Shown: positions 1-64,000, counted from the stretch's first letter. The stretch is DNA of 64,000 nucleotides from Bacteroidia bacterium (GCA_018000995.1 JAGNIU010000011.1:1-64000); one strand, 5' to 3'. Notes: a model not told the origin generated them from the sequence alone. Numbers and translations are program-made.

Positions 1-124
1 TGAACATTTCCTTTGCTTTCGGGTGCTTTTAAATATTCTGCTAAAAAATTTATATATTTGATTAAGAATTATTTGAGTGAAAATCGCGGTTTAATGATGA
101 GTGAGGGTAACTCCCGTCCGGACC

Positions 125-155
125 GCAAAAGCTCTCAGAAATGGGGGCTTTTTGC
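125..155. terminator. Hairpin resembling an intrinsic terminator, just upstream of the flavoprotein start
   Basis: The arms at 125-136 and 143-155 pair over about 11-12 positions with G-T wobbles and one bulged T, around a six-base loop; the right arm is T-rich. The preceding stretch (about 101-124) looks like the 3' end of a stable RNA, but no matching 5' acceptor strand is found upstream, so no tRNA is called. Nothing else can be supported in bases 1-124. Confidence 0.45.
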
Positions 156-160
156 TTTTA

Positions 161-1357
161 TTGAAAAAGACAATAGCCATAGTTGGCGGAGGGCCAGCCG
201 CTTTGTTTTTAGCGGCGAATTTGGACGAAAACCAATACCACGTTACTATTTATGAAAAAAACGCGGCCTTAGGACGAAAGTTTCTGGTGGCCGGACAAGG
301 TGGTTTTAATTTAACCCATAGCGAAGACATTGAGATGATGTTAACGCGCTATACCCCTACTTCTTTTCTTAAAAAAGCCCTTAAAGATTTTTCGAATACA
401 GATTTGCGAAATTTTTTGAATTCATTAGGTATACAAACGTATGTTGGTACAAGTAAAAGAGTTTTTCCTGTTAAGGATATTAAACCTATTTCCGTTTTTA
501 ATGCCCTTTTAAATTTTTTAAAACAAAAAGGCGTCATTATTAAAACTAATTTTAACTGGAAAGGTTTTGATGCGGACAACAAATTCGTTTTTGAAACAGA
601 AACCAAAGAACAAAAAGTTGTGGCAGATAAAGTAATATTTGCATTAGGCGGTGCGAGTTGGAAAGTAACAGGCTCCGACGGATCATGGCTCGGACATTTT
701 GAGAAAAAAGGAATTACATGTTTACCTTTCCGAGCATCCAATAGTGCTTTTGAAATAAAATGGCCTGAAGGTGTTTCGGAAAAATTTAAAGGGAAAGCCT
801 TAAAGAATTGTTCGTTCTTGTGTGGCGAAAAAGAAATTAAAGGCGAAGCTGTTTTAACCTCATTTGGTATTGAAGGCAGTGGTGTTTATCCGTTAAGCGG
901 TGAAATACGAAAACAGCTTGATGAGAATAAATCCGCAGATCTTTTCATAGATTTCAAACCTCAATTAACTAAAGCCGAAATAAAAAAACGTCTAGTTGCA
1001 AATAAAAATAAAGCCCTTTCTCGTTTTTTGGAAACTGATCTTAAACTTAATAAAACGATTTTGCTTTTACTTAAAACTTTTTTGAGTAAAGAAGAATTTA
1101 CAGACCCCGAAACATTAAGTTCCAAAATAAAAGAATTCAAATTGATAATTAATTCACTCGCTCCTATTGATGAAGCCATTTCAACTGTCGGTGGTATTGC
1201 ATTAAATGAAATTGACGAAAATTACGAGCTAAAAAAATTGCCTCAGCATTATGTAATTGGTGAAATGTTAGATTGGGATGCCCCAACCGGTGGTTATTTA
1301 TTGCAGGCTTGCTTTAGTATGGGACACCATTTGGCAAAACATCTTAATACTATTTAA
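161..1357 (+). CDS. BaiN/YhiN (HI0933)-family FAD-dependent oxidoreductase
   Basis: Predicted cytoplasmic flavoprotein of the HI0933-like family, about 398 residues, the usual length. The Rossmann fold starts at once (TIAIVGGGPAALFLA) and is followed by the family signature around GRKFLVAGQGGFNLTHS. The C-terminus has the FAD-contacting segment STVGGIALNEI and the glycine-rich end WDAPTGGYLLQACFSMG. I place the start at TTG 161, just before the Rossmann strand. An in-frame GTG at 101 would add 20 residues coded by a terminator-like hairpin and is less likely. The substrate is unknown; characterised relatives reduce bile-acid intermediates, but that role cannot be transferred here. Confidence 0.86.
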   Translation: MKKTIAIVGGGPAALFLAANLDENQYHVTIYEKNAALGRKFLVAGQGGFNLTHSEDIEMMLTRYTPTSFLKKALKDFSNTDLRNFLNSLGIQTYVGTSKRVFPVKDIKPISVFNALLNFLKQKGVIIKTNFNWKGFDADNKFVFETETKEQKVVADKVIFALGGASWKVTGSDGSWLGHFEKKGITCLPFRASNSAFEIKWPEGVSEKFKGKALKNCSFLCGEKEIKGEAVLTSFGIEGSGVYPLSGEIRKQLDENKSADLFIDFKPQLTKAEIKKRLVANKNKALSRFLETDLKLNKTILLLLKTFLSKEEFTDPETLSSKIKEFKLIINSLAPIDEAISTVGGIALNEIDENYELKKLPQHYVIGEMLDWDAPTGGYLLQACFSMGHHLAKHLNTI

Positions 1358-1422
1358 AGGAATTGACAACCTAGATTTCCATCTTAACATTAAGAAGCTT
1401 GCTTATCAACATGAAATTTAAC

Positions 1423-1596
1423 TCAGGGATTTTTTTTACGTGCCCTTAATATAAGTATCACAATCAATACAATAATTCCAACTACTATAAATATCCCGAA
1501 ATTCATTCCCGCGTTAAAAATTCCTGACACAACGCCGCATGAAGCGAAAGAAAGAAGTGTAAGTACGATAGTAAATAATTTAAGAAAGCTTTTCAT
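1423..1596 (-). CDS. Small predicted lipoprotein with one membrane segment (57 aa)
   Basis: A short gene read by eye on the minus strand. The 57-residue product begins MKSFLKLFTIVLTLLSFASC, a signal peptide ending in a plausible lipobox with Cys20. A short GVVSGIFNAGMNFG linker follows, then a hydrophobic helix (about residues 35-50) and a basic tail (RARKKNP). Similar tiny lipoprotein-plus-helix proteins are widespread in Bacteroidota and have no established function. It is convergent with the flavoprotein gene, from which it is separated by 65 bases in which I see nothing. Confidence 0.6.
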   Translation of the reverse strand: MKSFLKLFTIVLTLLSFASCGVVSGIFNAGMNFGIFIVVGIIVLIVILILRARKKNP

Positions 1597-1706
1597 AATA
1601 ATTGAGTTTATAGCATGAATATATCACTGAAAACATTCTTATCGGGACTAAAATCGGCGGAAGGTAATTTAAAGTAGCCTTCAACCACTTTTTATAATTT
1701 ATTTCT

Positions 1707-1714
1707 TAAATTTG
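1707..1714 (+). promoter_or_regulatory. Putative -7 box for the TPR operon
   Basis: TAAATTTG matches the Bacteroidota -7 consensus TAnnTTTG. It lies 25 bases before the proposed CTG start at 1740, which leaves a normal short leader. No clear TTG -33 element is visible at the expected distance. Confidence 0.4.
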
Positions 1715-1739
1715 ATTAAGTAACCTTATCCTTTTCAAT

Positions 1740-3305
1740 CTGAAAAATCTAGTTTTAATATTAATTCTTCTTCCCTTTCTTTCATTTGGGCAGAATATTG
1801 ATTCTTTAAAACTTGCTCTTAAAAACGCAAAGCATGATACAACGCGGTGTAATATTTTATTAATCCTTGCCGAAACTGCCAGTGATGAAGAGTGGCCTGC
1901 TTTTAATGAACAATTATTAAAGCTGTCTGAAAAATGTGCTTCTAATATCTCAACTAAAACCCTTAAGAGTTTCTATTTAAAGCATCTTGGCGGCGCACTC
2001 AACAATACTGGTTTTCTTGCCTGGCAACATGGCGACATGAATAAAGCGTTAGAATTCTATTATAAAAGTCTAAAAATACACGAAGAAATTGTTAACAAAA
2101 AGGGAATGGCTACCTCTTTAAACAACATTGGAGTTATTTATATGGATCAGGGCGACATCATTAAAGCTCTAGAAATTTATCATAAAAGTTTAAAAACTCT
2201 TGAAGAAATTAAAGATAAAAATGGGGTAGCTACCACTTTGCATAATATTGCGCGCATTTACAATGATCAGGGTGATATACCAAAAGCATTAGAGTTCTAT
2301 CATAAGAGTTTAAAATTAAGGGAGGCGATCATGGATAAAACGGGAACAGCTCAATCCCTTAACAGTATTGGGGTTATTTACGATAATCAGAATGATATCA
2401 TTAAAGCACTCGAGTTCTATAACAAGAGCTTAAAAATAATGGAAGAAATTAAGAACAAAAATGGAATGGCTACCTCTTTAAACAACATTGGGTTTACCTA
2501 CAATAGGCAGGGCGACAACATAAAAGCACTGGAGTTCTATAATAAAAGTTTAAAAATAAGAGAAGAAACTAAGAACAAAAGTGGGATCGCTAGCTCTTTA
2601 AACAACATTGCGTTTATTTATAATAATAATGGAGATTTATCTAAAGCACTGATTTTTTATAATAAAAGCTTAAACATTTTCGAAGAAATAATGGACAAAA
2701 ATGGAATGGCAACCTCATTAAATAATATTGGGAATCTTTTACTTAAACAGGAGAAAAATATTGAGGCAATTGCTTATGCCACGCGAAGCATGGAAACTGC
2801 CAAAGAATTAGGATTTCCCCGGAAAATTAAAGATGCGGCTTGTTTGCTTAAGGATATTTATAAAAAACAAAACAAATTCAAGGAAGCTTTTGAAATGTAT
2901 GAATTGGAAATTAAAATGCGGGATAGCATCAATAACGAAGAAACACAAAAAGCTGCCGTAAAAAAACAAATGCAATATGAATATGAAACAAAAGCCCGCG
3001 AATTAAAAAACGAACAAGAGAAAAAAGATATTATTGTAAAAGCAGAATTAAAGCAAAGGGAAAAAGAACGGAATTATTTTGTGATTGGATTTGCTTTAGT
3101 GATTGTACTCGCCCTGTTCATTTTTAGAAGTTACCGTCAAAAACAAAAAGCCAATTTAATTATCACTAAGCAAAAACACGAAGTTGAAGAAAGCAGGAAA
3201 GAAATTTTAGATAGCATTCATTATGCCAAGCGTATTCAGAAGGCGATGATACCTTCTGATAAATACATTGATAAAAACTTAAACCGTTTACAAAACAAGG
3301 GATGA
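1740..3305 (+). CDS. TPR-repeat membrane protein, paralogue 1 (no output domain; CTG start)
   Basis: Predicted inner-membrane sensor-like protein of about 521 residues. It has an N-terminal signal segment, about six or seven 40-residue tetratricopeptide repeats (NNIG.IY..QGD..KAL pattern), a charged coiled coil, one membrane helix (near FALVIVLALFIF) and a short cytoplasmic tail containing EILDSIHYAKRIQKA. In related Bacteroidota proteins this tail leads into a SpoIIE phosphatase or kinase; here it stops about 20 residues later. The first ATG (2037) lies inside the TPR array. The reading frame is open upstream, and residues from CTG 1740 (LKNLVLILILLPFLSFGQ) align with the start of the two downstream paralogues, so CTG replaces their ATG. 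The stop overlaps the next start (ATGA, 3302-3305). Confidence 0.82.
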   Translation: MKNLVLILILLPFLSFGQNIDSLKLALKNAKHDTTRCNILLILAETASDEEWPAFNEQLLKLSEKCASNISTKTLKSFYLKHLGGALNNTGFLAWQHGDMNKALEFYYKSLKIHEEIVNKKGMATSLNNIGVIYMDQGDIIKALEIYHKSLKTLEEIKDKNGVATTLHNIARIYNDQGDIPKALEFYHKSLKLREAIMDKTGTAQSLNSIGVIYDNQNDIIKALEFYNKSLKIMEEIKNKNGMATSLNNIGFTYNRQGDNIKALEFYNKSLKIREETKNKSGIASSLNNIAFIYNNNGDLSKALIFYNKSLNIFEEIMDKNGMATSLNNIGNLLLKQEKNIEAIAYATRSMETAKELGFPRKIKDAACLLKDIYKKQNKFKEAFEMYELEIKMRDSINNEETQKAAVKKQMQYEYETKARELKNEQEKKDIIVKAELKQREKERNYFVIGFALVIVLALFIFRSYRQKQKANLIITKQKHEVEESRKEILDSIHYAKRIQKAMIPSDKYIDKNLNRLQNKG

Positions 3306-4747
3306 AAAAAATTATTTTCATATTGTTTCTTTTCCCTGGCTTTTTGTTTGGGCAAGACAGAATCGTTGATTCTTTAAAACTTGCTCTAAAAAATGCTAAG
3401 CATGATACTACTAGGTGTAATATTTTATATACACTTGCTGAAACAGCTAGTGATGAAGAATGGCCTGCTTTTAATGAACAATTAAAAGTGTTAGCAGACA
3501 AAAACAGTTCCAATAATACAGCATTAAAGAAATTTTATTTAAAACACCTTGCTTCTGCCCTTCATAACATTGGTTTCATTAATGAAAATCAAGGCGACAT
3601 GCCCAAGTCACTGGAATATTATCAGAAAAGTTTCAAGATAAGAGAAGAAATTAGAGATACTCGAGGTATTGCAACTTCATTAAACAGCATCGGTCTTATT
3701 TATCATAATCAAGGCGACATCCCTAAGGCTTTAGAGTATTACCATAGGAGTTTAAAGATTTATGAAGATATTGGAGACAAAATCGGATTAACAACTTCAT
3801 TAAACAACATTGGAGCTATTTATGAAACTCAAGGCGATTACTCAAAAGCGTTGGAGTATCATCATAAGAATTTAAAAATTAGGGAAGAGCTTGGAGACAA
3901 ATACAAGATAGCTTCCACTTTAAATAATCTTGGTATTACATATAATTCACAAGGCAACACACAAAAGGCACTCGAGTCTTATCAAAGGAGTTTAAAGATT
4001 CAGGAAGAGATTGGTGATAAAAAAGGAAAAGGCTACTCTTTAAACAATATCGGTTCAATTTATAAGCAGCAAGGCGACATCAACAAAGCATTGGAGTATT
4101 ATCAGAAAAGCTTAATGATCCAAGAAGAGACAAAGGATAAAACCGGAATAATATCTTCTTTGCACAATATTGCCAATCTGATATTAGAAAAAGGGCAGAC
4201 AGTTCAAGCTCTTATTTTGGCAAATAGGGCGATGCAAATTTCTGAGGAATTAGGCTTTCCCCAAAGAATTAAAAATTCTGCTAATCTGCTAAAACACATC
4301 TTTCAACAACAAAACAAATACAAAGAAGCTTTTGAAATGCTTGAGTTGGAAGTCAAAATGAGAGACAGTGTTAACAATCAGGAAACTCAAAAAGCTGCTG
4401 TAAAAAAACAAATGCAATATGAATACGAAACCCAAGCTAAGGAATTAAAAAATGAACAAGAAAAAAAGGATATTATTGTGAAGGCCGAATTAAAACAAAG
4501 AGAAAAAGAACGGAATTATTTTGTTATTGGATTCGCTTTGGTAATTGTGCTTGCTCTATTCATTTTTAGAAGTTACCGACAGAAACAAAGAGTCAATTTA
4601 ATCATCACCCAACAAAAAAACCAAGTAGAAGAAAGTCGGAAAGAAATTTTAGATAGCATACATTACGCTAAACGAATACAAAAAGCACATTTGCCTTCTA
4701 ATAATTATATTGAAAAGAACTTAAACCGTTTGCAAAACAAAGGATGA
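3302..4747 (+). CDS. TPR-repeat membrane protein, paralogue 2 (no output domain)
   Basis: A 481-residue paralogue of its neighbours on both sides. Signal peptide MKKIIFILFLFPGFLFGQ, then about six 40-residue TPR units predicted to lie in the periplasm, the near-invariant coiled coil (KNEQEKKDIIVKAELKQ), a membrane helix at about 405-423, and a tail ending shortly after AKRIQKAHLPS with no catalytic domain. It is translationally coupled at both ends by 4-base ATGA overlaps. The TPR part differs much more between the paralogues than the coiled coil, helix and tail do, suggesting different ligands with a shared membrane or cytoplasmic partner. The biochemical role is unknown. Confidence 0.87.
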   Translation: MKKIIFILFLFPGFLFGQDRIVDSLKLALKNAKHDTTRCNILYTLAETASDEEWPAFNEQLKVLADKNSSNNTALKKFYLKHLASALHNIGFINENQGDMPKSLEYYQKSFKIREEIRDTRGIATSLNSIGLIYHNQGDIPKALEYYHRSLKIYEDIGDKIGLTTSLNNIGAIYETQGDYSKALEYHHKNLKIREELGDKYKIASTLNNLGITYNSQGNTQKALESYQRSLKIQEEIGDKKGKGYSLNNIGSIYKQQGDINKALEYYQKSLMIQEETKDKTGIISSLHNIANLILEKGQTVQALILANRAMQISEELGFPQRIKNSANLLKHIFQQQNKYKEAFEMLELEVKMRDSVNNQETQKAAVKKQMQYEYETQAKELKNEQEKKDIIVKAELKQREKERNYFVIGFALVIVLALFIFRSYRQKQRVNLIITQQKNQVEESRKEILDSIHYAKRIQKAHLPSNNYIEKNLNRLQNKG

Positions 4748-6198
4748 AAAAAATAATTTTTATATTATTTCTTTTTCCACTCTTTTTGTTTGGACAAGAC
4801 AGAATTGTTGATTCATTGAATCTCGTTCTTAAAAATGCAACCCATGATACAACCAAATGCAGAGTTTATATAGAATTGGGTTCAGAATTGTACTCTAGAA
4901 ACCCGGATTCCGCTTTAACACTATGGCAAAAAGCACAACTCCTTTCAGAAAAGAATTTACTTAATAGCGATCCTCTTAAAAAGTGGTATTTGTTACGACT
5001 TGGTCAGTCATTAAATAATCTGGGAATTGTTTATTCAGACCGAGGTGACAATCAAAAGGCCTATCAATATTATATTAAGAGTATCAAGATTCATAAAGAG
5101 GCCGGTGAAAAAAAAGGTTTAGCTACTTCCTTAAGCAATATTGGACTTATTCACGACGCACAAGGTAATATTCAAAAAGCATTGGAGTATTACCACGCCG
5201 GGTTAAAGATTAGAGAAGAGATTAATGATAAACAAGGGATAGCTGATGTTTTAAATAACATGGGAGGCATTTATAAACTTCAAGGAGACACTTCAAAAAC
5301 ATTAGAATATTTTTTAAGGGCTTTGAAAATTAGCGAAGGTATTGATTATAAAGAAGGAGTAGCAATGGCCTTAAACAACATTGGAGTTACTTATGATGAT
5401 CAATCCCAAACATCTTTAGCATTAGAGTATTATAAAAAGAGTTTAAAAATTAGAGAAGAGCTTGGTGATAAGCACGGGATAGCATTGTCTTTACTCAACA
5501 TTGGTGTTATTTACTATAACCAAAACAACTACCCCTTAGCATTAGAGTATTATAACAAAAGTTTAAACCTTTGGGAAGAAATAGAAGAGAAAAATGGTAT
5601 TGCTAATTCATTGTTAAGAATAGGAAATATTTATTTCTATCAAGGTAATTTAAAAGCAAGTTTAACTTATGCAACCAAAGGCATGAAAATTTCTAAAGAA
5701 TTAGGTTATCCTGAAATTATCAATAGCTCCGCCGAGTTGCTTAAATTCATATACCAAAAACAAAACAAATATAAAGAAGCATTTGAAATGTTTGAACTGG
5801 AAATTAAAATGAGAGATAGTATATACAACGATGAAACACAAAAAGAATCTGTAAAAAAACAAATGCAATACCAATATGAAACACAAGCTAAAGAACTAAA
5901 AAACGAACAGGAAAAAAAAGATATTATTGCGAAGGCTGAATTAAAACAAAGAGAAAAAGAAAGAAATTATTTCGTAATTGGTTTTGCATTAGTAATTGTG
6001 CTTGCGCTATTCATTTTTAGAAGCTACCGACAGAAACAAAAAGCTAATTTAATCATCACATTACAAAAATCTCAAGTTGAAGAAAGCCGGAAAGAAATTT
6101 TAGATAGCATCCATTATGCAAAGCGCATTCAGAAAGCGCATTTACCTTCTAATAATTACATTGAAAAGAATTTAAACCGTTTGCAGAAGAAAGGATAA
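4744..6198 (+). CDS. TPR-repeat membrane protein, paralogue 3 (no output domain)
   Basis: A 484-residue third copy with the same layout: signal peptide, degenerate N-terminal helices (here CRVYIELGSELYSRNPDSAL instead of the TAETASDEEW type of the other two), about six TPR units, the conserved coiled coil, a membrane helix at about 408-426, and a tail ending after IQKAHLPS. There is no phosphatase, kinase or DNA-binding domain. It overlaps the previous gene by ATGA and ends one base before the start of the Coq7-like gene, so all four appear co-translated. Family knowledge suggests signalling; the output partner is not encoded here. Confidence 0.87.
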   Translation: MKKIIFILFLFPLFLFGQDRIVDSLNLVLKNATHDTTKCRVYIELGSELYSRNPDSALTLWQKAQLLSEKNLLNSDPLKKWYLLRLGQSLNNLGIVYSDRGDNQKAYQYYIKSIKIHKEAGEKKGLATSLSNIGLIHDAQGNIQKALEYYHAGLKIREEINDKQGIADVLNNMGGIYKLQGDTSKTLEYFLRALKISEGIDYKEGVAMALNNIGVTYDDQSQTSLALEYYKKSLKIREELGDKHGIALSLLNIGVIYYNQNNYPLALEYYNKSLNLWEEIEEKNGIANSLLRIGNIYFYQGNLKASLTYATKGMKISKELGYPEIINSSAELLKFIYQKQNKYKEAFEMFELEIKMRDSIYNDETQKESVKKQMQYQYETQAKELKNEQEKKDIIAKAELKQREKERNYFVIGFALVIVLALFIFRSYRQKQKANLIITLQKSQVEESRKEILDSIHYAKRIQKAHLPSNNYIEKNLNRLQKKG

Positions 6199-6199
6199 T

Positions 6200-6766
6200 A
6201 TGAAACTAAAGCATCCACAATTAGTTGATTTACTACAACAAGCCTACTCCGCCGAAAGAGCTGCTGCATTCGCTTATATTGGTCATGCCGGTTCAGTTAA
6301 AAATCCTGATGAGAAAAAAGCGATTAAACAAATTGAAGATGATGAATGGTTTCACCGTAAGGAAGTATTAGAAATAATGAACGAATATGATATTCCCATT
6401 TCTAAATGGTATGAATTCAGATTTTATGTGGTAGGAAAAATTATTTGGTACAGCTGCTACGTGATTGGTTGGTTTATGCCTTTTTATTTTGCAGGACGAT
6501 TAGAAAGTGGTAACGTGTGCGAATATTTTAGAATGAAACAATGGTTTAACGAATTAGGTATTACCAAACACGACCAAATTCTATACGACATGGGTATCAA
6601 AGAAAAAGAACATGAAGTTTATTTCTTAGAACAAATAAAAGACAGTAAACTCCTCCCCTTCTTCGAAAAATTATTTAACTGGGGCGGACAAAAAAATTTT
6701 AATAATATTGATTTAGATAAAAAATATCCTGTTGAGAAATCGGATGTGTATTGTAAGAAGGATTAA
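6200..6766 (+). CDS. Ferritin-like diiron protein (Coq7/demethoxyubiquinone hydroxylase-like)
   Basis: A 188-residue four-helix-bundle protein. The diiron ligand pattern of the Coq7 class is visible: E19 (YSAERAAA), an ExxH at E49-H52 (EWFH), E103 (RLESGN) and a second ExxH at E136-H139 (EKEH). A hydrophobic stretch around residues 80-100 would sit in or on the membrane, as in Coq7. Bacteroidota use menaquinone, so ubiquinone hydroxylation is unlikely and the substrate is open; oxygen or peroxide sensing or detoxification is possible. The ATG follows the TPR-3 stop by one base, so it belongs to the same operon. Confidence 0.72.
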   Translation: MKLKHPQLVDLLQQAYSAERAAAFAYIGHAGSVKNPDEKKAIKQIEDDEWFHRKEVLEIMNEYDIPISKWYEFRFYVVGKIIWYSCYVIGWFMPFYFAGRLESGNVCEYFRMKQWFNELGITKHDQILYDMGIKEKEHEVYFLEQIKDSKLLPFFEKLFNWGGQKNFNNIDLDKKYPVEKSDVYCKKD

Positions 6767-6825
6767 TGCGCCAATTGAATAACATAAATAAAAATTACTT
6801 ACATTAGTAATAGAATAATATACAA

Positions 6826-8403
6826 ATGAAAAACATTATACTTACGCTGATTTGCATTTTGACTTTTGGATTCAAATTATTTGCCCAACCATGTGGAATT
6901 GCTCAAACATTAACCACATTACAACAATCACAAATAAGCAGCATCCTCAATCCATTAGACAGTGCATTGAAATATGAAAACTTATTTAAAATTGATTCAC
7001 TAAGTTTTGAATTAAAGAATGTTTATTCAACACAAGGCGGACGACCTGATGCGATTGAACCGTATTCTGCATTAGTATCAAACATCAATTGGCTAAATAT
7101 TACAAATTCAATTTTACTTTCAAGGGCACTCATATCGGCTGATAGCATGGTATATGTTAATTTGTGGAGAACAGCTAAAGGAATGAATCCTCCTTCCTAT
7201 CAACCACATTCATTGTTTTTAAGAGCGTCGGCAGAAATAGCAGCTGGTCTTTTAAAAATTGCAGATAAAGAAACCGACATCACAAGAAAAACACTTTATC
7301 AATCTTGGGCAACAAGAGCCTTAGATAGTTTAGCCACGATGCAAATTCAAACCGGACCTTGTGTAGGTGCTTTTCCATTTCCTGACCTTAGACCTTATGG
7401 CGATGCTACATTTGGACCTATCATTCAAAACTTCATGTTTTTTTGTGGTGCCGACTCAGTAAATGTTTTACAAAATGGTTGGATTATTAATGACAAAGGA
7501 ACTGGAGAATTTAAATTTGATGCGGGAGTGATTGCGAATGCATACTATGAAGCCTACAATTACACAGGGAATACCAATTACAGAAACATTGCAATTTCAA
7601 TTGGTAATTATTTAAAGCCACTAAAGTTTAATAAAAACTATAATTACAACACCTTTGTTTCGTTGGGACTTACAAGAACGTATCAATTAAACAATGACAT
7701 AACATTTTTAGACAGAGCGATTAAAAACATCCGCTATTCTGTTCAACCCGGTCAAATTACAAATGGACGTTGGGTTGATGGACATAACGCAAATTCACGT
7801 TATCATAGTATTATCATTCAAAATATTATTCCAACAATTCAATTAATACCTGCTTTAGATAATTACAAAAACGTATTGGACACAATGACCTACAAAGCGG
7901 TTAAAAATTTAGTTGATTATTCTTATAACTGTAATTCTGCAACCGGTTATCGTTGGTTAATCAAATCATATGGGTTAGGCTTATCCATTATACCCCAATC
8001 CTTAAAAGATTCTATTACCGACCTTATTGGGAAGCATATCAATCAATCGGCAGCTAACGGAAAATATTTAGATGTTCCCACCATGGGTGAATACTTAGAA
8101 TTACTTTCTTCATTCTCCGGTTTAGATGAAATAAATTTGCCGAATGATTTAAAATTAAACATTTTCCCAAATCCAACAAACCATATTACCAATCTCACAT
8201 TCAATATTTCAGAATCGGAAAATATTAATTTATCACTTTTCAATATTAACGGACAACTAGTAAAAATTATTGACGGTGGGCAAAAAACTAAAGGGACATA
8301 CAGTTATTCTATAGACCTTTCCGATTTCACAAGCGGTGTTTATGTAATAACACTTCAAACAAATGATAAGAAATTCTCTAAGAAAATAATAAAGTCAGAA
8401 TAA
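6826..8403 (+). CDS. Secreted alpha-helical T9SS cargo of unknown function
   Basis: A 525-residue exported protein. The signal peptide (MKNIILTLICILTFGFKLFA) is followed by a region of about 400 residues rich in paired helices, with aromatic and acidic patches such as FDAGVIANAYYEAYNYTGN and NGRWVDGHNANSRYH. This suggests an (alpha/alpha)-toroid of the kind found in polysaccharide-degrading enzymes, but I do not recognise a family or catalytic motif. The last roughly 80 residues (LNIFPNPTNHITNLTFNIS to the lysine-rich end KKFSKKIIKSE) form a type A T9SS sorting domain, so the mature protein should reach the surface or medium. It stands alone with about 60 bases of AT-rich leader. Confidence 0.75.
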   Translation: MKNIILTLICILTFGFKLFAQPCGIAQTLTTLQQSQISSILNPLDSALKYENLFKIDSLSFELKNVYSTQGGRPDAIEPYSALVSNINWLNITNSILLSRALISADSMVYVNLWRTAKGMNPPSYQPHSLFLRASAEIAAGLLKIADKETDITRKTLYQSWATRALDSLATMQIQTGPCVGAFPFPDLRPYGDATFGPIIQNFMFFCGADSVNVLQNGWIINDKGTGEFKFDAGVIANAYYEAYNYTGNTNYRNIAISIGNYLKPLKFNKNYNYNTFVSLGLTRTYQLNNDITFLDRAIKNIRYSVQPGQITNGRWVDGHNANSRYHSIIIQNIIPTIQLIPALDNYKNVLDTMTYKAVKNLVDYSYNCNSATGYRWLIKSYGLGLSIIPQSLKDSITDLIGKHINQSAANGKYLDVPTMGEYLELLSSFSGLDEINLPNDLKLNIFPNPTNHITNLTFNISESENINLSLFNINGQLVKIIDGGQKTKGTYSYSIDLSDFTSGVYVITLQTNDKKFSKKIIKSE

Positions 8404-8434
8404 ATATTCTGTCACCCTTTTTTATTGTATAACA

Positions 8435-9196
8435 TTACCGCTTAAATGTTCTAAACAAAACAGCTGCTAATCTTATTCCTGCGCGAACTAATTGTTTTTC
8501 TATTATTGGCTTTGCTTTTGCAGCGTATTCAGAGGTGATTTTTCCTTTTTCAAAACCATAAACAAATGGGAGAAACTCACGCGATTCTTCCATCCACTTT
8601 ACAACGTTGATTTGCTGTATTTGCTGAATTTCAGCCTTACTTAATGTATTTGAAAACTGAAGACAATCTTTTAATCCAATGTTTTCTTCCTTTATCAAAC
8701 CTGTATCCCACATAGAATGCAAATTCTGCGAATCACCATAACTTACAGAAACACTATTACCTCCCTTATCTTCTGCATATCCACAATGCAAAGGTTGATG
8801 CAAATCTCCCACTAAATGAAACAATTCACGTAAAGCCATGGCAATTTTATCCTTATCTCTCGGTCCTTTTGCTGATAGAATAGAAATAACCACTTCCAAT
8901 TCATTTACTGCATTTTCATCCTTTGTTTTAACATAAGTGGCATCGCGCTCAACATTAACATAATGACGGGGCTTTAAATAATCATAAGATGCATCACTTC
9001 TTACTTCATCCATCCAAACTGAAGCCTCCTGAAAAGTCATAGTCCCAAGGTAATACTGAATCGAATCAATAACTTGTTGGTTAGCGGATAAGGCTTGTTT
9101 AGCAAATTCCGCCACAATTTTATGCCCTTTTGCTCCCCAACCGAAGGATTGAATGGAGACTAGAGTAAATAACACTGCAAAAAGGAGCTTTTTCAT
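8435..9196 (-). CDS. S1/P1-family secreted nuclease
   Basis: A 253-residue exported zinc-dependent nuclease of the S1/P1 family. The signal peptide ends so that a tryptophan (W20 in FGWGAKGHKIV) becomes the mature N-terminus, which is the family's zinc-binding terminal residue. Further metal ligands lie in ELFHLVGDLHQPLHCG and NLHSMWDTG. It should cleave single-stranded DNA or RNA outside the cytoplasm, for nutrient phosphate or nucleotide scavenging. It is convergent with the upstream T9SS cargo (31-base gap) and divergent from the histidine kinase. No T9SS sorting domain is present, so a periplasmic location is more likely. Confidence 0.9.
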   Translation of the reverse strand: MKKLLFAVLFTLVSIQSFGWGAKGHKIVAEFAKQALSANQQVIDSIQYYLGTMTFQEASVWMDEVRSDASYDYLKPRHYVNVERDATYVKTKDENAVNELEVVISILSAKGPRDKDKIAMALRELFHLVGDLHQPLHCGYAEDKGGNSVSVSYGDSQNLHSMWDTGLIKEENIGLKDCLQFSNTLSKAEIQQIQQINVVKWMEESREFLPFVYGFEKGKITSEYAAKAKPIIEKQLVRAGIRLAAVLFRTFKR

Positions 9197-9247
9197 AGCC
9201 TAAATTTACACTATTTAGTTAAATACTTGTTTAAGGTATTGTTACTA

Positions 9248-9278
9248 TTTGTTGGTATGGATTTTTGTTATATATTTA
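9248..9278 (+). promoter_or_regulatory. Promoter of the GAF histidine kinase
   Basis: TTTG at 9248-9251 and TATATTTA at 9271-9278 with a 19-base spacer fit the Bacteroidota -33/-7 pattern (one mismatch in the -7 box). The ATG at 9297 is 18 bases downstream. Confidence 0.45.
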
Positions 9279-9296
9279 ATTAACAAAAACAAGTGC

Positions 9297-10454
9297 ATGG
9301 AAATGCCAACCGTTAATCTTTTACAGGAAATTGATAGTGTATCAAAAATTCACATTTTACACCGTGAAGATATTGATGCATTAATGATTGAAATGGCGAA
9401 ACGTATTGTGGCGTCACTTCATATCGAACGGATGAGCGTTTGGTTATTTAATCCGGAACACACTGCCATTATTTCGATGGGTGAATATGATTTACGAAGT
9501 CACACTTTTAAAAAAGAAAATGTACTGGAAGAAAAAGCATTTCCTAAATACTTTAAGGCTTTACAGGAAAATAAAATTTTATTAGCTCCTAATATTCATA
9601 CCGATCCTATTACAGCAGAATTATCAGAATCTTACTCCAAACCAAACGATGTTATTTCTTTAATGGATATCCCCTTACGTATTGGCGGCGAATTGGTAGG
9701 TGTAATGTGTTACGAAAAAGCTGGAAAGATTGAGCGTGTATTTAACGAGAAAGAACAAACTTTTGCATTTAGCATTTCCCTCATATTTGCATCAAATCTG
9801 GAAGCGCGTCACAGAAGAGCTCTTCAATTTAAACTGGAAGACGCTCTAAAAGAAAAAGATCTACTTATAAAAGAAATCAATCACCGCGTTAAAAATAACT
9901 TCTCCATTTTAATCAGCTTAATGCGATTGAGTAAGAACCAAGGTAAAACTATTGATCCGAAAATTATTTTTGAAGAATACGAACAGCGGGTATTTTCGAT
10001 GTTGAAGATTCAAGATTTACTCTATCATTCTAAAAATTACACCGGTGTTAATGTGTGCGATTATATTAGAGAGTTAGTGGCCGAATTTAAACAAACACAC
10101 GCCGAAACCGCTAAAACAGTTACAGCCGAAATTGATCAATGTAATTTAAACCTTGAATCGAAAAAAGCCTTGCATCTAGGCTTAATTGTAACAGAAGTGT
10201 TTTTAAATTATTTTAAATATAGTTTTTTGAAAAATCCGAAAAACCAATTACACATTGAATTAAAACAAAAAGGCAATACCAAAGTGATTTTAAAAATGGG
10301 TAACGACAGCGAAGGTTTTGATTATGCCGAAAAAGTAAAAGCAAATACGCTTGGCTTACCACTTATTAAAGATTTAGCAGAAGGCATCTGCGAAAACACA
10401 AGTTACCCTACTCCAACATCAAACTACTATACGTTTGAGATTTTAGCAGATTAA
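9297..10454 (+). CDS. GAF-domain HisKA_2-type sensor kinase, possibly degenerate
   Basis: A 385-residue cytoplasmic protein with a GAF domain (about 20-170), then a HisKA_2 dimerisation helix with the phosphorylatable His196 in KEINHRVKNNFS, then a short HATPase domain. The first N-box asparagine of this family is replaced (LIVTEVFLNYFKYSF), and the usual DNG motif reads as GNDSEGF. ATP binding may therefore be weakened. No response regulator is nearby. I start at ATG 9297; an upstream TTG (9249) would add a stretch overlapping the promoter. Confidence 0.8.
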   Translation: MEMPTVNLLQEIDSVSKIHILHREDIDALMIEMAKRIVASLHIERMSVWLFNPEHTAIISMGEYDLRSHTFKKENVLEEKAFPKYFKALQENKILLAPNIHTDPITAELSESYSKPNDVISLMDIPLRIGGELVGVMCYEKAGKIERVFNEKEQTFAFSISLIFASNLEARHRRALQFKLEDALKEKDLLIKEINHRVKNNFSILISLMRLSKNQGKTIDPKIIFEEYEQRVFSMLKIQDLLYHSKNYTGVNVCDYIRELVAEFKQTHAETAKTVTAEIDQCNLNLESKKALHLGLIVTEVFLNYFKYSFLKNPKNQLHIELKQKGNTKVILKMGNDSEGFDYAEKVKANTLGLPLIKDLAEGICENTSYPTPTSNYYTFEILAD

Positions 10455-10457
10455 TTT

Positions 10458-10661
10458 CTATTTGCTGATTACAAAATAAAAATGTTTGGAAGCATACTCG
10501 CTTATCAAACGCAAAATATGTGTTCCGTTATGCAGTTGACTAACATTTACGGGAAGCGTAATCACATCAACATCCCAAAAATTTTGCTGAAAATGTTTTT
10601 GTGGTGAAGAATCCCAAATCTGCACACTGGCATTTTGCTTTTTATAAAATTCGATCTGAAT
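10458..10661 (-). pseudogene. Orphan T9SS sorting-domain fragment
   Basis: On the minus strand this stretch encodes about 67 residues (VIQIEFYKKQNASVQIWDSS and onward, ending FYFVISK then a stop) without a start codon. It is about 90 percent identical by eye, at the DNA level, to the last 200 bases of the adhesin gene at 13030. It sits directly behind the stop of the beta-propeller gene, in another frame. It looks like the surviving tail of a gene whose body was replaced, or a local duplication. Confidence 0.75.
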
Positions 10662-10663
10662 AA

Positions 10664-12823
10664 CTAGCGGATTACAATTATTTTTTGTCTGATATATCCG
10701 TTTGAAATCGGAACAATAATGAAGTAAACGCCAGGCGCTAATCCTTCTATAACGATCTGCTGATGATTTGACTCATCTAAAGAATTGGTAATTATTTTTT
10801 GTCCCAACTCATTAATAATATCAAAAGACACATTTTGAGTGGCCTTAATACTAAAACTCCCACTATTAGGATTTGGGAAACACCGTATAGCTTCGTTGTC
10901 TTTCATTTCCTTGTTTTGCAAATTTGTACACGTTGAAACAGATTGAGTGAATGCCACGGCATAAGAACATCCTGATGAGCTTGTACCGGATACCGTATAA
11001 GTTGTAGTGACTCCGGGAGCAACTGTAATTGAAAAGGAAGTAGAAGATGTATTCCACGTGTGGGTCATAGCCCCGAATACTTTAATATCTACAGATTGTC
11101 CGCTACAAGTAACACTACTAGAAGAGTATACAACCGGATCAGGGTGCACTGAAACACTTACCGTTTGGGCATCCATACAGCCTGCTGAATTTGTTCCTGC
11201 AATTGTAAATAATGAATTACCTGAAACCGTAGCAGTTTGATTGGCTCCGGTAGTAGCACCAGGATATAACGTATAGGTGGATGCACCACTCGTGGAAATT
11301 GAGATAGTTTGGCCGCTACAGACTAAAGTATTTGAAAACACTGCTGTTAGAGTCGCTGGTAAGGTGCAATCATCAAATTTTGCTACGAAACCATTAACGT
11401 TACCAATTGGATTAATCGTGTATGTACCTGGTCCCGGATCAAAGTCAATTACACTTCCTGCATTTAAATAACCTCCCATTATCAAACTTCCATACGCATC
11501 AAAGGTTAATGAAGTACCGTATTGATCACCTGTACCCCCTATACTTTTTGCTGAAACAAAATTTCCTGATGAATTCAGACGCGAAATAAAACAATTTTGA
11601 CCAGTGCCGGAAGAAAATGGATAAGTGCCTGGTCCCGGATCAAAATCAACAGTTGTCCAAAAAGTTCCTGTTGTAAACACTTCTCCCGCTGCATTAATTG
11701 CCAAACCGTATGCTTCTTCTCCGGCACTGCCCGACATCTGTTTAACCCAAATGAAATTTCCTGAATTGTCATACTTGGCAACAAAAATATCACTGGAACC
11801 TACGGCCGAAATAGAATAAGAGGATAAACTCGGGTCAAAATCAGCAGAACCGACAAAACTTCCTGCTACATGCACATTTCCCAATACATCCATTTTCAAA
11901 GCACTTAGCCTTTTAGACCCATTGCCCTCTATTTGCTTAGCCCATAAAAAATTTCCATTATTGTCAATTTTGGTAATATGTAAGTTATTAGCGGTTGATG
12001 TTCCCACTGCCATTGTATATGTGCCTGGACCGGGATCAAAGTCAACCGTCGAGTAAAAACTACCTCCGATATATACATTGGATGAAGCGTCAAGATAAAG
12101 TGATGTTGCGAAATCTTGTTGAGTACCGCCAATTCTTTTAGCCCAGACAAAATTTCCTAACATATCCAGTTTAGAAATGAATATGTCCGTAATCCCCCCT
12201 GAGGTTAATACAAACGTACCGACACCGGGATCAAAATCAGCGCTTCCTGTAAAATTTCCAATTGTATAAATATTCCCTGAAGCATCCACCGAAATACCCG
12301 TGATGTCATCACTCAACGAACCTCCAATTTGACGTGCCCAAATGAAATTTCCTGACGGGTCAAGTTTTAAAATAAAAGCATCAGTGCTGCCGAAGCTTGT
12401 CATAAGAAATTGATTTGTAATATCAGGGTCAAATTCAACTCCATCACTAAAATAACCTGCGACGTATACATTTCCACTTGCATCAGTGCAAATAGCTTGA
12501 CCGCTATTACTGCCAATACCAGTAAATTTGCCGATTCTTTTTGCCCACACATACGAACCACCCAGATCTAATTTACTCACGAATATATCATAGGTCGCTC
12601 CGAAAGTGTTTAAAAATGCAGCACCGGGACCCGGATCAAAATCATTCATTGCTGCATACGTGCCTGTCGAATAAACATTTCCTGTTAGATCACTTGCTAC
12701 AGCCGTAACAATAACTTCTGCGCTTGGGGATGTCCCTCCGAATAGTCCGGCCCACATTAGATTTTGGGCAGAGGCTTGCCCAAGGAATAATGTAAAACAA
12801 AATAAAAAAACTCTTTTTATCAT
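10664..12823 (-). CDS. Secreted SBBP-type beta-propeller protein with T9SS sorting domain
   Basis: An exported protein of about 719 residues (start chosen at the MIKRVFLFCF methionine; five more residues are possible upstream). After the signal peptide come beta-propeller repeats with DASGNVYVAG-like strands. Seven copies of a DFDP-type motif (mostly DFDPGPGTY) recur every 55-60 residues, which would make one seven-bladed propeller. Two Ig-like segments follow, then a type A sorting domain (CFPNPNSGSFSIKA to KIIVIR). It is predicted to be surface-displayed; the ligand is unknown. A duplicated sorting-domain remnant lies directly downstream of its stop. Confidence 0.82.
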   Translation of the reverse strand: MIKRVFLFCFTLFLGQASAQNLMWAGLFGGTSPSAEVIVTAVASDLTGNVYSTGTYAAMNDFDPGPGAAFLNTFGATYDIFVSKLDLGGSYVWAKRIGKFTGIGSNSGQAICTDASGNVYVAGYFSDGVEFDPDITNQFLMTSFGSTDAFILKLDPSGNFIWARQIGGSLSDDITGISVDASGNIYTIGNFTGSADFDPGVGTFVLTSGGITDIFISKLDMLGNFVWAKRIGGTQQDFATSLYLDASSNVYIGGSFYSTVDFDPGPGTYTMAVGTSTANNLHITKIDNNGNFLWAKQIEGNGSKRLSALKMDVLGNVHVAGSFVGSADFDPSLSSYSISAVGSSDIFVAKYDNSGNFIWVKQMSGSAGEEAYGLAINAAGEVFTTGTFWTTVDFDPGPGTYPFSSGTGQNCFISRLNSSGNFVSAKSIGGTGDQYGTSLTFDAYGSLIMGGYLNAGSVIDFDPGPGTYTINPIGNVNGFVAKFDDCTLPATLTAVFSNTLVCSGQTISISTSGASTYTLYPGATTGANQTATVSGNSLFTIAGTNSAGCMDAQTVSVSVHPDPVVYSSSSVTCSGQSVDIKVFGAMTHTWNTSSTSFSITVAPGVTTTYTVSGTSSSGCSYAVAFTQSVSTCTNLQNKEMKDNEAIRCFPNPNSGSFSIKATQNVSFDIINELGQKIITNSLDESNHQQIVIEGLAPGVYFIIVPISNGYIRQKIIVIR

Positions 12824-12976
12824 AGTATTTATTGTCAAAAAATTGAGAATATCTTTATATATCTAACTAGACTACTTATTACTTATAAAAATACCAAAAT
12901 AATCAACATACTACAAATGATAGCAACACGTCCTTTTTTGATTCGGCCCTTCGACTACATCCATATAACCTCATCG

Positions 12977-13014
12977 GTCCACCAAAGGTGGACACCTTCT
13001 CCTATGAGGAGAAG
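12977..13014. repeat. Two adjacent perfect hairpins of a dispersed intergenic repeat
   Basis: GTCCACC/GGTGGAC (12977-12993, three-base loop) and CTTCTCCT/AGGAGAAG (12996-13014, three-base loop) are both perfect. They lie between two T9SS genes and resemble in layout the larger structured repeat at 48150-48300. They could terminate transcription or be a REP-like element. Confidence 0.55.
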
Positions 13015-13029
13015 GGAGATTCCTTCTTC

Positions 13030-16000
13030 TTACTTGCTGATTACAAAATAAAAATGCTTGGAAGCGTACTCGCTTATCACTCTCAAAATATACGTTCCGT
13101 TTTGCAGTTGACTAACATTTACCGGAAGCGTAATCACATCAACATCCAAAAAGTTTTGCTGAAAATGTTTTTGTGGTGATGAATCCCAAATTTGCACGCT
13201 GGCATTTTGCTTTTTATAAAACTCTACCTGCACCGTAAATTGTCCGGTATTAGGATTTGGAAATACATTCAATGATTTAATCCCATTATTGTTTGTTAAA
13301 GCGGCATAAGCTGAATCTAAAGGCATTATCTTAATGAGCTTGGTTGTACTTGTTATACACGTCCCATAAAACGCCTGCAAGGTTACAGGAAAAATTCCGG
13401 TATCAGCAAAAACAACAACAGGATTAAACATATCGCCCCCTATAATAGAAGCAGAAGAAGGTAAAACCCATTTTACTGAATCTGCTTTTGGTACAGTTAA
13501 ATCGATTAATACTACTGTATCGCCTTTAAAATTTTGTGTGGAAGCAATAAATACAGGCGAATTTAAATTACTATTCTGACTAATTGTAGCCGTGGTATTT
13601 AAAACACAACCTATAGAATCTCTGATGCTAACAGAATAAGTTGCAAAAGGTAAATTTGTGTAAGTTATTTGTGAAGTAAACGGACTACCATTAACGGAAA
13701 ATTTGTAAGGGGAAATTCCACCTTTTACATAAATAGTTAAGCTTCCATTATTACCTGTGCAACCTTTTGCTGTGATAATAGAATCTTGCATATCGACAGG
13801 AATATTTACAACTACCGTATCTTTTCCGGTACAACCAAATGAACCATTAGCTGTAACAACATAAGTTGTAGTTAAAGCTGGATTAACTGAAATACTTTGT
13901 CCGCTTCCACCACTGCTCCATGTATAAGTCACACCACTAACTGTTCCCACAACTAAGGCGCTTAAATTAGCTATTGAGCTTTTGCAAATTGTAGTATCAT
14001 TACCTGCATCAACAACCAAAGTATTACTGTAACCAACATTTACCGAATCTTTTTTACTGCAACCATTATCAGTGCGTGTGGCCGTAAAATAATATTTTCC
14101 TTGTACACTAGTTACAGCAGGATTGGCTGATGAAAAACTGGAAGGGCCTGTCCAAACCCCTGTTGCGGATGTTGGTGAGAAAGCTGCAACTAAAGTGGCA
14201 GTACTACTGCTGCAATTAATATTGGGATTGGCAGTTAGCACTAAAATATTGGGTGGTGTTATATTTTGTTTCACAAGAACAATCATTGAAGAATCAACAC
14301 AACTATTATCCAAACGGGTTACAATTGCCATTTGATTAGATTGTCCGAATACCGTAACCGGATTTGCAGAAATTGTTTTAGTCGCGTTATCTTTCCAAAC
14401 CAAAGTACAATTGGTTGGAGAAAAAGCAGCACTTAAAGTGACGCTTGTTGTTAAACAGGAAATACTATCAACAGCAAGAGCCGAATTAATAAACGTATGA
14501 CTCGTTAAAGTAACAGTTGGTTGTGCGGCAGAACTTGTTACAGTAATAATGGTGGATGTGTTTTTGCAACCGTTATAAGTATTTCTTACCTCTAAAAAAT
14601 AATTTCCTAAACTTACGGAAGCTGGATTGGCAGTATAGGTTGTTTGAGCAGTATTTTTCCAAAACAAACTTGTTGGTGTAGTTGTACTTGTTCCGTTTAA
14701 ACTAATCAAACTGTTAGTACCGCATCCGACTAAATACGGACCAGCTGGCAAAGTGACATTTGGTCTTATTGTATCAATACGAACTAAGACTGAAGTTGTG
14801 CGCGTACAGCCTGTTGCTAATGTTGTTACAGTTAAAGTGTAAACACCAGATATTTTATAACCTGTCGAATCATTTTGTAAAGAACTTGTATAACCGGAAG
14901 GACCACTCCAAGCATAAGCAACACCCGGTGTTGCTGAATTTCCTAATATTGGAACTTTTGGTTTGAAACAATTTAATGTATCATCCACTAAACTTGCTGT
15001 TGCATTTGGACGAGGATAAACAGTGATGTTTAATGATAAAGTATCACTCACACTTCCACAAGAAGCCAATGCGCACACTTTTAATTTTCCTGAAGTTGCT
15101 CCTAAAGCAAAATTAATTGAAACACTATTACCTAAATTAGTTAGTGAGGCGCCTGTACCCGTGTAAGTCCAGCTATATGTACCAGCATATCTAAATGGTG
15201 AAACGCTAAAAGTAACATTGGAAGTTTGCTCACATAAAGTTGTAGTAGCTGCCGCAATTAAAGTTGATGTTATAATTGGTGGCAAACAAAACGCATCAAT
15301 ATTAAAATTATTGGTCACTCTACTGGAAGCATACAAACGGTTTCGGAAATTTTCTAATAAATAATCGTCGTTAGGGAGTGTAGGATTAAAAAGCGGTAAA
15401 CTCCAATTCATTATTGAATTAGAATTTAGATTTATAGCTTTCAAAATAAAATCTCCAACCGGATTTACAACTGTACTGTTTAAAGTAGTATATTTTCCAA
15501 TAGCAAATAAATATTTATCGTACACTTCAATTTCTTCAACATTAGCATCAAACGAGGGTGTTCCGTTTTGCAAAACCCCTGCCATATTTAACTTTGCATA
15601 ATGATTGCGAACTTGTCCTTTTACATTAGTGAAATTTCCGCTTATGTGAATTTCATTATTATACAGCTCAACATCTTTAACGGTATCATTAGTTAAATAA
15701 TTTAAGGTAGAGATTTGTCCGTTACTAATATTGATACTGGTTATGTTTTCATCTATTTGAATTGAAGAAGCGTTTAAAACAGAAAAGCCCCCTGCTAAAT
15801 ATAATTTCCCGCCCACGGCTTTCATTTTAATTACATTTCCCCATATATATCCATTGGTAAATGTAGAACATGAAATAGTATTAAATGAAAGTAAAGTGCC
15901 AGTAGTTCTGTTTCTTATTTCTAAAATCTGACAATCTGCAATTCCATCATTTGTAATAGTGAATACCGAATCATTACGCATTGTTGAAGCAACAACGGTT

Positions 16001-16407
16001 TGATTAAAAGCCGGAGAGTAAGTCCAAACCGGTGTATATGCCGGGGTGTTATAACGCCTAAAATAATCCCCATCGTTTACATTTATCCCATTACTTCCCT
16101 GTTGCATTTCTCTTGAAACAACATGTACCCCAAATGGATTATAACCTACAAAAGAGGTGTTTATAGAATTAGAATTAAGATTAACATACGATAGCCCACT
16201 ATACATATTAGCTGGTCCAACCCCGCAAATACAAGAGGACTGGAAATGTAACAAGCTATTCACTGTATCTTCGGCTAAAGCGTTTACATGTGTATTATTT
16301 GGGAAAACTCCGGAAGCAGTAAAAGAAATTGGCGCAATAATTTGTGCGTTTACATGGATTGTAAACAAAGACAATAAACAAATTATATATTTTAATATAG
16401 TCTGCAT
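13030..16407 (-). CDS. Large secreted multi-Ig adhesin-like protein with T9SS sorting domain
   Basis: A 1125-residue exported protein. Signal peptide, then an N-terminal propeller-like domain (about 25-370, with repeats such as GGKLYLAGGFSVLNASS). About seven Ig/PKD-like modules of 80-90 residues follow, with paired cysteines and YAWSGPSGYTSS-like cores. One SprB-like repeat (GCTGNNGSLTIYVKGGISPY) and a type A sorting domain (LNVFPNPNTGQFTVQVEFYK to FYFVISK) complete it. It is probably a surface adhesin or structural cargo. Its final 200 bases are duplicated as the fragment at 10458-10661. Modular repeats like these recombine easily. Confidence 0.84.
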   Translation of the reverse strand: MQTILKYIICLLSLFTIHVNAQIIAPISFTASGVFPNNTHVNALAEDTVNSLLHFQSSCICGVGPANMYSGLSYVNLNSNSINTSFVGYNPFGVHVVSREMQQGSNGINVNDGDYFRRYNTPAYTPVWTYSPAFNQTVVASTMRNDSVFTITNDGIADCQILEIRNRTTGTLLSFNTISCSTFTNGYIWGNVIKMKAVGGKLYLAGGFSVLNASSIQIDENITSINISNGQISTLNYLTNDTVKDVELYNNEIHISGNFTNVKGQVRNHYAKLNMAGVLQNGTPSFDANVEEIEVYDKYLFAIGKYTTLNSTVVNPVGDFILKAINLNSNSIMNWSLPLFNPTLPNDDYLLENFRNRLYASSRVTNNFNIDAFCLPPIITSTLIAAATTTLCEQTSNVTFSVSPFRYAGTYSWTYTGTGASLTNLGNSVSINFALGATSGKLKVCALASCGSVSDTLSLNITVYPRPNATASLVDDTLNCFKPKVPILGNSATPGVAYAWSGPSGYTSSLQNDSTGYKISGVYTLTVTTLATGCTRTTSVLVRIDTIRPNVTLPAGPYLVGCGTNSLISLNGTSTTTPTSLFWKNTAQTTYTANPASVSLGNYFLEVRNTYNGCKNTSTIITVTSSAAQPTVTLTSHTFINSALAVDSISCLTTSVTLSAAFSPTNCTLVWKDNATKTISANPVTVFGQSNQMAIVTRLDNSCVDSSMIVLVKQNITPPNILVLTANPNINCSSSTATLVAAFSPTSATGVWTGPSSFSSANPAVTSVQGKYYFTATRTDNGCSKKDSVNVGYSNTLVVDAGNDTTICKSSIANLSALVVGTVSGVTYTWSSGGSGQSISVNPALTTTYVVTANGSFGCTGKDTVVVNIPVDMQDSIITAKGCTGNNGSLTIYVKGGISPYKFSVNGSPFTSQITYTNLPFATYSVSIRDSIGCVLNTTATISQNSNLNSPVFIASTQNFKGDTVVLIDLTVPKADSVKWVLPSSASIIGGDMFNPVVVFADTGIFPVTLQAFYGTCITSTTKLIKIMPLDSAYAALTNNNGIKSLNVFPNPNTGQFTVQVEFYKKQNASVQIWDSSPQKHFQQNFLDVDVITLPVNVSQLQNGTYILRVISEYASKHFYFVISK

Positions 16408-16511
16408 TACCTTAAAAGGGTATGCAAGATAATAAAACGGGATTAAATTTTAAAAGGTTTTTTAGAATATTTCATCGAGCAAAAAACGTAAGGAAAACTA
16501 GTAATTACAGC

Positions 16512-17345
16512 TTAATACTGCTCCTCTTTATTAGGAAAATCCTTACTTTTTACATCTTTAATGTATTGCGAAAAAGCTTTCGTCATACTATCATAAAGAT
16601 TCAAATAGCGGCGTAAAAAACGTGGAGAGAACTCTTGAGTCATACCCAACATATCGTGTGTTACTAAAACTTGTCCATCACAACCGCCACCCGCACCAAT
16701 ACCAATTACGGGTATGGTTAACTCTTTAGAAACTTGAGTGGCTAAGACTGCCGGGATTTTTTCGAGGACAATAGCAAAACAACCTGAGGCTTGTAATAAT
16801 TTCGCATCTTCAATTAAACGTTTTGCTTCGTTTTTTTCTTTTGCACGAACAGTATAGGTTCCGAACTTATAAATACTTTGTGGCGTTAAACCTAAATGTC
16901 CCATCACCGGAATTCCGGCACTTAAAATTCGTTCAACCGATTCTTTAATTTCTCTTCCACCTTCTAACTTCACAGCGTGTGCTCCGCTTTCCTTCATTAT
17001 TTTAATGGCAGTATTCAAGGCTTCTTTCGAATTACCCTGATAAGTACCAAAAGGTAAATCTACAACCACTAAAGCTCTATCAATAGCACGAATAACCGAA
17101 CTAGCGTGATATATCATTTGATCTAACGTAATTGGTAATGTAGTTTCATGCCCCGCCATAACGTTACTGGCACTATCTCCAACTAAAATAACATCAATGC
17201 CAGAATGGTCGATAATTCGTGCCATGGTGTAATCGTAGGCGGTAAGCATCGCGATTTTTTCGCCGCTGCGTTTCATTTCTAATAACACGTGAGTAGTTAC
17301 TTTTTTAACTTCTTTGTGTACCGATGTGTTTTTTTTGCCAGGCAT
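16512..17345 (-). CDS. panB: 3-methyl-2-oxobutanoate hydroxymethyltransferase
   Basis: First committed enzyme of pantothenate (coenzyme A) synthesis: it transfers the hydroxymethyl group of methylene-tetrahydrofolate to ketoisovalerate. At 277 residues it has the usual length. Diagnostic segments are [13 protein letters not shown], the metal-site region [25 protein letters not shown] and [18 protein letters not shown]. An 11-residue basic N-terminal extension ([11 protein letters not shown]) precedes the barrel. The gene lies alone, without panC or panD, downstream of a terminator hairpin that separates it from the gene at 17428. Confidence 0.96.
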
Positions 17346-17376
17346 AGAATTATCAATTATTTTTTGTCAGAAAAAC

Positions 17377-17405
17377 AAAACCCCTTCCATATATAGGAAA
17401 GGGTT
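17377..17405 (-). terminator. Terminator of the sucC-lipoprotein-17428 operon
   Basis: AAACCC-type arms pair with GGGTTT across a short AT loop (one mismatch in an 11-base stem). The site lies 23 bases past the stop of the gene at 17428. Confidence 0.6.
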
Positions 17406-17427
17406 TATGTAAAGTTTTGGTAAACTA

Positions 17428-17913
17428 TTAATATTGTGAGAAACCTTGTTTATCGGTTACTTTATGCTCGATTAATAAACCAACGCAAGCAGCATCTTGT
17501 GCTTTATGTTTATCTTGCTCAGTAGCTCCTGTTGGAACTAAAACCTCAATGATTAAAGCTCTTGTAGATACGCTTTGAAATTCGAACATCTGAGTATCTT
17601 CAGCAGTTGAATTATCAAATAATAATTCGCTGGTGCGGGCATCGAAAATTTTGTAGCTTACCTTGTCACCTAAAACTGTTTCGCAGCATACGGTAATTCT
17701 GTAATCCATTCCTTTATAGATTACACAACGTAATTTGTTAACCATACCTTGGTTAAATAATCCGCTTTTGCTTTGAGCGTTGTACATCCATTTTTCTCCC
17801 TTTTGAGTTTCAAGGATGCAGTACTTTTTATGAAACTGTCCGCAAACACTCGCTTGAGAGAAAGCAGCAGAACTTAAAAAAGTGGCTAGAATTATAGTTA
17901 AAATATTTTTCAT
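17428..17913 (-). CDS. Exported hypothetical protein (161 aa)
   Basis: The signal peptide (MKNILTIILATFLSSAAFSQ) is followed by a compact domain of about 140 residues with five cysteines (VCGQFHKKYCILE, LRCVIY, VCCETV, AACVGLL). It looks like a beta-rich exported domain. I do not recognise the family. It is the last gene of a probable three-gene unit after sucC and the lipoprotein gene (11-base gap) and ends at a hairpin terminator. Confidence 0.7.
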   Translation of the reverse strand: MKNILTIILATFLSSAAFSQASVCGQFHKKYCILETQKGEKWMYNAQSKSGLFNQGMVNKLRCVIYKGMDYRITVCCETVLGDKVSYKIFDARTSELLFDNSTAEDTQMFEFQSVSTRALIIEVLVPTGATEQDKHKAQDAACVGLLIEHKVTDKQGFSQY

Positions 17914-17924
17914 ATCGTCGTAAA

Positions 17925-18821
17925 TTATTTAGTTAAGGTATAAGAGTTACGGATAGATTTGATTTTATCGACAATAGATTTGTACAATGCCTCACTCACA
18001 ACCAATTGTTTTCCGCCACCTAACATTTTTTTACCTTTATCATCCTTAGTGTTTGCTGAAATATCTTTTTGTTCAATTTTATTGAACTCAGCTAATAAAC
18101 CTTCGAAATCGGCTTTAACAGCAGCAACATTTGCATCAGCTTCATGTTTCTTCAAAAATTCGATTAAGTTTTCTAATGTGTATTTTTGATCTGCTAAACG
18201 TTCAATGATAGGGCTGTTTGCTTCGTATTTTGCAAGGTTAGTTGCAATATATAAACTCTCAATCCAACCACCTGCAACTACTAATGCTAAAGTGGTTCCT
18301 TGCTGACCATTTTCTAAAGTTTCGAATGAAGAAAAATAAACATCATCAGTAATAACTGCTAACGAATCTGAATTACCAACGTTACCTTCTAAGCGTTTCA
18401 TAGTTTCAGGCTTAATAGCTGAAGAAACGCCAATTTGGTCGCCCATTTGTTTTACAGATTTGAAATATTTTAAAGCCTCAGCTCCAATTTCAAAAATACT
18501 GCAATAGCTTAAATCACAACTGTAAATACCAAAGTTTAAGGCTTTAGATTTAGCATCGGTGTAATTTTTTTGATTATCGGGAGAATTTAGGAAAGATGTG
18601 TTTTTGTTATTCTTTCCGCCTACCATTTTAATAAAAGTAAGCATCTCGCCCGGTGAAGGAACCTGGAAAAAGGTTTCAGAAACAGGGTTACTTTCAACGT
18701 TTTCTGTTTTTGTTGAATCGATAGTGTTATCGATTTCATCTTTATTATCATCGCCACCGCAAGATGATAAAATTAAACCGGTTGCAATCGGTAAAATAAA
18801 ATATTTCAAGTTTTTCATCAT
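17925..18821 (-). CDS. Predicted lipoprotein (298 aa), helical, unknown function
   Basis: The N-terminus MMKNLKYFILPIATGLILSSC carries a clear lipobox, with the lipidated Cys in SSCGG followed by an acidic linker (DDNKDEIDNTID). The remaining 240 residues look mostly helical, with a stretch (LNFGIYSCDLSYCSIFEIG) containing two cysteines and a C-terminal region binding no recognisable ligand. I do not know the family. It lies 17 bases after sucC and 11 before the 161-residue exported protein, so the three are probably co-transcribed. Confidence 0.75.
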   Translation of the reverse strand: MMKNLKYFILPIATGLILSSCGGDDNKDEIDNTIDSTKTENVESNPVSETFFQVPSPGEMLTFIKMVGGKNNKNTSFLNSPDNQKNYTDAKSKALNFGIYSCDLSYCSIFEIGAEALKYFKSVKQMGDQIGVSSAIKPETMKRLEGNVGNSDSLAVITDDVYFSSFETLENGQQGTTLALVVAGGWIESLYIATNLAKYEANSPIIERLADQKYTLENLIEFLKKHEADANVAAVKADFEGLLAEFNKIEQKDISANTKDDKGKKMLGGGKQLVVSEALYKSIVDKIKSIRNSYTLTK

Positions 18822-18838
18822 TTCAAATTTACTAAAAT

Positions 18839-20035
18839 TTAATTACCTTTTATTAATTTATTAACTAAATCTGCCGCCTCGTGCAGTTGGATAGCAGAAA
18901 ACACCTTTAAACCCGATTCGTCAATGATTTTTTTGGCTGCTTCGGCATTTGTACCCTGTAAACGCACAATAATTGGCACGTTAATGGTACCCATGTTTTT
19001 GTAGGCATCTACAATACCCTGCGCTACTCTGTCGCAACGAACAATCCCACCAAAAATATTAACTAAAATTGCTTTTACGTTCTTATCTTTTAATATAATA
19101 CGGAAGGCTTTTTCAACCCTTTCTGCATTAGCCGTACCACCTACATCTAAGAAATTAGCAGGCTCGCCACCTGATAATTTAATAATGTCCATAGTAGCCA
19201 TTGCTAATCCGGCACCGTTAACCATACAGCCAACGTTACCATCTAATTTTACATAGTTCAATTCAGCTTCACGCGCTTCAACCTCAGTAGGATCTTCCTC
19301 TGTTACGTCGCGTAATGCTTCGTAATCAGGGTGACGGAACAGACCGTTATCATCAAAACTTACTTTCGCATCAACAGCAATAATTTTATCGTCGGATGTT
19401 TTTAAAACCGGATTAATTTCAAATAAAGAAGCATCGATACTTGTATAGGCCTTGTACAATGAGCCTACAAATTTCACCATTTCTTTAAATCCGTTACCGC
19501 TTAAACCTAAGTTAAAGGCTATTTTACGAGCTTGAAAACCTTGTAAACCAACGCGAGGGTCAATTTCTTCTTTCCAGATTTTATCAGGGGTATGTTCAGC
19601 TACTTCTTCAATGTTCATACCACCTTCAGTACTATAAATAATGGTGTTTCTACCGCGACCGCGATCTAACAAAACACTCATATAAAACTCTTTTGTTGGG
19701 TTAGCTCCCGGGTAATAAACATCCTGTGCAACCAGTACTTTGTTTACTTTTTTCCCTTCGGCTTTAGTTTGAGGCGTTATTAATTGCATACCAATAATAG
19801 CGGTTGCTTTTTCCTTCACTTCATCAAGGTTTTTAGCCAATTTTACCCCGCCTCCTTTACCTCGTCCACCTGCATGTATTTGAGCTTTAATTACAACCCA
19901 ATCGCTATTGTATTTAGCTTTAAGTTCTTTAGCTGCAGCTACAGCTTGTTCTGGGGTATCAGCAACGATACCTTCCTGAATGGCAACTCCAAATCCTTTT
20001 AAAATTTGTTTTCCTTGATATTCGTGTATGTTCAT
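18839..20035 (-). CDS. sucC: Succinyl-CoA synthetase beta subunit
   Basis: ATP-grasp subunit of the TCA-cycle enzyme that makes ATP (or GTP) from succinyl-CoA. At 398 residues it is a normal length. Features include MNIHEYQGKQILKGFGV at the start, the nucleotide loop KAQIHAGGRGKGGGVK, and the C-terminal CoA-ligase half with LDVGGTANAERVEKAFRI and VNIFGGIVRCDRVAQGI. The alpha subunit (sucD) is not adjacent, so the two genes are unlinked here. It heads a minus-strand unit with two envelope proteins of unknown role. Confidence 0.97.
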   Translation of the reverse strand: MNIHEYQGKQILKGFGVAIQEGIVADTPEQAVAAAKELKAKYNSDWVVIKAQIHAGGRGKGGGVKLAKNLDEVKEKATAIIGMQLITPQTKAEGKKVNKVLVAQDVYYPGANPTKEFYMSVLLDRGRGRNTIIYSTEGGMNIEEVAEHTPDKIWKEEIDPRVGLQGFQARKIAFNLGLSGNGFKEMVKFVGSLYKAYTSIDASLFEINPVLKTSDDKIIAVDAKVSFDDNGLFRHPDYEALRDVTEEDPTEVEAREAELNYVKLDGNVGCMVNGAGLAMATMDIIKLSGGEPANFLDVGGTANAERVEKAFRIILKDKNVKAILVNIFGGIVRCDRVAQGIVDAYKNMGTINVPIIVRLQGTNAEAAKKIIDESGLKVFSAIQLHEAADLVNKLIKGN

Positions 20036-20142
20036 AGGTAGGGATTAATAATAAGTTGTGGTAAAAATAGGATTTTTATACATAAACCAAGCATTTTTAG
20101 CGGCTTTTTTCAGCTAAAAGAAATAATTTTATTCACACATAA

Positions 20143-20865
20143 TTAGTCGGATAGGCCGTAAAAAGAATTACTCACTTTTAGCTTGGTTTTGTCGATAGCA
20201 GATTTGTTTGCTGTAAAACGAATTTTGGTTCCGTCAACATACAAACTAATATGACTGCCAATGTTTTCTAAAATTGTGTTTTCGGTGATGAAAAGGACGG
20301 TTTTGTTTACACACAATTTTTTTATACGGTTAAATTGCGATTGACCAGCCTCAGTAAAAAACAGAATTTTATAAGTATTACCCGGTACATAATTCTCAAC
20401 CAAAATGGGCTGTTTATTTACACTTTTACCATAAACCTGAGCTACCAAAGCTTGTTTAATTGGCGATTCCCCTACTATACCAATAGTGAAATTTTCTGCT
20501 TTTGGGTCGGCCGGCCAAAAAATGTACGACAGGAAGTTATACAGAAAAATAGCCTTTTTATCGTACTCCTCTTTACCCGAAATTAAACTACGACGGGGTT
20601 TAACTTTAAAACTCCTATCAACACCCTTATTTGAAGCCAGATTATTTTTATCACGTTCGCTTCTATACAGACTATCTAACGAATAAATCAACTTAGTTAA
20701 ACTGTCGTTTTCTACAGCTAATTTATTTAGCACTTCGTCCAATACATTTTTTTCGGCCGTTTTTTCATCTTGCATTTGCATGTATTTCTTTTTTGAAACA
20801 CATGAACTGAAAATCAATACAGCACTAAAAAATATAACGATTGCGTTTTTCATTTTATTGAGCAA
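20143..20865 (-). CDS. Lipoprotein with coiled coil fused to a YfiR-like (DUF4154) domain
   Basis: A 240-residue exported protein. The lipobox (FSSCVSKKKYMQ) is followed by a coiled coil (about 30-75) of the sort seen in peptidoglycan-associated lipoproteins. From about residue 95 comes a YfiR/DUF4154 domain: AIFLYNFLSYIFWP, FTIGIVGESPIKQALV, GKSVNKQPILVENY, VLFITENTILENIGSHISL. YfiR is a periplasmic repressor of a diguanylate cyclase in Pseudomonas; in Bacteroidota the domain appears in other contexts and its partner is unknown. No cyclase is adjacent. A methionine five residues in (MKNAIVIFF) is an equally good start. Confidence 0.78.
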   Translation of the reverse strand: MLNKMKNAIVIFFSAVLIFSSCVSKKKYMQMQDEKTAEKNVLDEVLNKLAVENDSLTKLIYSLDSLYRSERDKNNLASNKGVDRSFKVKPRRSLISGKEEYDKKAIFLYNFLSYIFWPADPKAENFTIGIVGESPIKQALVAQVYGKSVNKQPILVENYVPGNTYKILFFTEAGQSQFNRIKKLCVNKTVLFITENTILENIGSHISLYVDGTKIRFTANKSAIDKTKLKVSNSFYGLSD

Positions 20866-20971
20866 ATGTACTTAATAATTTAATTTTTAAAGGGATTGTT
20901 AATTTTACGTAAAAACCTGTTTTAATGTAAGGCGCATCCACTTTGTTCGTCTATATTTAAAATCAGGAATT

Positions 20972-21475
20972 ATGAAAAAGGTATTAATTACATTTGCATC
21001 ACTGGTTATGTTAAGTTGCTCAAGTCAAACGAGTACTAAAACACCAACAACTCCAACCCAAAAAACTATGGATACTAATTATAACAAAACCGAAGACGAG
21101 TGGAAAAAAACACTTAACGAAGAACAATATTATGTATTACGCGAAAAAGGCACAGAACGACCTTTTACCGGTAAATACAACTTGCACTTCGAGAAGGGAA
21201 TTTACAAATGCGCCGGCTGTGGTTACGAGTTGTTTAAAGACGATCAAAAATTTGAATCACATTGTGGTTGGCCAAGTTTTGATAATGAAATTGGGAATGG
21301 CGAACGCATTAAAAAAATAAAAGACTCTACATTAGGAATGGTACGAACTGAGATTGTTTGCGCAAGATGTAACGGACATTTAGGACATATTTTTGATGAT
21401 GGTCCAACCAAAACCGGTATGCGTTATTGTATTAATTCGGTAAGTATTGATTTTGAACCTGAGAAAAAGAAGTAA
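20972..21475 (+). CDS. msrB: Lipoprotein-type peptide-methionine (R)-S-oxide reductase
   Basis: Repairs R-methionine sulfoxide in proteins. At 167 residues it has an added N-terminal lipoprotein signal (lipobox LVMLSC, Cys16) and linker before the MsrB domain (about 36-163). The structural zinc ligands are C80/C83 and C130/C133; the catalytic cysteine is C153 in RYCINSVSIDF; GWPSF is at 99-103. The lipid anchor places it in the envelope, protecting exported proteins. It is convergent with the membrane gene that starts one base after its stop. Confidence 0.95.
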   Translation: MKKVLITFASLVMLSCSSQTSTKTPTTPTQKTMDTNYNKTEDEWKKTLNEEQYYVLREKGTERPFTGKYNLHFEKGIYKCAGCGYELFKDDQKFESHCGWPSFDNEIGNGERIKKIKDSTLGMVRTEIVCARCNGHLGHIFDDGPTKTGMRYCINSVSIDFEPEKKK

Positions 21476-21486
21476 TTACTCTTCTT
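21467..21486. terminator. Possible bidirectional terminator spanning the two stop codons
   Basis: AAGAAG (21467-21472) pairs with CTTCTT (21481-21486) around both stops, and T-rich sequence follows on the plus strand. The stem is short, so the call is tentative. Confidence 0.35.
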
Positions 21487-21835
21487 CTCTTTTTTCGGTA
21501 TTCCCAACAAAAGCATTAAGAATGCCGGTAACAAGAGATAAAATCAGACTGAATAAAAGTGCCCACCAAAATCCGTTGACGTGAAATTCGGGGATTAATT
21601 TAGAGGCTAGAATTATCATACCCGCATTTATCACTAAAAGAAAAAAGCCAAGGGTAAAGAAGGTAATTGGGATTGTTAAAATTGTTAAAACAGGCTTTAC
21701 AACTGTATTCAAAAAAGCCAATACAACTGCCACCAAAAGAGCACTCACAAAGTCAGTAACCTGCACCCCCGGCAATAGCCAAGCTGTAAAAAGCACTGCC
21801 ACTGCCGAAACCAGGATATTTAAGATGAATTTCAT
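21476..21835 (-). CDS. YvlD / phage holin family IV membrane protein
   Basis: A 119-residue protein with four predicted membrane helices (about 4-20, 30-50, 53-78, 88-110), matching the small YvlD family also labelled phage holin family protein. Diagnostic residues include the LNTVVKPVLTILTIPITFFTLGFF segment, described here by its conserved proline-glycine pattern. Despite the name, no phage genes are nearby; a chromosomal membrane function is more likely. Its acidic tail (NTEKREEE) is cytoplasmic. It is divergent from the small-protein/TonB locus. Confidence 0.85.
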   Translation of the reverse strand: MKFILNILVSAVAVLFTAWLLPGVQVTDFVSALLVAVVLAFLNTVVKPVLTILTIPITFFTLGFFLLVINAGMIILASKLIPEFHVNGFWWALLFSLILSLVTGILNAFVGNTEKREEE

Positions 21836-21884
21836 ATCGTAAAACTACTGTATTATGGCCAAATTATTTAATATTTAGATAAAA

Positions 21885-21912
21885 TTGTGTGTATTAAATT
21901 TTAGTATATTTG
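21885..21912 (+). promoter_or_regulatory. Consensus Bacteroidota promoter abutting the start codon
   Basis: TTG at 21885-21887, a 17-base spacer and TATATTTG at 21905-21912 give a perfect match to the Bacteroidota consensus. The ATG at 21917 begins only four bases after the box, so transcripts would start at or very near the start codon. Confidence 0.7.
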
Positions 21913-21916
21913 AATC

Positions 21917-22249
21917 ATGATTAGAAGTAAAATTGCCCGCATATCTATTTTCGCAGTTTTGTTTTTGTGTGCACTTTGGGTAGCAACACCTCAAGTATAT
22001 ATTCACAAACTTTTTAATCATAGCCACGAACTTGTAAAAACAAACGGAGAAACTTCTGTACAAACTGAAGCTGATGCAGATTGTGATTTTGATAAATACA
22101 ATTCGCCGGTTTATTTTACCATTTTCAAATTCATCAACAACTTTATTCCGCTTAAACCAAAACATGAAGCGGTTTTAATTAATCCAACACCGGATTATAA
22201 TTCGTACATAAAGGAGTCAGGCGCATCTCGTGCTCCTCCTTTAGCTTAA
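21917..22249 (+). CDS. Small exported protein with HxxxxHxH motif and C-terminal RAPP
   Basis: A 110-residue protein. A hydrophobic N-terminal segment (IFAVLFLCALWVATP) is followed by H30, H35 and H37, an acidic stretch with DADCDFDKY, and a short hydrophobic region. It ends ASRAPPLA. The next gene encodes a second small His/Cys-rich protein ending SRGPPTIS, and a TonB-dependent receptor follows. Such pairs upstream of TonB receptors occur in Bacteroidota but are uncharacterised. The metal-chelating side chains suggest binding of Zn, Cu or similar ions; this is inference. Confidence 0.7.
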   Translation: MIRSKIARISIFAVLFLCALWVATPQVYIHKLFNHSHELVKTNGETSVQTEADADCDFDKYNSPVYFTIFKFINNFIPLKPKHEAVLINPTPDYNSYIKESGASRAPPLA

Positions 22250-22311
22250 TTTTCTTCCCTTTCTTTTTAATAAGTACTTTAAGTCTCTTGGGGCTCAATT
22301 AATTTTATTTA

Positions 22312-22722
22312 ATGGCATTAAACAAAAACATAAAAGCATTTTTTTGCAGCATTGTATCCGCGCTGTTATGTTTTATTATTGTTTTTAATCTAAGTTTCAA
22401 TGCTTTTCATATTCAAACCGAAAAACATCATCATGCCGAACAAAACTGCTCGCCCGATGAAGAAAATGATGCTTGTCACCGCTACTTAATTCACCACGAA
22501 AAAAGTAATTCTTGTAACGGAGAACACGAGCATTTTACTCAGAAATCTGACGAGTGTTTTGCTTGCAATTATTTTAAAAATCAACAGCCTTATTTTGAAG
22601 TTGAAAAAGTTACTCTTGCTTCCAAACCATTTTCCTCTTTCACTTATTCTTCAAAACAAGTAACTCTTAAAAAATCTTTTTCATTTACAATTTTCTCAAG
22701 GGGACCTCCCACTATAAGTTAA
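22312..22722 (+). CDS. Small exported His/Cys-rich protein with C-terminal RGPP
   Basis: A 136-residue protein. After a hydrophobic helix (FCSIVSALLCFIIVFNLSFNAF, roughly 11-32) comes a region dense in His and Cys: EKHHHAEQNC, DACHRYLIHHE, NSCNGEHEHF, and DECFACNYF. It ends in IFSRGPPTIS. The CFACNYF element sits at the same relative place as DCDFDKY of the preceding protein, supporting common descent. The composition suggests a periplasmic metal-binding protein. It lies 62 bases after its relative and 43 before the TonB receptor. Confidence 0.72.
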   Translation: MALNKNIKAFFCSIVSALLCFIIVFNLSFNAFHIQTEKHHHAEQNCSPDEENDACHRYLIHHEKSNSCNGEHEHFTQKSDECFACNYFKNQQPYFEVEKVTLASKPFSSFTYSSKQVTLKKSFSFTIFSRGPPTIS

Positions 22723-22765
22723 GCAGATCGTTAATTAACTTATTAAAAATATCCAATTAAAATTT

Positions 22766-25231
22766 ATGAGAAAATTCATTGCGTTGCTTCTGCTCGTGCA
22801 GACAACTTTAATATACAGTCAAAATAGTTTAAGCGGCACTATTAAAAACAAAGCCAATCAGGAAATTTTACCGGGTGTACTTATTTATCTTCCGGATTTA
22901 AAATCGGGAGTAATATCCAATGAAGAAGGTAAATACATCATTAATAAACTTCCCAAAATAAAAACTATCCTTCAGGTAAAACTTTTAGGATTTAAAACCC
23001 TTGTGAAGGAAGTTGAGTTAGCTACCACACAACAATTAGATTTTGAATTAGAAGAATCTGTAGTGGAGGCTGATGAGATTGTTGTTACAGGCACCTCTCA
23101 CGCTACTGAATTAAAACGAAATCCAATCCCCATTATTTCAATCGATACAAAATACCTCAGCGAAAGTTCTGCTAATAATATTATTGACGCTATTAGTAAA
23201 GTACCAGGTGTTAGCGCACTTAACACGGGACCAAATATTTCGAAGCCATACATCCGCGGTTTAGGTTATAATAGAATACTTACTTTATTTGATGGTATCC
23301 GACAAGACGGACAACAATGGGGAGATGAACACGGTGTTGAAGTAGATCAGTTTTTGGTTGATAGAATTGAAGTAGTGAAAGGTCCCGCTAGTTTAATTTA
23401 TGGTAGTGATGCATTAGCAGGTGTCGTCAATTTATTACCTGCACACACAGCACCCGAAGGACGGATAAAAGGAAGTTTAACAGGTAATTATCAAAGCAAC
23501 AATAAACAAATTGCATCGTCATTAGCTTTAGCAGGAAACACTAAAGGTTTTGTATGGGGAATCAGAGCTTCAAAAAAACAAGCATCAACTTATAAAAATC
23601 AATTTGATGGAAATGTTTTTGGTACAAAGTATAATGAAACAGATTTGAACGCTTATTTAGGAATTAATAAATCCTGGGGGTATACCCGTATAAATTTTTC
23701 GATGTATGATAATTTACAAGAAGTTCCAGATGGCAGCCGCGATTCGAGTAGCCGGAAATTTGTAAAACAAATTAGTGAAGAAGATACTTTACGCCCTATT
23801 GTTACAAGCTCCGAATTAAATAATTATAAGATTGGCGTTATTCATCAACACGTTAAGCATTACCGTTTGTATTCCGACAATCATTTTATTTTAAGTAAGG
23901 GGCATATTAATTTAAAATTGGGAGTTCAACAAAGTCACCGACAAGAGTTTTCACATCCCTTACATCCTACTCTTGCAGGATTGGATTTAATTTTAAATTC
24001 AGTGAACTACGATGTAAAATATCATTTTCCTGAATTAAAAGAACTGGAAGCGACTTTAGGAATTAATGGAATGTATCAGCAAAATAAAAGTGGCAAGGCA
24101 ACAGAATTCGTTATACCCAATCACAGTTTGTTAGATTTTGGTCCTTTCGTATTTGTAAAAAAATCGTTCAAGAAATTTGATTTAGTAGTTGGCGCCCGAT
24201 ACGACACTCGTGTTTTCAACAATGATAAACTATATACAAAAACAAATCCGGATACAGGTTTTGATATGGAAACACCGTTTAATGCGAGCGATTCAACTTT
24301 AACCAAACAATTCGATTCCTATTCGCACACCTTTTCAGGTTTTAGTGGAAGTATAGGTGGAACTTATTCGTTAAGTGAATCATTTAATATTAAATTAAAT
24401 GTAGCGCGTGGATACAGGTCACCAAATATTTCGGAGATATCTGCTAAAGGTGTTCACCCTGGAACAGGATTCCAGCAATTAGGTGATGCTAATTTTAAAC
24501 CTGAATTTAGTTTGCAAGAAGATTTAGGATTGTTTTTTGACAACGAACATATTTCAGGAAGCATTGAGGTTTTCCATAATATTATCGACAACTATATTTA
24601 TAATGAAAAGTTATTGAGTTTAACGGGAGGAGATTCCATTTTCACAGAATCAGGAAATCAGTATCAGGTATTTAAATTCCGACAAACCAAAGCGCAATTA
24701 TATGGTGGTGAATTTAGCTTTGATATTCACCCTCACCCACTGGATTGGTTGCATTTTGAGAATACAGTTTCATATATTTCAGCTGTTAATTTAGGCGGGA
24801 ATGGTGCTAATATAACAGATAGCACAAAATATCTTCCTTACATTCCACCCTTTCATACTAACTCCGAACTACGCGCAGATTTCAAAAAGAAAGTAGGTTG
24901 TTTTAGTTCTATCTATGTAAAAGTTGCCTTTCAATATTTTGCAACTCAGGATAAATTTTATTCGGCTTACGGAACAGAAACTAAAACCGATGGTTATTAT
25001 TTATTAGACGCAGGCATGGGATTTGATATTGTTACTAAAAAGAACAAAAACCTTTGCTCTTTTAATATAGCAGCTTCCAATTTAACAGATGTAGCTTATC
25101 AAAGTAATATGAGCCGGCTTAAATACTTCGATAACTATCCTAACAATCAAACAGGAAGAAGCGGTATTTATAATATGGGGCGCAATTTTAGTTTCAAATT
25201 AACTATTCCATTAGACATTAAAACTAAATGA
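22766..25231 (+). CDS. TonB-dependent outer-membrane receptor, putative metal uptake
   Basis: An 821-residue outer-membrane receptor. Signal peptide, a carboxypeptidase-regulatory-like domain (about 23-95: GTIKNKANQEILPGVLIYLP), a plug (about 115-215: YIRGLGYNRILTLFDGIRQ, DRIEVVKGPASLIYGSDAL) and a 22-strand barrel to a C-terminal aromatic. The plug carries QWGDEHGVEVDQF and the barrel HRQEFSHPLHP, where His and Asp cluster. The layout resembles ZnuD/CirA-like receptors rather than SusC, and no SusD follows. With the His/Cys-rich small proteins upstream, uptake of a metal ion or chelate is the best guess. Confidence 0.85.
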   Translation: MRKFIALLLLVQTTLIYSQNSLSGTIKNKANQEILPGVLIYLPDLKSGVISNEEGKYIINKLPKIKTILQVKLLGFKTLVKEVELATTQQLDFELEESVVEADEIVVTGTSHATELKRNPIPIISIDTKYLSESSANNIIDAISKVPGVSALNTGPNISKPYIRGLGYNRILTLFDGIRQDGQQWGDEHGVEVDQFLVDRIEVVKGPASLIYGSDALAGVVNLLPAHTAPEGRIKGSLTGNYQSNNKQIASSLALAGNTKGFVWGIRASKKQASTYKNQFDGNVFGTKYNETDLNAYLGINKSWGYTRINFSMYDNLQEVPDGSRDSSSRKFVKQISEEDTLRPIVTSSELNNYKIGVIHQHVKHYRLYSDNHFILSKGHINLKLGVQQSHRQEFSHPLHPTLAGLDLILNSVNYDVKYHFPELKELEATLGINGMYQQNKSGKATEFVIPNHSLLDFGPFVFVKKSFKKFDLVVGARYDTRVFNNDKLYTKTNPDTGFDMETPFNASDSTLTKQFDSYSHTFSGFSGSIGGTYSLSESFNIKLNVARGYRSPNISEISAKGVHPGTGFQQLGDANFKPEFSLQEDLGLFFDNEHISGSIEVFHNIIDNYIYNEKLLSLTGGDSIFTESGNQYQVFKFRQTKAQLYGGEFSFDIHPHPLDWLHFENTVSYISAVNLGGNGANITDSTKYLPYIPPFHTNSELRADFKKKVGCFSSIYVKVAFQYFATQDKFYSAYGTETKTDGYYLLDAGMGFDIVTKKNKNLCSFNIAASNLTDVAYQSNMSRLKYFDNYPNNQTGRSGIYNMGRNFSFKLTIPLDIKTK

Positions 25232-25261
25232 TAAAAACCAATTTATGGCATGAAAATTGCT

Positions 25262-25269
25262 TATATTTG
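25262..25269 (+). promoter_or_regulatory. Putative -7 box before the PKD protein
   Basis: TATATTTG matches the consensus exactly and lies 11 bases before the ATG at 25281; no TTG is found at -33. It suggests that the PKD gene can be transcribed separately from the receptor. Confidence 0.4.
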
Positions 25270-25280
25270 GTAGTATACAA

Positions 25281-26378
25281 ATGAAAAAGAAAATACAAAT
25301 ATTATTTACGGTGATATGTTTTGTATTTTCTTTTTCATCTTTTAAAGCTCAAGACGGACATCTAATTCCGGTTGCAAATTATGAAGTCAGCAATTTATGT
25401 TTTGGTGGAGTAGCTAATTTTACAAACACTTCCACGAATTTAGATAATCACGTTTTTGTTTGGACTATTTGGCAAATGGGAAATTCGGTGCCTATTTATA
25501 CTTCATCGGCAACAGATATTAGCTTTCAATTTCCTGTTAAAACAACTTACACGGTACAATTAAGTGCCATAAATTATGTAACCACAACACATGCTCACGG
25601 GGATGATGCAACCCGTACAATAATTATTGATAATGTTCCTGTATCTAATTTCAGTTTTCAAAGATGTCATTCTAAATTTTCTAATTTAAGCTGTTGCACA
25701 AATTCATATTTATGGGATTTTGGAGACGGGACACCCACTTCTACATTAACATCGCCCCCGCATACATATACCGCATCAACTAATTATACTGTTACACTTA
25801 TTGCAAGTAACGGCGTACAAAGCGACACATCCACCGGAGTTGTTTTCCCTATTATTAATCAATTGAATGGTGATTTTAATATTGTTTATGATGTGGATAC
25901 GGTTAGATTTCATTCACTTAATGATAGTTTATATAGCAGCTATTGTGATTGGGAATGGGATTTTGGTGATGGAACAACACTTGACATTTTTGGAACAGAT
26001 GGCTGGAAAGTTAAACACCACTATCAACCGCAAGAGCGCGATAGTATTTACCATGTAGCCTTACATCTTAGAGATATGTGTTACGAAGATGAAGTTGAAA
26101 AAACAGTTTTAATAAAAGGTATTGGAAAAAATGTGACTAGCACTTATGTCTTCCCATCGCCCATAGTAAATGGTTATCTTAATATAGAAAGTAATGAGAA
26201 AGATAAATTGGTGGAGATAAAAATTATTGATTGCTTAGGAAAACGCCTCGATAATTTAGTGCCTACCGAAAAACCTTATGGGTATTACTTCTGGATAGAC
26301 AGTTTAGCTACAGGTGTTTATTTTGTTCAACTTGTATTTACCGATCGGGTAGAAAATCATAAGATAATTAAGGAATAG
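25281..26378 (+). CDS. Secreted PKD-domain protein with T9SS sorting domain
   Basis: A 365-residue exported protein. I start at ATG 25281 (MKKKIQILFTVICFVFSF signal); eight codons of open frame upstream from a TTG are ignored. It has a first Ig-like domain with a histidine cluster (TTTHAHGDDATRT), two PKD domains marked by YLWDFGDGTP and WEWDFGDGTT, and a C-terminal type A sorting domain (VFPSPIVNGYLNIESNE to NHKIIKE). It lies 49 bases after the TonB receptor and may be its surface partner; this is inferred from position and the histidine patch only. Confidence 0.78.
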   Translation: MKKKIQILFTVICFVFSFSSFKAQDGHLIPVANYEVSNLCFGGVANFTNTSTNLDNHVFVWTIWQMGNSVPIYTSSATDISFQFPVKTTYTVQLSAINYVTTTHAHGDDATRTIIIDNVPVSNFSFQRCHSKFSNLSCCTNSYLWDFGDGTPTSTLTSPPHTYTASTNYTVTLIASNGVQSDTSTGVVFPIINQLNGDFNIVYDVDTVRFHSLNDSLYSSYCDWEWDFGDGTTLDIFGTDGWKVKHHYQPQERDSIYHVALHLRDMCYEDEVEKTVLIKGIGKNVTSTYVFPSPIVNGYLNIESNEKDKLVEIKIIDCLGKRLDNLVPTEKPYGYYFWIDSLATGVYFVQLVFTDRVENHKIIKE

Positions 26379-26510
26379 AACACCATAAATTCTTGCTCCT
26401 TTCCCCTTTATCATAAATCTGGCATAGTTATTGTAATGTTTTAAACCGAACCCTTATTCGGGAATAAAACTCCGATAATTTTATTACATTCATATTTAAA
26501 TATTACCCCA

Positions 26511-29500
26511 ATGAAGCTATTTAAATCACCCCCGGCAAAATCATTACTTCTTCTTTTGATTTTATGTTGTACTTACAATTTTAGCATTGCACAAACAAGT
26601 CCTAATCATGTATTAGGCACACCTTGTGCCGATTGTCCAACACCCAAGGGCTCACCTGTTGTTATCATGGATGGTAATCAATCTAATGTTACAAGTTATA
26701 CTGCTTCTGCTTGCGGCTTAAATTATGTTTACGGAAGTGTAAAGCTTGGTAAACGTGGTCCAATTGCAGGGGTTACACAGCCCGCTGCAATTTCTATTTC
26801 AGGATTACCTACAGGATGTAATACTATATTAAAAGCATTCTTATACGGCGACGCTTCAGGAACAGGAATTGCCGTTACCGCAACAGTTGTCAATCCCGCT
26901 TTAGTATCTACACCATATCCTATGACAATTATTGGAAGCGGTCCGGATAAATGCTGGAGTTATTCAGGCAGTCATAGCTACCGCGCCGATATTACTTCTT
27001 GCATAACAGGGAATGGAAATTATATGATTAGCGGTTTACCAACTAACCCTCCAACAACTGGAAATGATTTTGACGGTGCCACTATTGTAATTATTTATTC
27101 TGATCCTACTCAAACTTATACCGGACATTTAACTATTGCCGACGGCGCTCATATTGCAGCACCAGGTACTGTCACCAATATTTTTTCAATACCATCAGCA
27201 TGTGCTAATTCTACTTTTGCAAATGGATTTATGATTGTTGCAGATATGCAAGGCATTAATAATTCACCTATGCGTTTTAATAGCGCAACTCCAAATTATA
27301 CATTTCCTGCAGTAAGTAATACCTGGTGGAACGTTGTACAAGCAACAGCAGCTCCTGTAACAGCTGGACAAACAACTTCACAATTTGGCGCACAAAACTC
27401 AGGGGATTGTTATAACATTGTAGCCTCTGCATTATATTATCAAAGCACTTGTAATACTTGTACTTTTTCACCGGGTACAATGAGTTTAACAACTGCATCC
27501 ACTTCATCTTGTACAACAGGAACAGCAACCGCGGTTCCAATTGGTGGTACAGGGCCTTATACTTATTCGTGGACACCAACAGGTGCAACAACACAAACGG
27601 TAAGTGGTTTGCCCGGAGTTTATACAGTAACTGTAAAAGATGCGGCTTGTAGTCAGGTAACTACAACAGTTTCTATTTCTGCTTTAGCTCCAATCACAAT
27701 TAATCTTAGTACAAATCAACCTTCATGTTTAAATCCTGCTGGCTCTTCAACCGCAATTGTTAGTGGTGGTGCAACTGCCAGTGGATTTACTGTTTCGTGG
27801 TCGCCAACACCGGGAACTGTTACGCCAACAGGAAACGGTTCAATTGCTATGGGTTTAACTACAGGAACAAATACATTTACAGTTGTTGATGCAAATGGTT
27901 GTTCGGCTAATACCACATTTACAGTTTCATCACCGGCCATCGCTTCTTTCTCATTAAGCGCAGCTGGAATTGCTACTTTAACTTGTAATAATCCATCCGT
28001 TACATTAAACGTTACTAATACCTCAACACTTACAAACATTACTTACACATGGATGCCTGGAAGTGTTACAGGAAGCACATATAACGCAACAAGCATTGGC
28101 GTTTATACTGTAACGGGACAAGATTTAACTGTAGGTTCTTGTCCGGTAACACAAACTATTGCTATAGCACAAAACACTACTGTTCCAACTATGACAATTG
28201 GTCCTGTTGCAACACAGTCTATTGATTGTAGCGGAGCATGTAAAACATTTAGTGCATTAACAAGTTCAACAACTAATATAGTTGGTGTTTGGTATGATGC
28301 TTTTGGTGTACCAGGACCACCATCAGGAACACCATTAGTTATTTGTGCAGGAGTTGCAGGAACATATACAGCACAATTTTGTAATACCATTAACGGTTGT
28401 TGTGTTACTGAAACTGTTTCTGTAACATCTAATACTACTGTTCCTACCATGACAGTTAACTCTGTACTTGGTGGCTTTACATTAACTTGTACAAAACCTT
28501 GTTTACCATTAAGTATAAGCACAAGTGGAACTTTGGCTCCTAAAAGTTATACTTGGACCAACTTGACGACCAGTGTAAGTACTACCCCTGCCAACGGTTC
28601 GTATACCGTTTGTACAGCTTCTAACGGTCCGGGTGCTTATGCTGCCATATTTAAAGATGGAAATGGTTGTGTTATTTCAACAACTATAAATATTTCAATT
28701 GATACATTAAGACCTTCACCTCTATCATCAACCAATTTACCCAGTAACAGCTATACATTAAATTGCTTTACGCCAAGTTTAGTTGCCACCGGATATAGTA
28801 ATCCATTGCATCCTGCTTCCAATTATAGTTGGACAATACCTCCAAATTTAATTCAAAGTAATAATACAGTTACGGTGTCTTTAATAAATGTTACGGCTAA
28901 TCCAACAACCTATACTGTTTTAGCAATGAATCCAACTAACGGTTGTGTAGGAAGGGCTAAAGTATTATTCTATAAAGATCTTTTTGTGCCACCATATACA
29001 GCGGTGTATACACCAAGTGCGATTACTTGTGCGAACCCTTGTGTAGCGTTTTCACCTGGTGCATCAACATCAACTATTCCTGTAACCTACACGTTTACAT
29101 CGCCTCCTCCAACACAAACAGCTACTACTTCAGGAGCCTTAATGTGTATCCCGGGGCCTTATACAATGACTTACATGAATGCCTTAAATGGTTGTACAAA
29201 TGTTGCAACTGCTACAGTACAATTAAACGTAACGCCGCCGGCAACATTTGCTTTAACTGATGCAATGATTAATTGCGGTGCTATTACAACTACTCTAACT
29301 GCTGGCCACACGGGCTCTACTGCAGCCGTTGGAACTTATTCTTACAATTGGACAGGTCCGCCTTTAGCCGGCTTGAGTTGTCCGGGTGGTGTGGGCTGTT
29401 ACAGTACCACTGCTAATGCACCGGGATTATATCAGGTAACTATTTTAAATACCGTAAACGGTTGCGTTGCTACTAACTCAGTTTTTGTTGTGCCAGGAAC

Positions 29501-30110
29501 TTTAAGTGTTGGATTAACTGCTAATCCTTATACGGGATTTGCACCGCTAAGTGTAGACTTCAGCAATACAACACCACTTGGAAACACAAGTACAGGTACT
29601 GTTACTACAACGTGGAATTATGGAAACGGAATTTCAAATACCTATACCGGCACCTCATCATCTTATTCACTAACCGGACCACCAAACGGAAGCACTATTT
29701 ATCAATCAGCTGGTTCGTACACAGTGTTGTTGGTGATGTCGCAAACAACAGGTGCACCTCCCGGACCCGGAATGCCTCCTAATGCATGTATCGGAACAGC
29801 CACTGTAGTTATTGAAGTAGAATTACCTTCGGTGTTAACTATTCCAAATGTATTTACACCCAATGGAGATGGCGTTAATGATGTATTCTTTTTACAAACT
29901 ACCAATCTTACAGAAATTACGTGTTTGATTTATGATAGATGGGGTGTAAAAATGTATGATGTAACATCTGAAAAAGGAAATATTGAATGGGACGGAAAAA
30001 ACTTTAGCAATAAAGAAGTACCGGCAGGAACTTATTTCTATATCATAAAAGCAAAAGGCAAAGACTTGAAAGATTATGAATATAAAGGGACTGTGAGTTT
30101 ATTTAGATAA
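26511..30110 (+). CDS. Large SprB-like secreted protein, type B (gliding-associated) sorting domain
   Basis: A 1199-residue exported protein. The signal peptide is followed by a distinct N-terminal domain (about 30-320) with paired cysteines that I do not recognise, then about eight Ig/SprB-like modules rich in Thr, Ser, Pro and Cys. The last 90 residues are the gliding motility-associated C-terminal domain: IPNVFTPNGDGVNDVFF, YDRWGVKMYD, GTYFYIIKAKGK. Such domains direct export by the T9SS with help from SprF-type proteins. It is expected on the cell surface as an adhesin or motility filament component. Confidence 0.84.
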   Translation: MKLFKSPPAKSLLLLLILCCTYNFSIAQTSPNHVLGTPCADCPTPKGSPVVIMDGNQSNVTSYTASACGLNYVYGSVKLGKRGPIAGVTQPAAISISGLPTGCNTILKAFLYGDASGTGIAVTATVVNPALVSTPYPMTIIGSGPDKCWSYSGSHSYRADITSCITGNGNYMISGLPTNPPTTGNDFDGATIVIIYSDPTQTYTGHLTIADGAHIAAPGTVTNIFSIPSACANSTFANGFMIVADMQGINNSPMRFNSATPNYTFPAVSNTWWNVVQATAAPVTAGQTTSQFGAQNSGDCYNIVASALYYQSTCNTCTFSPGTMSLTTASTSSCTTGTATAVPIGGTGPYTYSWTPTGATTQTVSGLPGVYTVTVKDAACSQVTTTVSISALAPITINLSTNQPSCLNPAGSSTAIVSGGATASGFTVSWSPTPGTVTPTGNGSIAMGLTTGTNTFTVVDANGCSANTTFTVSSPAIASFSLSAAGIATLTCNNPSVTLNVTNTSTLTNITYTWMPGSVTGSTYNATSIGVYTVTGQDLTVGSCPVTQTIAIAQNTTVPTMTIGPVATQSIDCSGACKTFSALTSSTTNIVGVWYDAFGVPGPPSGTPLVICAGVAGTYTAQFCNTINGCCVTETVSVTSNTTVPTMTVNSVLGGFTLTCTKPCLPLSISTSGTLAPKSYTWTNLTTSVSTTPANGSYTVCTASNGPGAYAAIFKDGNGCVISTTINISIDTLRPSPLSSTNLPSNSYTLNCFTPSLVATGYSNPLHPASNYSWTIPPNLIQSNNTVTVSLINVTANPTTYTVLAMNPTNGCVGRAKVLFYKDLFVPPYTAVYTPSAITCANPCVAFSPGASTSTIPVTYTFTSPPPTQTATTSGALMCIPGPYTMTYMNALNGCTNVATATVQLNVTPPATFALTDAMINCGAITTTLTAGHTGSTAAVGTYSYNWTGPPLAGLSCPGGVGCYSTTANAPGLYQVTILNTVNGCVATNSVFVVPGTLSVGLTANPYTGFAPLSVDFSNTTPLGNTSTGTVTTTWNYGNGISNTYTGTSSSYSLTGPPNGSTIYQSAGSYTVLLVMSQTTGAPPGPGMPPNACIGTATVVIEVELPSVLTIPNVFTPNGDGVNDVFFLQTTNLTEITCLIYDRWGVKMYDVTSEKGNIEWDGKNFSNKEVPAGTYFYIIKAKGKDLKDYEYKGTVSLFR

Positions 30111-30131
30111 ACTTTAAAAATACAACCATAA

Positions 30132-30163
30132 AAAAAAGGGAAAACGTTTTGTTTTCCCTTTTT
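30132..30163. terminator. Strong intrinsic terminator between the adhesin and frr
   Basis: AAAAAGGGAAAAC pairs perfectly with GTTTTCCCTTTTT around a GTTTT-type loop. The convergent genes on both sides can share it. Confidence 0.8.
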
Positions 30164-30179
30164 AGTTTTATTGATTTTA

Positions 30180-30740
30180 TTACACTGTAATAATTTCCTT
30201 TTCCTTTTGCTCGAAGTGCTTATCTGTTTTTTGAACGTACTGATCGGTTAGGGCTTGGATTTTTGTTTCCGCATCCTTTGCTTCATCTTCAGGTAAACCC
30301 TTTTTCAATAAACCTTTTACAAATTCCATTGCTTCCTTACGTGAATTACGAATTCCTACTTTCGCTTCTTCAGCTTCAGCTTTTGCTGTCTTTACTAATT
30401 CTTTGCGACGATCTTCTGTTAATGGTGGGATTGTAATACGGATAATAACACCATCGTTTTGAGGATTTAAACCCATATTAGCTGATTGAATAGCTTTTTC
30501 AATTGGAGTTAATAAAGCTTTTTCCCAAGGCTGTATAATAATGGTTCTTGAATCTTGTGTATTTACACTTGCAGTTTGCGAAATAGGCACCATACTTCCG
30601 TAATAGTCTACCATTACACTTTCAAATATAGCAGGGTTTGCTTTTCCTGCACGGATTTTTGTAAGTTGAACCTCTAAGTGACTCAAGGCTTTCTCCATTG
30701 CCGCTTTGGAATGTTCCATTATTGATTTTACGTCGTTCAT
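30180..30740 (-). CDS. frr: Ribosome recycling factor
   Basis: Splits post-termination ribosomes with EF-G. At 186 residues it has the standard length with the family pattern throughout: HLEVQLTKIRAGKANPAIFE near the N-terminus, PISQTASVNTQDSRTIIIQP in the middle, RITIPPLTEDRRKELVK and RNSRKEAMEFVK in the hinge/C-terminal helices. It lies 35 bases downstream of thyA; a -7 box in that gap suggests its own promoter. pyrH, often adjacent, is absent here. Confidence 0.97.
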   Translation of the reverse strand: MNDVKSIMEHSKAAMEKALSHLEVQLTKIRAGKANPAIFESVMVDYYGSMVPISQTASVNTQDSRTIIIQPWEKALLTPIEKAIQSANMGLNPQNDGVIIRITIPPLTEDRRKELVKTAKAEAEEAKVGIRNSRKEAMEFVKGLLKKGLPEDEAKDAETKIQALTDQYVQKTDKHFEQKEKEIITV

Positions 30741-30758
30741 AGTTTTATTTTCTTAATG

Positions 30759-30766
30759 CAAATATA
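30759..30766 (-). promoter_or_regulatory. Putative -7 box for frr
   Basis: TATATTTG on the minus strand, 18 bases before the frr ATG and within the thyA-frr gap. No -33 TTG is seen. Confidence 0.4.
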
Positions 30767-30775
30767 ATTAATTCT

Positions 30776-31570
30776 TTAAACTGCTACTGCCGCCTTAATA
30801 TGCGGATGCGGGTTATAATTCTCTATTGTAAAATCTTCAAACTTAAAATCAAATACCGATTTTACATCCGGGTTTATTTTTAAAGTTGGTAATGGTCTAA
30901 TATCTCTGCTTAATTGCAGTTTTGCTTGCTCTAAGTGGTTTGTATATAAATGTGCATCACCTAATGTGTGTACAAACTCACCCGGCTTTAAACCACAAAT
31001 CTGCGCTACCATCATCGTTAGTAAAGCATACGAAGCAATATTAAAAGGTACTCCTAAAAAAATATCGGCGCTGCGTTGATAAAGCTGACAAGATAATTTT
31101 CCATTAGCTACATAAAATTGAAAGAAGGCGTGACAAGGCGGTAACTTCATATTATCAATATCAGCCACATTCCAAGCACTAACAATTAAGCGGCGGGAGT
31201 CCGGTGTTTTCTTAATCATCTCGACTACCTTCGTAATCTGATCAATAGTTTCTCCTTTTGAAGTTGGCCAACTTCTCCATTGGTGTCCATAAACCGGACC
31301 AAGGTTTCCGTTTTCATCAGCCCATTCATCCCAAATACTAACGCCATTATCTTTTAGGTATTTAATATTTGTGTCGCCTTTTAAAAACCAAAGCAATTCA
31401 TGTATGATTGATTTTGTATGTACTTTTTTTGTTGTTAGAAGTGGGAATCCATCGGCCAAATCCATACGCATCTGGTAGCCAAAAACACTGATGGTTCCTG
31501 TGCCGGTACGGTCTTCCTTTTTCACACCATGCGCTAAAACATGGTTCATTAAATCGTGGTACTGTTTCAT
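30776..31570 (-). CDS. thyA: Thymidylate synthase
   Basis: Converts dUMP to dTMP with methylene-tetrahydrofolate. At 264 residues it has the same length and residue numbering as the E. coli enzyme: catalytic Cys146 in [19 protein letters not shown] before it, [29 protein letters not shown], and the C-terminal end IKAAVAV. Dihydrofolate reductase, usually next to thyA, is not in this window. Its upstream neighbour on this strand is a T9SS adhesin separated by a terminator. Confidence 0.98.
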
Positions 31571-31608
31571 TCTCTTAAATCTCCATTAATATCAATTGGT
31601 GAAAATAA

Positions 31609-31639
31609 AAAATCCCCCGACGTAATGCCGGAGGATTTA
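31609..31639 (-). terminator. Terminator downstream of the adhesin gene at 31661
   Basis: AAATCCCCCG-type and CGGAGGATTT arms pair (one wobble or mismatch) around a short loop, 22 bases past the stop. Confidence 0.65.
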
Positions 31640-31660
31640 TAAATAATTTTAAACTTTCGC

Positions 31661-34297
31661 TTATTTCATCAGTGTTACGTGCCCTGCAAACTCTTTTCGG
31701 GATGAATGTGCGCTGCTTGTAGCCTTAACCTTGTAAACATAAACGTCTGTTGGAAGGATTGTACCTCTAATAGTTCCATCCCACCCTTTAGTGTAATCGT
31801 TAGTTTTAAATATTAATGTACCCCAACGGTCGTAAATTAAAAACTCATACTGATCAGGCTTCCAGCCCATACCTTTTGGTTGGAAAATATCGTTTATACC
31901 ATCTCCGTTCGGTGAGAAAGCATTTGGAATATACATAGTGAAATCTTCAATAACATTTAAAACCTTTATCAAAGTATCTGTGCAACCCCAAACGTTGGTT
32001 TGAACAATAGTAACAGGATAGTTTCCAATGGCGCTGTACTCATGACTAGGATTTTTAATTGTTGAAGAGTTAGTTCCGGGGTTATTTACCATATCTCCAA
32101 AATCCCAATACTGAGCAACTATCGAACCACTAGCAGAGGTACTATAGAAGTTCACGAAATTCTCGATAAAGCTAACTTCATTCGGATCCCAGCTAAAGTC
32201 TGGTCCCGGACGAGGAAATGCTGTAATAACAAACGGAGCAACATTGGTTGATTTACATCCGTTAATATCTGTGATAGTTGTAGTAATTGAATAAGTACCT
32301 GCATTTTTGAAACAGTAGCTAATATTATCGCCTGAAGCTGTAAGATTGCTTCCAAAATTCCAACCTACACTAACAGCTTGTGGTGAAGAATTAATTTGCA
32401 TATCAATACATAAAGGAACGCAACCATCAATTCGTGTAGCATTAATATTTGGCTGTGGTAATTGATTTACAAATACAATAAAGTTAGTACTGATAAATTG
32501 AGTCGGACAAGCCACATCATTAGCAGTAATAGTATAGAAAGTTGAATTAGATGGTGAAGCAATGGCGTGAGTTCCGAAAGGTGGCATTAAACCAGCGCCC
32601 GGCGACCAAACAATATTATAAACTCCACTACCTCCGGTAACCTGAGTATTTACGCTAACAGTATCTCCGCGACAAATAGTTTTGTCGCCCGGAACAACAG
32701 AGAATACGATTGGCGACAATACAACAACAGGAATGCTGTCTGATGTTATACAACCATTTACATCCGTTACTAAAACATAAAGACCAGATTGATTTGTGTT
32801 TACATTTGGAATATTTAAGTTTTGTGTATTTGAAGTATAACCACCCGGTCCGGTCCATGTATATGAAGTAGCACCAACTGGGCCAGGAATAACTAATGTA
32901 GTATTATCACAAATGTTTGGTAAAGGTGCTAATGTAAAAGTGACTTTAGGCTTAACGGTTACATCAACTGTATTGGATGTAGAACAAACTACACTGTTTG
33001 CAGTAAAGAAAGCTGTAACAGTATATATACCCGTCATATTAGTAAGCACATTAGTAAAACTAGGGTTTTGAGCAGCTGAGGAAAAACCGGCAGGTCCATT
33101 CCATAAATAACCGGTTGCATTTGTGGCGTTTGCTGATAAACTGAAAGATAAATCCTGACAAATACTAACCACTGAAGGTGCAACTGTAACTTGTGATACC
33201 GGAATAACTGTAATATCAGTCGTATTAGTGGTAGTACAAACCAAAGTACCAGTTGTAACATTAGCCTGAACAGTATAAATACCTGTAGCTGTTGGCATCA
33301 AATTGGTCATTACCGGATTTTGAGTTGCTGATGTATAACCTGCAGGACCGTTCCAGCTATAAGTAACAGCAGTACCTGTTGCTAAAGAAGTCAGATTAAC
33401 TGAAGAGCCCTGACAAACTGTAGATGAAGAGTTGATAGCAACCGTAGGGTCAAGAACAGTAATACTAGTAGATGTAGTTGATGTAACAATAGCGTTTTGT
33501 GGATCTGTGCCTGTTAAAGTTATAGTATAATTTGTAGTTGCTGAAGGGCTCATTGTAAAGTTGATAGCACTTCCTATTGAAACATTTCCTCCAGGTGTAA
33601 TTGTTGCTGATGCATTTGTTAATGTTGTTGTTCCTGACAATACCGCCGAAGAACCTTTACAAATAGTTTTTGGTGCAATAACAAATGGATTACAAGATAA
33701 GCCTGCGCTACCAGTATTTGAAAAGCTAACAGGTGTATTAACACCGCTGTAATTCGATATTAAAATTAAAAATTGTTGTCCAACAGTTACACTTAAAGCG
33801 GGCTGATAATTCCCTTGATTTCCTCCAGCCGGTGGAGGCCCCATTCCTGTTCCGCCAGTACTTGATGCATTCCAATTACAAGATACAGGAGGTAATGTGT
33901 TTCCGAAAATTGATGAACAAGTACTTGGTGTATATGGCCACATAGCCCAATCGTAAAAACCTGCCTGAGGATTAGCACTAGCCGAAGCTCCAAAAGAAAA
34001 TCCTAAAGTACCGGTACTAGATACTGTTAATAATAGCCATTGCGGTCCCGGACCTTGTGAAAATAAACACCCGGAATTTGAAGGACCCATTGGATTATTA
34101 CCATTACCTGTTTGAGGATTTGTATTTGGATTACTAATATTTAATCCTGTGGTTAACCCATTACCTGCACTAGAAGTAAACTGAAAATTAGGATTTTGAC
34201 ATACAGGTTGAGCTGCATTACATGCTGCTACGTTCTGCGACTTAACAGAATCTGTAAATAAGGAAACTAAAAATATGACTAAAAAAATCCGTTTCAT
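31661..34297 (-). CDS. Large secreted Ig/PKD protein, type B (gliding-associated) sorting domain
   Basis: An 878-residue exported protein. The N-terminal domain (about 22-205: PVCQNPNFQFTSS, GCLFSQGPGPQWLLLTVSS, GQQFLILISNYSG) recurs in many Bacteroidota cell-surface cargo proteins. About four Ig-like modules with the core SYTWTGPGGYTSNTQN follow, then PKD domains (VSVGWNFGSN, AQYWDFGDMVNN) and the type B sorting domain (YIPNAFSPNGDGINDIF, YDRWGTLIFKTND, HVTLMK). It is predicted to be displayed by the T9SS. The thioredoxin-like gene ends seven bases upstream of its start codon, so they form an operon. Confidence 0.86.
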   Translation of the reverse strand: MKRIFLVIFLVSLFTDSVKSQNVAACNAAQPVCQNPNFQFTSSAGNGLTTGLNISNPNTNPQTGNGNNPMGPSNSGCLFSQGPGPQWLLLTVSSTGTLGFSFGASASANPQAGFYDWAMWPYTPSTCSSIFGNTLPPVSCNWNASSTGGTGMGPPPAGGNQGNYQPALSVTVGQQFLILISNYSGVNTPVSFSNTGSAGLSCNPFVIAPKTICKGSSAVLSGTTTLTNASATITPGGNVSIGSAINFTMSPSATTNYTITLTGTDPQNAIVTSTTSTSITVLDPTVAINSSSTVCQGSSVNLTSLATGTAVTYSWNGPAGYTSATQNPVMTNLMPTATGIYTVQANVTTGTLVCTTTNTTDITVIPVSQVTVAPSVVSICQDLSFSLSANATNATGYLWNGPAGFSSAAQNPSFTNVLTNMTGIYTVTAFFTANSVVCSTSNTVDVTVKPKVTFTLAPLPNICDNTTLVIPGPVGATSYTWTGPGGYTSNTQNLNIPNVNTNQSGLYVLVTDVNGCITSDSIPVVVLSPIVFSVVPGDKTICRGDTVSVNTQVTGGSGVYNIVWSPGAGLMPPFGTHAIASPSNSTFYTITANDVACPTQFISTNFIVFVNQLPQPNINATRIDGCVPLCIDMQINSSPQAVSVGWNFGSNLTASGDNISYCFKNAGTYSITTTITDINGCKSTNVAPFVITAFPRPGPDFSWDPNEVSFIENFVNFYSTSASGSIVAQYWDFGDMVNNPGTNSSTIKNPSHEYSAIGNYPVTIVQTNVWGCTDTLIKVLNVIEDFTMYIPNAFSPNGDGINDIFQPKGMGWKPDQYEFLIYDRWGTLIFKTNDYTKGWDGTIRGTILPTDVYVYKVKATSSAHSSRKEFAGHVTLMK

Positions 34298-34304
34298 TTA
34301 AATA

Positions 34305-34781
34305 TTATCGAGTAATTAATTGATGTATTGATTCAAAAGCATTAGCAGGTGTAAGGTTTTCATAAACCACATTACCATTGGCATCAAATACAATATTGTA
34401 TCCTGCCGACTTACCGCTTAACTCTTTTATAATTTCTGAGTTATCAGACGGAACTTTAATTAATTTATTGATACCGTCCTTTTTTAGAATAATGTCACTA
34501 TTCACAACATCATTATCTAAATTAATATTTAATACAATAATACCACCATTACCGCCTTTTAACTTCGCGTAGTCATAGGTAGAATAAGCTCTTTCAAATT
34601 CAACATTTAAATCACGACTATTTTTATCATTTGCTGACCAAACATTAATGGCTATTAAACGATTGCTTACAATCTCCTTAGTTTGATTACTTAAAAAAGA
34701 ATTGAGTTTGTCATATAAGCTCGATTGAGCATTGCTCAACAAGCTACCTAAAACAAAAATGGATATATATAATGCTTTCAT
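34305..34781 (-). CDS. Exported thioredoxin-like protein lacking CxxC
   Basis: A 158-residue exported protein; I start at MKALYISIFVLGSLLSNAQ (34781), which gives a clean signal peptide. The pattern IAINVWSANDKNSRDLNVEF corresponds to the first strand and active-site helix of the thioredoxin fold, but both cysteines are replaced (SANDK). No Cys remains in the mature protein, so redox catalysis is excluded; a chaperone or structural role is possible. It is seven bases upstream of the type B adhesin gene and probably co-transcribed with it. The fold assignment is by pattern only. Confidence 0.65.
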   Translation of the reverse strand: MKALYISIFVLGSLLSNAQSSLYDKLNSFLSNQTKEIVSNRLIAINVWSANDKNSRDLNVEFERAYSTYDYAKLKGGNGGIIVLNINLDNDVVNSDIILKKDGINKLIKVPSDNSEIIKELSGKSAGYNIVFDANGNVVYENLTPANAFESIHQLITR

Positions 34782-34793
34782 AATCTTACAAAG

Positions 34794-34801
34794 CAAAATT
34801 A
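34794..34801 (-). promoter_or_regulatory. Putative -7 box for the 34781-31661 operon
   Basis: TAATTTTG on the minus strand fits TAnnTTTG, 12 bases before the chosen ATG at 34781. This supports that start over the one 15 bases upstream. Confidence 0.4.
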
Positions 34802-34877
34802 GGGAATTAAAAGTCTTTAGACTCTATATTTCAATCATTTATAGACTCAATTCACTCAATTTTTGGATTCTCAAGTG

Positions 34878-35999
34878 TTAAAATGCGCTAAAAAGGTCTT
34901 TTAATAGCATTTTTACCTCTTCAAGACTGTTGTTTTTGCTGAAGGAAAAACGGAAGGAGTTCTTAATATCCGCATCAGAAATGCCCATTGCTTTTAAAAC
35001 ATGAGAGGGTTCATTGGTTCCGGTTGTACAGGCTGAACCACTTGAAAAGCCATACTTTTTTAATAAGGCTTGGATATTTAAAGTTGCAGGAAAGGTAATG
35101 TTACTTGTATTATATAATCTGAATCTGGTGCTGCCATTAATGCGCAAACCTTCTATATCTAATAATTGATGTTCGAAATGAGCTCTCAATTTTGAAACTT
35201 CTGTATTAATATCCCACATTTCATTTTGGGCAATTTCACAAGCTTTACCTAAACCAACTATTAAAGGAACATTTAAAGTGCCGGCTCGATGATTGTTTTC
35301 CTGTGAACCACCATGTAATAATGAAACCAAATTTACTCTAGGGTTTTTACGTCTAATATATAAAGCCCCTATTCCTTTCGGTCCGAAAAATTTATGAGCA
35401 CTCAAACTCAAACAATCAATTCCTAAATCATTTACATCTAACTGCGATTTCCCAACAAACTGAGTGGCATCTGAGAAAAAAATGATTTTATGGCCTTTAG
35501 CTATAGCAGAAATTTCTTCTAAAGGTTGAATAACTCCTGTTTCGTTATTAGCCGCCATAATAGAAATTAAAATGGTGGTGGGTTTAATTGCAGACTTCAA
35601 TTCATCCAAATCAATTAATCCTTCTTTGTCTACATTCAAATAAGTTATTTCAGCACCTTCCTCTTTTAAGTAATCACAAGTATCTAAAACTGCTTTATGT
35701 TCGGATGCAACTGTAATAATATGATTACCTTTTGTTTTGTAAGCTTTAAAAATTCCTTTTAGTGCTGTGTTAACCGATTCGGTTGCACCTGAAGTAAAAA
35801 TAATTTCAGAAGACTCTGCTCCAATTAAATTAGCGACTTGTTGTCTCGCTTTTTCAACGGCAGCATCAGCTATCCAACCGGCTTCATGTAATTTACTTGA
35901 TGAGTTTCCATAATGCTGAGAAAAATAAGGAAGCATTGCTTCCAAAACCTTATCATCAACTTTTGTTGTAGCATTATTATCAAAATAAATTATACTCAT
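34878..35999 (-). CDS. Cysteine desulfurase (NifS/IscS-like)
   Basis: A PLP enzyme delivering sulfur from cysteine for Fe-S clusters and tRNA thiolation. At 373 residues it shows FDNNATTKVDD at the start, His101 (ASEHKAVL), Asp177 and Gln180 (FSDATQFVGK), PLP Lys203 in LSAHKFFGPKG, and the catalytic cysteine C324 in SGSACTTGTNEPSHVL. It is the shorter NifS-like type; whether it serves Isc/Suf or a tRNA pathway cannot be told, because no scaffold gene is adjacent. It is divergent from the EamA transporter. Confidence 0.93.
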   Translation of the reverse strand: MSIIYFDNNATTKVDDKVLEAMLPYFSQHYGNSSSKLHEAGWIADAAVEKARQQVANLIGAESSEIIFTSGATESVNTALKGIFKAYKTKGNHIITVASEHKAVLDTCDYLKEEGAEITYLNVDKEGLIDLDELKSAIKPTTILISIMAANNETGVIQPLEEISAIAKGHKIIFFSDATQFVGKSQLDVNDLGIDCLSLSAHKFFGPKGIGALYIRRKNPRVNLVSLLHGGSQENNHRAGTLNVPLIVGLGKACEIAQNEMWDINTEVSKLRAHFEHQLLDIEGLRINGSTRFRLYNTSNITFPATLNIQALLKKYGFSSGSACTTGTNEPSHVLKAMGISDADIKNSFRFSFSKNNSLEEVKMLLKDLFSAF

Positions 36000-36000
36000 A

Positions 36001-36030
36001 GTTCGTACTTCGTCAATCGTAATTCGTACT
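36001..36030. repeat. Degenerate CGTA(A/C)TTCGTA intergenic repeat
   Basis: Repeated TTCGTACTTCGTCAATCG-type units. Similar units occur in both orientations at 43670-43700 and 43746-43775. Here the repeat runs into the -7 box of the EamA gene. Confidence 0.5.
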
Positions 36031-36034
36031 TTTG
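36027..36034 (+). promoter_or_regulatory. Putative -7 box for the EamA gene
   Basis: TACTTTTG fits TAnnTTTG; the ATG at 36043 is eight bases further. Part of the box lies in the preceding dispersed repeat. Confidence 0.4.
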
Positions 36035-36042
36035 CCGCTTCA

Positions 36043-36936
36043 ATGTTTAAAGATATAAATAAACATCACTTGTTGCTCCATTTTATTGTATTAATCTGGG
36101 GCTTTTCGCCAATACTGGGACGATTCATTACCTGCTCTACTATGCAATTAGTTTGGTTCAGGATTTTATTTACATTGATGTTGATTACCGGTTACATTGT
36201 TGTTTCTAAAGTTAGTATCAAGGTTAGCAGAGCTGATCTTTTTAAACTCGCAATCATTGGCGTTATTATTGCAATTCATTGGGTTTGTTTTTATGGTGCT
36301 ATAAAAGTCTCTAACGTATCGGTAACGATGGCAGCTTTTTCAACAGGCACTTTATTTACCGCAATAACAGAACCTTTAATCTTAAAACGTAAAATATTGT
36401 GGTATGAATTATTAATTGGCTTAATAATCATTGGCGCCATTTGCATGATTTTCTCGGTTGAGATTACGTATTGGTTAGGAATTACATTGGGAATTATTGC
36501 AGCTTTCACTGCTTCTATATTCTCTGTTCTGAACGCCATTATGGTACGTAGAATAAATTCAACCGCTATTTCGTATATCGAATTATGGTTCGGATTAATT
36601 GGTTTAAGTATTTACTTAGCCTTCACCAATGGTTTTAGCGCCGATTTTTTCGTATTAAACAACCAAGCTATTCTCGGTTTAGTTTTATTAGCGGGAATTT
36701 GCACCGCGTTTCCATTTATTGCGAGCGTAAACTTGATGAAACATTTGAGTCCATATACAATTACGCTTACAGTAAATCTTGAAACCGTTTACGGAATTAT
36801 TCTTGCTATCATTATTTACGAAGAGAATAAAGAACTATCGATGACTTTTTACGCGGGTGTATTGGTAATATTATTCTCCATTTTCTTTAACGCCTGGTTA
36901 AAGGGGAAACACGATAAAAAACATTTGATTACTTAA
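36043..36936 (+). CDS. EamA/DMT-superfamily transporter
   Basis: A 297-residue inner-membrane protein with ten predicted helices in two EamA halves (about 8-140 and 150-290). The first half opens with HFIVLIWGFSPILGRF and contains WVCFYGAIKVSNVSVTMA and FTAITEPLILK; the second contains LAGICTAFPFIASVNLMKHL and the typical ending with ETVYGIILAIIIYEE. The family exports metabolites or amino acids; the substrate is unknown. It is convergent with the nuclease gene (three bases between stops). Confidence 0.9.
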   Translation: MFKDINKHHLLLHFIVLIWGFSPILGRFITCSTMQLVWFRILFTLMLITGYIVVSKVSIKVSRADLFKLAIIGVIIAIHWVCFYGAIKVSNVSVTMAAFSTGTLFTAITEPLILKRKILWYELLIGLIIIGAICMIFSVEITYWLGITLGIIAAFTASIFSVLNAIMVRRINSTAISYIELWFGLIGLSIYLAFTNGFSADFFVLNNQAILGLVLLAGICTAFPFIASVNLMKHLSPYTITLTVNLETVYGIILAIIIYEENKELSMTFYAGVLVILFSIFFNAWLKGKHDKKHLIT

Positions 36937-36939
36937 AGG

Positions 36940-39786
36940 TTATCTGTTACAAATCGTTTTGTAAGCACAATACAAACAAATATCTTCATCTTCAGTCTGT
37001 ACAAATGAATTTCGTTCGTCAAAAACACCCTTAATGAATTTAATAAGATGATTTTCAAATTCAGTCATTAATTCGTTAGTAAGCATTAAAGGTGTTTTTC
37101 CTTTCTGAACAATAAACCGCGGTTCTTTTTCAAATTTCCTGAATGGAATAATGCAGGGTTTTATGTGCTGAGGTTGCGATAAATTATTTTTATAGGCTAA
37201 CCAGGCATACAAAAACAACTGTAATATTTTGTCGAATTTTTTATCAGTAAACAGTTCTTCAAAACTGCTAAACTCAAATTTATCAGCTGATTTTACAGAA
37301 CTTTTATAATCAATAATACGTAATTCCTCTCCTACTCTATCAATACGATCGGCTTTACCCTTAATATAAATAGTGGTCGGTTTATTATTTAGAGTAATTG
37401 CTAAAGAAGTTTCTAATTCTTTTTCGAGAGCAACAATATTCAGGTTCGTTTTATTTAATTGGCGGATATAACTATTATCAAAATCCAACAATTTCCCAAC
37501 GTACACTTTCAAAACGCTTTGCTGTAGTAAATTTTTTCCTTGAAAGGCTTCCGCCTTAGAAAAATAATTCAGAAACTTTGATTCAACCGTTTGTGGAATT
37601 ATTTTTTTTAATTCCTTAATATCATTTGTGGTAATATTTCTATTGATAAAAGGCGTATAAAGCGCTTCTAACGATTCATGCAAAATAGAACCAAAGGTAT
37701 TCGCCTCGGCAGATTCTTCTAAATCGGTCGACTCTTTTAAACCACCACCATACCTGAAATAAAATTTCAAACTACAATCTTTAAATGAGATTAATGATGA
37801 TGGTGATAATCCCGAGTACTTATCGTTTAAAGTCGCCTTTTTATAAATACGCTCAAGCGATTCAGTGTTTTTAGGAATTGCGATTTCGGATGAAGTTTTA
37901 TTTGCGGTAATAGTTCCTACTCCAATACTTTCTTTAATGTTTATGTTCTGGTTATAAGCCGCCATTTCTAACTGGAGCTGACTAACAAACCTGCTTTTCT
38001 CACCTTTACCAAACGTATCTGTTTCGGTATCATAAGTAATGAAAATATTTTTGGCACGTTGCAATAAACGGTAAAAGTGATACGCGTAAATCGCATCCTT
38101 GTCTGCATACAAAGGCAAACCAAAATAACGTTTCAAATCATTTGGAATAAATGAGTTTTGTGATTTACCGGAAGGAAGAACCCCTTCGTTTACCGAAACA
38201 AAAATCACATTTTCAAAATCCAAAGTCCGTGTTTCTAAAACTCCCATTATTTGCAAACCACGTAAAGGTTCACCAATAAAAGCAGCCGAACAGGAACCAA
38301 CAATTTGATTAAATAATATTTTAAATGATTTTAAAGTTTCAAAATACTTATAGTCGTTTACAAAATCACTTACGCGGTTAAAGTTTTTAATAAGTACCTG
38401 GAGATATTCGAGTTCAATGCTTTTGTAATTGTTTAGCTCTGTACTTAAATGATATTCCTTTACCTTATTTAAAATTTCCGATAAACTAAAAACCGCTTGT
38501 TTGGCTCCCGACCAAGGGGAAAATAGATGAACAATTTTCTCATAATCCTCACCAAACAAATCGCTCAATAAATTATCAGTAATAAAAGCATAATTTTTAT
38601 CTAGAATACGATTGATAATTGAATCCGTTTTTTTAAGATTTAACATCGCGGCATAATCTTTAAAAAACGGATGACGTAATACACTTAAGAAATCCTGATA
38701 ATAAATGTGTTTCTGTTTTTTTTGTTGCTTCTCGTAATCACTTTGAATTTTCAAAAGTAAATCCATAAAATTATACGGTGAGGTATATTTTATCGGATAT
38801 TCCATAGTGATATTCACATACTCCACATTATCCGGCAACATTTTAAGAACCGGCCATAATAATTTTTCATTCGCTAAAACAATTGCAATTGAATCGGGTG
38901 CTACACCTTTATCTAATAGATTTTTTACAATTGTACTTACCGTTTGTGATTGTCCCATTTGTTTAGGAACCGCAATCACATCAATATTTTTTTCCTCAGT
39001 AAAGTAATTACCAATAAAATTGGTGTTTTTATCAATAAATGTTTTAAAATTTCTTCTCAAGAACAAACCCGCTTCTTGCACAGGATTATCCAAATAATAT
39101 GAGTCTGCATCCCAAATAACTTCTGCTTTTCCGCTTTTACAAAGACTCGAAAATATTTTGGTCTCCGCTGCATTTAAAGCATTGAAGCCACAGAAAACTA
39201 TTTTACTGAATTGCTTTGTGTAGTCGCTGTTTTCAAATTTATTGACAGCTTCTCTATAACTTAAACCTTGATAACCTTCATTCTTCTTCAAAAGTGCTGA
39301 GGTAAAATGCGCGTACATATTACCAAGCTGACGCATAAAATTAATGTAGTTGATTTGAAACTCGCTTAATTCTTCCTCACCTAAACTCCAGTTTTCAATT
39401 TCCTTAATCTCTTTTAGGTTTTGATATAAGGCGACGGCATCTGCTAAATATCTATCAATCTCATTAAAATCTTGTAAAATTAAATTGCCCCATTTCGCAA
39501 ATGAATCAAATGGTTCGGCTTGTTCGGCGTAAACTGCCTTATAGCTTTCGTAGAGTCGGCAAATTAAATCAACATCTTCTAAATTTTGTAAGCCTGATAA
39601 CTCAGAAATAAAATCTTCGGCTGAAATAATAGTGGGAAGCCAAATTGTTTTTTTATAAACTTGAGCTAAATGATTTTTTAAAAAGAGGGCGCCGCGTTTA
39701 TTTGGCAAAACAATACAAAGACTGTCCAAATTTTCTTTGTAGTTTTGTTCGATATGTTGAGCAACCTGATATAGAAACGCGTGCAT
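36940..39786 (-). CDS. AddB-like PD-(D/E)XK nuclease with Fe-S cysteines
   Basis: A 948-residue protein resembling the AddB subunit of the AddAB recombination nuclease. The N-terminal two-thirds have a helicase-like layout, but the expected Walker A is replaced (CIVLPNKRGALFL), so it is probably inactive as a helicase. The C-terminal nuclease has GKADRID (D813) and IDYKSS (D826, K828). Four cysteines (C671 in FKDCSLKF, then C937, C940, C946 in ICLYCAYKTICNR) fit the AddB 4Fe-4S cluster. It should act with an AddA/RecB-type helicase in double-strand break repair; that gene is not in the window. Its start codon lies one base from the start of the opposite gene. Confidence 0.82.
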   Translation of the reverse strand: MHAFLYQVAQHIEQNYKENLDSLCIVLPNKRGALFLKNHLAQVYKKTIWLPTIISAEDFISELSGLQNLEDVDLICRLYESYKAVYAEQAEPFDSFAKWGNLILQDFNEIDRYLADAVALYQNLKEIKEIENWSLGEEELSEFQINYINFMRQLGNMYAHFTSALLKKNEGYQGLSYREAVNKFENSDYTKQFSKIVFCGFNALNAAETKIFSSLCKSGKAEVIWDADSYYLDNPVQEAGLFLRRNFKTFIDKNTNFIGNYFTEEKNIDVIAVPKQMGQSQTVSTIVKNLLDKGVAPDSIAIVLANEKLLWPVLKMLPDNVEYVNITMEYPIKYTSPYNFMDLLLKIQSDYEKQQKKQKHIYYQDFLSVLRHPFFKDYAAMLNLKKTDSIINRILDKNYAFITDNLLSDLFGEDYEKIVHLFSPWSGAKQAVFSLSEILNKVKEYHLSTELNNYKSIELEYLQVLIKNFNRVSDFVNDYKYFETLKSFKILFNQIVGSCSAAFIGEPLRGLQIMGVLETRTLDFENVIFVSVNEGVLPSGKSQNSFIPNDLKRYFGLPLYADKDAIYAYHFYRLLQRAKNIFITYDTETDTFGKGEKSRFVSQLQLEMAAYNQNINIKESIGVGTITANKTSSEIAIPKNTESLERIYKKATLNDKYSGLSPSSLISFKDCSLKFYFRYGGGLKESTDLEESAEANTFGSILHESLEALYTPFINRNITTNDIKELKKIIPQTVESKFLNYFSKAEAFQGKNLLQQSVLKVYVGKLLDFDNSYIRQLNKTNLNIVALEKELETSLAITLNNKPTTIYIKGKADRIDRVGEELRIIDYKSSVKSADKFEFSSFEELFTDKKFDKILQLFLYAWLAYKNNLSQPQHIKPCIIPFRKFEKEPRFIVQKGKTPLMLTNELMTEFENHLIKFIKGVFDERNSFVQTEDEDICLYCAYKTICNR

Positions 39787-39787
39787 A

Positions 39788-40033
39788 ATGGCTTTTGAAG
39801 ATATACAATTTCCTGTTTACCGTAAGTATAAAAACAATAACACGTTTTTTAAGATTATCTCGCGTGATACTTTTGAGGAAATTCAGATTATTGGCACCCG
39901 CGCGAAACTGAATGTAATTACCGCCACCCAATTCCCGGAAATGAACCATATTTACGATTTGGTGTATAATCATGAGGGACTTGGCTCGGAAATAACTGAT
40001 AATGAGTGGCTTGAAGCGCTTAAAAAAGTTTAA
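39788..40033 (+). CDS. Conserved hypothetical protein (81 aa)
   Basis: An 81-residue soluble protein without signal or membrane segment. It begins MAFEDIQFPVYRKYKNNNTF, has a beta-rich first half (FFKIISRDTFEEIQIIG) and an acidic helical end (LGSEITDNEWLEALKKV). I do not recognise a named family. The single-base spacing from the divergent nuclease gene means each gene's promoter must lie inside the other's coding region. It is followed by a clear terminator. Confidence 0.72.
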   Translation: MAFEDIQFPVYRKYKNNNTFFKIISRDTFEEIQIIGTRAKLNVITATQFPEMNHIYDLVYNHEGLGSEITDNEWLEALKKV

Positions 40034-40034
40034 G

Positions 40035-40066
40035 AATTACGGTATTTTTCTCTCCGTAATTTTTTG
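40035..40066 (+). terminator. Intrinsic terminator whose T-tract overlaps the next promoter
   Basis: AATTACGG (40035-40042) pairs perfectly with CCGTAATT (40054-40061), and a T run follows. The last bases of the T run are also the -33 TTG of the ribosomal protein promoter. Confidence 0.75.
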
Positions 40067-40091
40067 AAATTCAGTAATATTCGTATATTTG
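40064..40091 (+). promoter_or_regulatory. Promoter of the rpsF-rpsR-rplI operon
   Basis: TTG at 40064-40066, exactly 17 bases, then TATATTTG at 40084-40091. This matches the Bacteroidota consensus throughout. The rpsF start is 33 bases downstream, with AAAGGAAA as a possible ribosome binding site. Confidence 0.8.
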
Positions 40092-40123
40092 CAGCCCTAT
40101 TAAAAATTAAAGGAAAATAAGCA

Positions 40124-40495
40124 ATGGAAAAACGCTATGAGACGGTCTTCATTTTAACTCCCGTTTTGTCTGATGATCAGGCAAAGGAGGCCGCAAAAAA
40201 ATTCAAAAAAACCCTCACCGATTTGGGAGCTAAGGTTATTAACGAGGAAAATTGGGGCTTACGTAAGTTAGCATACCCTATTCAAAAGAAAACAACCGGT
40301 TTCTACCATTTAATGGAGTTTACAGGAACATCTGAAACTTTGATTAATGAGTTAGAAGTAGTTTACAAACGCGATGAGCGAGTGTTACGTTTTTTAACTG
40401 TGGCTTTAGATAAACATGCTGCAGCATATAGCGAAAAGCGCCGCGGTAAAGTAGCAGAAGCTAAAACTAAAAAGAAAGAATCGGCTAACGCTTAA
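40124..40495 (+). CDS. rpsF: 30S ribosomal protein S6
   Basis: A 123-residue S6 with the typical start [19 protein letters not shown], the central [19 protein letters not shown], and a lysine/alanine-rich tail after [11 protein letters not shown] that is longer than in E. coli but common in Bacteroidota. It binds S18 on the 30S platform. It is the first gene of the operon with rpsR and rplI; ssb is not inserted between them as in many other phyla. Confidence 0.98.
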
Positions 40496-40521
40496 TTGTT
40501 TAATTATTAAAGAAACAGAAA

Positions 40522-40788
40522 ATGGCAAATAATAAAGAAATACGTTTTTTAAACCCACCAACAGCAGATGTAAAAAGAAAAAAATACTGCCGTTTTAAAA
40601 AGAGTGGTATTAAATATATCGATTACAAAGACCCTGATTTTTTATTGAAGTTCGTTAACGAACAAGGTAAGTTATTACCACGTCGTTTAACTGGTACATC
40701 ATTAAAATACCAACGCAAAGTGGCACAAGCTGTAAAACGCGCTCGTCATATTGCTTTAATGCCGTATGTAGCCGATTTAATGAAGTAA
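40522..40788 (+). CDS. rpsR: 30S ribosomal protein S18
   Basis: An 88-residue S18 containing [19 protein letters not shown], the motif [20 protein letters not shown], and the C-terminal [13 protein letters not shown]. It lies 26 bases after rpsF, with an AAAGAAA-type leader. It sits with S6 on the 30S platform; the single cysteine is the position that binds zinc or is unpaired in other species. Confidence 0.98.
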
Positions 40789-40812
40789 TAATATTTTTAA
40801 AGAAAAATCACA

Positions 40813-41259
40813 ATGGAAGTTATTTTAAAACAAGATATCAAAGGATTAGGGTTCGCAGACGACTTAGTAAAAGTTCGTCCAGGTTACGGCCGTAACTTTT
40901 TAATCCCACGCGGTGCAGCTACATTAGCTACTGAAGGTGCTAAAAAAATGCATGCTGAAATTATGAAACAACGCTCTTTTAAAGAAGAGAAGTTACGTAA
41001 AGAAGCTACTGCAAACGCTGAGAAATTATCTGCTGTTACCATTAAAATTGGTGCTAAAGCAGGCGAAAACGGAAAGATTTTCGGTTCAGTTACAACTATA
41101 CAAGTAGCAGAAGCTTTAAACAAAGCCGGCTACCCTGTAGAACGTAAAAACATTGAAATAAGCGAAGAATCAATTAAAGCTTTAGGTACTTACACTGCTA
41201 AAGTTCGTTTATTTAAAGATGTTAACGCTTCAATTAGCTTTGAAGTAGTGGCTGAATAA
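40813..41259 (+). CDS. rplI: 50S ribosomal protein L9
   Basis: A 148-residue L9 with the N-terminal domain (MEVILKQDIKGLGFADDLVK, RPGYGRNFLIPRGAATLAT), a long central helix, and the C-terminal domain (KIFGSVTTIQVAEAL). It is the last gene of the operon, followed by a strong terminator 18 bases on. Confidence 0.98.
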   Translation: MEVILKQDIKGLGFADDLVKVRPGYGRNFLIPRGAATLATEGAKKMHAEIMKQRSFKEEKLRKEATANAEKLSAVTIKIGAKAGENGKIFGSVTTIQVAEALNKAGYPVERKNIEISEESIKALGTYTAKVRLFKDVNASISFEVVAE

Positions 41260-41277
41260 TTAAACCACATTATAAAT

Positions 41278-41312
41278 AAAACCCCATCTTCCTTAGGTCG
41301 ATGGGGTTTTTT
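41278..41312 (+). terminator. Terminator of the rpsF-rpsR-rplI operon
   Basis: AAAACCCCATC (41278-41288) pairs perfectly with GATGGGGTTTT (41300-41310) around an 11-base loop, followed by Ts. Confidence 0.9.
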
Positions 41313-41321
41313 ATTTTAAAG

Positions 41322-41329
41322 TATATTTA
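41322..41329 (+). promoter_or_regulatory. Putative -7 box directly before the PrsW gene
   Basis: TATATTTA (one mismatch to TAnnTTTG) ends five bases before the ATG at 41335, so any transcript from it would be leaderless. The -33 region is T-rich without a TTG. Confidence 0.35.
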
Positions 41330-41334
41330 CACTA

Positions 41335-42672
41335 ATGTACAATCTGTTTTTCTATCTCTATCTTGCCTTCTCTGCAGTAGCTGCAGTATTAAGCATCAGC
41401 ATGTGGCTCGATTACTTCCGTAAGATAGATGTATTTGAACCGGAAAAAATTAAACACTTATTATTTGCTATGCTGATTGGTTGCGGCACACCTTTTTTAA
41501 GCATCTCTCTTTATAATTTAATTGATTTAACCGGAGTACAAATGACCGGCGATGTAGCAAATGATTTGTTTTATACCATTGTTGTAATTGGAGCTAACGA
41601 AGAACTCTGCAAAATTATTGGTGTTATAATTGCTTTCAGATTATTGCGGAATTATATTAAAGAACCTATCGACTATTTAGTTTACGCCGGTTTAGTGGCG
41701 CTTGGTTTTTCTATTGTAGAAAACTTTAAATACTTCAATCATTATGGGATACAAATTATTACTACACGCGCTTTTTATTCGGCCTTAGTACACATTATCA
41801 ATACCACAATTATTGTGTATGGTTTTTACCGACTAAAATTATTTGGCAGAGGCAAACAACTTACCAATACACTAATTGCGTTTGCGGTTTCAGCTTCTTC
41901 GCATGGATTGTTTGATTTCTTTTTAATGAATGAATTTTTAGGAGAATACACGCAGGCGTTTTCTATTCTCATTTATTTAATAGGAATTAATTTTTGGGTG
42001 CAGATGCTTAATAATGCCAATAACTTTTCCGATAATTTCAATTATGAAAAAATACATTTCTCAGGACAAATATTTTACCGCTTGTTGTTTTGGTATCTAG
42101 CTACTATGATTTTCACTATCATTTATAACATGATTGTATTTACCCCGCAAAGAGCCCTAAGTTATTTCTATCACAGTTTAGTGAGTGATGGTTTATTATT
42201 ATTCATTGTTATTATACGGGCAAGCCGATTCAAAATATTTCAACAACGTTATTTTGACGTGAAGATTGAATTACCTATTTACGTTACAAAAAATAACGAC
42301 GAAGATTTTAAATTACTTTGGTTTATTCCTATTAAAATTCGTGGAGAAGGGGTTTTCGAATATAAACTCACTACTTTTTTAAATAAAATAATAGAGATAT
42401 TTCCACTTAACGAAACCAATTCCACTTTAAAAGAACCTATAAAAGTAAGGTTAAGCGAAAAAATTTTATTGAAAGATGAAGTTGTCGTTTATCAAGCGCA
42501 TCACAACAATCAAACCTATTATATTAAACCAAAAACCAACGGCGAAACCGAAACCGATGACGATTTTCCTATTTCAGGGCTTTTTACTTTAAAAACAGGC
42601 ATAAACCAAGAAAACACCAGCGAAATCTCCTATAAAGACCTCCATTTTCTCGAGTGGGTTTATACCAAATAA
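41335..42672 (+). CDS. PrsW-family glutamic intramembrane protease, with extra C-terminal domain
   Basis: A 445-residue multispanning membrane protein. The PrsW core (about 40-220) has E89-E90 in ANEELCKI, E129 in FSIVENFKYF, H153 in ALVHIINTT and H190-D194 in SSHGLFDFF, the conserved residues of this family. PrsW cleaves an anti-sigma factor in Bacillus; the target here is unknown. After about residue 300 a soluble domain of around 140 residues follows (FKLLWFIPIKIRGEGVFEYK) with no assignment. It lies alone, 75 bases after rplI, and is followed by a PorP/SprF gene. Confidence 0.86.
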   Translation: MYNLFFYLYLAFSAVAAVLSISMWLDYFRKIDVFEPEKIKHLLFAMLIGCGTPFLSISLYNLIDLTGVQMTGDVANDLFYTIVVIGANEELCKIIGVIIAFRLLRNYIKEPIDYLVYAGLVALGFSIVENFKYFNHYGIQIITTRAFYSALVHIINTTIIVYGFYRLKLFGRGKQLTNTLIAFAVSASSHGLFDFFLMNEFLGEYTQAFSILIYLIGINFWVQMLNNANNFSDNFNYEKIHFSGQIFYRLLFWYLATMIFTIIYNMIVFTPQRALSYFYHSLVSDGLLLFIVIIRASRFKIFQQRYFDVKIELPIYVTKNNDEDFKLLWFIPIKIRGEGVFEYKLTTFLNKIIEIFPLNETNSTLKEPIKVRLSEKILLKDEVVVYQAHHNNQTYYIKPKTNGETETDDDFPISGLFTLKTGINQENTSEISYKDLHFLEWVYTK

Positions 42673-42706
42673 GCTCTTTTTTCCGTAAATTAGTAAGCAT
42701 ATTTTT

Positions 42707-43666
42707 TTGAAGAAGTTCGTCCTCATATTGATTGCCTTTTTGTCTTTTACATCAGTAAATGCACAAATGTATCCGTGGTTTACGCAGTACCGCAGCAATA
42801 TGTATTTGTTCAATCCTGCATTCTGCGGCACTAAACGCTTTATCGATTTCAGAATGTTTTACCGTAATCAATGGACTGGTTATAAAGGCGCTCCCATAAC
42901 TTATGCTGCTTCACTTAATATGCGTTTAGCTGAAGGCAAAGTAGGTTTAGGTGGTTTTGTTTTTAATGATGAGATTGGTCCTTTTAGAACAACAAACGCT
43001 GCTCTAACTCTAGCTTACCATTTAAAATTTGATGATCTTGAATTATCGGTAGGTGTTCAGGGTATTTATATGGCACAAACTTTCAACGGTTCAAAAGTTA
43101 CTTTGCATAATTCTGTTGATAGAGCAATTGATTTAGAAAGTACAGGGAATATTAAAGGTGGTGACGGAAGTGTTGGTATGGTTTTAATTAACGACCGCTT
43201 TTATTTAGGAATTGGTGCCAATAATTTAATTGGTAAAGAAATGGTTTATTATCAAGGCGACCCCTTCTATAAAGGAAAATATAAAAACGAACCATCCTAT
43301 ACAATAGGTGCAGCTTTTAATTACGCAGAAGACCCAAATTACACTTTCGAGAATTCAATAATGGCGTTATATACAAAAGGCGTTCCGTTTTATTTTGATT
43401 ACACTTTACGTTTAAACATTCAAAAAGTATTGTTAACCGGAGTTAGTGTTCGTTTAAAAGATGCTATTGCTTTACACTTAGGTGTGACTATAAAAAATCA
43501 ATTACAAATTGCTTACAGTTACGATATTATCACATCACCATTAAGAAAGTACAATTCAGGTTCGCATGAAATCAGTTTTGTTTTCTCCTCTAATATGGGA
43601 AGAGATCAAAAGAAAAAAGGATTTAATAACAGATTCTTAAAACAGAAATTTCAGTACCTTTTATAA
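42707..43666 (+). CDS. PorP/SprF-family T9SS-associated outer-membrane protein
   Basis: A 319-residue outer-membrane beta-barrel of the PorP/SprF family, which helps T9SS cargo with type B sorting domains reach the surface. Signal LKKFVLILIAFLSFTSVNAQ (TTG start at 42707, the only start that keeps the signal), then the family pattern TQYRSNMYLFNPAFCGTK, FYRNQWTGYKGAP, GKVGLGGFVFNDEIGPFRT. A basic end (RDQKKKGFNNRFLKQKFQY) follows the last strand. Cargo with type B domains lies about 9 kb (31661) and 13 kb (26511) upstream, so it is an orphan relative to cargo. Confidence 0.9.
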   Translation: MKKFVLILIAFLSFTSVNAQMYPWFTQYRSNMYLFNPAFCGTKRFIDFRMFYRNQWTGYKGAPITYAASLNMRLAEGKVGLGGFVFNDEIGPFRTTNAALTLAYHLKFDDLELSVGVQGIYMAQTFNGSKVTLHNSVDRAIDLESTGNIKGGDGSVGMVLINDRFYLGIGANNLIGKEMVYYQGDPFYKGKYKNEPSYTIGAAFNYAEDPNYTFENSIMALYTKGVPFYFDYTLRLNIQKVLLTGVSVRLKDAIALHLGVTIKNQLQIAYSYDIITSPLRKYNSGSHEISFVFSSNMGRDQKKKGFNNRFLKQKFQYLL

Positions 43667-43669
43667 GTA

Positions 43670-43775
43670 CGATTAACAAGGTACGAAGTACGAGTTAAAA
43701 AAAGAACAAACAATTACTATGAAATCAACAATATTTACAATTCATTATTCGTCAATCGTCGTTCGTAAATCGTAA
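43670..43775. repeat. Inverted pair of TACGA-type intergenic repeats
   Basis: Units such as GTACGAAGTACGAG at 43670-43700 and their reverse form (TCGTCAATCGTCGTTCG) at 43746-43775 flank about 45 bases of AT-rich DNA. The same family occurs at 36001-36030. They may be a dispersed repeat with hairpin potential. Confidence 0.5.
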
Positions 43776-43779
43776 TTCT

Positions 43780-45180
43780 GTGTATCCCTTTTTAAACGAA
43801 AATATTTTTAAACTAATACGTGAATGTTCAGATGAATTGAACGTTGATGCTTACGTTATTGGTGGCTTTGTTCGTGATACCATAATGCAACGCCCCACAA
43901 AAGATATTGATGTTGTTACGATTGGTAAAGGAATTGATTTAGCGGAACGTTTACACAAAAAATTAGGAAAAGAATCTCATCTTTCTGTTTTTAAAAATTT
44001 TGGAACTGCACAAATTAAGTTTGGTGATTTAGAAATTGAATTTGTAGGCGCCCGCAAAGAATCGTACAATCGCGATTCAAGAAAACCTATTGTAGAAGAC
44101 GGAACCTTAGAAGATGACCAAAACCGCCGCGATTTTACAATTAATGCTTTAGCTATTGGTGTTTCTAAAAATAATTACGGGAAACTATTAGACCCCTTTG
44201 GTGGCTTAGCCGATATCGAGAAAAAAATATTACGCACACCTTTAGAACCGGGTATCACCTATAGCGATGATCCTTTACGTATGATGCGAGCTATTCGTTT
44301 CTCTACTCAATTAGGTTTTGAAATTGAAAGAGAATCCTATGAAGCTATCATAGAAAATAAAAAACGTTTAGATATTGTTTCGCGTGAACGCATTACCGAC
44401 GAACTCAATAAAATTATTCTTGCAAAAAAACCATCTCAGGGTTTTAAATTATTATTTAATACAGGTTTATTGCATTTGTTTTTTCCGGAGATGGTGAAGT
44501 TACAAGGTGTTGATACTGTTAACGGACAATCTCACAAAGATAATTTTTACCATACTTTAGAAGTACTAGACAACGTGGCATCTAAAAGCGATAACCTTTG
44601 GTTACGTTGGGCTGCCATTTTACACGATATAGCAAAACCAGCCACAAAACGTTTTGAAGAAAACCACGGCTTTACATTTCATGGTCACGAAGACAAAGGT
44701 GCGCGCATGGTACCAAAAATTTTCGCGAACTTAAAATTACCCTTGAATGAAAAAATGAAATACGTACAAAAACTTGTACTACTTCATTTACGTCCAATTG
44801 TATTAGCAAAAACAGAAATTACAGATAGTGCTGTTCGTAGAGTGTTATTTGAAGCAGGAGAAGACGTAGAAGATTTAATGGCATTATGCGAAGCTGATAT
44901 CACCACTAAAAACCCAAACAAAGTAAAACGTTACTTAGCGAATTTTGAGCTGGTGAGAAAAAAGATGGTGGAGTTAGAGGAGAAAGACAAACTTCGTAAC
45001 TGGCAACCTCCTATTGATGGCGAAGAGATTATGAAATTATTTAACCTCACACCGGGAAGAGAAATTGGTATTTTAAAAAACGCCTTAAAGGACGCGATTC
45101 TCGACGGTGAAGTAGCAAATGATTATGCAGAGGCAAAAGTGTTTCTCGAAAACAAATTCAAAACCTTAAGTAAAAAGTAA
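43780..45180 (+). CDS. cca: CCA tRNA nucleotidyltransferase with HD domain
   Basis: A 466-residue class II nucleotidyltransferase that adds or repairs the tRNA CCA end. GGFVRD (28-33) and the metal-binding pair D42xD44 (KDIDVVT) are in place, followed by DDQNRRDFTINALAIG, LRMMRAIRFSTQLGF, and an HD phosphohydrolase domain (RWAAILHDIAKPATK). The start is a GTG at 43780; no ATG fits. It is an A-adding or full CCA-adding enzyme; which one cannot be decided here. Its stop overlaps the GSCFA start by one base. Confidence 0.93.
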   Translation: MYPFLNENIFKLIRECSDELNVDAYVIGGFVRDTIMQRPTKDIDVVTIGKGIDLAERLHKKLGKESHLSVFKNFGTAQIKFGDLEIEFVGARKESYNRDSRKPIVEDGTLEDDQNRRDFTINALAIGVSKNNYGKLLDPFGGLADIEKKILRTPLEPGITYSDDPLRMMRAIRFSTQLGFEIERESYEAIIENKKRLDIVSRERITDELNKIILAKKPSQGFKLLFNTGLLHLFFPEMVKLQGVDTVNGQSHKDNFYHTLEVLDNVASKSDNLWLRWAAILHDIAKPATKRFEENHGFTFHGHEDKGARMVPKIFANLKLPLNEKMKYVQKLVLLHLRPIVLAKTEITDSAVRRVLFEAGEDVEDLMALCEADITTKNPNKVKRYLANFELVRKKMVELEEKDKLRNWQPPIDGEEIMKLFNLTPGREIGILKNALKDAILDGEVANDYAEAKVFLENKFKTLSKK

Positions 45181-46130
45181 TGGAGTTTAATTTAAACTAT
45201 ACACCTACTCCATCACCGGTAAAAATCACACACGCCGATAAAGTTTTATTGATTGGCTCTTGCTTTGCTGAAAATATTGGTGAGAAATTAATTCAATCCA
45301 AGTTTAATTGCCTAGTTAATCCAAATGGAATTCTTTTCAATCCAATCAGTATTTCAAAAGCCATCACCTCATATATTAAAAACGAATCCAACCCGAAACC
45401 CGAAATAAATAATAACCTCTATTTCTCCTTCGAACATCACGGCAGTTTTTCTTCATCAACAAAAGATGAATTAGCAGATAAAATTAAAAACGCAACGCAA
45501 TTCGCACACACACAATTAAAAGAAGCTAAATTCTTAATCATTACTTTCGGGAGCGCTTTTGCATACCGACATATTGCTTCCAATAAAATCGTTGCCAATT
45601 GTCACAAATTACCACAACAAGAATTCAAGAAAGAACTTTTATCAGTTGAAAAAATAGTTTCGGATTACAAATTACTATTTGAAGAACTAAAGAAATTCAA
45701 TCCACAACTCAACATCATCCTCACAGTTTCACCGGTAAAATATTTACGCGACGGTATTATTGAGAACAATCTTAGTAAATCAATTCTAATTCAAAGTGTA
45801 CACCTGCTGACTAAGAACTATTTTCCTGCTTACGAATTAGTGAATGACGACCTACGTGACTACCGTTTTTACAAAGAAGACATGGCTCACCCGAACGAAC
45901 AAGCCATTAATTATGTTTGGGAAAAGTTCTCTGATGTTTATTTTTCTGCAGAAACCAATTCTCTCATCAAAAACATAAAAGAAATAACACAAGCTGCACA
46001 ACATCGTCCGATAAATGAAAACACTGAGCAGCACCAAAAATTTAAGCAAACCTATTTGAATAAATGCGCGGAACTAGAGAAAAAACATCCGCATTTAAAT
46101 TTCAGTCACGAAAAACAAATTTATTCTTAA
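45180..46130 (+). CDS. GSCFA-domain protein
   Basis: A 316-residue protein of the GSCFA family, named for the conserved motif visible at 26-30 (IGSCFAENIGEKL). This is an SGNH-hydrolase-like fold with further conserved SAFAYRH, LTVSPVKYLRDG and DMAHPNEQAINYVWE segments. The biochemical substrate is unestablished; deacylase or acyl-esterase activity is suspected for SGNH relatives. It overlaps cca by one base and touches the nitroreductase gene, so the three are translated as a unit. Confidence 0.88.
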   Translation: MEFNLNYTPTPSPVKITHADKVLLIGSCFAENIGEKLIQSKFNCLVNPNGILFNPISISKAITSYIKNESNPKPEINNNLYFSFEHHGSFSSSTKDELADKIKNATQFAHTQLKEAKFLIITFGSAFAYRHIASNKIVANCHKLPQQEFKKELLSVEKIVSDYKLLFEELKKFNPQLNIILTVSPVKYLRDGIIENNLSKSILIQSVHLLTKNYFPAYELVNDDLRDYRFYKEDMAHPNEQAINYVWEKFSDVYFSAETNSLIKNIKEITQAAQHRPINENTEQHQKFKQTYLNKCAELEKKHPHLNFSHEKQIYS

Positions 46131-46796
46131 ATGAAACAATATCCGTTTATTCCCTACTCAAAAATAACTTACTCACCTGAGGAAATGTTGTTGCGCAGTA
46201 AAGATCATTTTGAATATTATGATAAGCGTCGTACCGTTCGGGAATTTTCTGATAAACCGATTTCTGACGAAGTGCTAGAGCATATTATTTTAAGTGCCTC
46301 CACCGCTCCATCAGGCGCGCACAAACAACCCTGGACATTTTGTGTTGTAACCAATCCTGAAATAAAAAAGCAAATCCGTGAAGCTGCGGAGAAAGAAGAG
46401 TTTGATAGTTATAACGGACGTATGACCGACGAGTGGCTTATAGATTTAGCGCCACTTGGAACGGATTGGAAAAAACCTTTTTTAGAAACTGCACCTGCTC
46501 TTATTGTCATTTTCAAACGATCGTACGAATTTGTAAATGATAAAAAGAAAAATAATTATTACGTAAGTGAATCTGTTGGCATTGCTTGCGGTTATTTACT
46601 CGAAGCCATTCATTACTGCGGATTAGTAGCATTAACGCACACGCCTAGTCCAATGAATTTTTTAAGTAAAGTATTAAACCGTCCCGAAAATGAAAAGCCT
46701 TATTTGTTAGTACCTGTTGGTTATCCGCTGGAAACTACAATGGTGCCTGATATTAAACGAAAACCGCTAGAAGACATAGCAGTGTGGTACAAATAA
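46131..46796 (+). CDS. Nitroreductase-fold flavoprotein of the iodotyrosine deiodinase type
   Basis: A 221-residue FMN enzyme. The FMN-binding region is KRRTVREFSDKP and SASTAPSGAHKQPW. Unlike ordinary nitroreductases it carries the substrate lid of iodotyrosine deiodinase: E90, Y94 and K115 stand at exactly the spacing of the human triad E157/Y161/K182, followed by the family block ETAPALIVIFKRSYEF and by VPVGYP and PDIKRKPL. A reductive dehalogenase acting on halotyrosine or related phenols is the best prediction. The ATG follows the GSCFA stop without a gap, so it is co-translated with it. Confidence 0.88.
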   Translation: MKQYPFIPYSKITYSPEEMLLRSKDHFEYYDKRRTVREFSDKPISDEVLEHIILSASTAPSGAHKQPWTFCVVTNPEIKKQIREAAEKEEFDSYNGRMTDEWLIDLAPLGTDWKKPFLETAPALIVIFKRSYEFVNDKKKNNYYVSESVGIACGYLLEAIHYCGLVALTHTPSPMNFLSKVLNRPENEKPYLLVPVGYPLETTMVPDIKRKPLEDIAVWYK

Positions 46797-46859
46797 ATAT
46801 CTCAATAATTAACCTTACCTTCAACATTAAACAAATAAACATTAAACCTCAAACATACC

Positions 46860-48107
46860 TTGACTTTCGACGACTTTAAATTTGATGCTTCCTTAATGGA
46901 AGGCCTCTACAGCATGGGTTACAAACAACCCACCCCAATACAAGAACAAGCTATTCCTGTTATTCAAGATAATAAAGATTTAATTGCCTGCGCACAAACC
47001 GGTACCGGAAAAACAGCAGCGTATTTACTTCCTATTATCGACCATATTTTAAAAGCAGAAAAACGCCACTTAAATACTTTAATCATAGCCCCTACCCGCG
47101 AATTGGTTTTACAAATCGATCAGCAAATTGATGGCATGGGTTATTTTTGTGCTGTTGGTTCTATTGCTGTTTATGGTGGGAATGATGGTATAACCTTCGA
47201 GAAACAACGTCAAGCCTTAAAAGAAGGCGTTGATATTGTTTGCGCTACACCGGGACGATTAATCTCTTTATTGCAAATGGGACAAGTTAACTTCGACCAT
47301 TTACAACATTTGGTATTAGATGAAGCAGATCGTATGTTAGACATGGGTTTCTTTGATGATATCAGAACTATAATTAATTATTTACCGAAGAAACGTCAAA
47401 CGATTTTATTTTCTGCAACCATGCCACCGAAAATTCGTCAGCTGGCCGGTGCTATTTTAAATAATCCGGAGACTATCAATATTGCCATTAGTAAACCGGC
47501 TGCAGGAATTGTGCAGCAAGCTTATGTTGTTTACGACGGACAGAAAGAAGAAATTTTAAAAGAGATTTTAAAAAATCCTGATTATTCTTCTGTAATTATT
47601 TTCTCTAGTACAAAAGACAATGTGAAGTTGTTGGAGAAGAGTATTAAAAAAATGGAGCCTTCTTTAAAAGCATTCCATTCCGATTTAGAACAATCCGAAC
47701 GCGAAGAAATTATGCGTGATTTTAAAAACCGTAAACTCCGCATTTTAATTGGAACAGATATTTTATCTCGTGGTATTGATGTGGACGGAATTAGCTTAGT
47801 TGTAAACTACGATGCGCCTCCCGATCCGGAAGATTATATTCACCGTATTGGAAGAACAGCCCGTGCTTCTAAAGCAGGAGTTGCAATAACATTCGTGAAT
47901 CAGCGTGACCAAATGAAATTTTTTAATATTGAAGCGTTAATGGGAACTGAAGTAACTAAAATGCCAATACCTGAAGCACTAGGCGCAGGACCTGAATACA
48001 ATCCCGAAGCCAACAAAAACCAAGATAGAAAAAAATCTTTCGGCGGTAAAGGCGGAGGAAAAGGCAAATCCAATTTCAAACCAAGAAATAATTTCAATAA
48101 GAAATAG
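46860..48107 (+). CDS. DEAD-box RNA helicase (RhlE-like)
   Basis: A 415-residue ATP-dependent RNA helicase. Motifs in order: Q motif GYKQPTPIQ, I AQTGTGKT (45-52), Ia APTRELV, II DEAD, III SAT, and the C-terminal HRIGRTAR. A basic glycine/lysine-rich tail (KGGGKGKSNFKPRNNF) resembles RhlE proteins. I start at TTG 46860 because it gives the typical F-x-x-F-x-F start; no ATG exists before the Q motif. Roles in ribosome assembly or RNA decay are expected. Confidence 0.94.
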   Translation: MTFDDFKFDASLMEGLYSMGYKQPTPIQEQAIPVIQDNKDLIACAQTGTGKTAAYLLPIIDHILKAEKRHLNTLIIAPTRELVLQIDQQIDGMGYFCAVGSIAVYGGNDGITFEKQRQALKEGVDIVCATPGRLISLLQMGQVNFDHLQHLVLDEADRMLDMGFFDDIRTIINYLPKKRQTILFSATMPPKIRQLAGAILNNPETINIAISKPAAGIVQQAYVVYDGQKEEILKEILKNPDYSSVIIFSSTKDNVKLLEKSIKKMEPSLKAFHSDLEQSEREEIMRDFKNRKLRILIGTDILSRGIDVDGISLVVNYDAPPDPEDYIHRIGRTARASKAGVAITFVNQRDQMKFFNIEALMGTEVTKMPIPEALGAGPEYNPEANKNQDRKKSFGGKGGGKGKSNFKPRNNFNKK

Positions 48108-48149
48108 ATTCCACTAAGGGGAAAAATTCATTTTAGAAACGCGAACTTT

Positions 48150-48300
48150 CTCCCCCTTTTTCAAGGGGGAGTACGGCTTTAGCCGGGAGGGGGTTCGTTG
48201 AAGAAGCCATCCGTTTTCAAGACAGATTTCACGTAAACCCCTCCGTCTACCGCTCACGTTAATCTCGCTGCGGTAGCCACCTCCCCTTAAAAAAGGGGAG
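48150..48300. repeat. Structured intergenic repeat pair (BIME/MITE-like)
   Basis: Four hairpins occur: CTCCCCCTT/AAGGGGGAG (48150-48171), CGGCT/AGCCG (48174-48185), CTACCGC/GCGGTAG (48247-48276) and CTCCCCTT/AAGGGGAG (48281-48300). The left half and the reverse complement of the right half share the order C-rich hairpin, GGCT/AGCC core, GGAGGGGTT, so this is an inverted pair of one repeat type. No gene is present between 48108 and 48346. Confidence 0.65.
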
Positions 48301-48346
48301 GAAAATTTAGCGTGTTTTTTAAAATATTAATTCCTACTTTCATCCT

Positions 48347-50467
48347 ATGAAAAAACTCATCCTAGTCCCATTCTTAATTTCATTCACCATGAACGCACAA
48401 TTTAAAACAGCAAAACCACCTGTTGCCGAAAAGAAAGAACATATCCGTGATATACACGGCGATAAAGTAAACGACAATTATTATTGGATGTACGATTACT
48501 TCGGAAAAGGTCCGGATAGCACTAAAGCTGTTGACTATTTAAAAGCAGAGAATGCTTATTTGGAAGAAGTAATGAGTCCCACTAAAAAATTACAGGAAGA
48601 TCTTTTTACGGAAATGAAAGCACGCATCAAAGAAAAAGATGAAAGTGTTCCTGTTTTTCAAAATGGATATTATTATTATTCACGTACCGAAGACGGAAAG
48701 CAATATTTTAAATACTGCCGTAAAAAGGGAACCCTCGATGCAAAAGAAGAAATTCTATTGGATGTAGATAAAATGGCTGAAGGTCATGCTTATTATTCCG
48801 CAACAGGATTTAACATAAGCGAGGATAATAAATTAATGGCTTTTGGTGTGGATGAAGTGAGTCGTCGCCAATACAGCATTTATGTAAAGAATTTAGAGAC
48901 GGGAGAAATACTAAAAGATGTAGTTAAAAACACAACCGGTGGAGCAACTTGGGCGAATGATAATAAAACATTTTTCTATACCTCAAAAAACGAAGTAACC
49001 TTATTAACAGAAAAAATTAAACGTCATGTTTTAGGCACAGATGCTTCGGCGGATGTATTGGTGTATGACGAAAAAGATAATACCAATTACATTGGCGTTT
49101 TTAAAAGTAAAAACAATAAATTCATTTTCATTCACTCGGGTGCTACTATGAGTAATGAATTACGGATGATTGATGCTTCAAAACCAACAGATGAATTTAA
49201 AGTGTTTCAACCCCGCATGAAAGATGTTTTATATTATGTAAACACTTTAGCGGATAAATTTTTAATCCGTACCAATAAAGATGCTTTGAATTTCAAATTA
49301 ATGGAATGTCCGTTAGATAAAACCGCCGAAAGTAATTGGAAAGAAGTTATTCCTCACAATAAAACAGTTTTGTTGGAAGGCGTATCAGAGTTTAAAGATT
49401 TTGTAGTGATTGAAGAACGCCGCGATGGATTGGTGAAAATGCGCGTCATGAATTTGAAAAACAAAAACGAATATTATATTGATTTTGGCGAGCCGACTTA
49501 CGATGCTTTTACCGCCGGCAATCCTGAATACAACAGCACTACTCTACGCTATGGTTTTAGCTCGATGGTAACACCTTCCTCAACTTTTGATTATAATTTA
49601 ATCACGAAAGAAAAAAAGCTGTTGAAGCAAACTGAAATTCTTGGTGGTTACAATGCGGCAGATTATGTGACTGAACGTTTATTTGCAACAGCAGGCGATG
49701 GAACAAGAATTCCCATCTCAATAGTTTATAAAAAAGGATTTAAGAAAGACGGCAAAGCGCCTTTATTATTATACGCTTACGGAAGTTATGGCGCCAGCAT
49801 GGATGCCACTTTTAGCAGCGCACGTTTAACGTTATTGAACCGTGGTTTTGCCTATGCCATTGCGCATATACGTGGTGGACAAGAAATGGGACGCCAATGG
49901 TATGAAGACGGTAAGATGATGAAAAAGAAAAACACCTTCACCGATTTTATTGATTGCGGAAAGTTTTTGATAAATGAAAAGTTTACCAGCAAAGAACATT
50001 TATTTGCTGAAGGCGGAAGTGCCGGTGGTTTATTAATGGGCGCTATTACCAATATGGCTCCTGATATGTGGCGTGGTGTTTTAGCGCATGTTCCTTTTGT
50101 AGATGTTATTAATACAATGTTAGACGAAAGCATTCCTTTAACAACAAATGAATTTGACGAATGGGGAAATCCTAAAAACAAAGACGCTTATAATTATATG
50201 AAGAGTTATTCTCCTTACGAAAACATCGAGAAAAAGAATTACCCAAATATTTTAGTGACAACAGGTTTACACGATAGTCAGGTACAATATTTTGAACCGG
50301 CCAAATGGGTAGCGAAATTGCGCGATATGAAAACAGATAACAACGTTTTACTATTACACACCAATATGAAATTTGGTCATGGCGGCGCCAGCGGACGTTT
50401 TGATTATTTAAAAGACGTAGCTTTAAATTATGCTTTTATGTTTAGTTTGGAGGGGATTACTAAATAA
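48347..50467 (+). CDS. Oligopeptidase B-like S9A prolyl oligopeptidase, exported
   Basis: A 706-residue serine peptidase. A signal-like N-terminus (MKKLILVPFLISFTMNAQF) precedes the family's RDIHGDKVNDNYYWMYDYF segment and a seven-bladed propeller (about 90-430). The alpha/beta-hydrolase domain follows, with Ser558 in EGGSAGGLLMG, Asp643 in HDSQVQYFEPAKW and His678 in KFGHGGASGR. The DSQVQYFEPAKW block is characteristic of oligopeptidase B, which cleaves short peptides after Arg/Lys. It is usually cytosolic in Enterobacteria; here a periplasmic location is likely. Confidence 0.92.
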   Translation: MKKLILVPFLISFTMNAQFKTAKPPVAEKKEHIRDIHGDKVNDNYYWMYDYFGKGPDSTKAVDYLKAENAYLEEVMSPTKKLQEDLFTEMKARIKEKDESVPVFQNGYYYYSRTEDGKQYFKYCRKKGTLDAKEEILLDVDKMAEGHAYYSATGFNISEDNKLMAFGVDEVSRRQYSIYVKNLETGEILKDVVKNTTGGATWANDNKTFFYTSKNEVTLLTEKIKRHVLGTDASADVLVYDEKDNTNYIGVFKSKNNKFIFIHSGATMSNELRMIDASKPTDEFKVFQPRMKDVLYYVNTLADKFLIRTNKDALNFKLMECPLDKTAESNWKEVIPHNKTVLLEGVSEFKDFVVIEERRDGLVKMRVMNLKNKNEYYIDFGEPTYDAFTAGNPEYNSTTLRYGFSSMVTPSSTFDYNLITKEKKLLKQTEILGGYNAADYVTERLFATAGDGTRIPISIVYKKGFKKDGKAPLLLYAYGSYGASMDATFSSARLTLLNRGFAYAIAHIRGGQEMGRQWYEDGKMMKKKNTFTDFIDCGKFLINEKFTSKEHLFAEGGSAGGLLMGAITNMAPDMWRGVLAHVPFVDVINTMLDESIPLTTNEFDEWGNPKNKDAYNYMKSYSPYENIEKKNYPNILVTTGLHDSQVQYFEPAKWVAKLRDMKTDNNVLLLHTNMKFGHGGASGRFDYLKDVALNYAFMFSLEGITK

Positions 50468-50524
50468 TTTTTGCAAATAAAATACGCCGATAGTACCCCT
50501 ATAAGCTAGTTATAGCCAATTATA

Positions 50525-51574
50525 ATGACAAGAAATTTAGGATTAGACATTATGAGAGCCTTTTCAATTTGGCTTGTTTTACTTCAGCATGGGGGCATCA
50601 ACATTCATGGACTTGCCCCTTTAAGAATAGGAGGCATTGGTGTAGAAATATTCTTTGTTTTAAGCGGTTTTCTGATTGGCGGAATTCTTTTTCGAGAAAT
50701 TGACAAAGGAAATTCTTTTGTACAGACATTGAAAACTTTTTGGATACGAAGGTGGCTTAGAGTACTGCCACTTTATTATGCTGTTCTTTTAATTAAATTT
50801 ATTTTTATTGACCACTCTATAGGTATTAATATTTTGTATTATGTATTTTTTCTACAGAACAATTTTTACGGCATAGATTATTTTGGAGTTTCATGGAGTT
50901 TAGTTATTGAAGAATGGTTCTATTTATTTGCACCCATATTTCTTCTTTTCGTAACTACATTTTTCAAAGCAGATAAAAAAGTATTCATTTCCATGATAAT
51001 GTTTATTATATGCGTCATTATTTTAAGACTTATATATGTTTTTCATGGCAATATCCCTTATGAAGGCGTTAATGGAAACTTCCCTTTTAGATTTGATTCG
51101 TTATTCATTGGAGTTGTTTTTGCTTTTATTAAACATAAAAAATGGAAACTATATGATCTAGCAAGTTCTCCGAAAGTTTTTGCTTTAGGAGTTATTTTAT
51201 TTGTTGGATATATATTCTATTATTGGACTTTAGCCTATCCAGAGAATATGATAAATAAAGTTTGGTTTCCAAGAACGTTAGGTTTCTTTATTCTTCCATT
51301 CGCAATATCTTTGACTATTCCTTATATTTCAAATATAAAACTGCAGACCGATAAAAATGTATCAACCAAAATATTTTTCTTATTTATTAATACAACCAGT
51401 ATACTTACATACAGCATATACTTAATACATCCTTTTATATATTCTTTGGGATTGAATCTTATAACATCAATTCTGATTACATATTTAATTAGTTGGTTTA
51501 CATACAAGTATTTCGAGAAACCAATTTTAAAATACAGAGACAAAATAACCGGCTACAATAGCACTTTGCAATAA
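50525..51574 (+). CDS. Acyltransferase 3 family membrane protein (OafA/YrhL-like)
   Basis: A 349-residue polytopic membrane acyltransferase of the OafA type, with about ten helices. The signature histidine is in WLVLLQHGGINIHG, followed by GVEIFFVLSGFLIGGILF, RRWLRVLPLYYAVL and YFGVSWSLVIEEWFYLFAP. It would O-acetylate a surface polysaccharide or glycolipid. The gene uses many ATA and TTT codons and is more AT-rich than its neighbours, and structured intergenic DNA follows, suggesting acquisition; this is inference. Confidence 0.92.
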   Translation: MTRNLGLDIMRAFSIWLVLLQHGGINIHGLAPLRIGGIGVEIFFVLSGFLIGGILFREIDKGNSFVQTLKTFWIRRWLRVLPLYYAVLLIKFIFIDHSIGINILYYVFFLQNNFYGIDYFGVSWSLVIEEWFYLFAPIFLLFVTTFFKADKKVFISMIMFIICVIILRLIYVFHGNIPYEGVNGNFPFRFDSLFIGVVFAFIKHKKWKLYDLASSPKVFALGVILFVGYIFYYWTLAYPENMINKVWFPRTLGFFILPFAISLTIPYISNIKLQTDKNVSTKIFFLFINTTSILTYSIYLIHPFIYSLGLNLITSILITYLISWFTYKYFEKPILKYRDKITGYNSTLQ

Positions 51575-51701
51575 GCGTAGACGGACGTGTGAATATGAAC
51601 AGTAAAACATTTAATAAACAGTAGTGGTAGCATGATAGGTAGGTGTTCCAAAAGCACCGCCAATCGTTAACCGTTGCAACACGTCTAAAAATTCCACCAA
51701 C

Positions 51702-51789
51702 ACCGAATACAATAAAACAAAAGAAGTATCGTTATTAAGCTATCTTCTCTGCTAAAGAGAATGCTCTGTTTTAAAATTCTGTATTCGGT
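51702..51789. repeat. Inverted repeat with nested hairpin downstream of the acyltransferase
   Basis: ACCGAATACA (51702-51711) and TGTATTCGGT (51780-51789) are a perfect 10-base inverted pair around 68 bases. The inner TCTCT...AGAGA forms a further short stem. The right arm lies directly before the ATG at 51792. No integron attC core (RYYYAAC/GTTRRRY) is present. Confidence 0.5.
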
Positions 51790-51791
51790 TA

Positions 51792-52361
51792 ATGAAATTT
51801 ATTCCCATATTATTAATATGCCTTTTTTCATTACCATCATTTAGTCAAACCGCCATTAAAGGTCCGTGGACAATTGAATGTGGTGCAAGTTCACCGAATG
51901 CTTTCATAAGATCTACCAGTTTTAATTTGCGATACATTTCACCAAGATTCAGATGGTCGAATGAGGATATAGATGAAGACAATCCTAAATCCGAGAAATT
52001 TAAGAATACACGTTTAATGGTTGAATTAATTTACACACCGCCGTTCAAAGTTTTTTGCGCCGGGTTTAATGTACAATCCCGTATTGTGCGATATAAAAAA
52101 TTTAGTATGGAAATTTATGGCGGCATGAAACTCTTTCTTGTAACCGGAACTGAATACACCATCCCCAATACAAGAGGCGGGCGCAAAGGAGATTCATGGT
52201 ATTTAAATTTAGGCTTGCTCTGGCAAGTTGACCTTGGCATGTTTGCTCCTTTTGCTGATATTGGTGGCGACCGTATAATTACAGTGGGAACAGAAATGCA
52301 CCTCCGTAAAATTTACCAAAAACCACAAAGGAGATATAAATTACTTAGAGAGAAAAATTAA
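51792..52361 (+). CDS. Exported hypothetical protein, possible outer-membrane barrel (189 aa)
   Basis: The signal peptide (MKFIPILLICLFSLPSFSQ) precedes about 170 residues with alternating hydrophobic/aromatic strands (SFNLRYISPRFRWSN, NTRLMVELIYTPPFKVF, FSMEIYGGMKLFLVTG, WYLNLGLLWQVDLGMF), a pattern for a small beta-barrel, and a basic C-terminus (KPQRRYKLLREKN). I do not recognise a named family. It starts three bases after an inverted repeat and is otherwise isolated. Confidence 0.7.
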   Translation: MKFIPILLICLFSLPSFSQTAIKGPWTIECGASSPNAFIRSTSFNLRYISPRFRWSNEDIDEDNPKSEKFKNTRLMVELIYTPPFKVFCAGFNVQSRIVRYKKFSMEIYGGMKLFLVTGTEYTIPNTRGGRKGDSWYLNLGLLWQVDLGMFAPFADIGGDRIITVGTEMHLRKIYQKPQRRYKLLREKN

Positions 52362-52500
52362 GGTAATACAAAATGGTGTGTAGTATCTAATTCCTGACTT
52401 TCATACCAAATGGCAAATGAAAAGAGCAAGACGCAGTAAACAATAATAAGCATTTGTAATTCGTTCAAAATTTGTAATTTTATTGCTCGCAAAAGAACAC

Positions 52501-53076
52501 ATGAAGAAAGCTACTACTTCTAAAAAAAGTTTATCGTCATCCCAGCGCGACGAATTACTTAAAACCTTAAAAACACGTTTTGAAAAAAACATGAAACGTC
52601 ACAAAGGCATTGAATGGGCAAAAGTTGAAACTAAATTACTGGCTAAACCTGAAAAACTTTGGTCGCTTGAAGAAATGGAAATAAGCGGTGGCGAACCTGA
52701 TGTAGTTGGCTTCGATAAAAAAAGCGGAGAGTTTATATTTTTCGATTGCTCAGAAGAAAGTCCGAAAGGTCGCCGAAGTTTTTGTTACGATCACGAAGCA
52801 TTACAATCGAGAAAAGAACACAAACCAAAAAATAGTGCCATAGGTATGGCTAATGAAATGGGTGTTGAGATTTTATCGGAAGAACAATACCGCGAACTAC
52901 AAAAACTTGGAGAGTTTGATGTAAAAACATCGAGCTGGGTAAAAACACCTAAAGAAATAAGAGAATTGGGTGGCGCTCTTTTTTGTGACCGCCGATTTAA
53001 CACAGTTTTCGTTTATCACAACGGCGCCGAATCTTATTATGCAGCAAGAGCATTCCGTGCTTCTTTAAGAGTTTAA
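52501..53076 (+). CDS. DUF4256-family protein
   Basis: A 191-residue soluble protein matching the DUF4256 pattern: basic start, LLKTLKTRFEKNMKRHKG, WSLEEMEISGGEPDVVG, FFDCSEESPKGRRSFCYDHE, and the C-terminal FCDRRFNTVFVYHNGAESYY. The function is unknown. I choose ATG 52501 rather than the TTG 18 bases upstream, because the basic MKKATTSKK start is typical and the upstream bases look like promoter DNA. It precedes the YdeI-like gene by nine bases; both are stress-type accessory genes. Confidence 0.85.
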   Translation: MKKATTSKKSLSSSQRDELLKTLKTRFEKNMKRHKGIEWAKVETKLLAKPEKLWSLEEMEISGGEPDVVGFDKKSGEFIFFDCSEESPKGRRSFCYDHEALQSRKEHKPKNSAIGMANEMGVEILSEEQYRELQKLGEFDVKTSSWVKTPKEIRELGGALFCDRRFNTVFVYHNGAESYYAARAFRASLRV

Positions 53077-53085
53077 GATTTTATA

Positions 53086-53643
53086 ATGAAAGTTATTTTT
53101 TTCGAAACTCCCGCCGAATTTAGAACATGGTTAAAAAAGAACCACAAAAAAGAAACTGAATTGTTTGTTGGTTTTTATAAAGTGGGGACTAAAAAACCAT
53201 CTATGACTTGGTCGCAATCCGTTGATCAGGCACTTTGTTTTGGTTGGATAGATGGTGTAAGAAGATCAATTGATAAAGAAAGCTATTGCAATCGTTTTAC
53301 GCCGCGGAGAAGTACAAGTAACTGGAGTAATATCAACATCAAAAAAGTTGAAGAACTCACCAAAGCCGGACTCATGATGCCTGCAGGACAAAAAGCATTT
53401 GAACTACGAAAAGACAGTAAATCCGGAATTTATTCTTTCGAAACAGAACCGGTTGATTTATCCCCAAAATATAAAAGAGAATTTAAAAAAAACAAAATGG
53501 CTTGGGATTTTTTCAATACACAAGCGCCTTCGTATAAAAAAGTAATCATACATTGGGTAATGAGTGCCAAACAAGAAAAAACTCAATTATCAAGATTAGA
53601 AAAAGCAATTAAAACAAGCGGACTAAAAAAGCGAATACTCTAA
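53086..53643 (+). CDS. YdeI/OmpD-associated family protein
   Basis: A 185-residue protein of the YdeI/OmpD-associated (bacteriocin-protection) family. It shows the pattern FRTWLKKNHKKETELFVGFYK, VDQALCFGWIDGVRRSIDKESY, RFTPRRSTSNWSNIN and a basic helical end. In enterobacteria YdeI has been linked to resistance to antimicrobial peptides; no direct data exist for Bacteroidota. It lies nine bases after the DUF4256 gene and is probably co-transcribed. Confidence 0.9.
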   Translation: MKVIFFETPAEFRTWLKKNHKKETELFVGFYKVGTKKPSMTWSQSVDQALCFGWIDGVRRSIDKESYCNRFTPRRSTSNWSNINIKKVEELTKAGLMMPAGQKAFELRKDSKSGIYSFETEPVDLSPKYKREFKKNKMAWDFFNTQAPSYKKVIIHWVMSAKQEKTQLSRLEKAIKTSGLKKRIL

Positions 53644-53707
53644 AGCGGTTTTCACGGATTTGTAATCATTAGAGTTTGTACATTAAAATACTCTACCGGA
53701 CATTTTT

Positions 53708-53788
53708 GCCACAAAATCACTAAAACTCTAAATCCCACAAAAATCACACATAGTTTAGTGGGATTTTGTGTATTTGTGTTTTCGTGGC
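53708..53788. repeat. Long imperfect inverted repeat in a gene-free gap
   Basis: AAATCCCAC (53730-53738) pairs with GTGGGATTT (53758-53766), and GCCAC (53708-53712) with GTGGC (53784-53788), so the whole 80 bases can fold. Tracts such as CACAAAATC and GATTTTGTG recur within it. It lies between convergent genes and may terminate both. I see no gene in 53644-53891. Confidence 0.5.
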
Positions 53789-53891
53789 CTATTCCAAAGC
53801 ATAGTTCGAACAGTTGTAGTTTCTAATCCGTGACAAAAATTCAATCAGATTACAAATTCGAGCGAACATAATCGGAATGAGTGTACTAGAA

Positions 53892-55079
53892 TTATCGGAA
53901 TAACATAAACTCTACCCTTCTGTTTAATTTCCGTCCGGCTTCAGTATCGTTAGTAGTAATTGGTTTTTGACTGCCGAATCCTTTAAAGGTTATCCGCGTT
54001 GGTTCAATTTTTTTCGAGACTAAATAATCTGCAACAGCTTGCGCTCTTTTTTCGGAGAGTGTTTGATTAATGGTTTCACTTCCTTTGTTATCTGTATGTC
54101 CGGAAATTTCAATTTTAAGTAATGATTTATTATTTAAGTAAACTGCTACAGAATCTAACTCTGCAAAAGATGATGGTAATAATTTAGCCTCGCCGGTTTC
54201 AAACAAAACATTATTTAAAATAAGTGGCTTGTCTAATGATATTTCATGAGGATTTGCATTGCCTGCAGAATCAATCGTGGGTGAATTAAAAACTGTTGGT
54301 TTTATTGTGTCTATTTTTTGTTTCACAATAGTATCAAAGTACGCAACATACACAGGCGGTTGTTTTCTTAAACTTACATCATCAATATAATAATAAGCAT
54401 CTCTATCGGTACGCTGATTTATTCTGGTGTGAACACTCTTTGGAGCTTTTACGTTTGTAGCGCCAATGTACCCTTCATCAAAACCTCCAATCAATAAATA
54501 TTGCTCCCCTCCTCTTGCCATATATTCTAAACTTACTTTGTGCCACTCCACAGTATCCGTTCCCACTTCTTCATTTATTTTAATGTAATTAGGTTTTAGT
54601 CCGGTTATATAACCCGAACTTGTATAGGTAACACTTCCTTTTAATAAACAAACACCAATTTGTTCAATGGTAGCACGTGAATAATCCGCTAAGCTTAAAT
54701 AAAAAGTGACATCGTATTTTACACCACCGGTTAAAGGTGCTGTTAATTGAGTAATTAAAAATTCACGGTAATCGTGATGCGAAAATAAATAGAATCCGGC
54801 GTAACATTTTCCGCTATTGGCTTTTTGAATGCCCATTGGGTTATTAGGCACTTGTGATTCAGACTTTGCTTTGTCTTTTTTACTACACTCGCAAAATAAA
54901 TCGGTAGTTCCCATTGTTGGTGCCGACCAAGAGTTATTTGCACCAATAGAAGAAAGAATGAGCGGAATATATTTATTGTGTTCGAAACTGGAATCCGCTA
55001 CAAAATTCTGAGATTTTGCGGATTGCAAAAAGCTTAGAATAAAAACACCACTAAGTAAATGTTTCAGAAAATAGTTCAT
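53892..55079 (-). CDS. OmpA-family outer-membrane protein with N-terminal jelly-roll-like domain
   Basis: A protein of about 395 residues; I start at MNYFLKHLLSGVFILSF (55079), because 45 residues of upstream open frame are not signal-like and overlap a terminator. After the signal comes a beta-rich domain (about 25-250: VADSSFEHNKYIPLI, DVTFYLSLADYSR, YLLIGGFDEGY) of the carbohydrate-binding jelly-roll type. The C-terminal 110 residues are a canonical OmpA peptidoglycan-binding domain (ISGHTDNKGSETINQTLSE, FKGFGSQKPITTN). It should anchor the envelope to the cell wall. Confidence 0.85.
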   Translation of the reverse strand: MNYFLKHLLSGVFILSFLQSAKSQNFVADSSFEHNKYIPLILSSIGANNSWSAPTMGTTDLFCECSKKDKAKSESQVPNNPMGIQKANSGKCYAGFYLFSHHDYREFLITQLTAPLTGGVKYDVTFYLSLADYSRATIEQIGVCLLKGSVTYTSSGYITGLKPNYIKINEEVGTDTVEWHKVSLEYMARGGEQYLLIGGFDEGYIGATNVKAPKSVHTRINQRTDRDAYYYIDDVSLRKQPPVYVAYFDTIVKQKIDTIKPTVFNSPTIDSAGNANPHEISLDKPLILNNVLFETGEAKLLPSSFAELDSVAVYLNNKSLLKIEISGHTDNKGSETINQTLSEKRAQAVADYLVSKKIEPTRITFKGFGSQKPITTNDTEAGRKLNRRVEFMLFR

Positions 55080-55155
55080 TCCGGTTACGATAACGCTAAA
55101 ATTGGTTAGGGTTACAGCCTGAAATAACAAAAAATAAGCGGGATAACAAAATATC

Positions 55156-55188
55156 AAAAAAAAGTCATCAATTAATTGATGACTTTTT
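55156..55188 (-). terminator. Strong terminator downstream of the coiled-coil lipoprotein gene
   Basis: AAAAAGTCATCAATT and its perfect complement form a 15-base stem with almost no loop, about 66 bases past the stop of the gene at 55254. The T/A runs suit either strand, but the minus-strand gene is the likely user. Confidence 0.8.
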
Positions 55189-55253
55189 CGGGAACTATCG
55201 AAACCGTATCCCACTTTGGATTAAATCCTTAATGTCGGTTCATGGTTAATAAT

Positions 55254-56105
55254 TTATAATGAAATCACTAAGTATTTTGAAGCGCTCCAAAATAATTCAG
55301 GATCGTTGATGGTAATACTCTCTACAGTTCTACCATTTTTATTTAAAGAAAATGAACCTGTTGGATGCGTTGTTATAATTTTGATTCCTTTACTATTAAT
55401 AGGGATTGTTGTGGTTTGCAAATAATCGATTTTAGTAAACATATTCATGTCTAAATTATTACTCAATTTAGCTGTTTGTCCAATTCCTAAAAAGCCACCT
55501 TGCTTATCCACTAAGTTCCATTGTTGTAAATCAACAGAAGTTCCAACAATATAATAAGCGGCACGTAATTCACCTGATTTATTCTCGATACTTTGTGATA
55601 ACTGACTATTTCTAATCATTAAGGTGTCAACCACAATTCTAAATTCAGCTACTTCTTCGTTCAGTCCTTTTAATTCTTCATTCAAATTAATTAACTCCAC
55701 ATACTTCATGGTTAATTGATTATTTAAAATGTCGATTGTTTTTTCTAATTCAACATTCTTCTTGTTTGAAGCATTAAATTTACCACGGAGCTCTTTAATT
55801 TTTTTGTTATTAGAGTCCATCAACTTATTAATAGCTTTAATTTCAAGAGCGATTCTTTCCTTCTGAGTTACTTTCAAATCCTTTTTACCGGTGTTCATCA
55901 TAATAACACGTTGGCGGGCTGTTACTGAATCTAAATTACGTTCTACTTCATTAAAGTAGGTGATATATTCATTAACTGTGGTTTCGCTGCTTTCAATCAC
56001 GCCTAAAAGAGAGTCTCTTTGTTGTCGCACTAACTCTTCCTTACTCGTATTCGTGCATGCTAACACTCCAAATGCGGCTATTGCTATAAAAATGTATTTT
56101 TTCAT
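55254..56105 (-). CDS. Coiled-coil lipoprotein (283 aa)
   Basis: The lipobox (AIAAFGVLACTNTSKEEL) is followed by a long coiled coil (about 25-165: heptads such as LEKTIDILNNQL and LINLNEELKGLNEE). A C-terminal beta-rich domain comes next (about 180-283: RAAYYIVGTSVDLQQW, GGFLGIGQTAKLS, HPTGSFSLN, LFWSASKYLVISL). Lipoproteins with this layout are common in Bacteroidota; some are annotated as Cbp1-type adhesins, which I cannot confirm. It is followed by a strong terminator. Confidence 0.78.
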   Translation of the reverse strand: MKKYIFIAIAAFGVLACTNTSKEELVRQQRDSLLGVIESSETTVNEYITYFNEVERNLDSVTARQRVIMMNTGKKDLKVTQKERIALEIKAINKLMDSNNKKIKELRGKFNASNKKNVELEKTIDILNNQLTMKYVELINLNEELKGLNEEVAEFRIVVDTLMIRNSQLSQSIENKSGELRAAYYIVGTSVDLQQWNLVDKQGGFLGIGQTAKLSNNLDMNMFTKIDYLQTTTIPINSKGIKIITTHPTGSFSLNKNGRTVESITINDPELFWSASKYLVISL

Positions 56106-56270
56106 GATATTTATTTGTTTGTTTTAAGTTTAATTAATTAAATACAAAGTAGCAGATATTGAAACCCGCGAGTGTTACAGCATTAACAGAAAAACTTACA
56201 TAGTTCTCACTTTTTCTATTGCAAGTAAGAATGAGAATGTTTATTTTTATCTCATTCAAACCCATATTAT

Positions 56271-56747
56271 ATGTCAGCACTAAAAAACATAACACTTACT
56301 CTGGTAATTTTCTTATCCTTAAACACAATAGCTCAAAACAAACGTTTTGTTGAGGAAGTAGCTCTATATCATTTAGACAGTTTAACAAGAAGCAATGCCG
56401 ATTTTAAATTGGTTCAATATTATACCAAAGGATTTTTAGTGGCCGCCAAAACTGGTATAAAAGATACCGCTGCGGATTTTAAAATTAAAAGGAATACCAA
56501 TATGGCTTCCATTCATAAAGATTTAGTCATAATAGAAAAAGAAAAACTAATTAATTTTCCATTTACCGAAGCCAAACAAAAAAATAAAAATTACACCACA
56601 CTTAATATTTATCACTACTTAAAAATCGGCGATAATTATTTTGTGTTTTTTGATATTCAACGTCAGTTTGATGGTCATAATATTTTATTGGTAATGAATT
56701 CGAAAGGCGATTTAATCCGCTATAAGCTTGAAGCTTATAAGAATTAA
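56271..56747 (+). CDS. Exported hypothetical protein (158 aa)
   Basis: The signal peptide (MSALKNITLTLVIFLSLNTIAQ) is followed by about 135 residues without cysteine; VEEVALYHLDSLTRSNADFK and NYFVFFDIQRQFDGHNILLV suggest a small alpha-beta domain. I do not recognise a family. It lies 24 bases before the MFS carrier gene. Confidence 0.65.
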   Translation: MSALKNITLTLVIFLSLNTIAQNKRFVEEVALYHLDSLTRSNADFKLVQYYTKGFLVAAKTGIKDTAADFKIKRNTNMASIHKDLVIIEKEKLINFPFTEAKQKNKNYTTLNIYHYLKIGDNYFVFFDIQRQFDGHNILLVMNSKGDLIRYKLEAYKN

Positions 56748-56771
56748 TTCCTGCCCTAACACAACACCGTC

Positions 56772-57989
56772 TTGAAATACATAACACGTACTATTTGGAT
56801 TTTATCGTTGGTTAGTTTATTCGCTGATGTGGCTAGCGAAATGCTTTACCCTGTTATGCCTATTTATTTAAAGACAATTGGTTTTTCGGTTGTACTTATT
56901 GGTGTACTCGAAGGTGTAGCTGAAGCGGTGGCCGGATTAAGTAAAGGTTATTTCGGAAAACTTTCTGATACCACAGGAAAACGAACTCCATTCATTCAAC
57001 TCGGATATTTATTAAGCGCTATATCAAGACCCATGATGGTGGCGTTTGTTTATCCTCTCTGGATTTTTTCTGCAAGAACACTCGATCGTTTTGGGAAAGG
57101 TTTAAGAACAGGCGCCAGAGACGCCATGTTATCAGATGAAGCGACTCAAAAAACAAAAGGAAAAGTATTTGGCTTTCATCGCTCAATGGACACTTTCGGT
57201 GCTGTATTAGGACCATCACTAGCTCTACTTTATTTGTATTATTTCCCTGAAGATTATAAAACACTTTTTTTAGTAGCTTTCATTCCCGGTCTAATTGCTT
57301 TTTTTTCAACTCTATTAATAAAAGACAAAAAAACAATTGACCAGAAACCAAAACATAAGGTTACTTTCTTTTCCTTTATTAAGTATTGGAAACAAAGTCC
57401 GGCTATGTACCGCAAATTAGTTATTGGCCTTTTAGTTTTCACCCTCTTCAATAGTTCGGATGTTTTTCTTTTATTAAAAGCTAAGCAGTCAGGCTTTGAC
57501 GATACAACCATAATTGGTATGTACATTTTTTATAATCTTATTTATGCTTTGTTTGCTTTTCCTATTGGGATTTTGGCGGATGGCATCGGACTAAAAACTA
57601 TTTTTATTACCGGATTGGGTTTATTTGCATTAGTGTATTTTGGAATGGCTTTTAACACCAATAAATATTTATTCTTCGCTTTGTTTTTTGTGTATGGTCT
57701 TTTTTCAGCCGCCACCGAAGGAATTTCCAAAGCGTGGATATCCAACATCACACCTAAAAAAGATACAGCCACAGCTATCGGCACTTTTACAGGATTCCAA
57801 AGTATATGTGCCATGCTAGCAAGTTCACTCACCGGTTTGATTTGGTTTTATTTTGATGCAGCAACTGCCTTCATTGCAACGGCAATTGTCACTGTATTGG
57901 TCATGTTTTATTTAATGACCATTGCTAAACCTCCAACAACAACCGTTGAAGTTATAGAAGCTGAGAATAAACCCGTCATCAAAGGCTAA
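56772..57989 (+). CDS. MFS transporter
   Basis: A 405-residue major facilitator with 12 predicted helices. The loop after helix 2 has the MFS signature (SKGYFGKLSDTTGKR), and RTLDRFGKGLRTGARDAMLSD resembles the conserved block of multidrug or nickel/cobalt-type efflux carriers in this subgroup. The start is a TTG at 56772 (LKYITRTIWILSLVSLFAD). The substrate is unknown. RsmH follows after 17 bases, so they may be co-transcribed. Confidence 0.9.
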   Translation: MKYITRTIWILSLVSLFADVASEMLYPVMPIYLKTIGFSVVLIGVLEGVAEAVAGLSKGYFGKLSDTTGKRTPFIQLGYLLSAISRPMMVAFVYPLWIFSARTLDRFGKGLRTGARDAMLSDEATQKTKGKVFGFHRSMDTFGAVLGPSLALLYLYYFPEDYKTLFLVAFIPGLIAFFSTLLIKDKKTIDQKPKHKVTFFSFIKYWKQSPAMYRKLVIGLLVFTLFNSSDVFLLLKAKQSGFDDTTIIGMYIFYNLIYALFAFPIGILADGIGLKTIFITGLGLFALVYFGMAFNTNKYLFFALFFVYGLFSAATEGISKAWISNITPKKDTATAIGTFTGFQSICAMLASSLTGLIWFYFDAATAFIATAIVTVLVMFYLMTIAKPPTTTVEVIEAENKPVIKG

Positions 57990-58006
57990 ATTGTTACCTT
58001 TACGGA

Positions 58007-59056
58007 ATGGAAGAGCAGGGACCAAAAAAACCACGACGCGTACGTTATAAAGGCACACACCCAAAAGCGTTTAAAGAAAAATACAAAGAACTAAATCCCG
58101 AACAATACGCGGCGGATATTGAAAAGGTTATTCAACAAGGCAAGACCCCTGCAGGTATGCATCGTTCTATTGCAGTAAAAGAAATATTAGATTTTCTGAA
58201 AATAAAAAAAGGACAAGTTGGATTAGACGCCACTCTTGGTTACGGCGGACATTCTCTTGAAATATTAAAACTTTTAGGTCCCAAAGGGAAACTATTTGCT
58301 ACTGATGTTGATCCCTTTGAATTACCAAGAACAAAAGAACGCTTAGCGGCTTTAGGTTACGGAGAAGATGTTTTAGCTATACGTCAAATGAATTTTGCAG
58401 GTATAGATCAAATTGTAGCAGAGGCTGGTCCGTTAAATTTCGTTTTAGCTGATCTTGGCGTTTCTTCTATGCAAATCGATAATCCGGATAGAGGATTTTC
58501 TTTTAAGATTGATGGTCCGTTAGACCTTAGATTAAATCCGAAAAAAGGAAAATCAGCGGCGGCATTTTTAAAAACACTCTCTGTAGAAGAGTTGGGGGAA
58601 TTACTTCTTGAATATTCCGACGAACCTTATTACAAACATATTGCTAAAATGGTTACTGATAAATTAGCTAAAGGGATGATTATTGCTACTACAAAAGACC
58701 TCCAAGAAGTAATTACAGAAGCCTTAGATCAAGTGCCAAAGAATATTACAAAAGACGAAATAAAAAAATCTTGTCAACGCACCTTTCAGGCATTACGCAT
58801 TGCAGTGAATGATGAATTTGGAGTATTAGAAAAATTTTTAGAGAAATTGCCCGATGCCTTAGCACCGGGTGGAAGAGTTGCTATACTTTCTTTTCATTCG
58901 GGTGAAGACCGCCGCGTAAAAAAATCATTTCAATATTTTTTCCGTGAAGGCATATTTAAAGAAATAGCACCCGACCCTATTCGTCCAACTGCCGAAGAAT
59001 GTAATGCGAATCCAAGAGCTAAGTCTGCTAAATTGCGTTGGGCTATAAAAGCATAA
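58007..59056 (+). CDS. rsmH: RsmH/MraW-family SAM methyltransferase, N-terminally extended paralogue
   Basis: A 349-residue SAM-dependent enzyme with the RsmH core: VGLDATLGYGGHSLEILK (SAM site), VLADLGVSSMQIDNPDRGFS, GPLDLRLNP, and LSFHSGEDRRVKKSF. Canonical RsmH methylates N4 of C1402 in 16S rRNA and is usually in the division (mra/mur) cluster. This copy has a basic extension of about 45 residues (RRVRYKGTHPKAFKEKYKELNP) and sits between an MFS carrier and a P-type ATPase. It may be a second, differently targeted enzyme; a canonical copy elsewhere cannot be checked from this window. Confidence 0.85.
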   Translation: MEEQGPKKPRRVRYKGTHPKAFKEKYKELNPEQYAADIEKVIQQGKTPAGMHRSIAVKEILDFLKIKKGQVGLDATLGYGGHSLEILKLLGPKGKLFATDVDPFELPRTKERLAALGYGEDVLAIRQMNFAGIDQIVAEAGPLNFVLADLGVSSMQIDNPDRGFSFKIDGPLDLRLNPKKGKSAAAFLKTLSVEELGELLLEYSDEPYYKHIAKMVTDKLAKGMIIATTKDLQEVITEALDQVPKNITKDEIKKSCQRTFQALRIAVNDEFGVLEKFLEKLPDALAPGGRVAILSFHSGEDRRVKKSFQYFFREGIFKEIAPDPIRPTAEECNANPRAKSAKLRWAIKA

Positions 59057-59137
59057 GTAAGTTTATTAAAAGTGACAAACATCAACTTACCGTGTGATAA
59101 CAAACATCAGTAACTTAAACCAATTATTAGTAAATTA

Positions 59138-61642
59138 ATGTTTCTCATGTTAAAAGGATTAAGTAACATAGAAGTCAGTGAAAAACTGAAACAACACGGT
59201 TTCAACGAATTGCCCTCATCAAAATCGAAAAACCTTTGGCGCATTGCTTTTGAAGTAATAAAAGAGCCCATGTTTATTTTATTGATTAGCTGTGGGGCAC
59301 TCTATATGTTATTGGGAGATTATAAAGAAGGAGGGATTTTATTATCCACCATTTTCATAATTATTTTCATAACCTTTTATCAATATCAAAAAACCGAAAA
59401 AGCTTTAGAAGCTTTGAAAAATCTTTCGTCGCCAAGAGCATTGGTTATAAGAGATGGAAAAGAAATTCGCATTGCGGGACGAGAAGTTGTTCCGGGTGAT
59501 GTAATGATTTTACACGAGGGCGACCGTGTTCCTGCCGATGCAAAAGTATTAGAAGCAATTAATCTTACCGTTGATGAGTCGCTTTTAACAGGGGAATCGC
59601 TTGCCGTTAACAAAGTTGTTCAGGAAGATGAGAGTAATACGCACGGTTTATTATTCAGCGGAACATTAGTTGTACAAGGAAAAGGCTTTGCAGTAGTAAC
59701 TTCAACAGGCATTCATACTGAATTCGGAAAAATTGGAAGCTCGCTACAAACAATAGAAGAAGACGAAACGCGCCTGCAAAAAGAAATGAAAGTTCTGATA
59801 AGAAATCTTTTTATTATTGGCGGAATCATTAGTGTTGGAACAGTCCTTGCTTTTTATTTTACGAGAGGAAACTTTATTTCATCCCTCTTAAATGGATTGG
59901 CTGCTGCCATGGCTATTTTACCGGAGGAATTCCCCGTTGTATTAACTGTGTTTTTAGCATTAGGTGCGTGGCGATTATCAAAAAAGAATGTTTTAACAAG
60001 AAGACCATCAGCTATTGAAACTTTAGGCTCAGCCACAATTTTATGTAGCGATAAAACAGGAACTATCACCCAAAACAAAATGGAGATTGCTGTTTTATAT
60101 AACGGTAAAGATTTATTTAAGAGTTCTGATTTTCTCAAACAAAAAAATCAACTCAGTCATTTAATACTTACAGCCCATCGCGCCTCACAAAAAGATTCGA
60201 TTGACCCGATGGAGAAAGCTATCAGCAAAACGCATGCTGATGTTGCAGAAGAAAATATTTCAAATCATAAACTCCTTAAAGAGTATGCTTTGAGTCGCGA
60301 ATTATTGGCTATGACCCGCGTGGTTGAAGATTTGGAAAAAGTAATTACTGTTTCAACTAAAGGCGCACCTGAAACCATTTTCAAATTATGTAAACTAAAC
60401 GAACAAGACACTGCAAAACATTTAGCTGCCGTTAAACAAATGGCTGAGCAAGGTTACAGAGTTATAGGTGTGGCAGACAGTTCCCATAAAAACAATTCAC
60501 TACCCGATTCGCAAACCGGTTTTGAATTTAATTTTTTAGGATTAATTGGTTTAGAAGACCCTATTCGTCCCGAAATTCCCCAAGCCATTAAAGAATGTGA
60601 TGAAGCAGGCATAAAAGTAATTATGATAACGGGTGATTTTCCGGCCACAGCTAAAAGCATCGCCATGCAAATTGGTTTAGATCCGAAAAAGGAAATCATG
60701 ACAGGAGATGAATTAAAAAAATTAAGTGATGAAGAATTAAGAAAAAAAATACTTCAGATTAATATTTTCGCTCGTGTAATTCCGGAACAAAAATTACGTA
60801 TTGTAGAAGCTCTAAAAGCAAACAATGAAATTGTAGCTATGACAGGCGATGGCGTGAACGATGCGCCTGCTTTAAAAGCTTCTAACATTGGAATCGCTAT
60901 GGGGAATAAGGGAACGGATGTGGCAAGGGAAGCTTCTTCATTGGTATTATTGGATGACAATTTCGCTTCTATAGTTTCTGCAATTCGTTCGGGAAGAAGA
61001 ATCTTTGATAATCTGCAAAAGGCGATGTCGTATATTATTGCCATTCATATTCCAATAATAGGATTAACCTTATTACCCGCATTCATTACTTCGCTCCCAT
61101 TATTATTAATGCCATTGCACATTGTGTTTATGGAATTAATTATTGATCCGGTTTGTTCAATTGTATTTGAATCGGAGCAGGAAGAAAAGGGAATTATGAA
61201 AAGATTGCCAAGAGATCCGAACGAACAATTTTTTGGTGGTAAAAAAATAATCTCAAGTGTATTGCAAGGTTTATTGTTATTAGCAATTGTTGTTTCAGTT
61301 TATTTTCTTTCGGTTAGTGAAGGTCATACCGACGGAGAAGTAAGAGCCATTGCCTTCTGCTCACTTATTTTAGGGAATATTTTTCTTATCCTTTCCAACC
61401 TTTCAAAAACCAGAAGTTTTATATCTGTATTAATGGAGAAAAACTTAGCCGTGTTATTAATTGTACCTGCAACATTAGCCATGTTGTTATTGATTATTTC
61501 TGTCCCTTCTTTACAACAAGTGTTTAGTTTTGAATTTCCGGGCTACCAACATTTCATCCCTTCCTTAATAGGCGCAGGAAGTTTAGTGTTGATTCTTGAA
61601 ACCATTAAGTATTTTAAGTACAGGAAAAATACAGCGGTTTAA
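59138..61642 (+). CDS. P-type cation-transporting ATPase (P2/P3-like)
   Basis: An 834-residue cation pump with ten helices. It has TGES in [10 protein letters not shown], the phosphorylated Asp305 in [14 protein letters not shown] in the nucleotide domain, and [22 protein letters not shown]. Helix 4 reads [20 protein letters not shown], where the PEEFP replaces the PEGLP of standard Ca2+ pumps; this group is common in bacteria and its ion is unsettled. The N-terminus begins directly with the actuator-linked [15 protein letters not shown]. Its stop overlaps that of ribBA by four bases (convergent). Confidence 0.9.
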
Positions 61643-62844
61643 AAACTATGTCCCATTTTCTCCTTTTTGGTTTGGAGATATTTTACGTTGTGAGGATTGG
61701 GAGTAATAATGATTGGAACATTATCTACAATCTCTAAACCATAACCAATTAAACCGGCACGCTTTTTAGGATTGTTAGTCATTAATTTTATTTTTGTTAC
61801 ACCAAGGTCACGTATAATTTGTGCGCCAATTCCATAATCGCGTTCATCCATTTTAAAACCAAGTTCTAAATTAGCTTCAACCGTATCGCGGCCTTTCTCT
61901 TGTAATTTGTAAGCTTTTAATTTATTTAATAAGCCAATGCCTCTTCCCTCTTGATTCATGTAAACGATAACACCTTTTCCTTCTTTCTCAATCATTTCCA
62001 TAGCGGCATGTAATTGCGGACCGCAATCGCAACGACAGCTACCAAATACGTCGCCTGTTACACAAGATGAATGCACGCGTACTAAAACCGATTCATCTTC
62101 CTTCCACTCCCCTTTTACTAAAGCCATGTGCTCTTCACCGTTAGTGCTTACTTTATAAGCCACTAATTTAAAATCGCCCCAATTGGTTGGCATGTTTACT
62201 TCTACTTGTCGCTCAACAATTGTTTCTTTTGCTAAACGGTAAGAGATTAAATCTTTTATAGAAACTATTTTCAAATTAAACTTCTCTGCAATCTTCATTA
62301 AATCCGGTAAGCGCGCCATCGTACCATCTTCATTCATAATCTCCACCAATGCACCACAAGGCTCAAAACCTGCCATCACAGCTAAATCTATTGTAGCTTC
62401 AGTATGTCCGGTACGACGTAACACGCCGCCTGTTTTTGCAATGAGTGGAAATATATGTCCCGGTCTTCCAAAATCGGAAGGCTTCATTTGTGGATTGATT
62501 AATGCTTGAATTGTTTTAGCTCTGTCTTGCGCAGAAATTCCGGTAGTACAACCGTGTCCTAATAAATCCACAGAGACTGTAAACGCTGTTTCGTGAGAGG
62601 CTGTATTTTTACTCACCATTAAATTTAATTCGAGTTCCTTTGCCTTTTCTTCAGTAATAGAAGCGCAAATTAAACCACGGCCATGCGTTGCCATAAAGTT
62701 GATTACTTCAGGTGTAACATTACGGGCCGCTGTTAAAAAATCGCCCTCGTTCTCGCGGTCTTCATCATCAACAACAATAATTACCTTTCCGTTTTTAAGG
62801 TCAGTAATAGCCTCTTCAATAGTATTCAACTTAATCTCGCTCAT
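61639..62844 (-). CDS. ribBA: Bifunctional DHBP synthase / GTP cyclohydrolase II
   Basis: A 401-residue riboflavin synthesis enzyme making both the four-carbon unit and the pyrimidine from GTP. The N-terminal DHBP synthase half has [28 protein letters not shown] and [14 protein letters not shown]. The C-terminal cyclohydrolase half has [20 protein letters not shown] (zinc cysteines) and [13 protein letters not shown]. No FMN riboswitch is visible in the 108-base gap upstream, which instead holds an inverted repeat with promoter boxes. Other rib genes are not in the window. Confidence 0.97.
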
Positions 62845-62899
62845 AGTGTAAACCGTGTAGGATTTTTTAGTGAATTTATATCGTCTAAATCCAACAAGG

Positions 62900-62947
62900 C
62901 AAAGGTAAGAATTTTCGCTTATTTAAGGGAGTAATATCTTACCTTTG
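62900..62947. promoter_or_regulatory. Perfect inverted repeat containing both divergent -7 boxes (ribBA / NUDIX)
   Basis: CAAAGGTAAGA (62900-62910) and TCTTACCTTTG (62937-62947) are perfect 11-base complements, 26 bases apart. Each contains TACCTTTG, a match to TAnnTTTG, pointing outward: minus strand for ribBA, plus strand for the NUDIX gene. The site could be a two-way promoter with an operator-like repeat. The plus-strand ATG lies five bases from its box. Confidence 0.55.
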
Positions 62948-62952
62948 TAACT

Positions 62953-63585
62953 ATGGAAACCACCTTTTTATCTAAGCTAAAACAGCAATTAAAGCTGCCT
63001 TTGCCGGGTACAGAGGTGCAATTTGAAATGGCGCACGTTAACCGTGAGAACATGCGGCACGAAGATCTTAATCCCGAACATTACAAAAGCAGTGCGGTTC
63101 TGATATTACTGGTTAAACGCAATAATGGTTTCTTTATTCCGCTTATTGAACGCCATATTTACAAAGGGGTGCATAGCGGACAAATAAGCTTGCCTGGTGG
63201 TAAGTTTGACGAGAGTGATATTACACTTGAGAAAACTGCGTTACGTGAATGTCATGAAGAAATTGGGATACAAAACAACATTGAAGTTCTTGGACAACTC
63301 ACTCCAATTTATATTCCGGTAAGTAAATTTATGGTAACACCATTTGTTGCAGTTTTAAATGAAGAGGATGCGACCTACATACTTAACGTGAATGAAGTTC
63401 AGAATGTAATTGAGTTTACTGTAGATGATTTGAGATCACCTCACATAGTAAAACAAACAACTGTTGAACCTACAGCAGGTATTAAATTAAAAACCCCGTA
63501 TTTTGACATACAGGGTAAAATTGTTTGGGGTGCGACAGCAATGATCTTAAATGAATTCAAATATCTCCTTTTAGAAATGCAATAA
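62953..63585 (+). CDS. NUDIX hydrolase, probable CoA pyrophosphatase (NudL-like)
   Basis: A 210-residue NUDIX protein of the CoA pyrophosphatase group. The NUDIX box lies at GGKFDESDI and ALRECHEEIGI. It is preceded by the group-specific SGQISLPGG and followed by LGQLTPIYIPVSKFMVTPFV, which distinguish the CoA-diphosphatase (UPF0035) subgroup. It would cleave CoA to phosphopantetheine and 3',5'-ADP. It lies divergently from ribBA. Its 3' end overlaps the small minus-strand membrane gene by 29 bases. Confidence 0.88.
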   Translation: METTFLSKLKQQLKLPLPGTEVQFEMAHVNRENMRHEDLNPEHYKSSAVLILLVKRNNGFFIPLIERHIYKGVHSGQISLPGGKFDESDITLEKTALRECHEEIGIQNNIEVLGQLTPIYIPVSKFMVTPFVAVLNEEDATYILNVNEVQNVIEFTVDDLRSPHIVKQTTVEPTAGIKLKTPYFDIQGKIVWGATAMILNEFKYLLLEMQ

Positions 63586-63820
63586 AGTCCAGTATAAATT
63601 GAATTTTCTTTATTCCAATCCAAATTAACTTAACAATGCCATAAAAAAAAGAGTAAACTAAAAATAACACAAAAGACATAGTTAGAAGCTCGGAAACTAC
63701 TGTACCAAGGCCATGAGCCGCATAATATCCAGGAGAATCGTTACGATCAGCATAAGCTATCAGAATAGTTAAAAGTAAACATGCAGCATAAACGGCAAAA
63801 ACTTTTTTAAACTTATTCAT
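63557..63820 (-). CDS. Small membrane protein (87 aa)
   Basis: An 87-residue protein with two clear helices (VFAVYAACLLLTILIAY and LTMSFVLFLVYSFFYGIVKLIW) and a basic C-terminus. No family recognised. It overlaps the end of the NUDIX gene on the opposite strand by 29 bases, and the partial gene at 63851 ends 31 bases upstream, so it may belong to that operon. Confidence 0.55.
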   Translation of the reverse strand: MNKFKKVFAVYAACLLLTILIAYADRNDSPGYYAAHGLGTVVSELLTMSFVLFLVYSFFYGIVKLIWIGIKKIQFILDFIAFLKGDI

Positions 63821-63850
63821 CTTTTGGAAAAATTAAAAATTCAGGAAGTA

Positions 63851-64000
63851 TTATCTTTTCTTCTTTTCGAATTCGGTAATTTGATTATCGTAACACAAAT
63901 AGTAAATACCTTTCTTCATGTTATCTAACTTAACTTCTTTTCCGTAGCCTTTTTTTACAATGCCGTAATCATCGTACAATTCATAAAATGTTTCTGATGT
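63851..64000 (-). CDS. C-terminal part of a gene that continues beyond the window
   Basis: On the minus strand, 49 codons are open from the window edge to a stop at 63851: TSETFYELYDDYGIVKKGYG, then KEVKLDNMKKGIYYLCYDNQ, ending EFEKKKR. The pattern FYELYDDYGIVKKGYG...L.NMKKGIYYL resembles a degenerate T9SS-type C-terminal beta-sandwich. The gene's 5' end is outside the window, so nothing more can be said. Confidence 0.6.
   Translation of the reverse strand, partial: TSETFYELYDDYGIVKKGYGKEVKLDNMKKGIYYLCYDNQITEFEKKKR

Follow-up and report, generated by a model that had tools for sequence, protein, structure and literature searches.

The three tandem membrane-protein genes described here are best read as encoding the sensing part of a split receptor-phosphatase system, in which dozens of receptors would share one trans-acting phosphatase that probably acts on SiaC. 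From comparison of this genome with those of its relatives, we give this interpretation a probability of about 0.72. In the known serine/threonine phosphatase receptors, a single chain links each sensor to a catalytic domain of its own. In the present case this chain was apparently severed where the dimerisation helices meet the catalytic core, and the sensor half was copied dozens of times. A search of the open-access literature found no published account of such a split receptor-phosphatase system. The genes lie in a window of 64,000 nucleotides (bases 1-64000 of contig C51) from an assembly of 3.61 Mb in 77 contigs that is 98.8% complete.

Anatomy of the three window receptors

The genes occupy positions 1740-3305, 3302-4747 and 4744-6198 of the plus strand and encode proteins of 521, 481 and 484 amino acids, referred to as receptors 1, 2 and 3. 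The starts of genes 2 and 3 lie inside ATGA overlaps with the stop of the preceding gene. The frame of gene 1 opens with CTG at 1740, as there is no ATG at the signal peptide and a start at the first ATG (2037) would delete that peptide. In a rough assignment of the start codons of 41 tail genes of this genome, ATG was found in 25, GTG in 6, TTG in 5 and CTG in gene 1 only; non-ATG starts therefore seem to be common in the family, many of whose members apparently have GTG, TTG, CTG or a rarer codon instead of an ATG before the signal peptide. The region upstream of the receptors (101-1357) encodes an ordinary flavoprotein of the TIGR03862 family (HI0933-like).

Receptor 1 consists of a signal peptide, TPRs (1974-2753), a coiled coil, a transmembrane helix (3075-3128, YFVIGFALVIVLALFIFR) and a cytoplasmic tail (3210-3302, DSIHYAKRIQ...RLQNKG). 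The transmembrane helices of receptors 2 and 3 lie at 4517-4570 and 5968-6021, and their tails at 4652-4744 and 6103-6195; the helix of receptor 1 was placed by its sequence and by alignment. The repeats of the window receptors recur exactly every 120 nt, or 40 residues, and match Pfam TPR_12 with E values of 1e-48 to 1e-65. Those of receptor 1 are of the LGN/kinesin-light-chain type, and a fold search with the predicted structure of receptor 2 showed a resemblance to the TPR domains of these two proteins. The window proteins thus combine tandem TPRs with a signal peptide and a transmembrane helix, the latter two read from the sequence, as expected of TPR membrane receptors. The AlphaFold model of receptor 2 (pLDDT 82 overall, but about 60-70 in the long helix) predicts a single helix of 103 residues (360-462) that comprises the coiled coil, the transmembrane segment and DSIHYAKRIQ, followed by a proline turn and a second helix (467-479). 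A periplasmic TPR domain and a transmembrane segment are also found in FimS-type histidine kinases, and the NCBIfam model HK_Porph_FimS matches the TPR part of the window receptors; however, the score (133 bits) is far below the cut-off of 600 bits, and no kinase domain is present.

All three receptors end 21 residues past DSIHYAKRIQ. The segment running from the coiled coil through the transmembrane helix to the tail is 87-92% identical among the window copies, compared with 50-56% for the TPRs. In this module dN is 0.04-0.08 and dS is about 0.9-1.2, giving dN/dS of about 0.04-0.07. Because synonymous sites are near saturation, recent gene conversion is ruled out as the source of the nearly identical C-termini, and the likeness of the module is held by constraint rather than by recent copying. 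A fourth close paralogue, on contig C16, had the appearance of a lone 125-aa module but proved to be cut by the contig end. The sequence-only reading had described three paralogues with ATGA junctions, TPRs, a coiled coil, a transmembrane helix and a common end point, and all of this is confirmed. Its further description of them as lacking an output domain understates the tail, in itself a conserved element.

Tail receptors and the stand-alone catalytic core

The window receptors are members of a conserved class, not truncated leftovers. When homologues that end at this point were listed against those that continue, as the sequence-only reading had proposed, about 43 ORFs of this genome were found to stop 16-28 residues (mode 19-21) past DSIxYAKRIQ, and about two dozen to run on into SpoIIE, for which the genome has 42 matches in total. 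The tails share the consensus DSIxYAKRIQxSLLPTEKYIxKNLxRLKK-stop, with a signature at fixed sites (Y in 41/43 and K/R in 41/43) that is absent from the SpoIIE versions. One tail type is carried by three kinds of sensor, namely TPR, Reg_prop/Y_Y_Y (for example, C64:181421-184072) and 7TMR-DISM (C49:25635-27038). The TPR/Reg_prop/7TMR-SpoIIE receptors of Bacteroidota have the same sensors, coiled coil, transmembrane segment and DSIxYAKRIQ helix, but they continue into a catalytic domain, whereas the tail receptors stop before beta1 and have their own alpha2 consensus. In a tree of the sensor-side module, from which the tail was left out, the two endings are mixed (18 changes, compared with 18.5 in label shuffles); the supported branches force at least four changes of ending in this tree, which has few columns and is poorly resolved. 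In the surroundings of about 40 tail genes, where a conserved partner was looked for, no neighbour recurs. The number of tail receptors ranges from 0 to 57 among genomes of one family (G000, the genome of the window, G004, G022, G034 and others), a variation that represents very rapid expansion and loss; such counts in other genomes hang on the HMM cut-off, which in this genome barely splits tails from SpoIIE versions (62.8 versus 62.2 bits).

Three genomes (G469, G462 and G034) contain tail units fused in frame, with 2 to 5 units per chain and one ORF of 2412 aa. The fused receptors at L201 (G469:C16:13500-32500, at 1317-8552 and 13225-16383), L202 (2338-8595), L203 and L204 have 5, 2, 4, 2 and 2 units. 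In these chains the n-region of each following signal peptide is supplied by the basic end of the preceding tail, and neither ATG nor GTG is present at the G469 junctions examined. These fusions suggest that the tail does not need a free C-terminus, and an out-in-out topology remains consistent with them.

A stand-alone catalytic core of the SiaA/SpoIIE type that appears to be the missing cytoplasmic partner of the tail receptors is encoded on the minus strand of contig C64 (33034-32321), starting 12 bases past a tail gene (34540-33044). The protein, of about 237 aa, begins at beta1 (MEAVATETKNFFILYKPKDIVSGDFY...) without the helices that the tails carry, and it matches only positions 437-656 of the 658 in the SiaA model, with a score of 126 bits where the cut-off is 700. 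Of 87 genomes of the order, 31 carry a stand-alone core. G495 was taken out of this count, since its candidate, like that of G027, has DSIHYAKRIQ upstream in the same frame and is an embedded domain. The orthologues are 64-96% identical, with frames of 232-254 aa except for one cut by a contig end, and they form a single clade (support 99) relative to the embedded SpoIIE domains of this genome. Their dN/dS is about 0.03. The metal-ligand motifs GDFY, DCTGHGVPGA, DGMD and DG are kept in 33 cores, and VDD or IDD is found in the full-length cores shown. A tail gene immediately precedes 13 of these 33 cores, and the remainder lie elsewhere.

Tail and core occur together. With a tail called present at a best HMM E value of 1e-20 or lower, 28 of the 87 genomes, mostly MAGs, have both, 1 has a tail only, 3 have a core only and 55 have neither (Fisher 2.5e-18, an overstated value because the genomes are related and the counts are not independent). 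The cores lacking a clear tail match are those of G028, G485 (56% complete) and G021, and the genome with a single tail-like match but no stand-alone core is G027. Within at least four genera (g1, g2, g7 and g10) the presence of tail and core varies, and the two come and go together almost without exception. In G051, a member of another family in which tails were known, a core was predicted before the search, and one was found (236 aa, 73% identity). A second genome from outside the order, G043, carries a core preceded by a tail gene; the remaining 12 such genomes queried for the core gave embedded domains only or no match. The suggestion in the sequence-only reading that a cytoplasmic partner is encoded elsewhere is supported by this conserved core and its co-occurrence with the tails.

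Likeness to SiaA and the SiaB/SiaC pathway

Among solved structures, the one nearest to the DSIxYAKRIQ-SpoIIE segment is that of SiaA-PP2C from Pseudomonas aeruginosa (6K4E, E 1e-32), a component of the SiaABCD pathway. The alignment with 6K4E starts at the KIGDSLDYASLIQ helix, and the tails line up with the start of this match; the alpha1 motif of SiaA is DSLDYASLIQ. In our reading of the alignment, the tail is the equivalent of SiaA alpha1-alpha2. SiaA-PP2C is described as a homodimer held tightly together by alpha1, alpha2 and alpha3, and in its pathway SiaC is the substrate and SiaB the kinase (PMC7647112). Taken jointly, tail and core provide the DSxxYAxxIQ alpha1 helix ahead of the same PPM core, which has acidic metal ligands (PF07228, E 6e-21). 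Unlike SiaA, however, in which a HAMP sensor and the phosphatase form one polypeptide, the sensor with alpha1-alpha2 and the core are separate here, the tails lack the core, and there are many sensors per core. A further precedent is RsbU, a PPM phosphatase of the general stress response, since coiled-coil linkers control such dimeric phosphatases (PMC12143880), as we propose for the tail receptors; RsbU-type enzymes differ in being single chains whose linker is bound by the partner RsbT, with no shared catalytic subunit.

SiaB-family kinases and SiaC proteins number three each in this genome (three PF19788 and three PF09345 matches). They include a SiaB-SiaC-SpoIIE operon on C45 (L226, G000:C45:64287-68612) and a SpoIIE-x-SiaB-SiaC cluster on C52. 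The SpoIIE receptor of the C45 operon has 1128 aa, and in its sensor there is a below-cut-off match to PorZ, a protein of type IX secretion (NCBIfam, E 4e-37). Among 60 genomes, SiaC is present in 50 of 51 with the DSIxYAKRIQ module, counted in SpoIIE receptors as well as in tails, and in none of the nine without it (p 7e-10). With one genome taken from each of 23 other families, the numbers are 14/14 and 0/9 (p 1e-6). This co-presence makes SiaC the likely substrate of the shared phosphatase. Among the 60 relatives, SiaC tracks the module and not SpoIIE generally, and a few genomes with 1-3 SpoIIE matches have no SiaC.

Proposed mechanism, alternatives and implications

We propose that each subunit joins a TPR sensor in the periplasm to a signalling coiled coil, a transmembrane helix and a short cytoplasmic helix-turn-helix equivalent to alpha1-alpha2 of a SiaA-type PPM phosphatase, whereas the catalytic part, from beta1 to the end, would be a soluble protein of its own, present as one ortholog in each genome, that docks on the tails in trans. 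A ligand on the periplasmic TPRs would change the coiled coil across the membrane, and the paired alpha1-alpha2 tails would bind and switch the docked core, with SiaC, phosphorylated by SiaB, as its most likely substrate. About 43 receptors with different sensors could thereby converge on one enzyme in this genome. While the anatomy of the receptors, the conservation of tail and core, their co-occurrence and the presence of SiaB and SiaC are seen in the sequence, we infer the physical docking, the ligand control and the identity of the substrate. Against the proposal we count that one core for 43 receptors is unusual and that the same cells also contain many SpoIIE receptors.

One could envision that the tail receptors act instead on the full-length TPR-SpoIIE receptors, with which they would heterodimerise through the coiled coil and alpha1-alpha2, tuning them as co-receptors or dominant negatives. 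The module and alpha1 are common to both kinds of receptor, the SiaA-PP2C dimer is built on alpha1-alpha3 (PMC7647112), and a C-terminally truncated RsbU heterodimerises with full-length RsbU (PMC12143880). This hypothesis is nevertheless unlikely: it explains less because G005 and G007 have about 44 SpoIIE matches but no clear tail receptors and because tails follow the stand-alone core, and the tail signature residues are absent from the SpoIIE versions. Joint inheritance of tail and core with no joint function is a still less probable explanation. The cores form one clade, often sit beside a tail gene and come mostly from one family, but the two covary within the four genera named above, the core lacks an adjoining tail gene in many genomes, two further families fit, and tail and core are complementary halves of one domain. 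That the tail proteins are degenerate TPR-SpoIIE remnants, or were cut by the assembly, is extremely improbable, even though their ends coincide with a fixed domain boundary and they are interspersed among the SpoIIE versions on the tree. We take the tight length range and the conserved tail residues in 43 paralogues as refuting it, and the low dN/dS at near-saturated synonymous sites and the intact frames in many genomes also speak against it; the sequence-only reading had named assembly fragmentation of longer genes as a potential refutation, and this fails in view of the conserved tail, the purifying selection and the about 43 paralogues.

A redox- or oxygen-sensing unit made up of the three receptors and the protein encoded next to them is very unlikely. 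This 188-aa ORF (6200-6766, plus strand) starts, as had been stated, one base beyond the stop of gene 3 (6198), and the adjacency is kept in G002 and G003, genomes of the same genus that are probably the same assemblies as the linked public loci. The protein has a visible E...ExxH...ExxH motif, but its earlier designation as Coq7-like has no Pfam support: the COQ7 family did not match, nor did any other Pfam family, the best PDB E value was 0.18, and there is instead a weak EncB-type ferritin-like match (E 7e-4). The gene is single-copy in this genome, and homologues occur in 12 of 60 relatives and at 44 public loci that span Bacteroidota, Verrucomicrobia and a planctomycete. Tail genes lie upstream at only two of the 44 (L157 and L200), both in MAGs of the window's genus, and in G005 and G006, which belong to this genus too, no TPR genes flank the diiron gene. 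Neither a conserved position downstream of the receptors nor a role as their oxygen or radical sensor, both raised by the sequence-only reading, is supported by this distribution, and the neighbours of other tail genes are unrelated and do not recur. The diiron gene is probably an unrelated neighbour, outside the system, that happens to be co-transcribed.

We return to the split system. In its general form, it is reasonably probable that a receptor class reaching about 57 matches in a genome has one detached PPM phosphatase in common, completed by the two-helix tail of the receptor, with a hub logic like that of chemoreceptors sharing CheA, and with up to five units fused in one chain in some lineages. 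If true, this would account for a large group of TPR membrane proteins that seem to have no output and would provide a defined partner pair that is open to testing. It would also mean that a signalling network can grow through new receptors without new enzymes.
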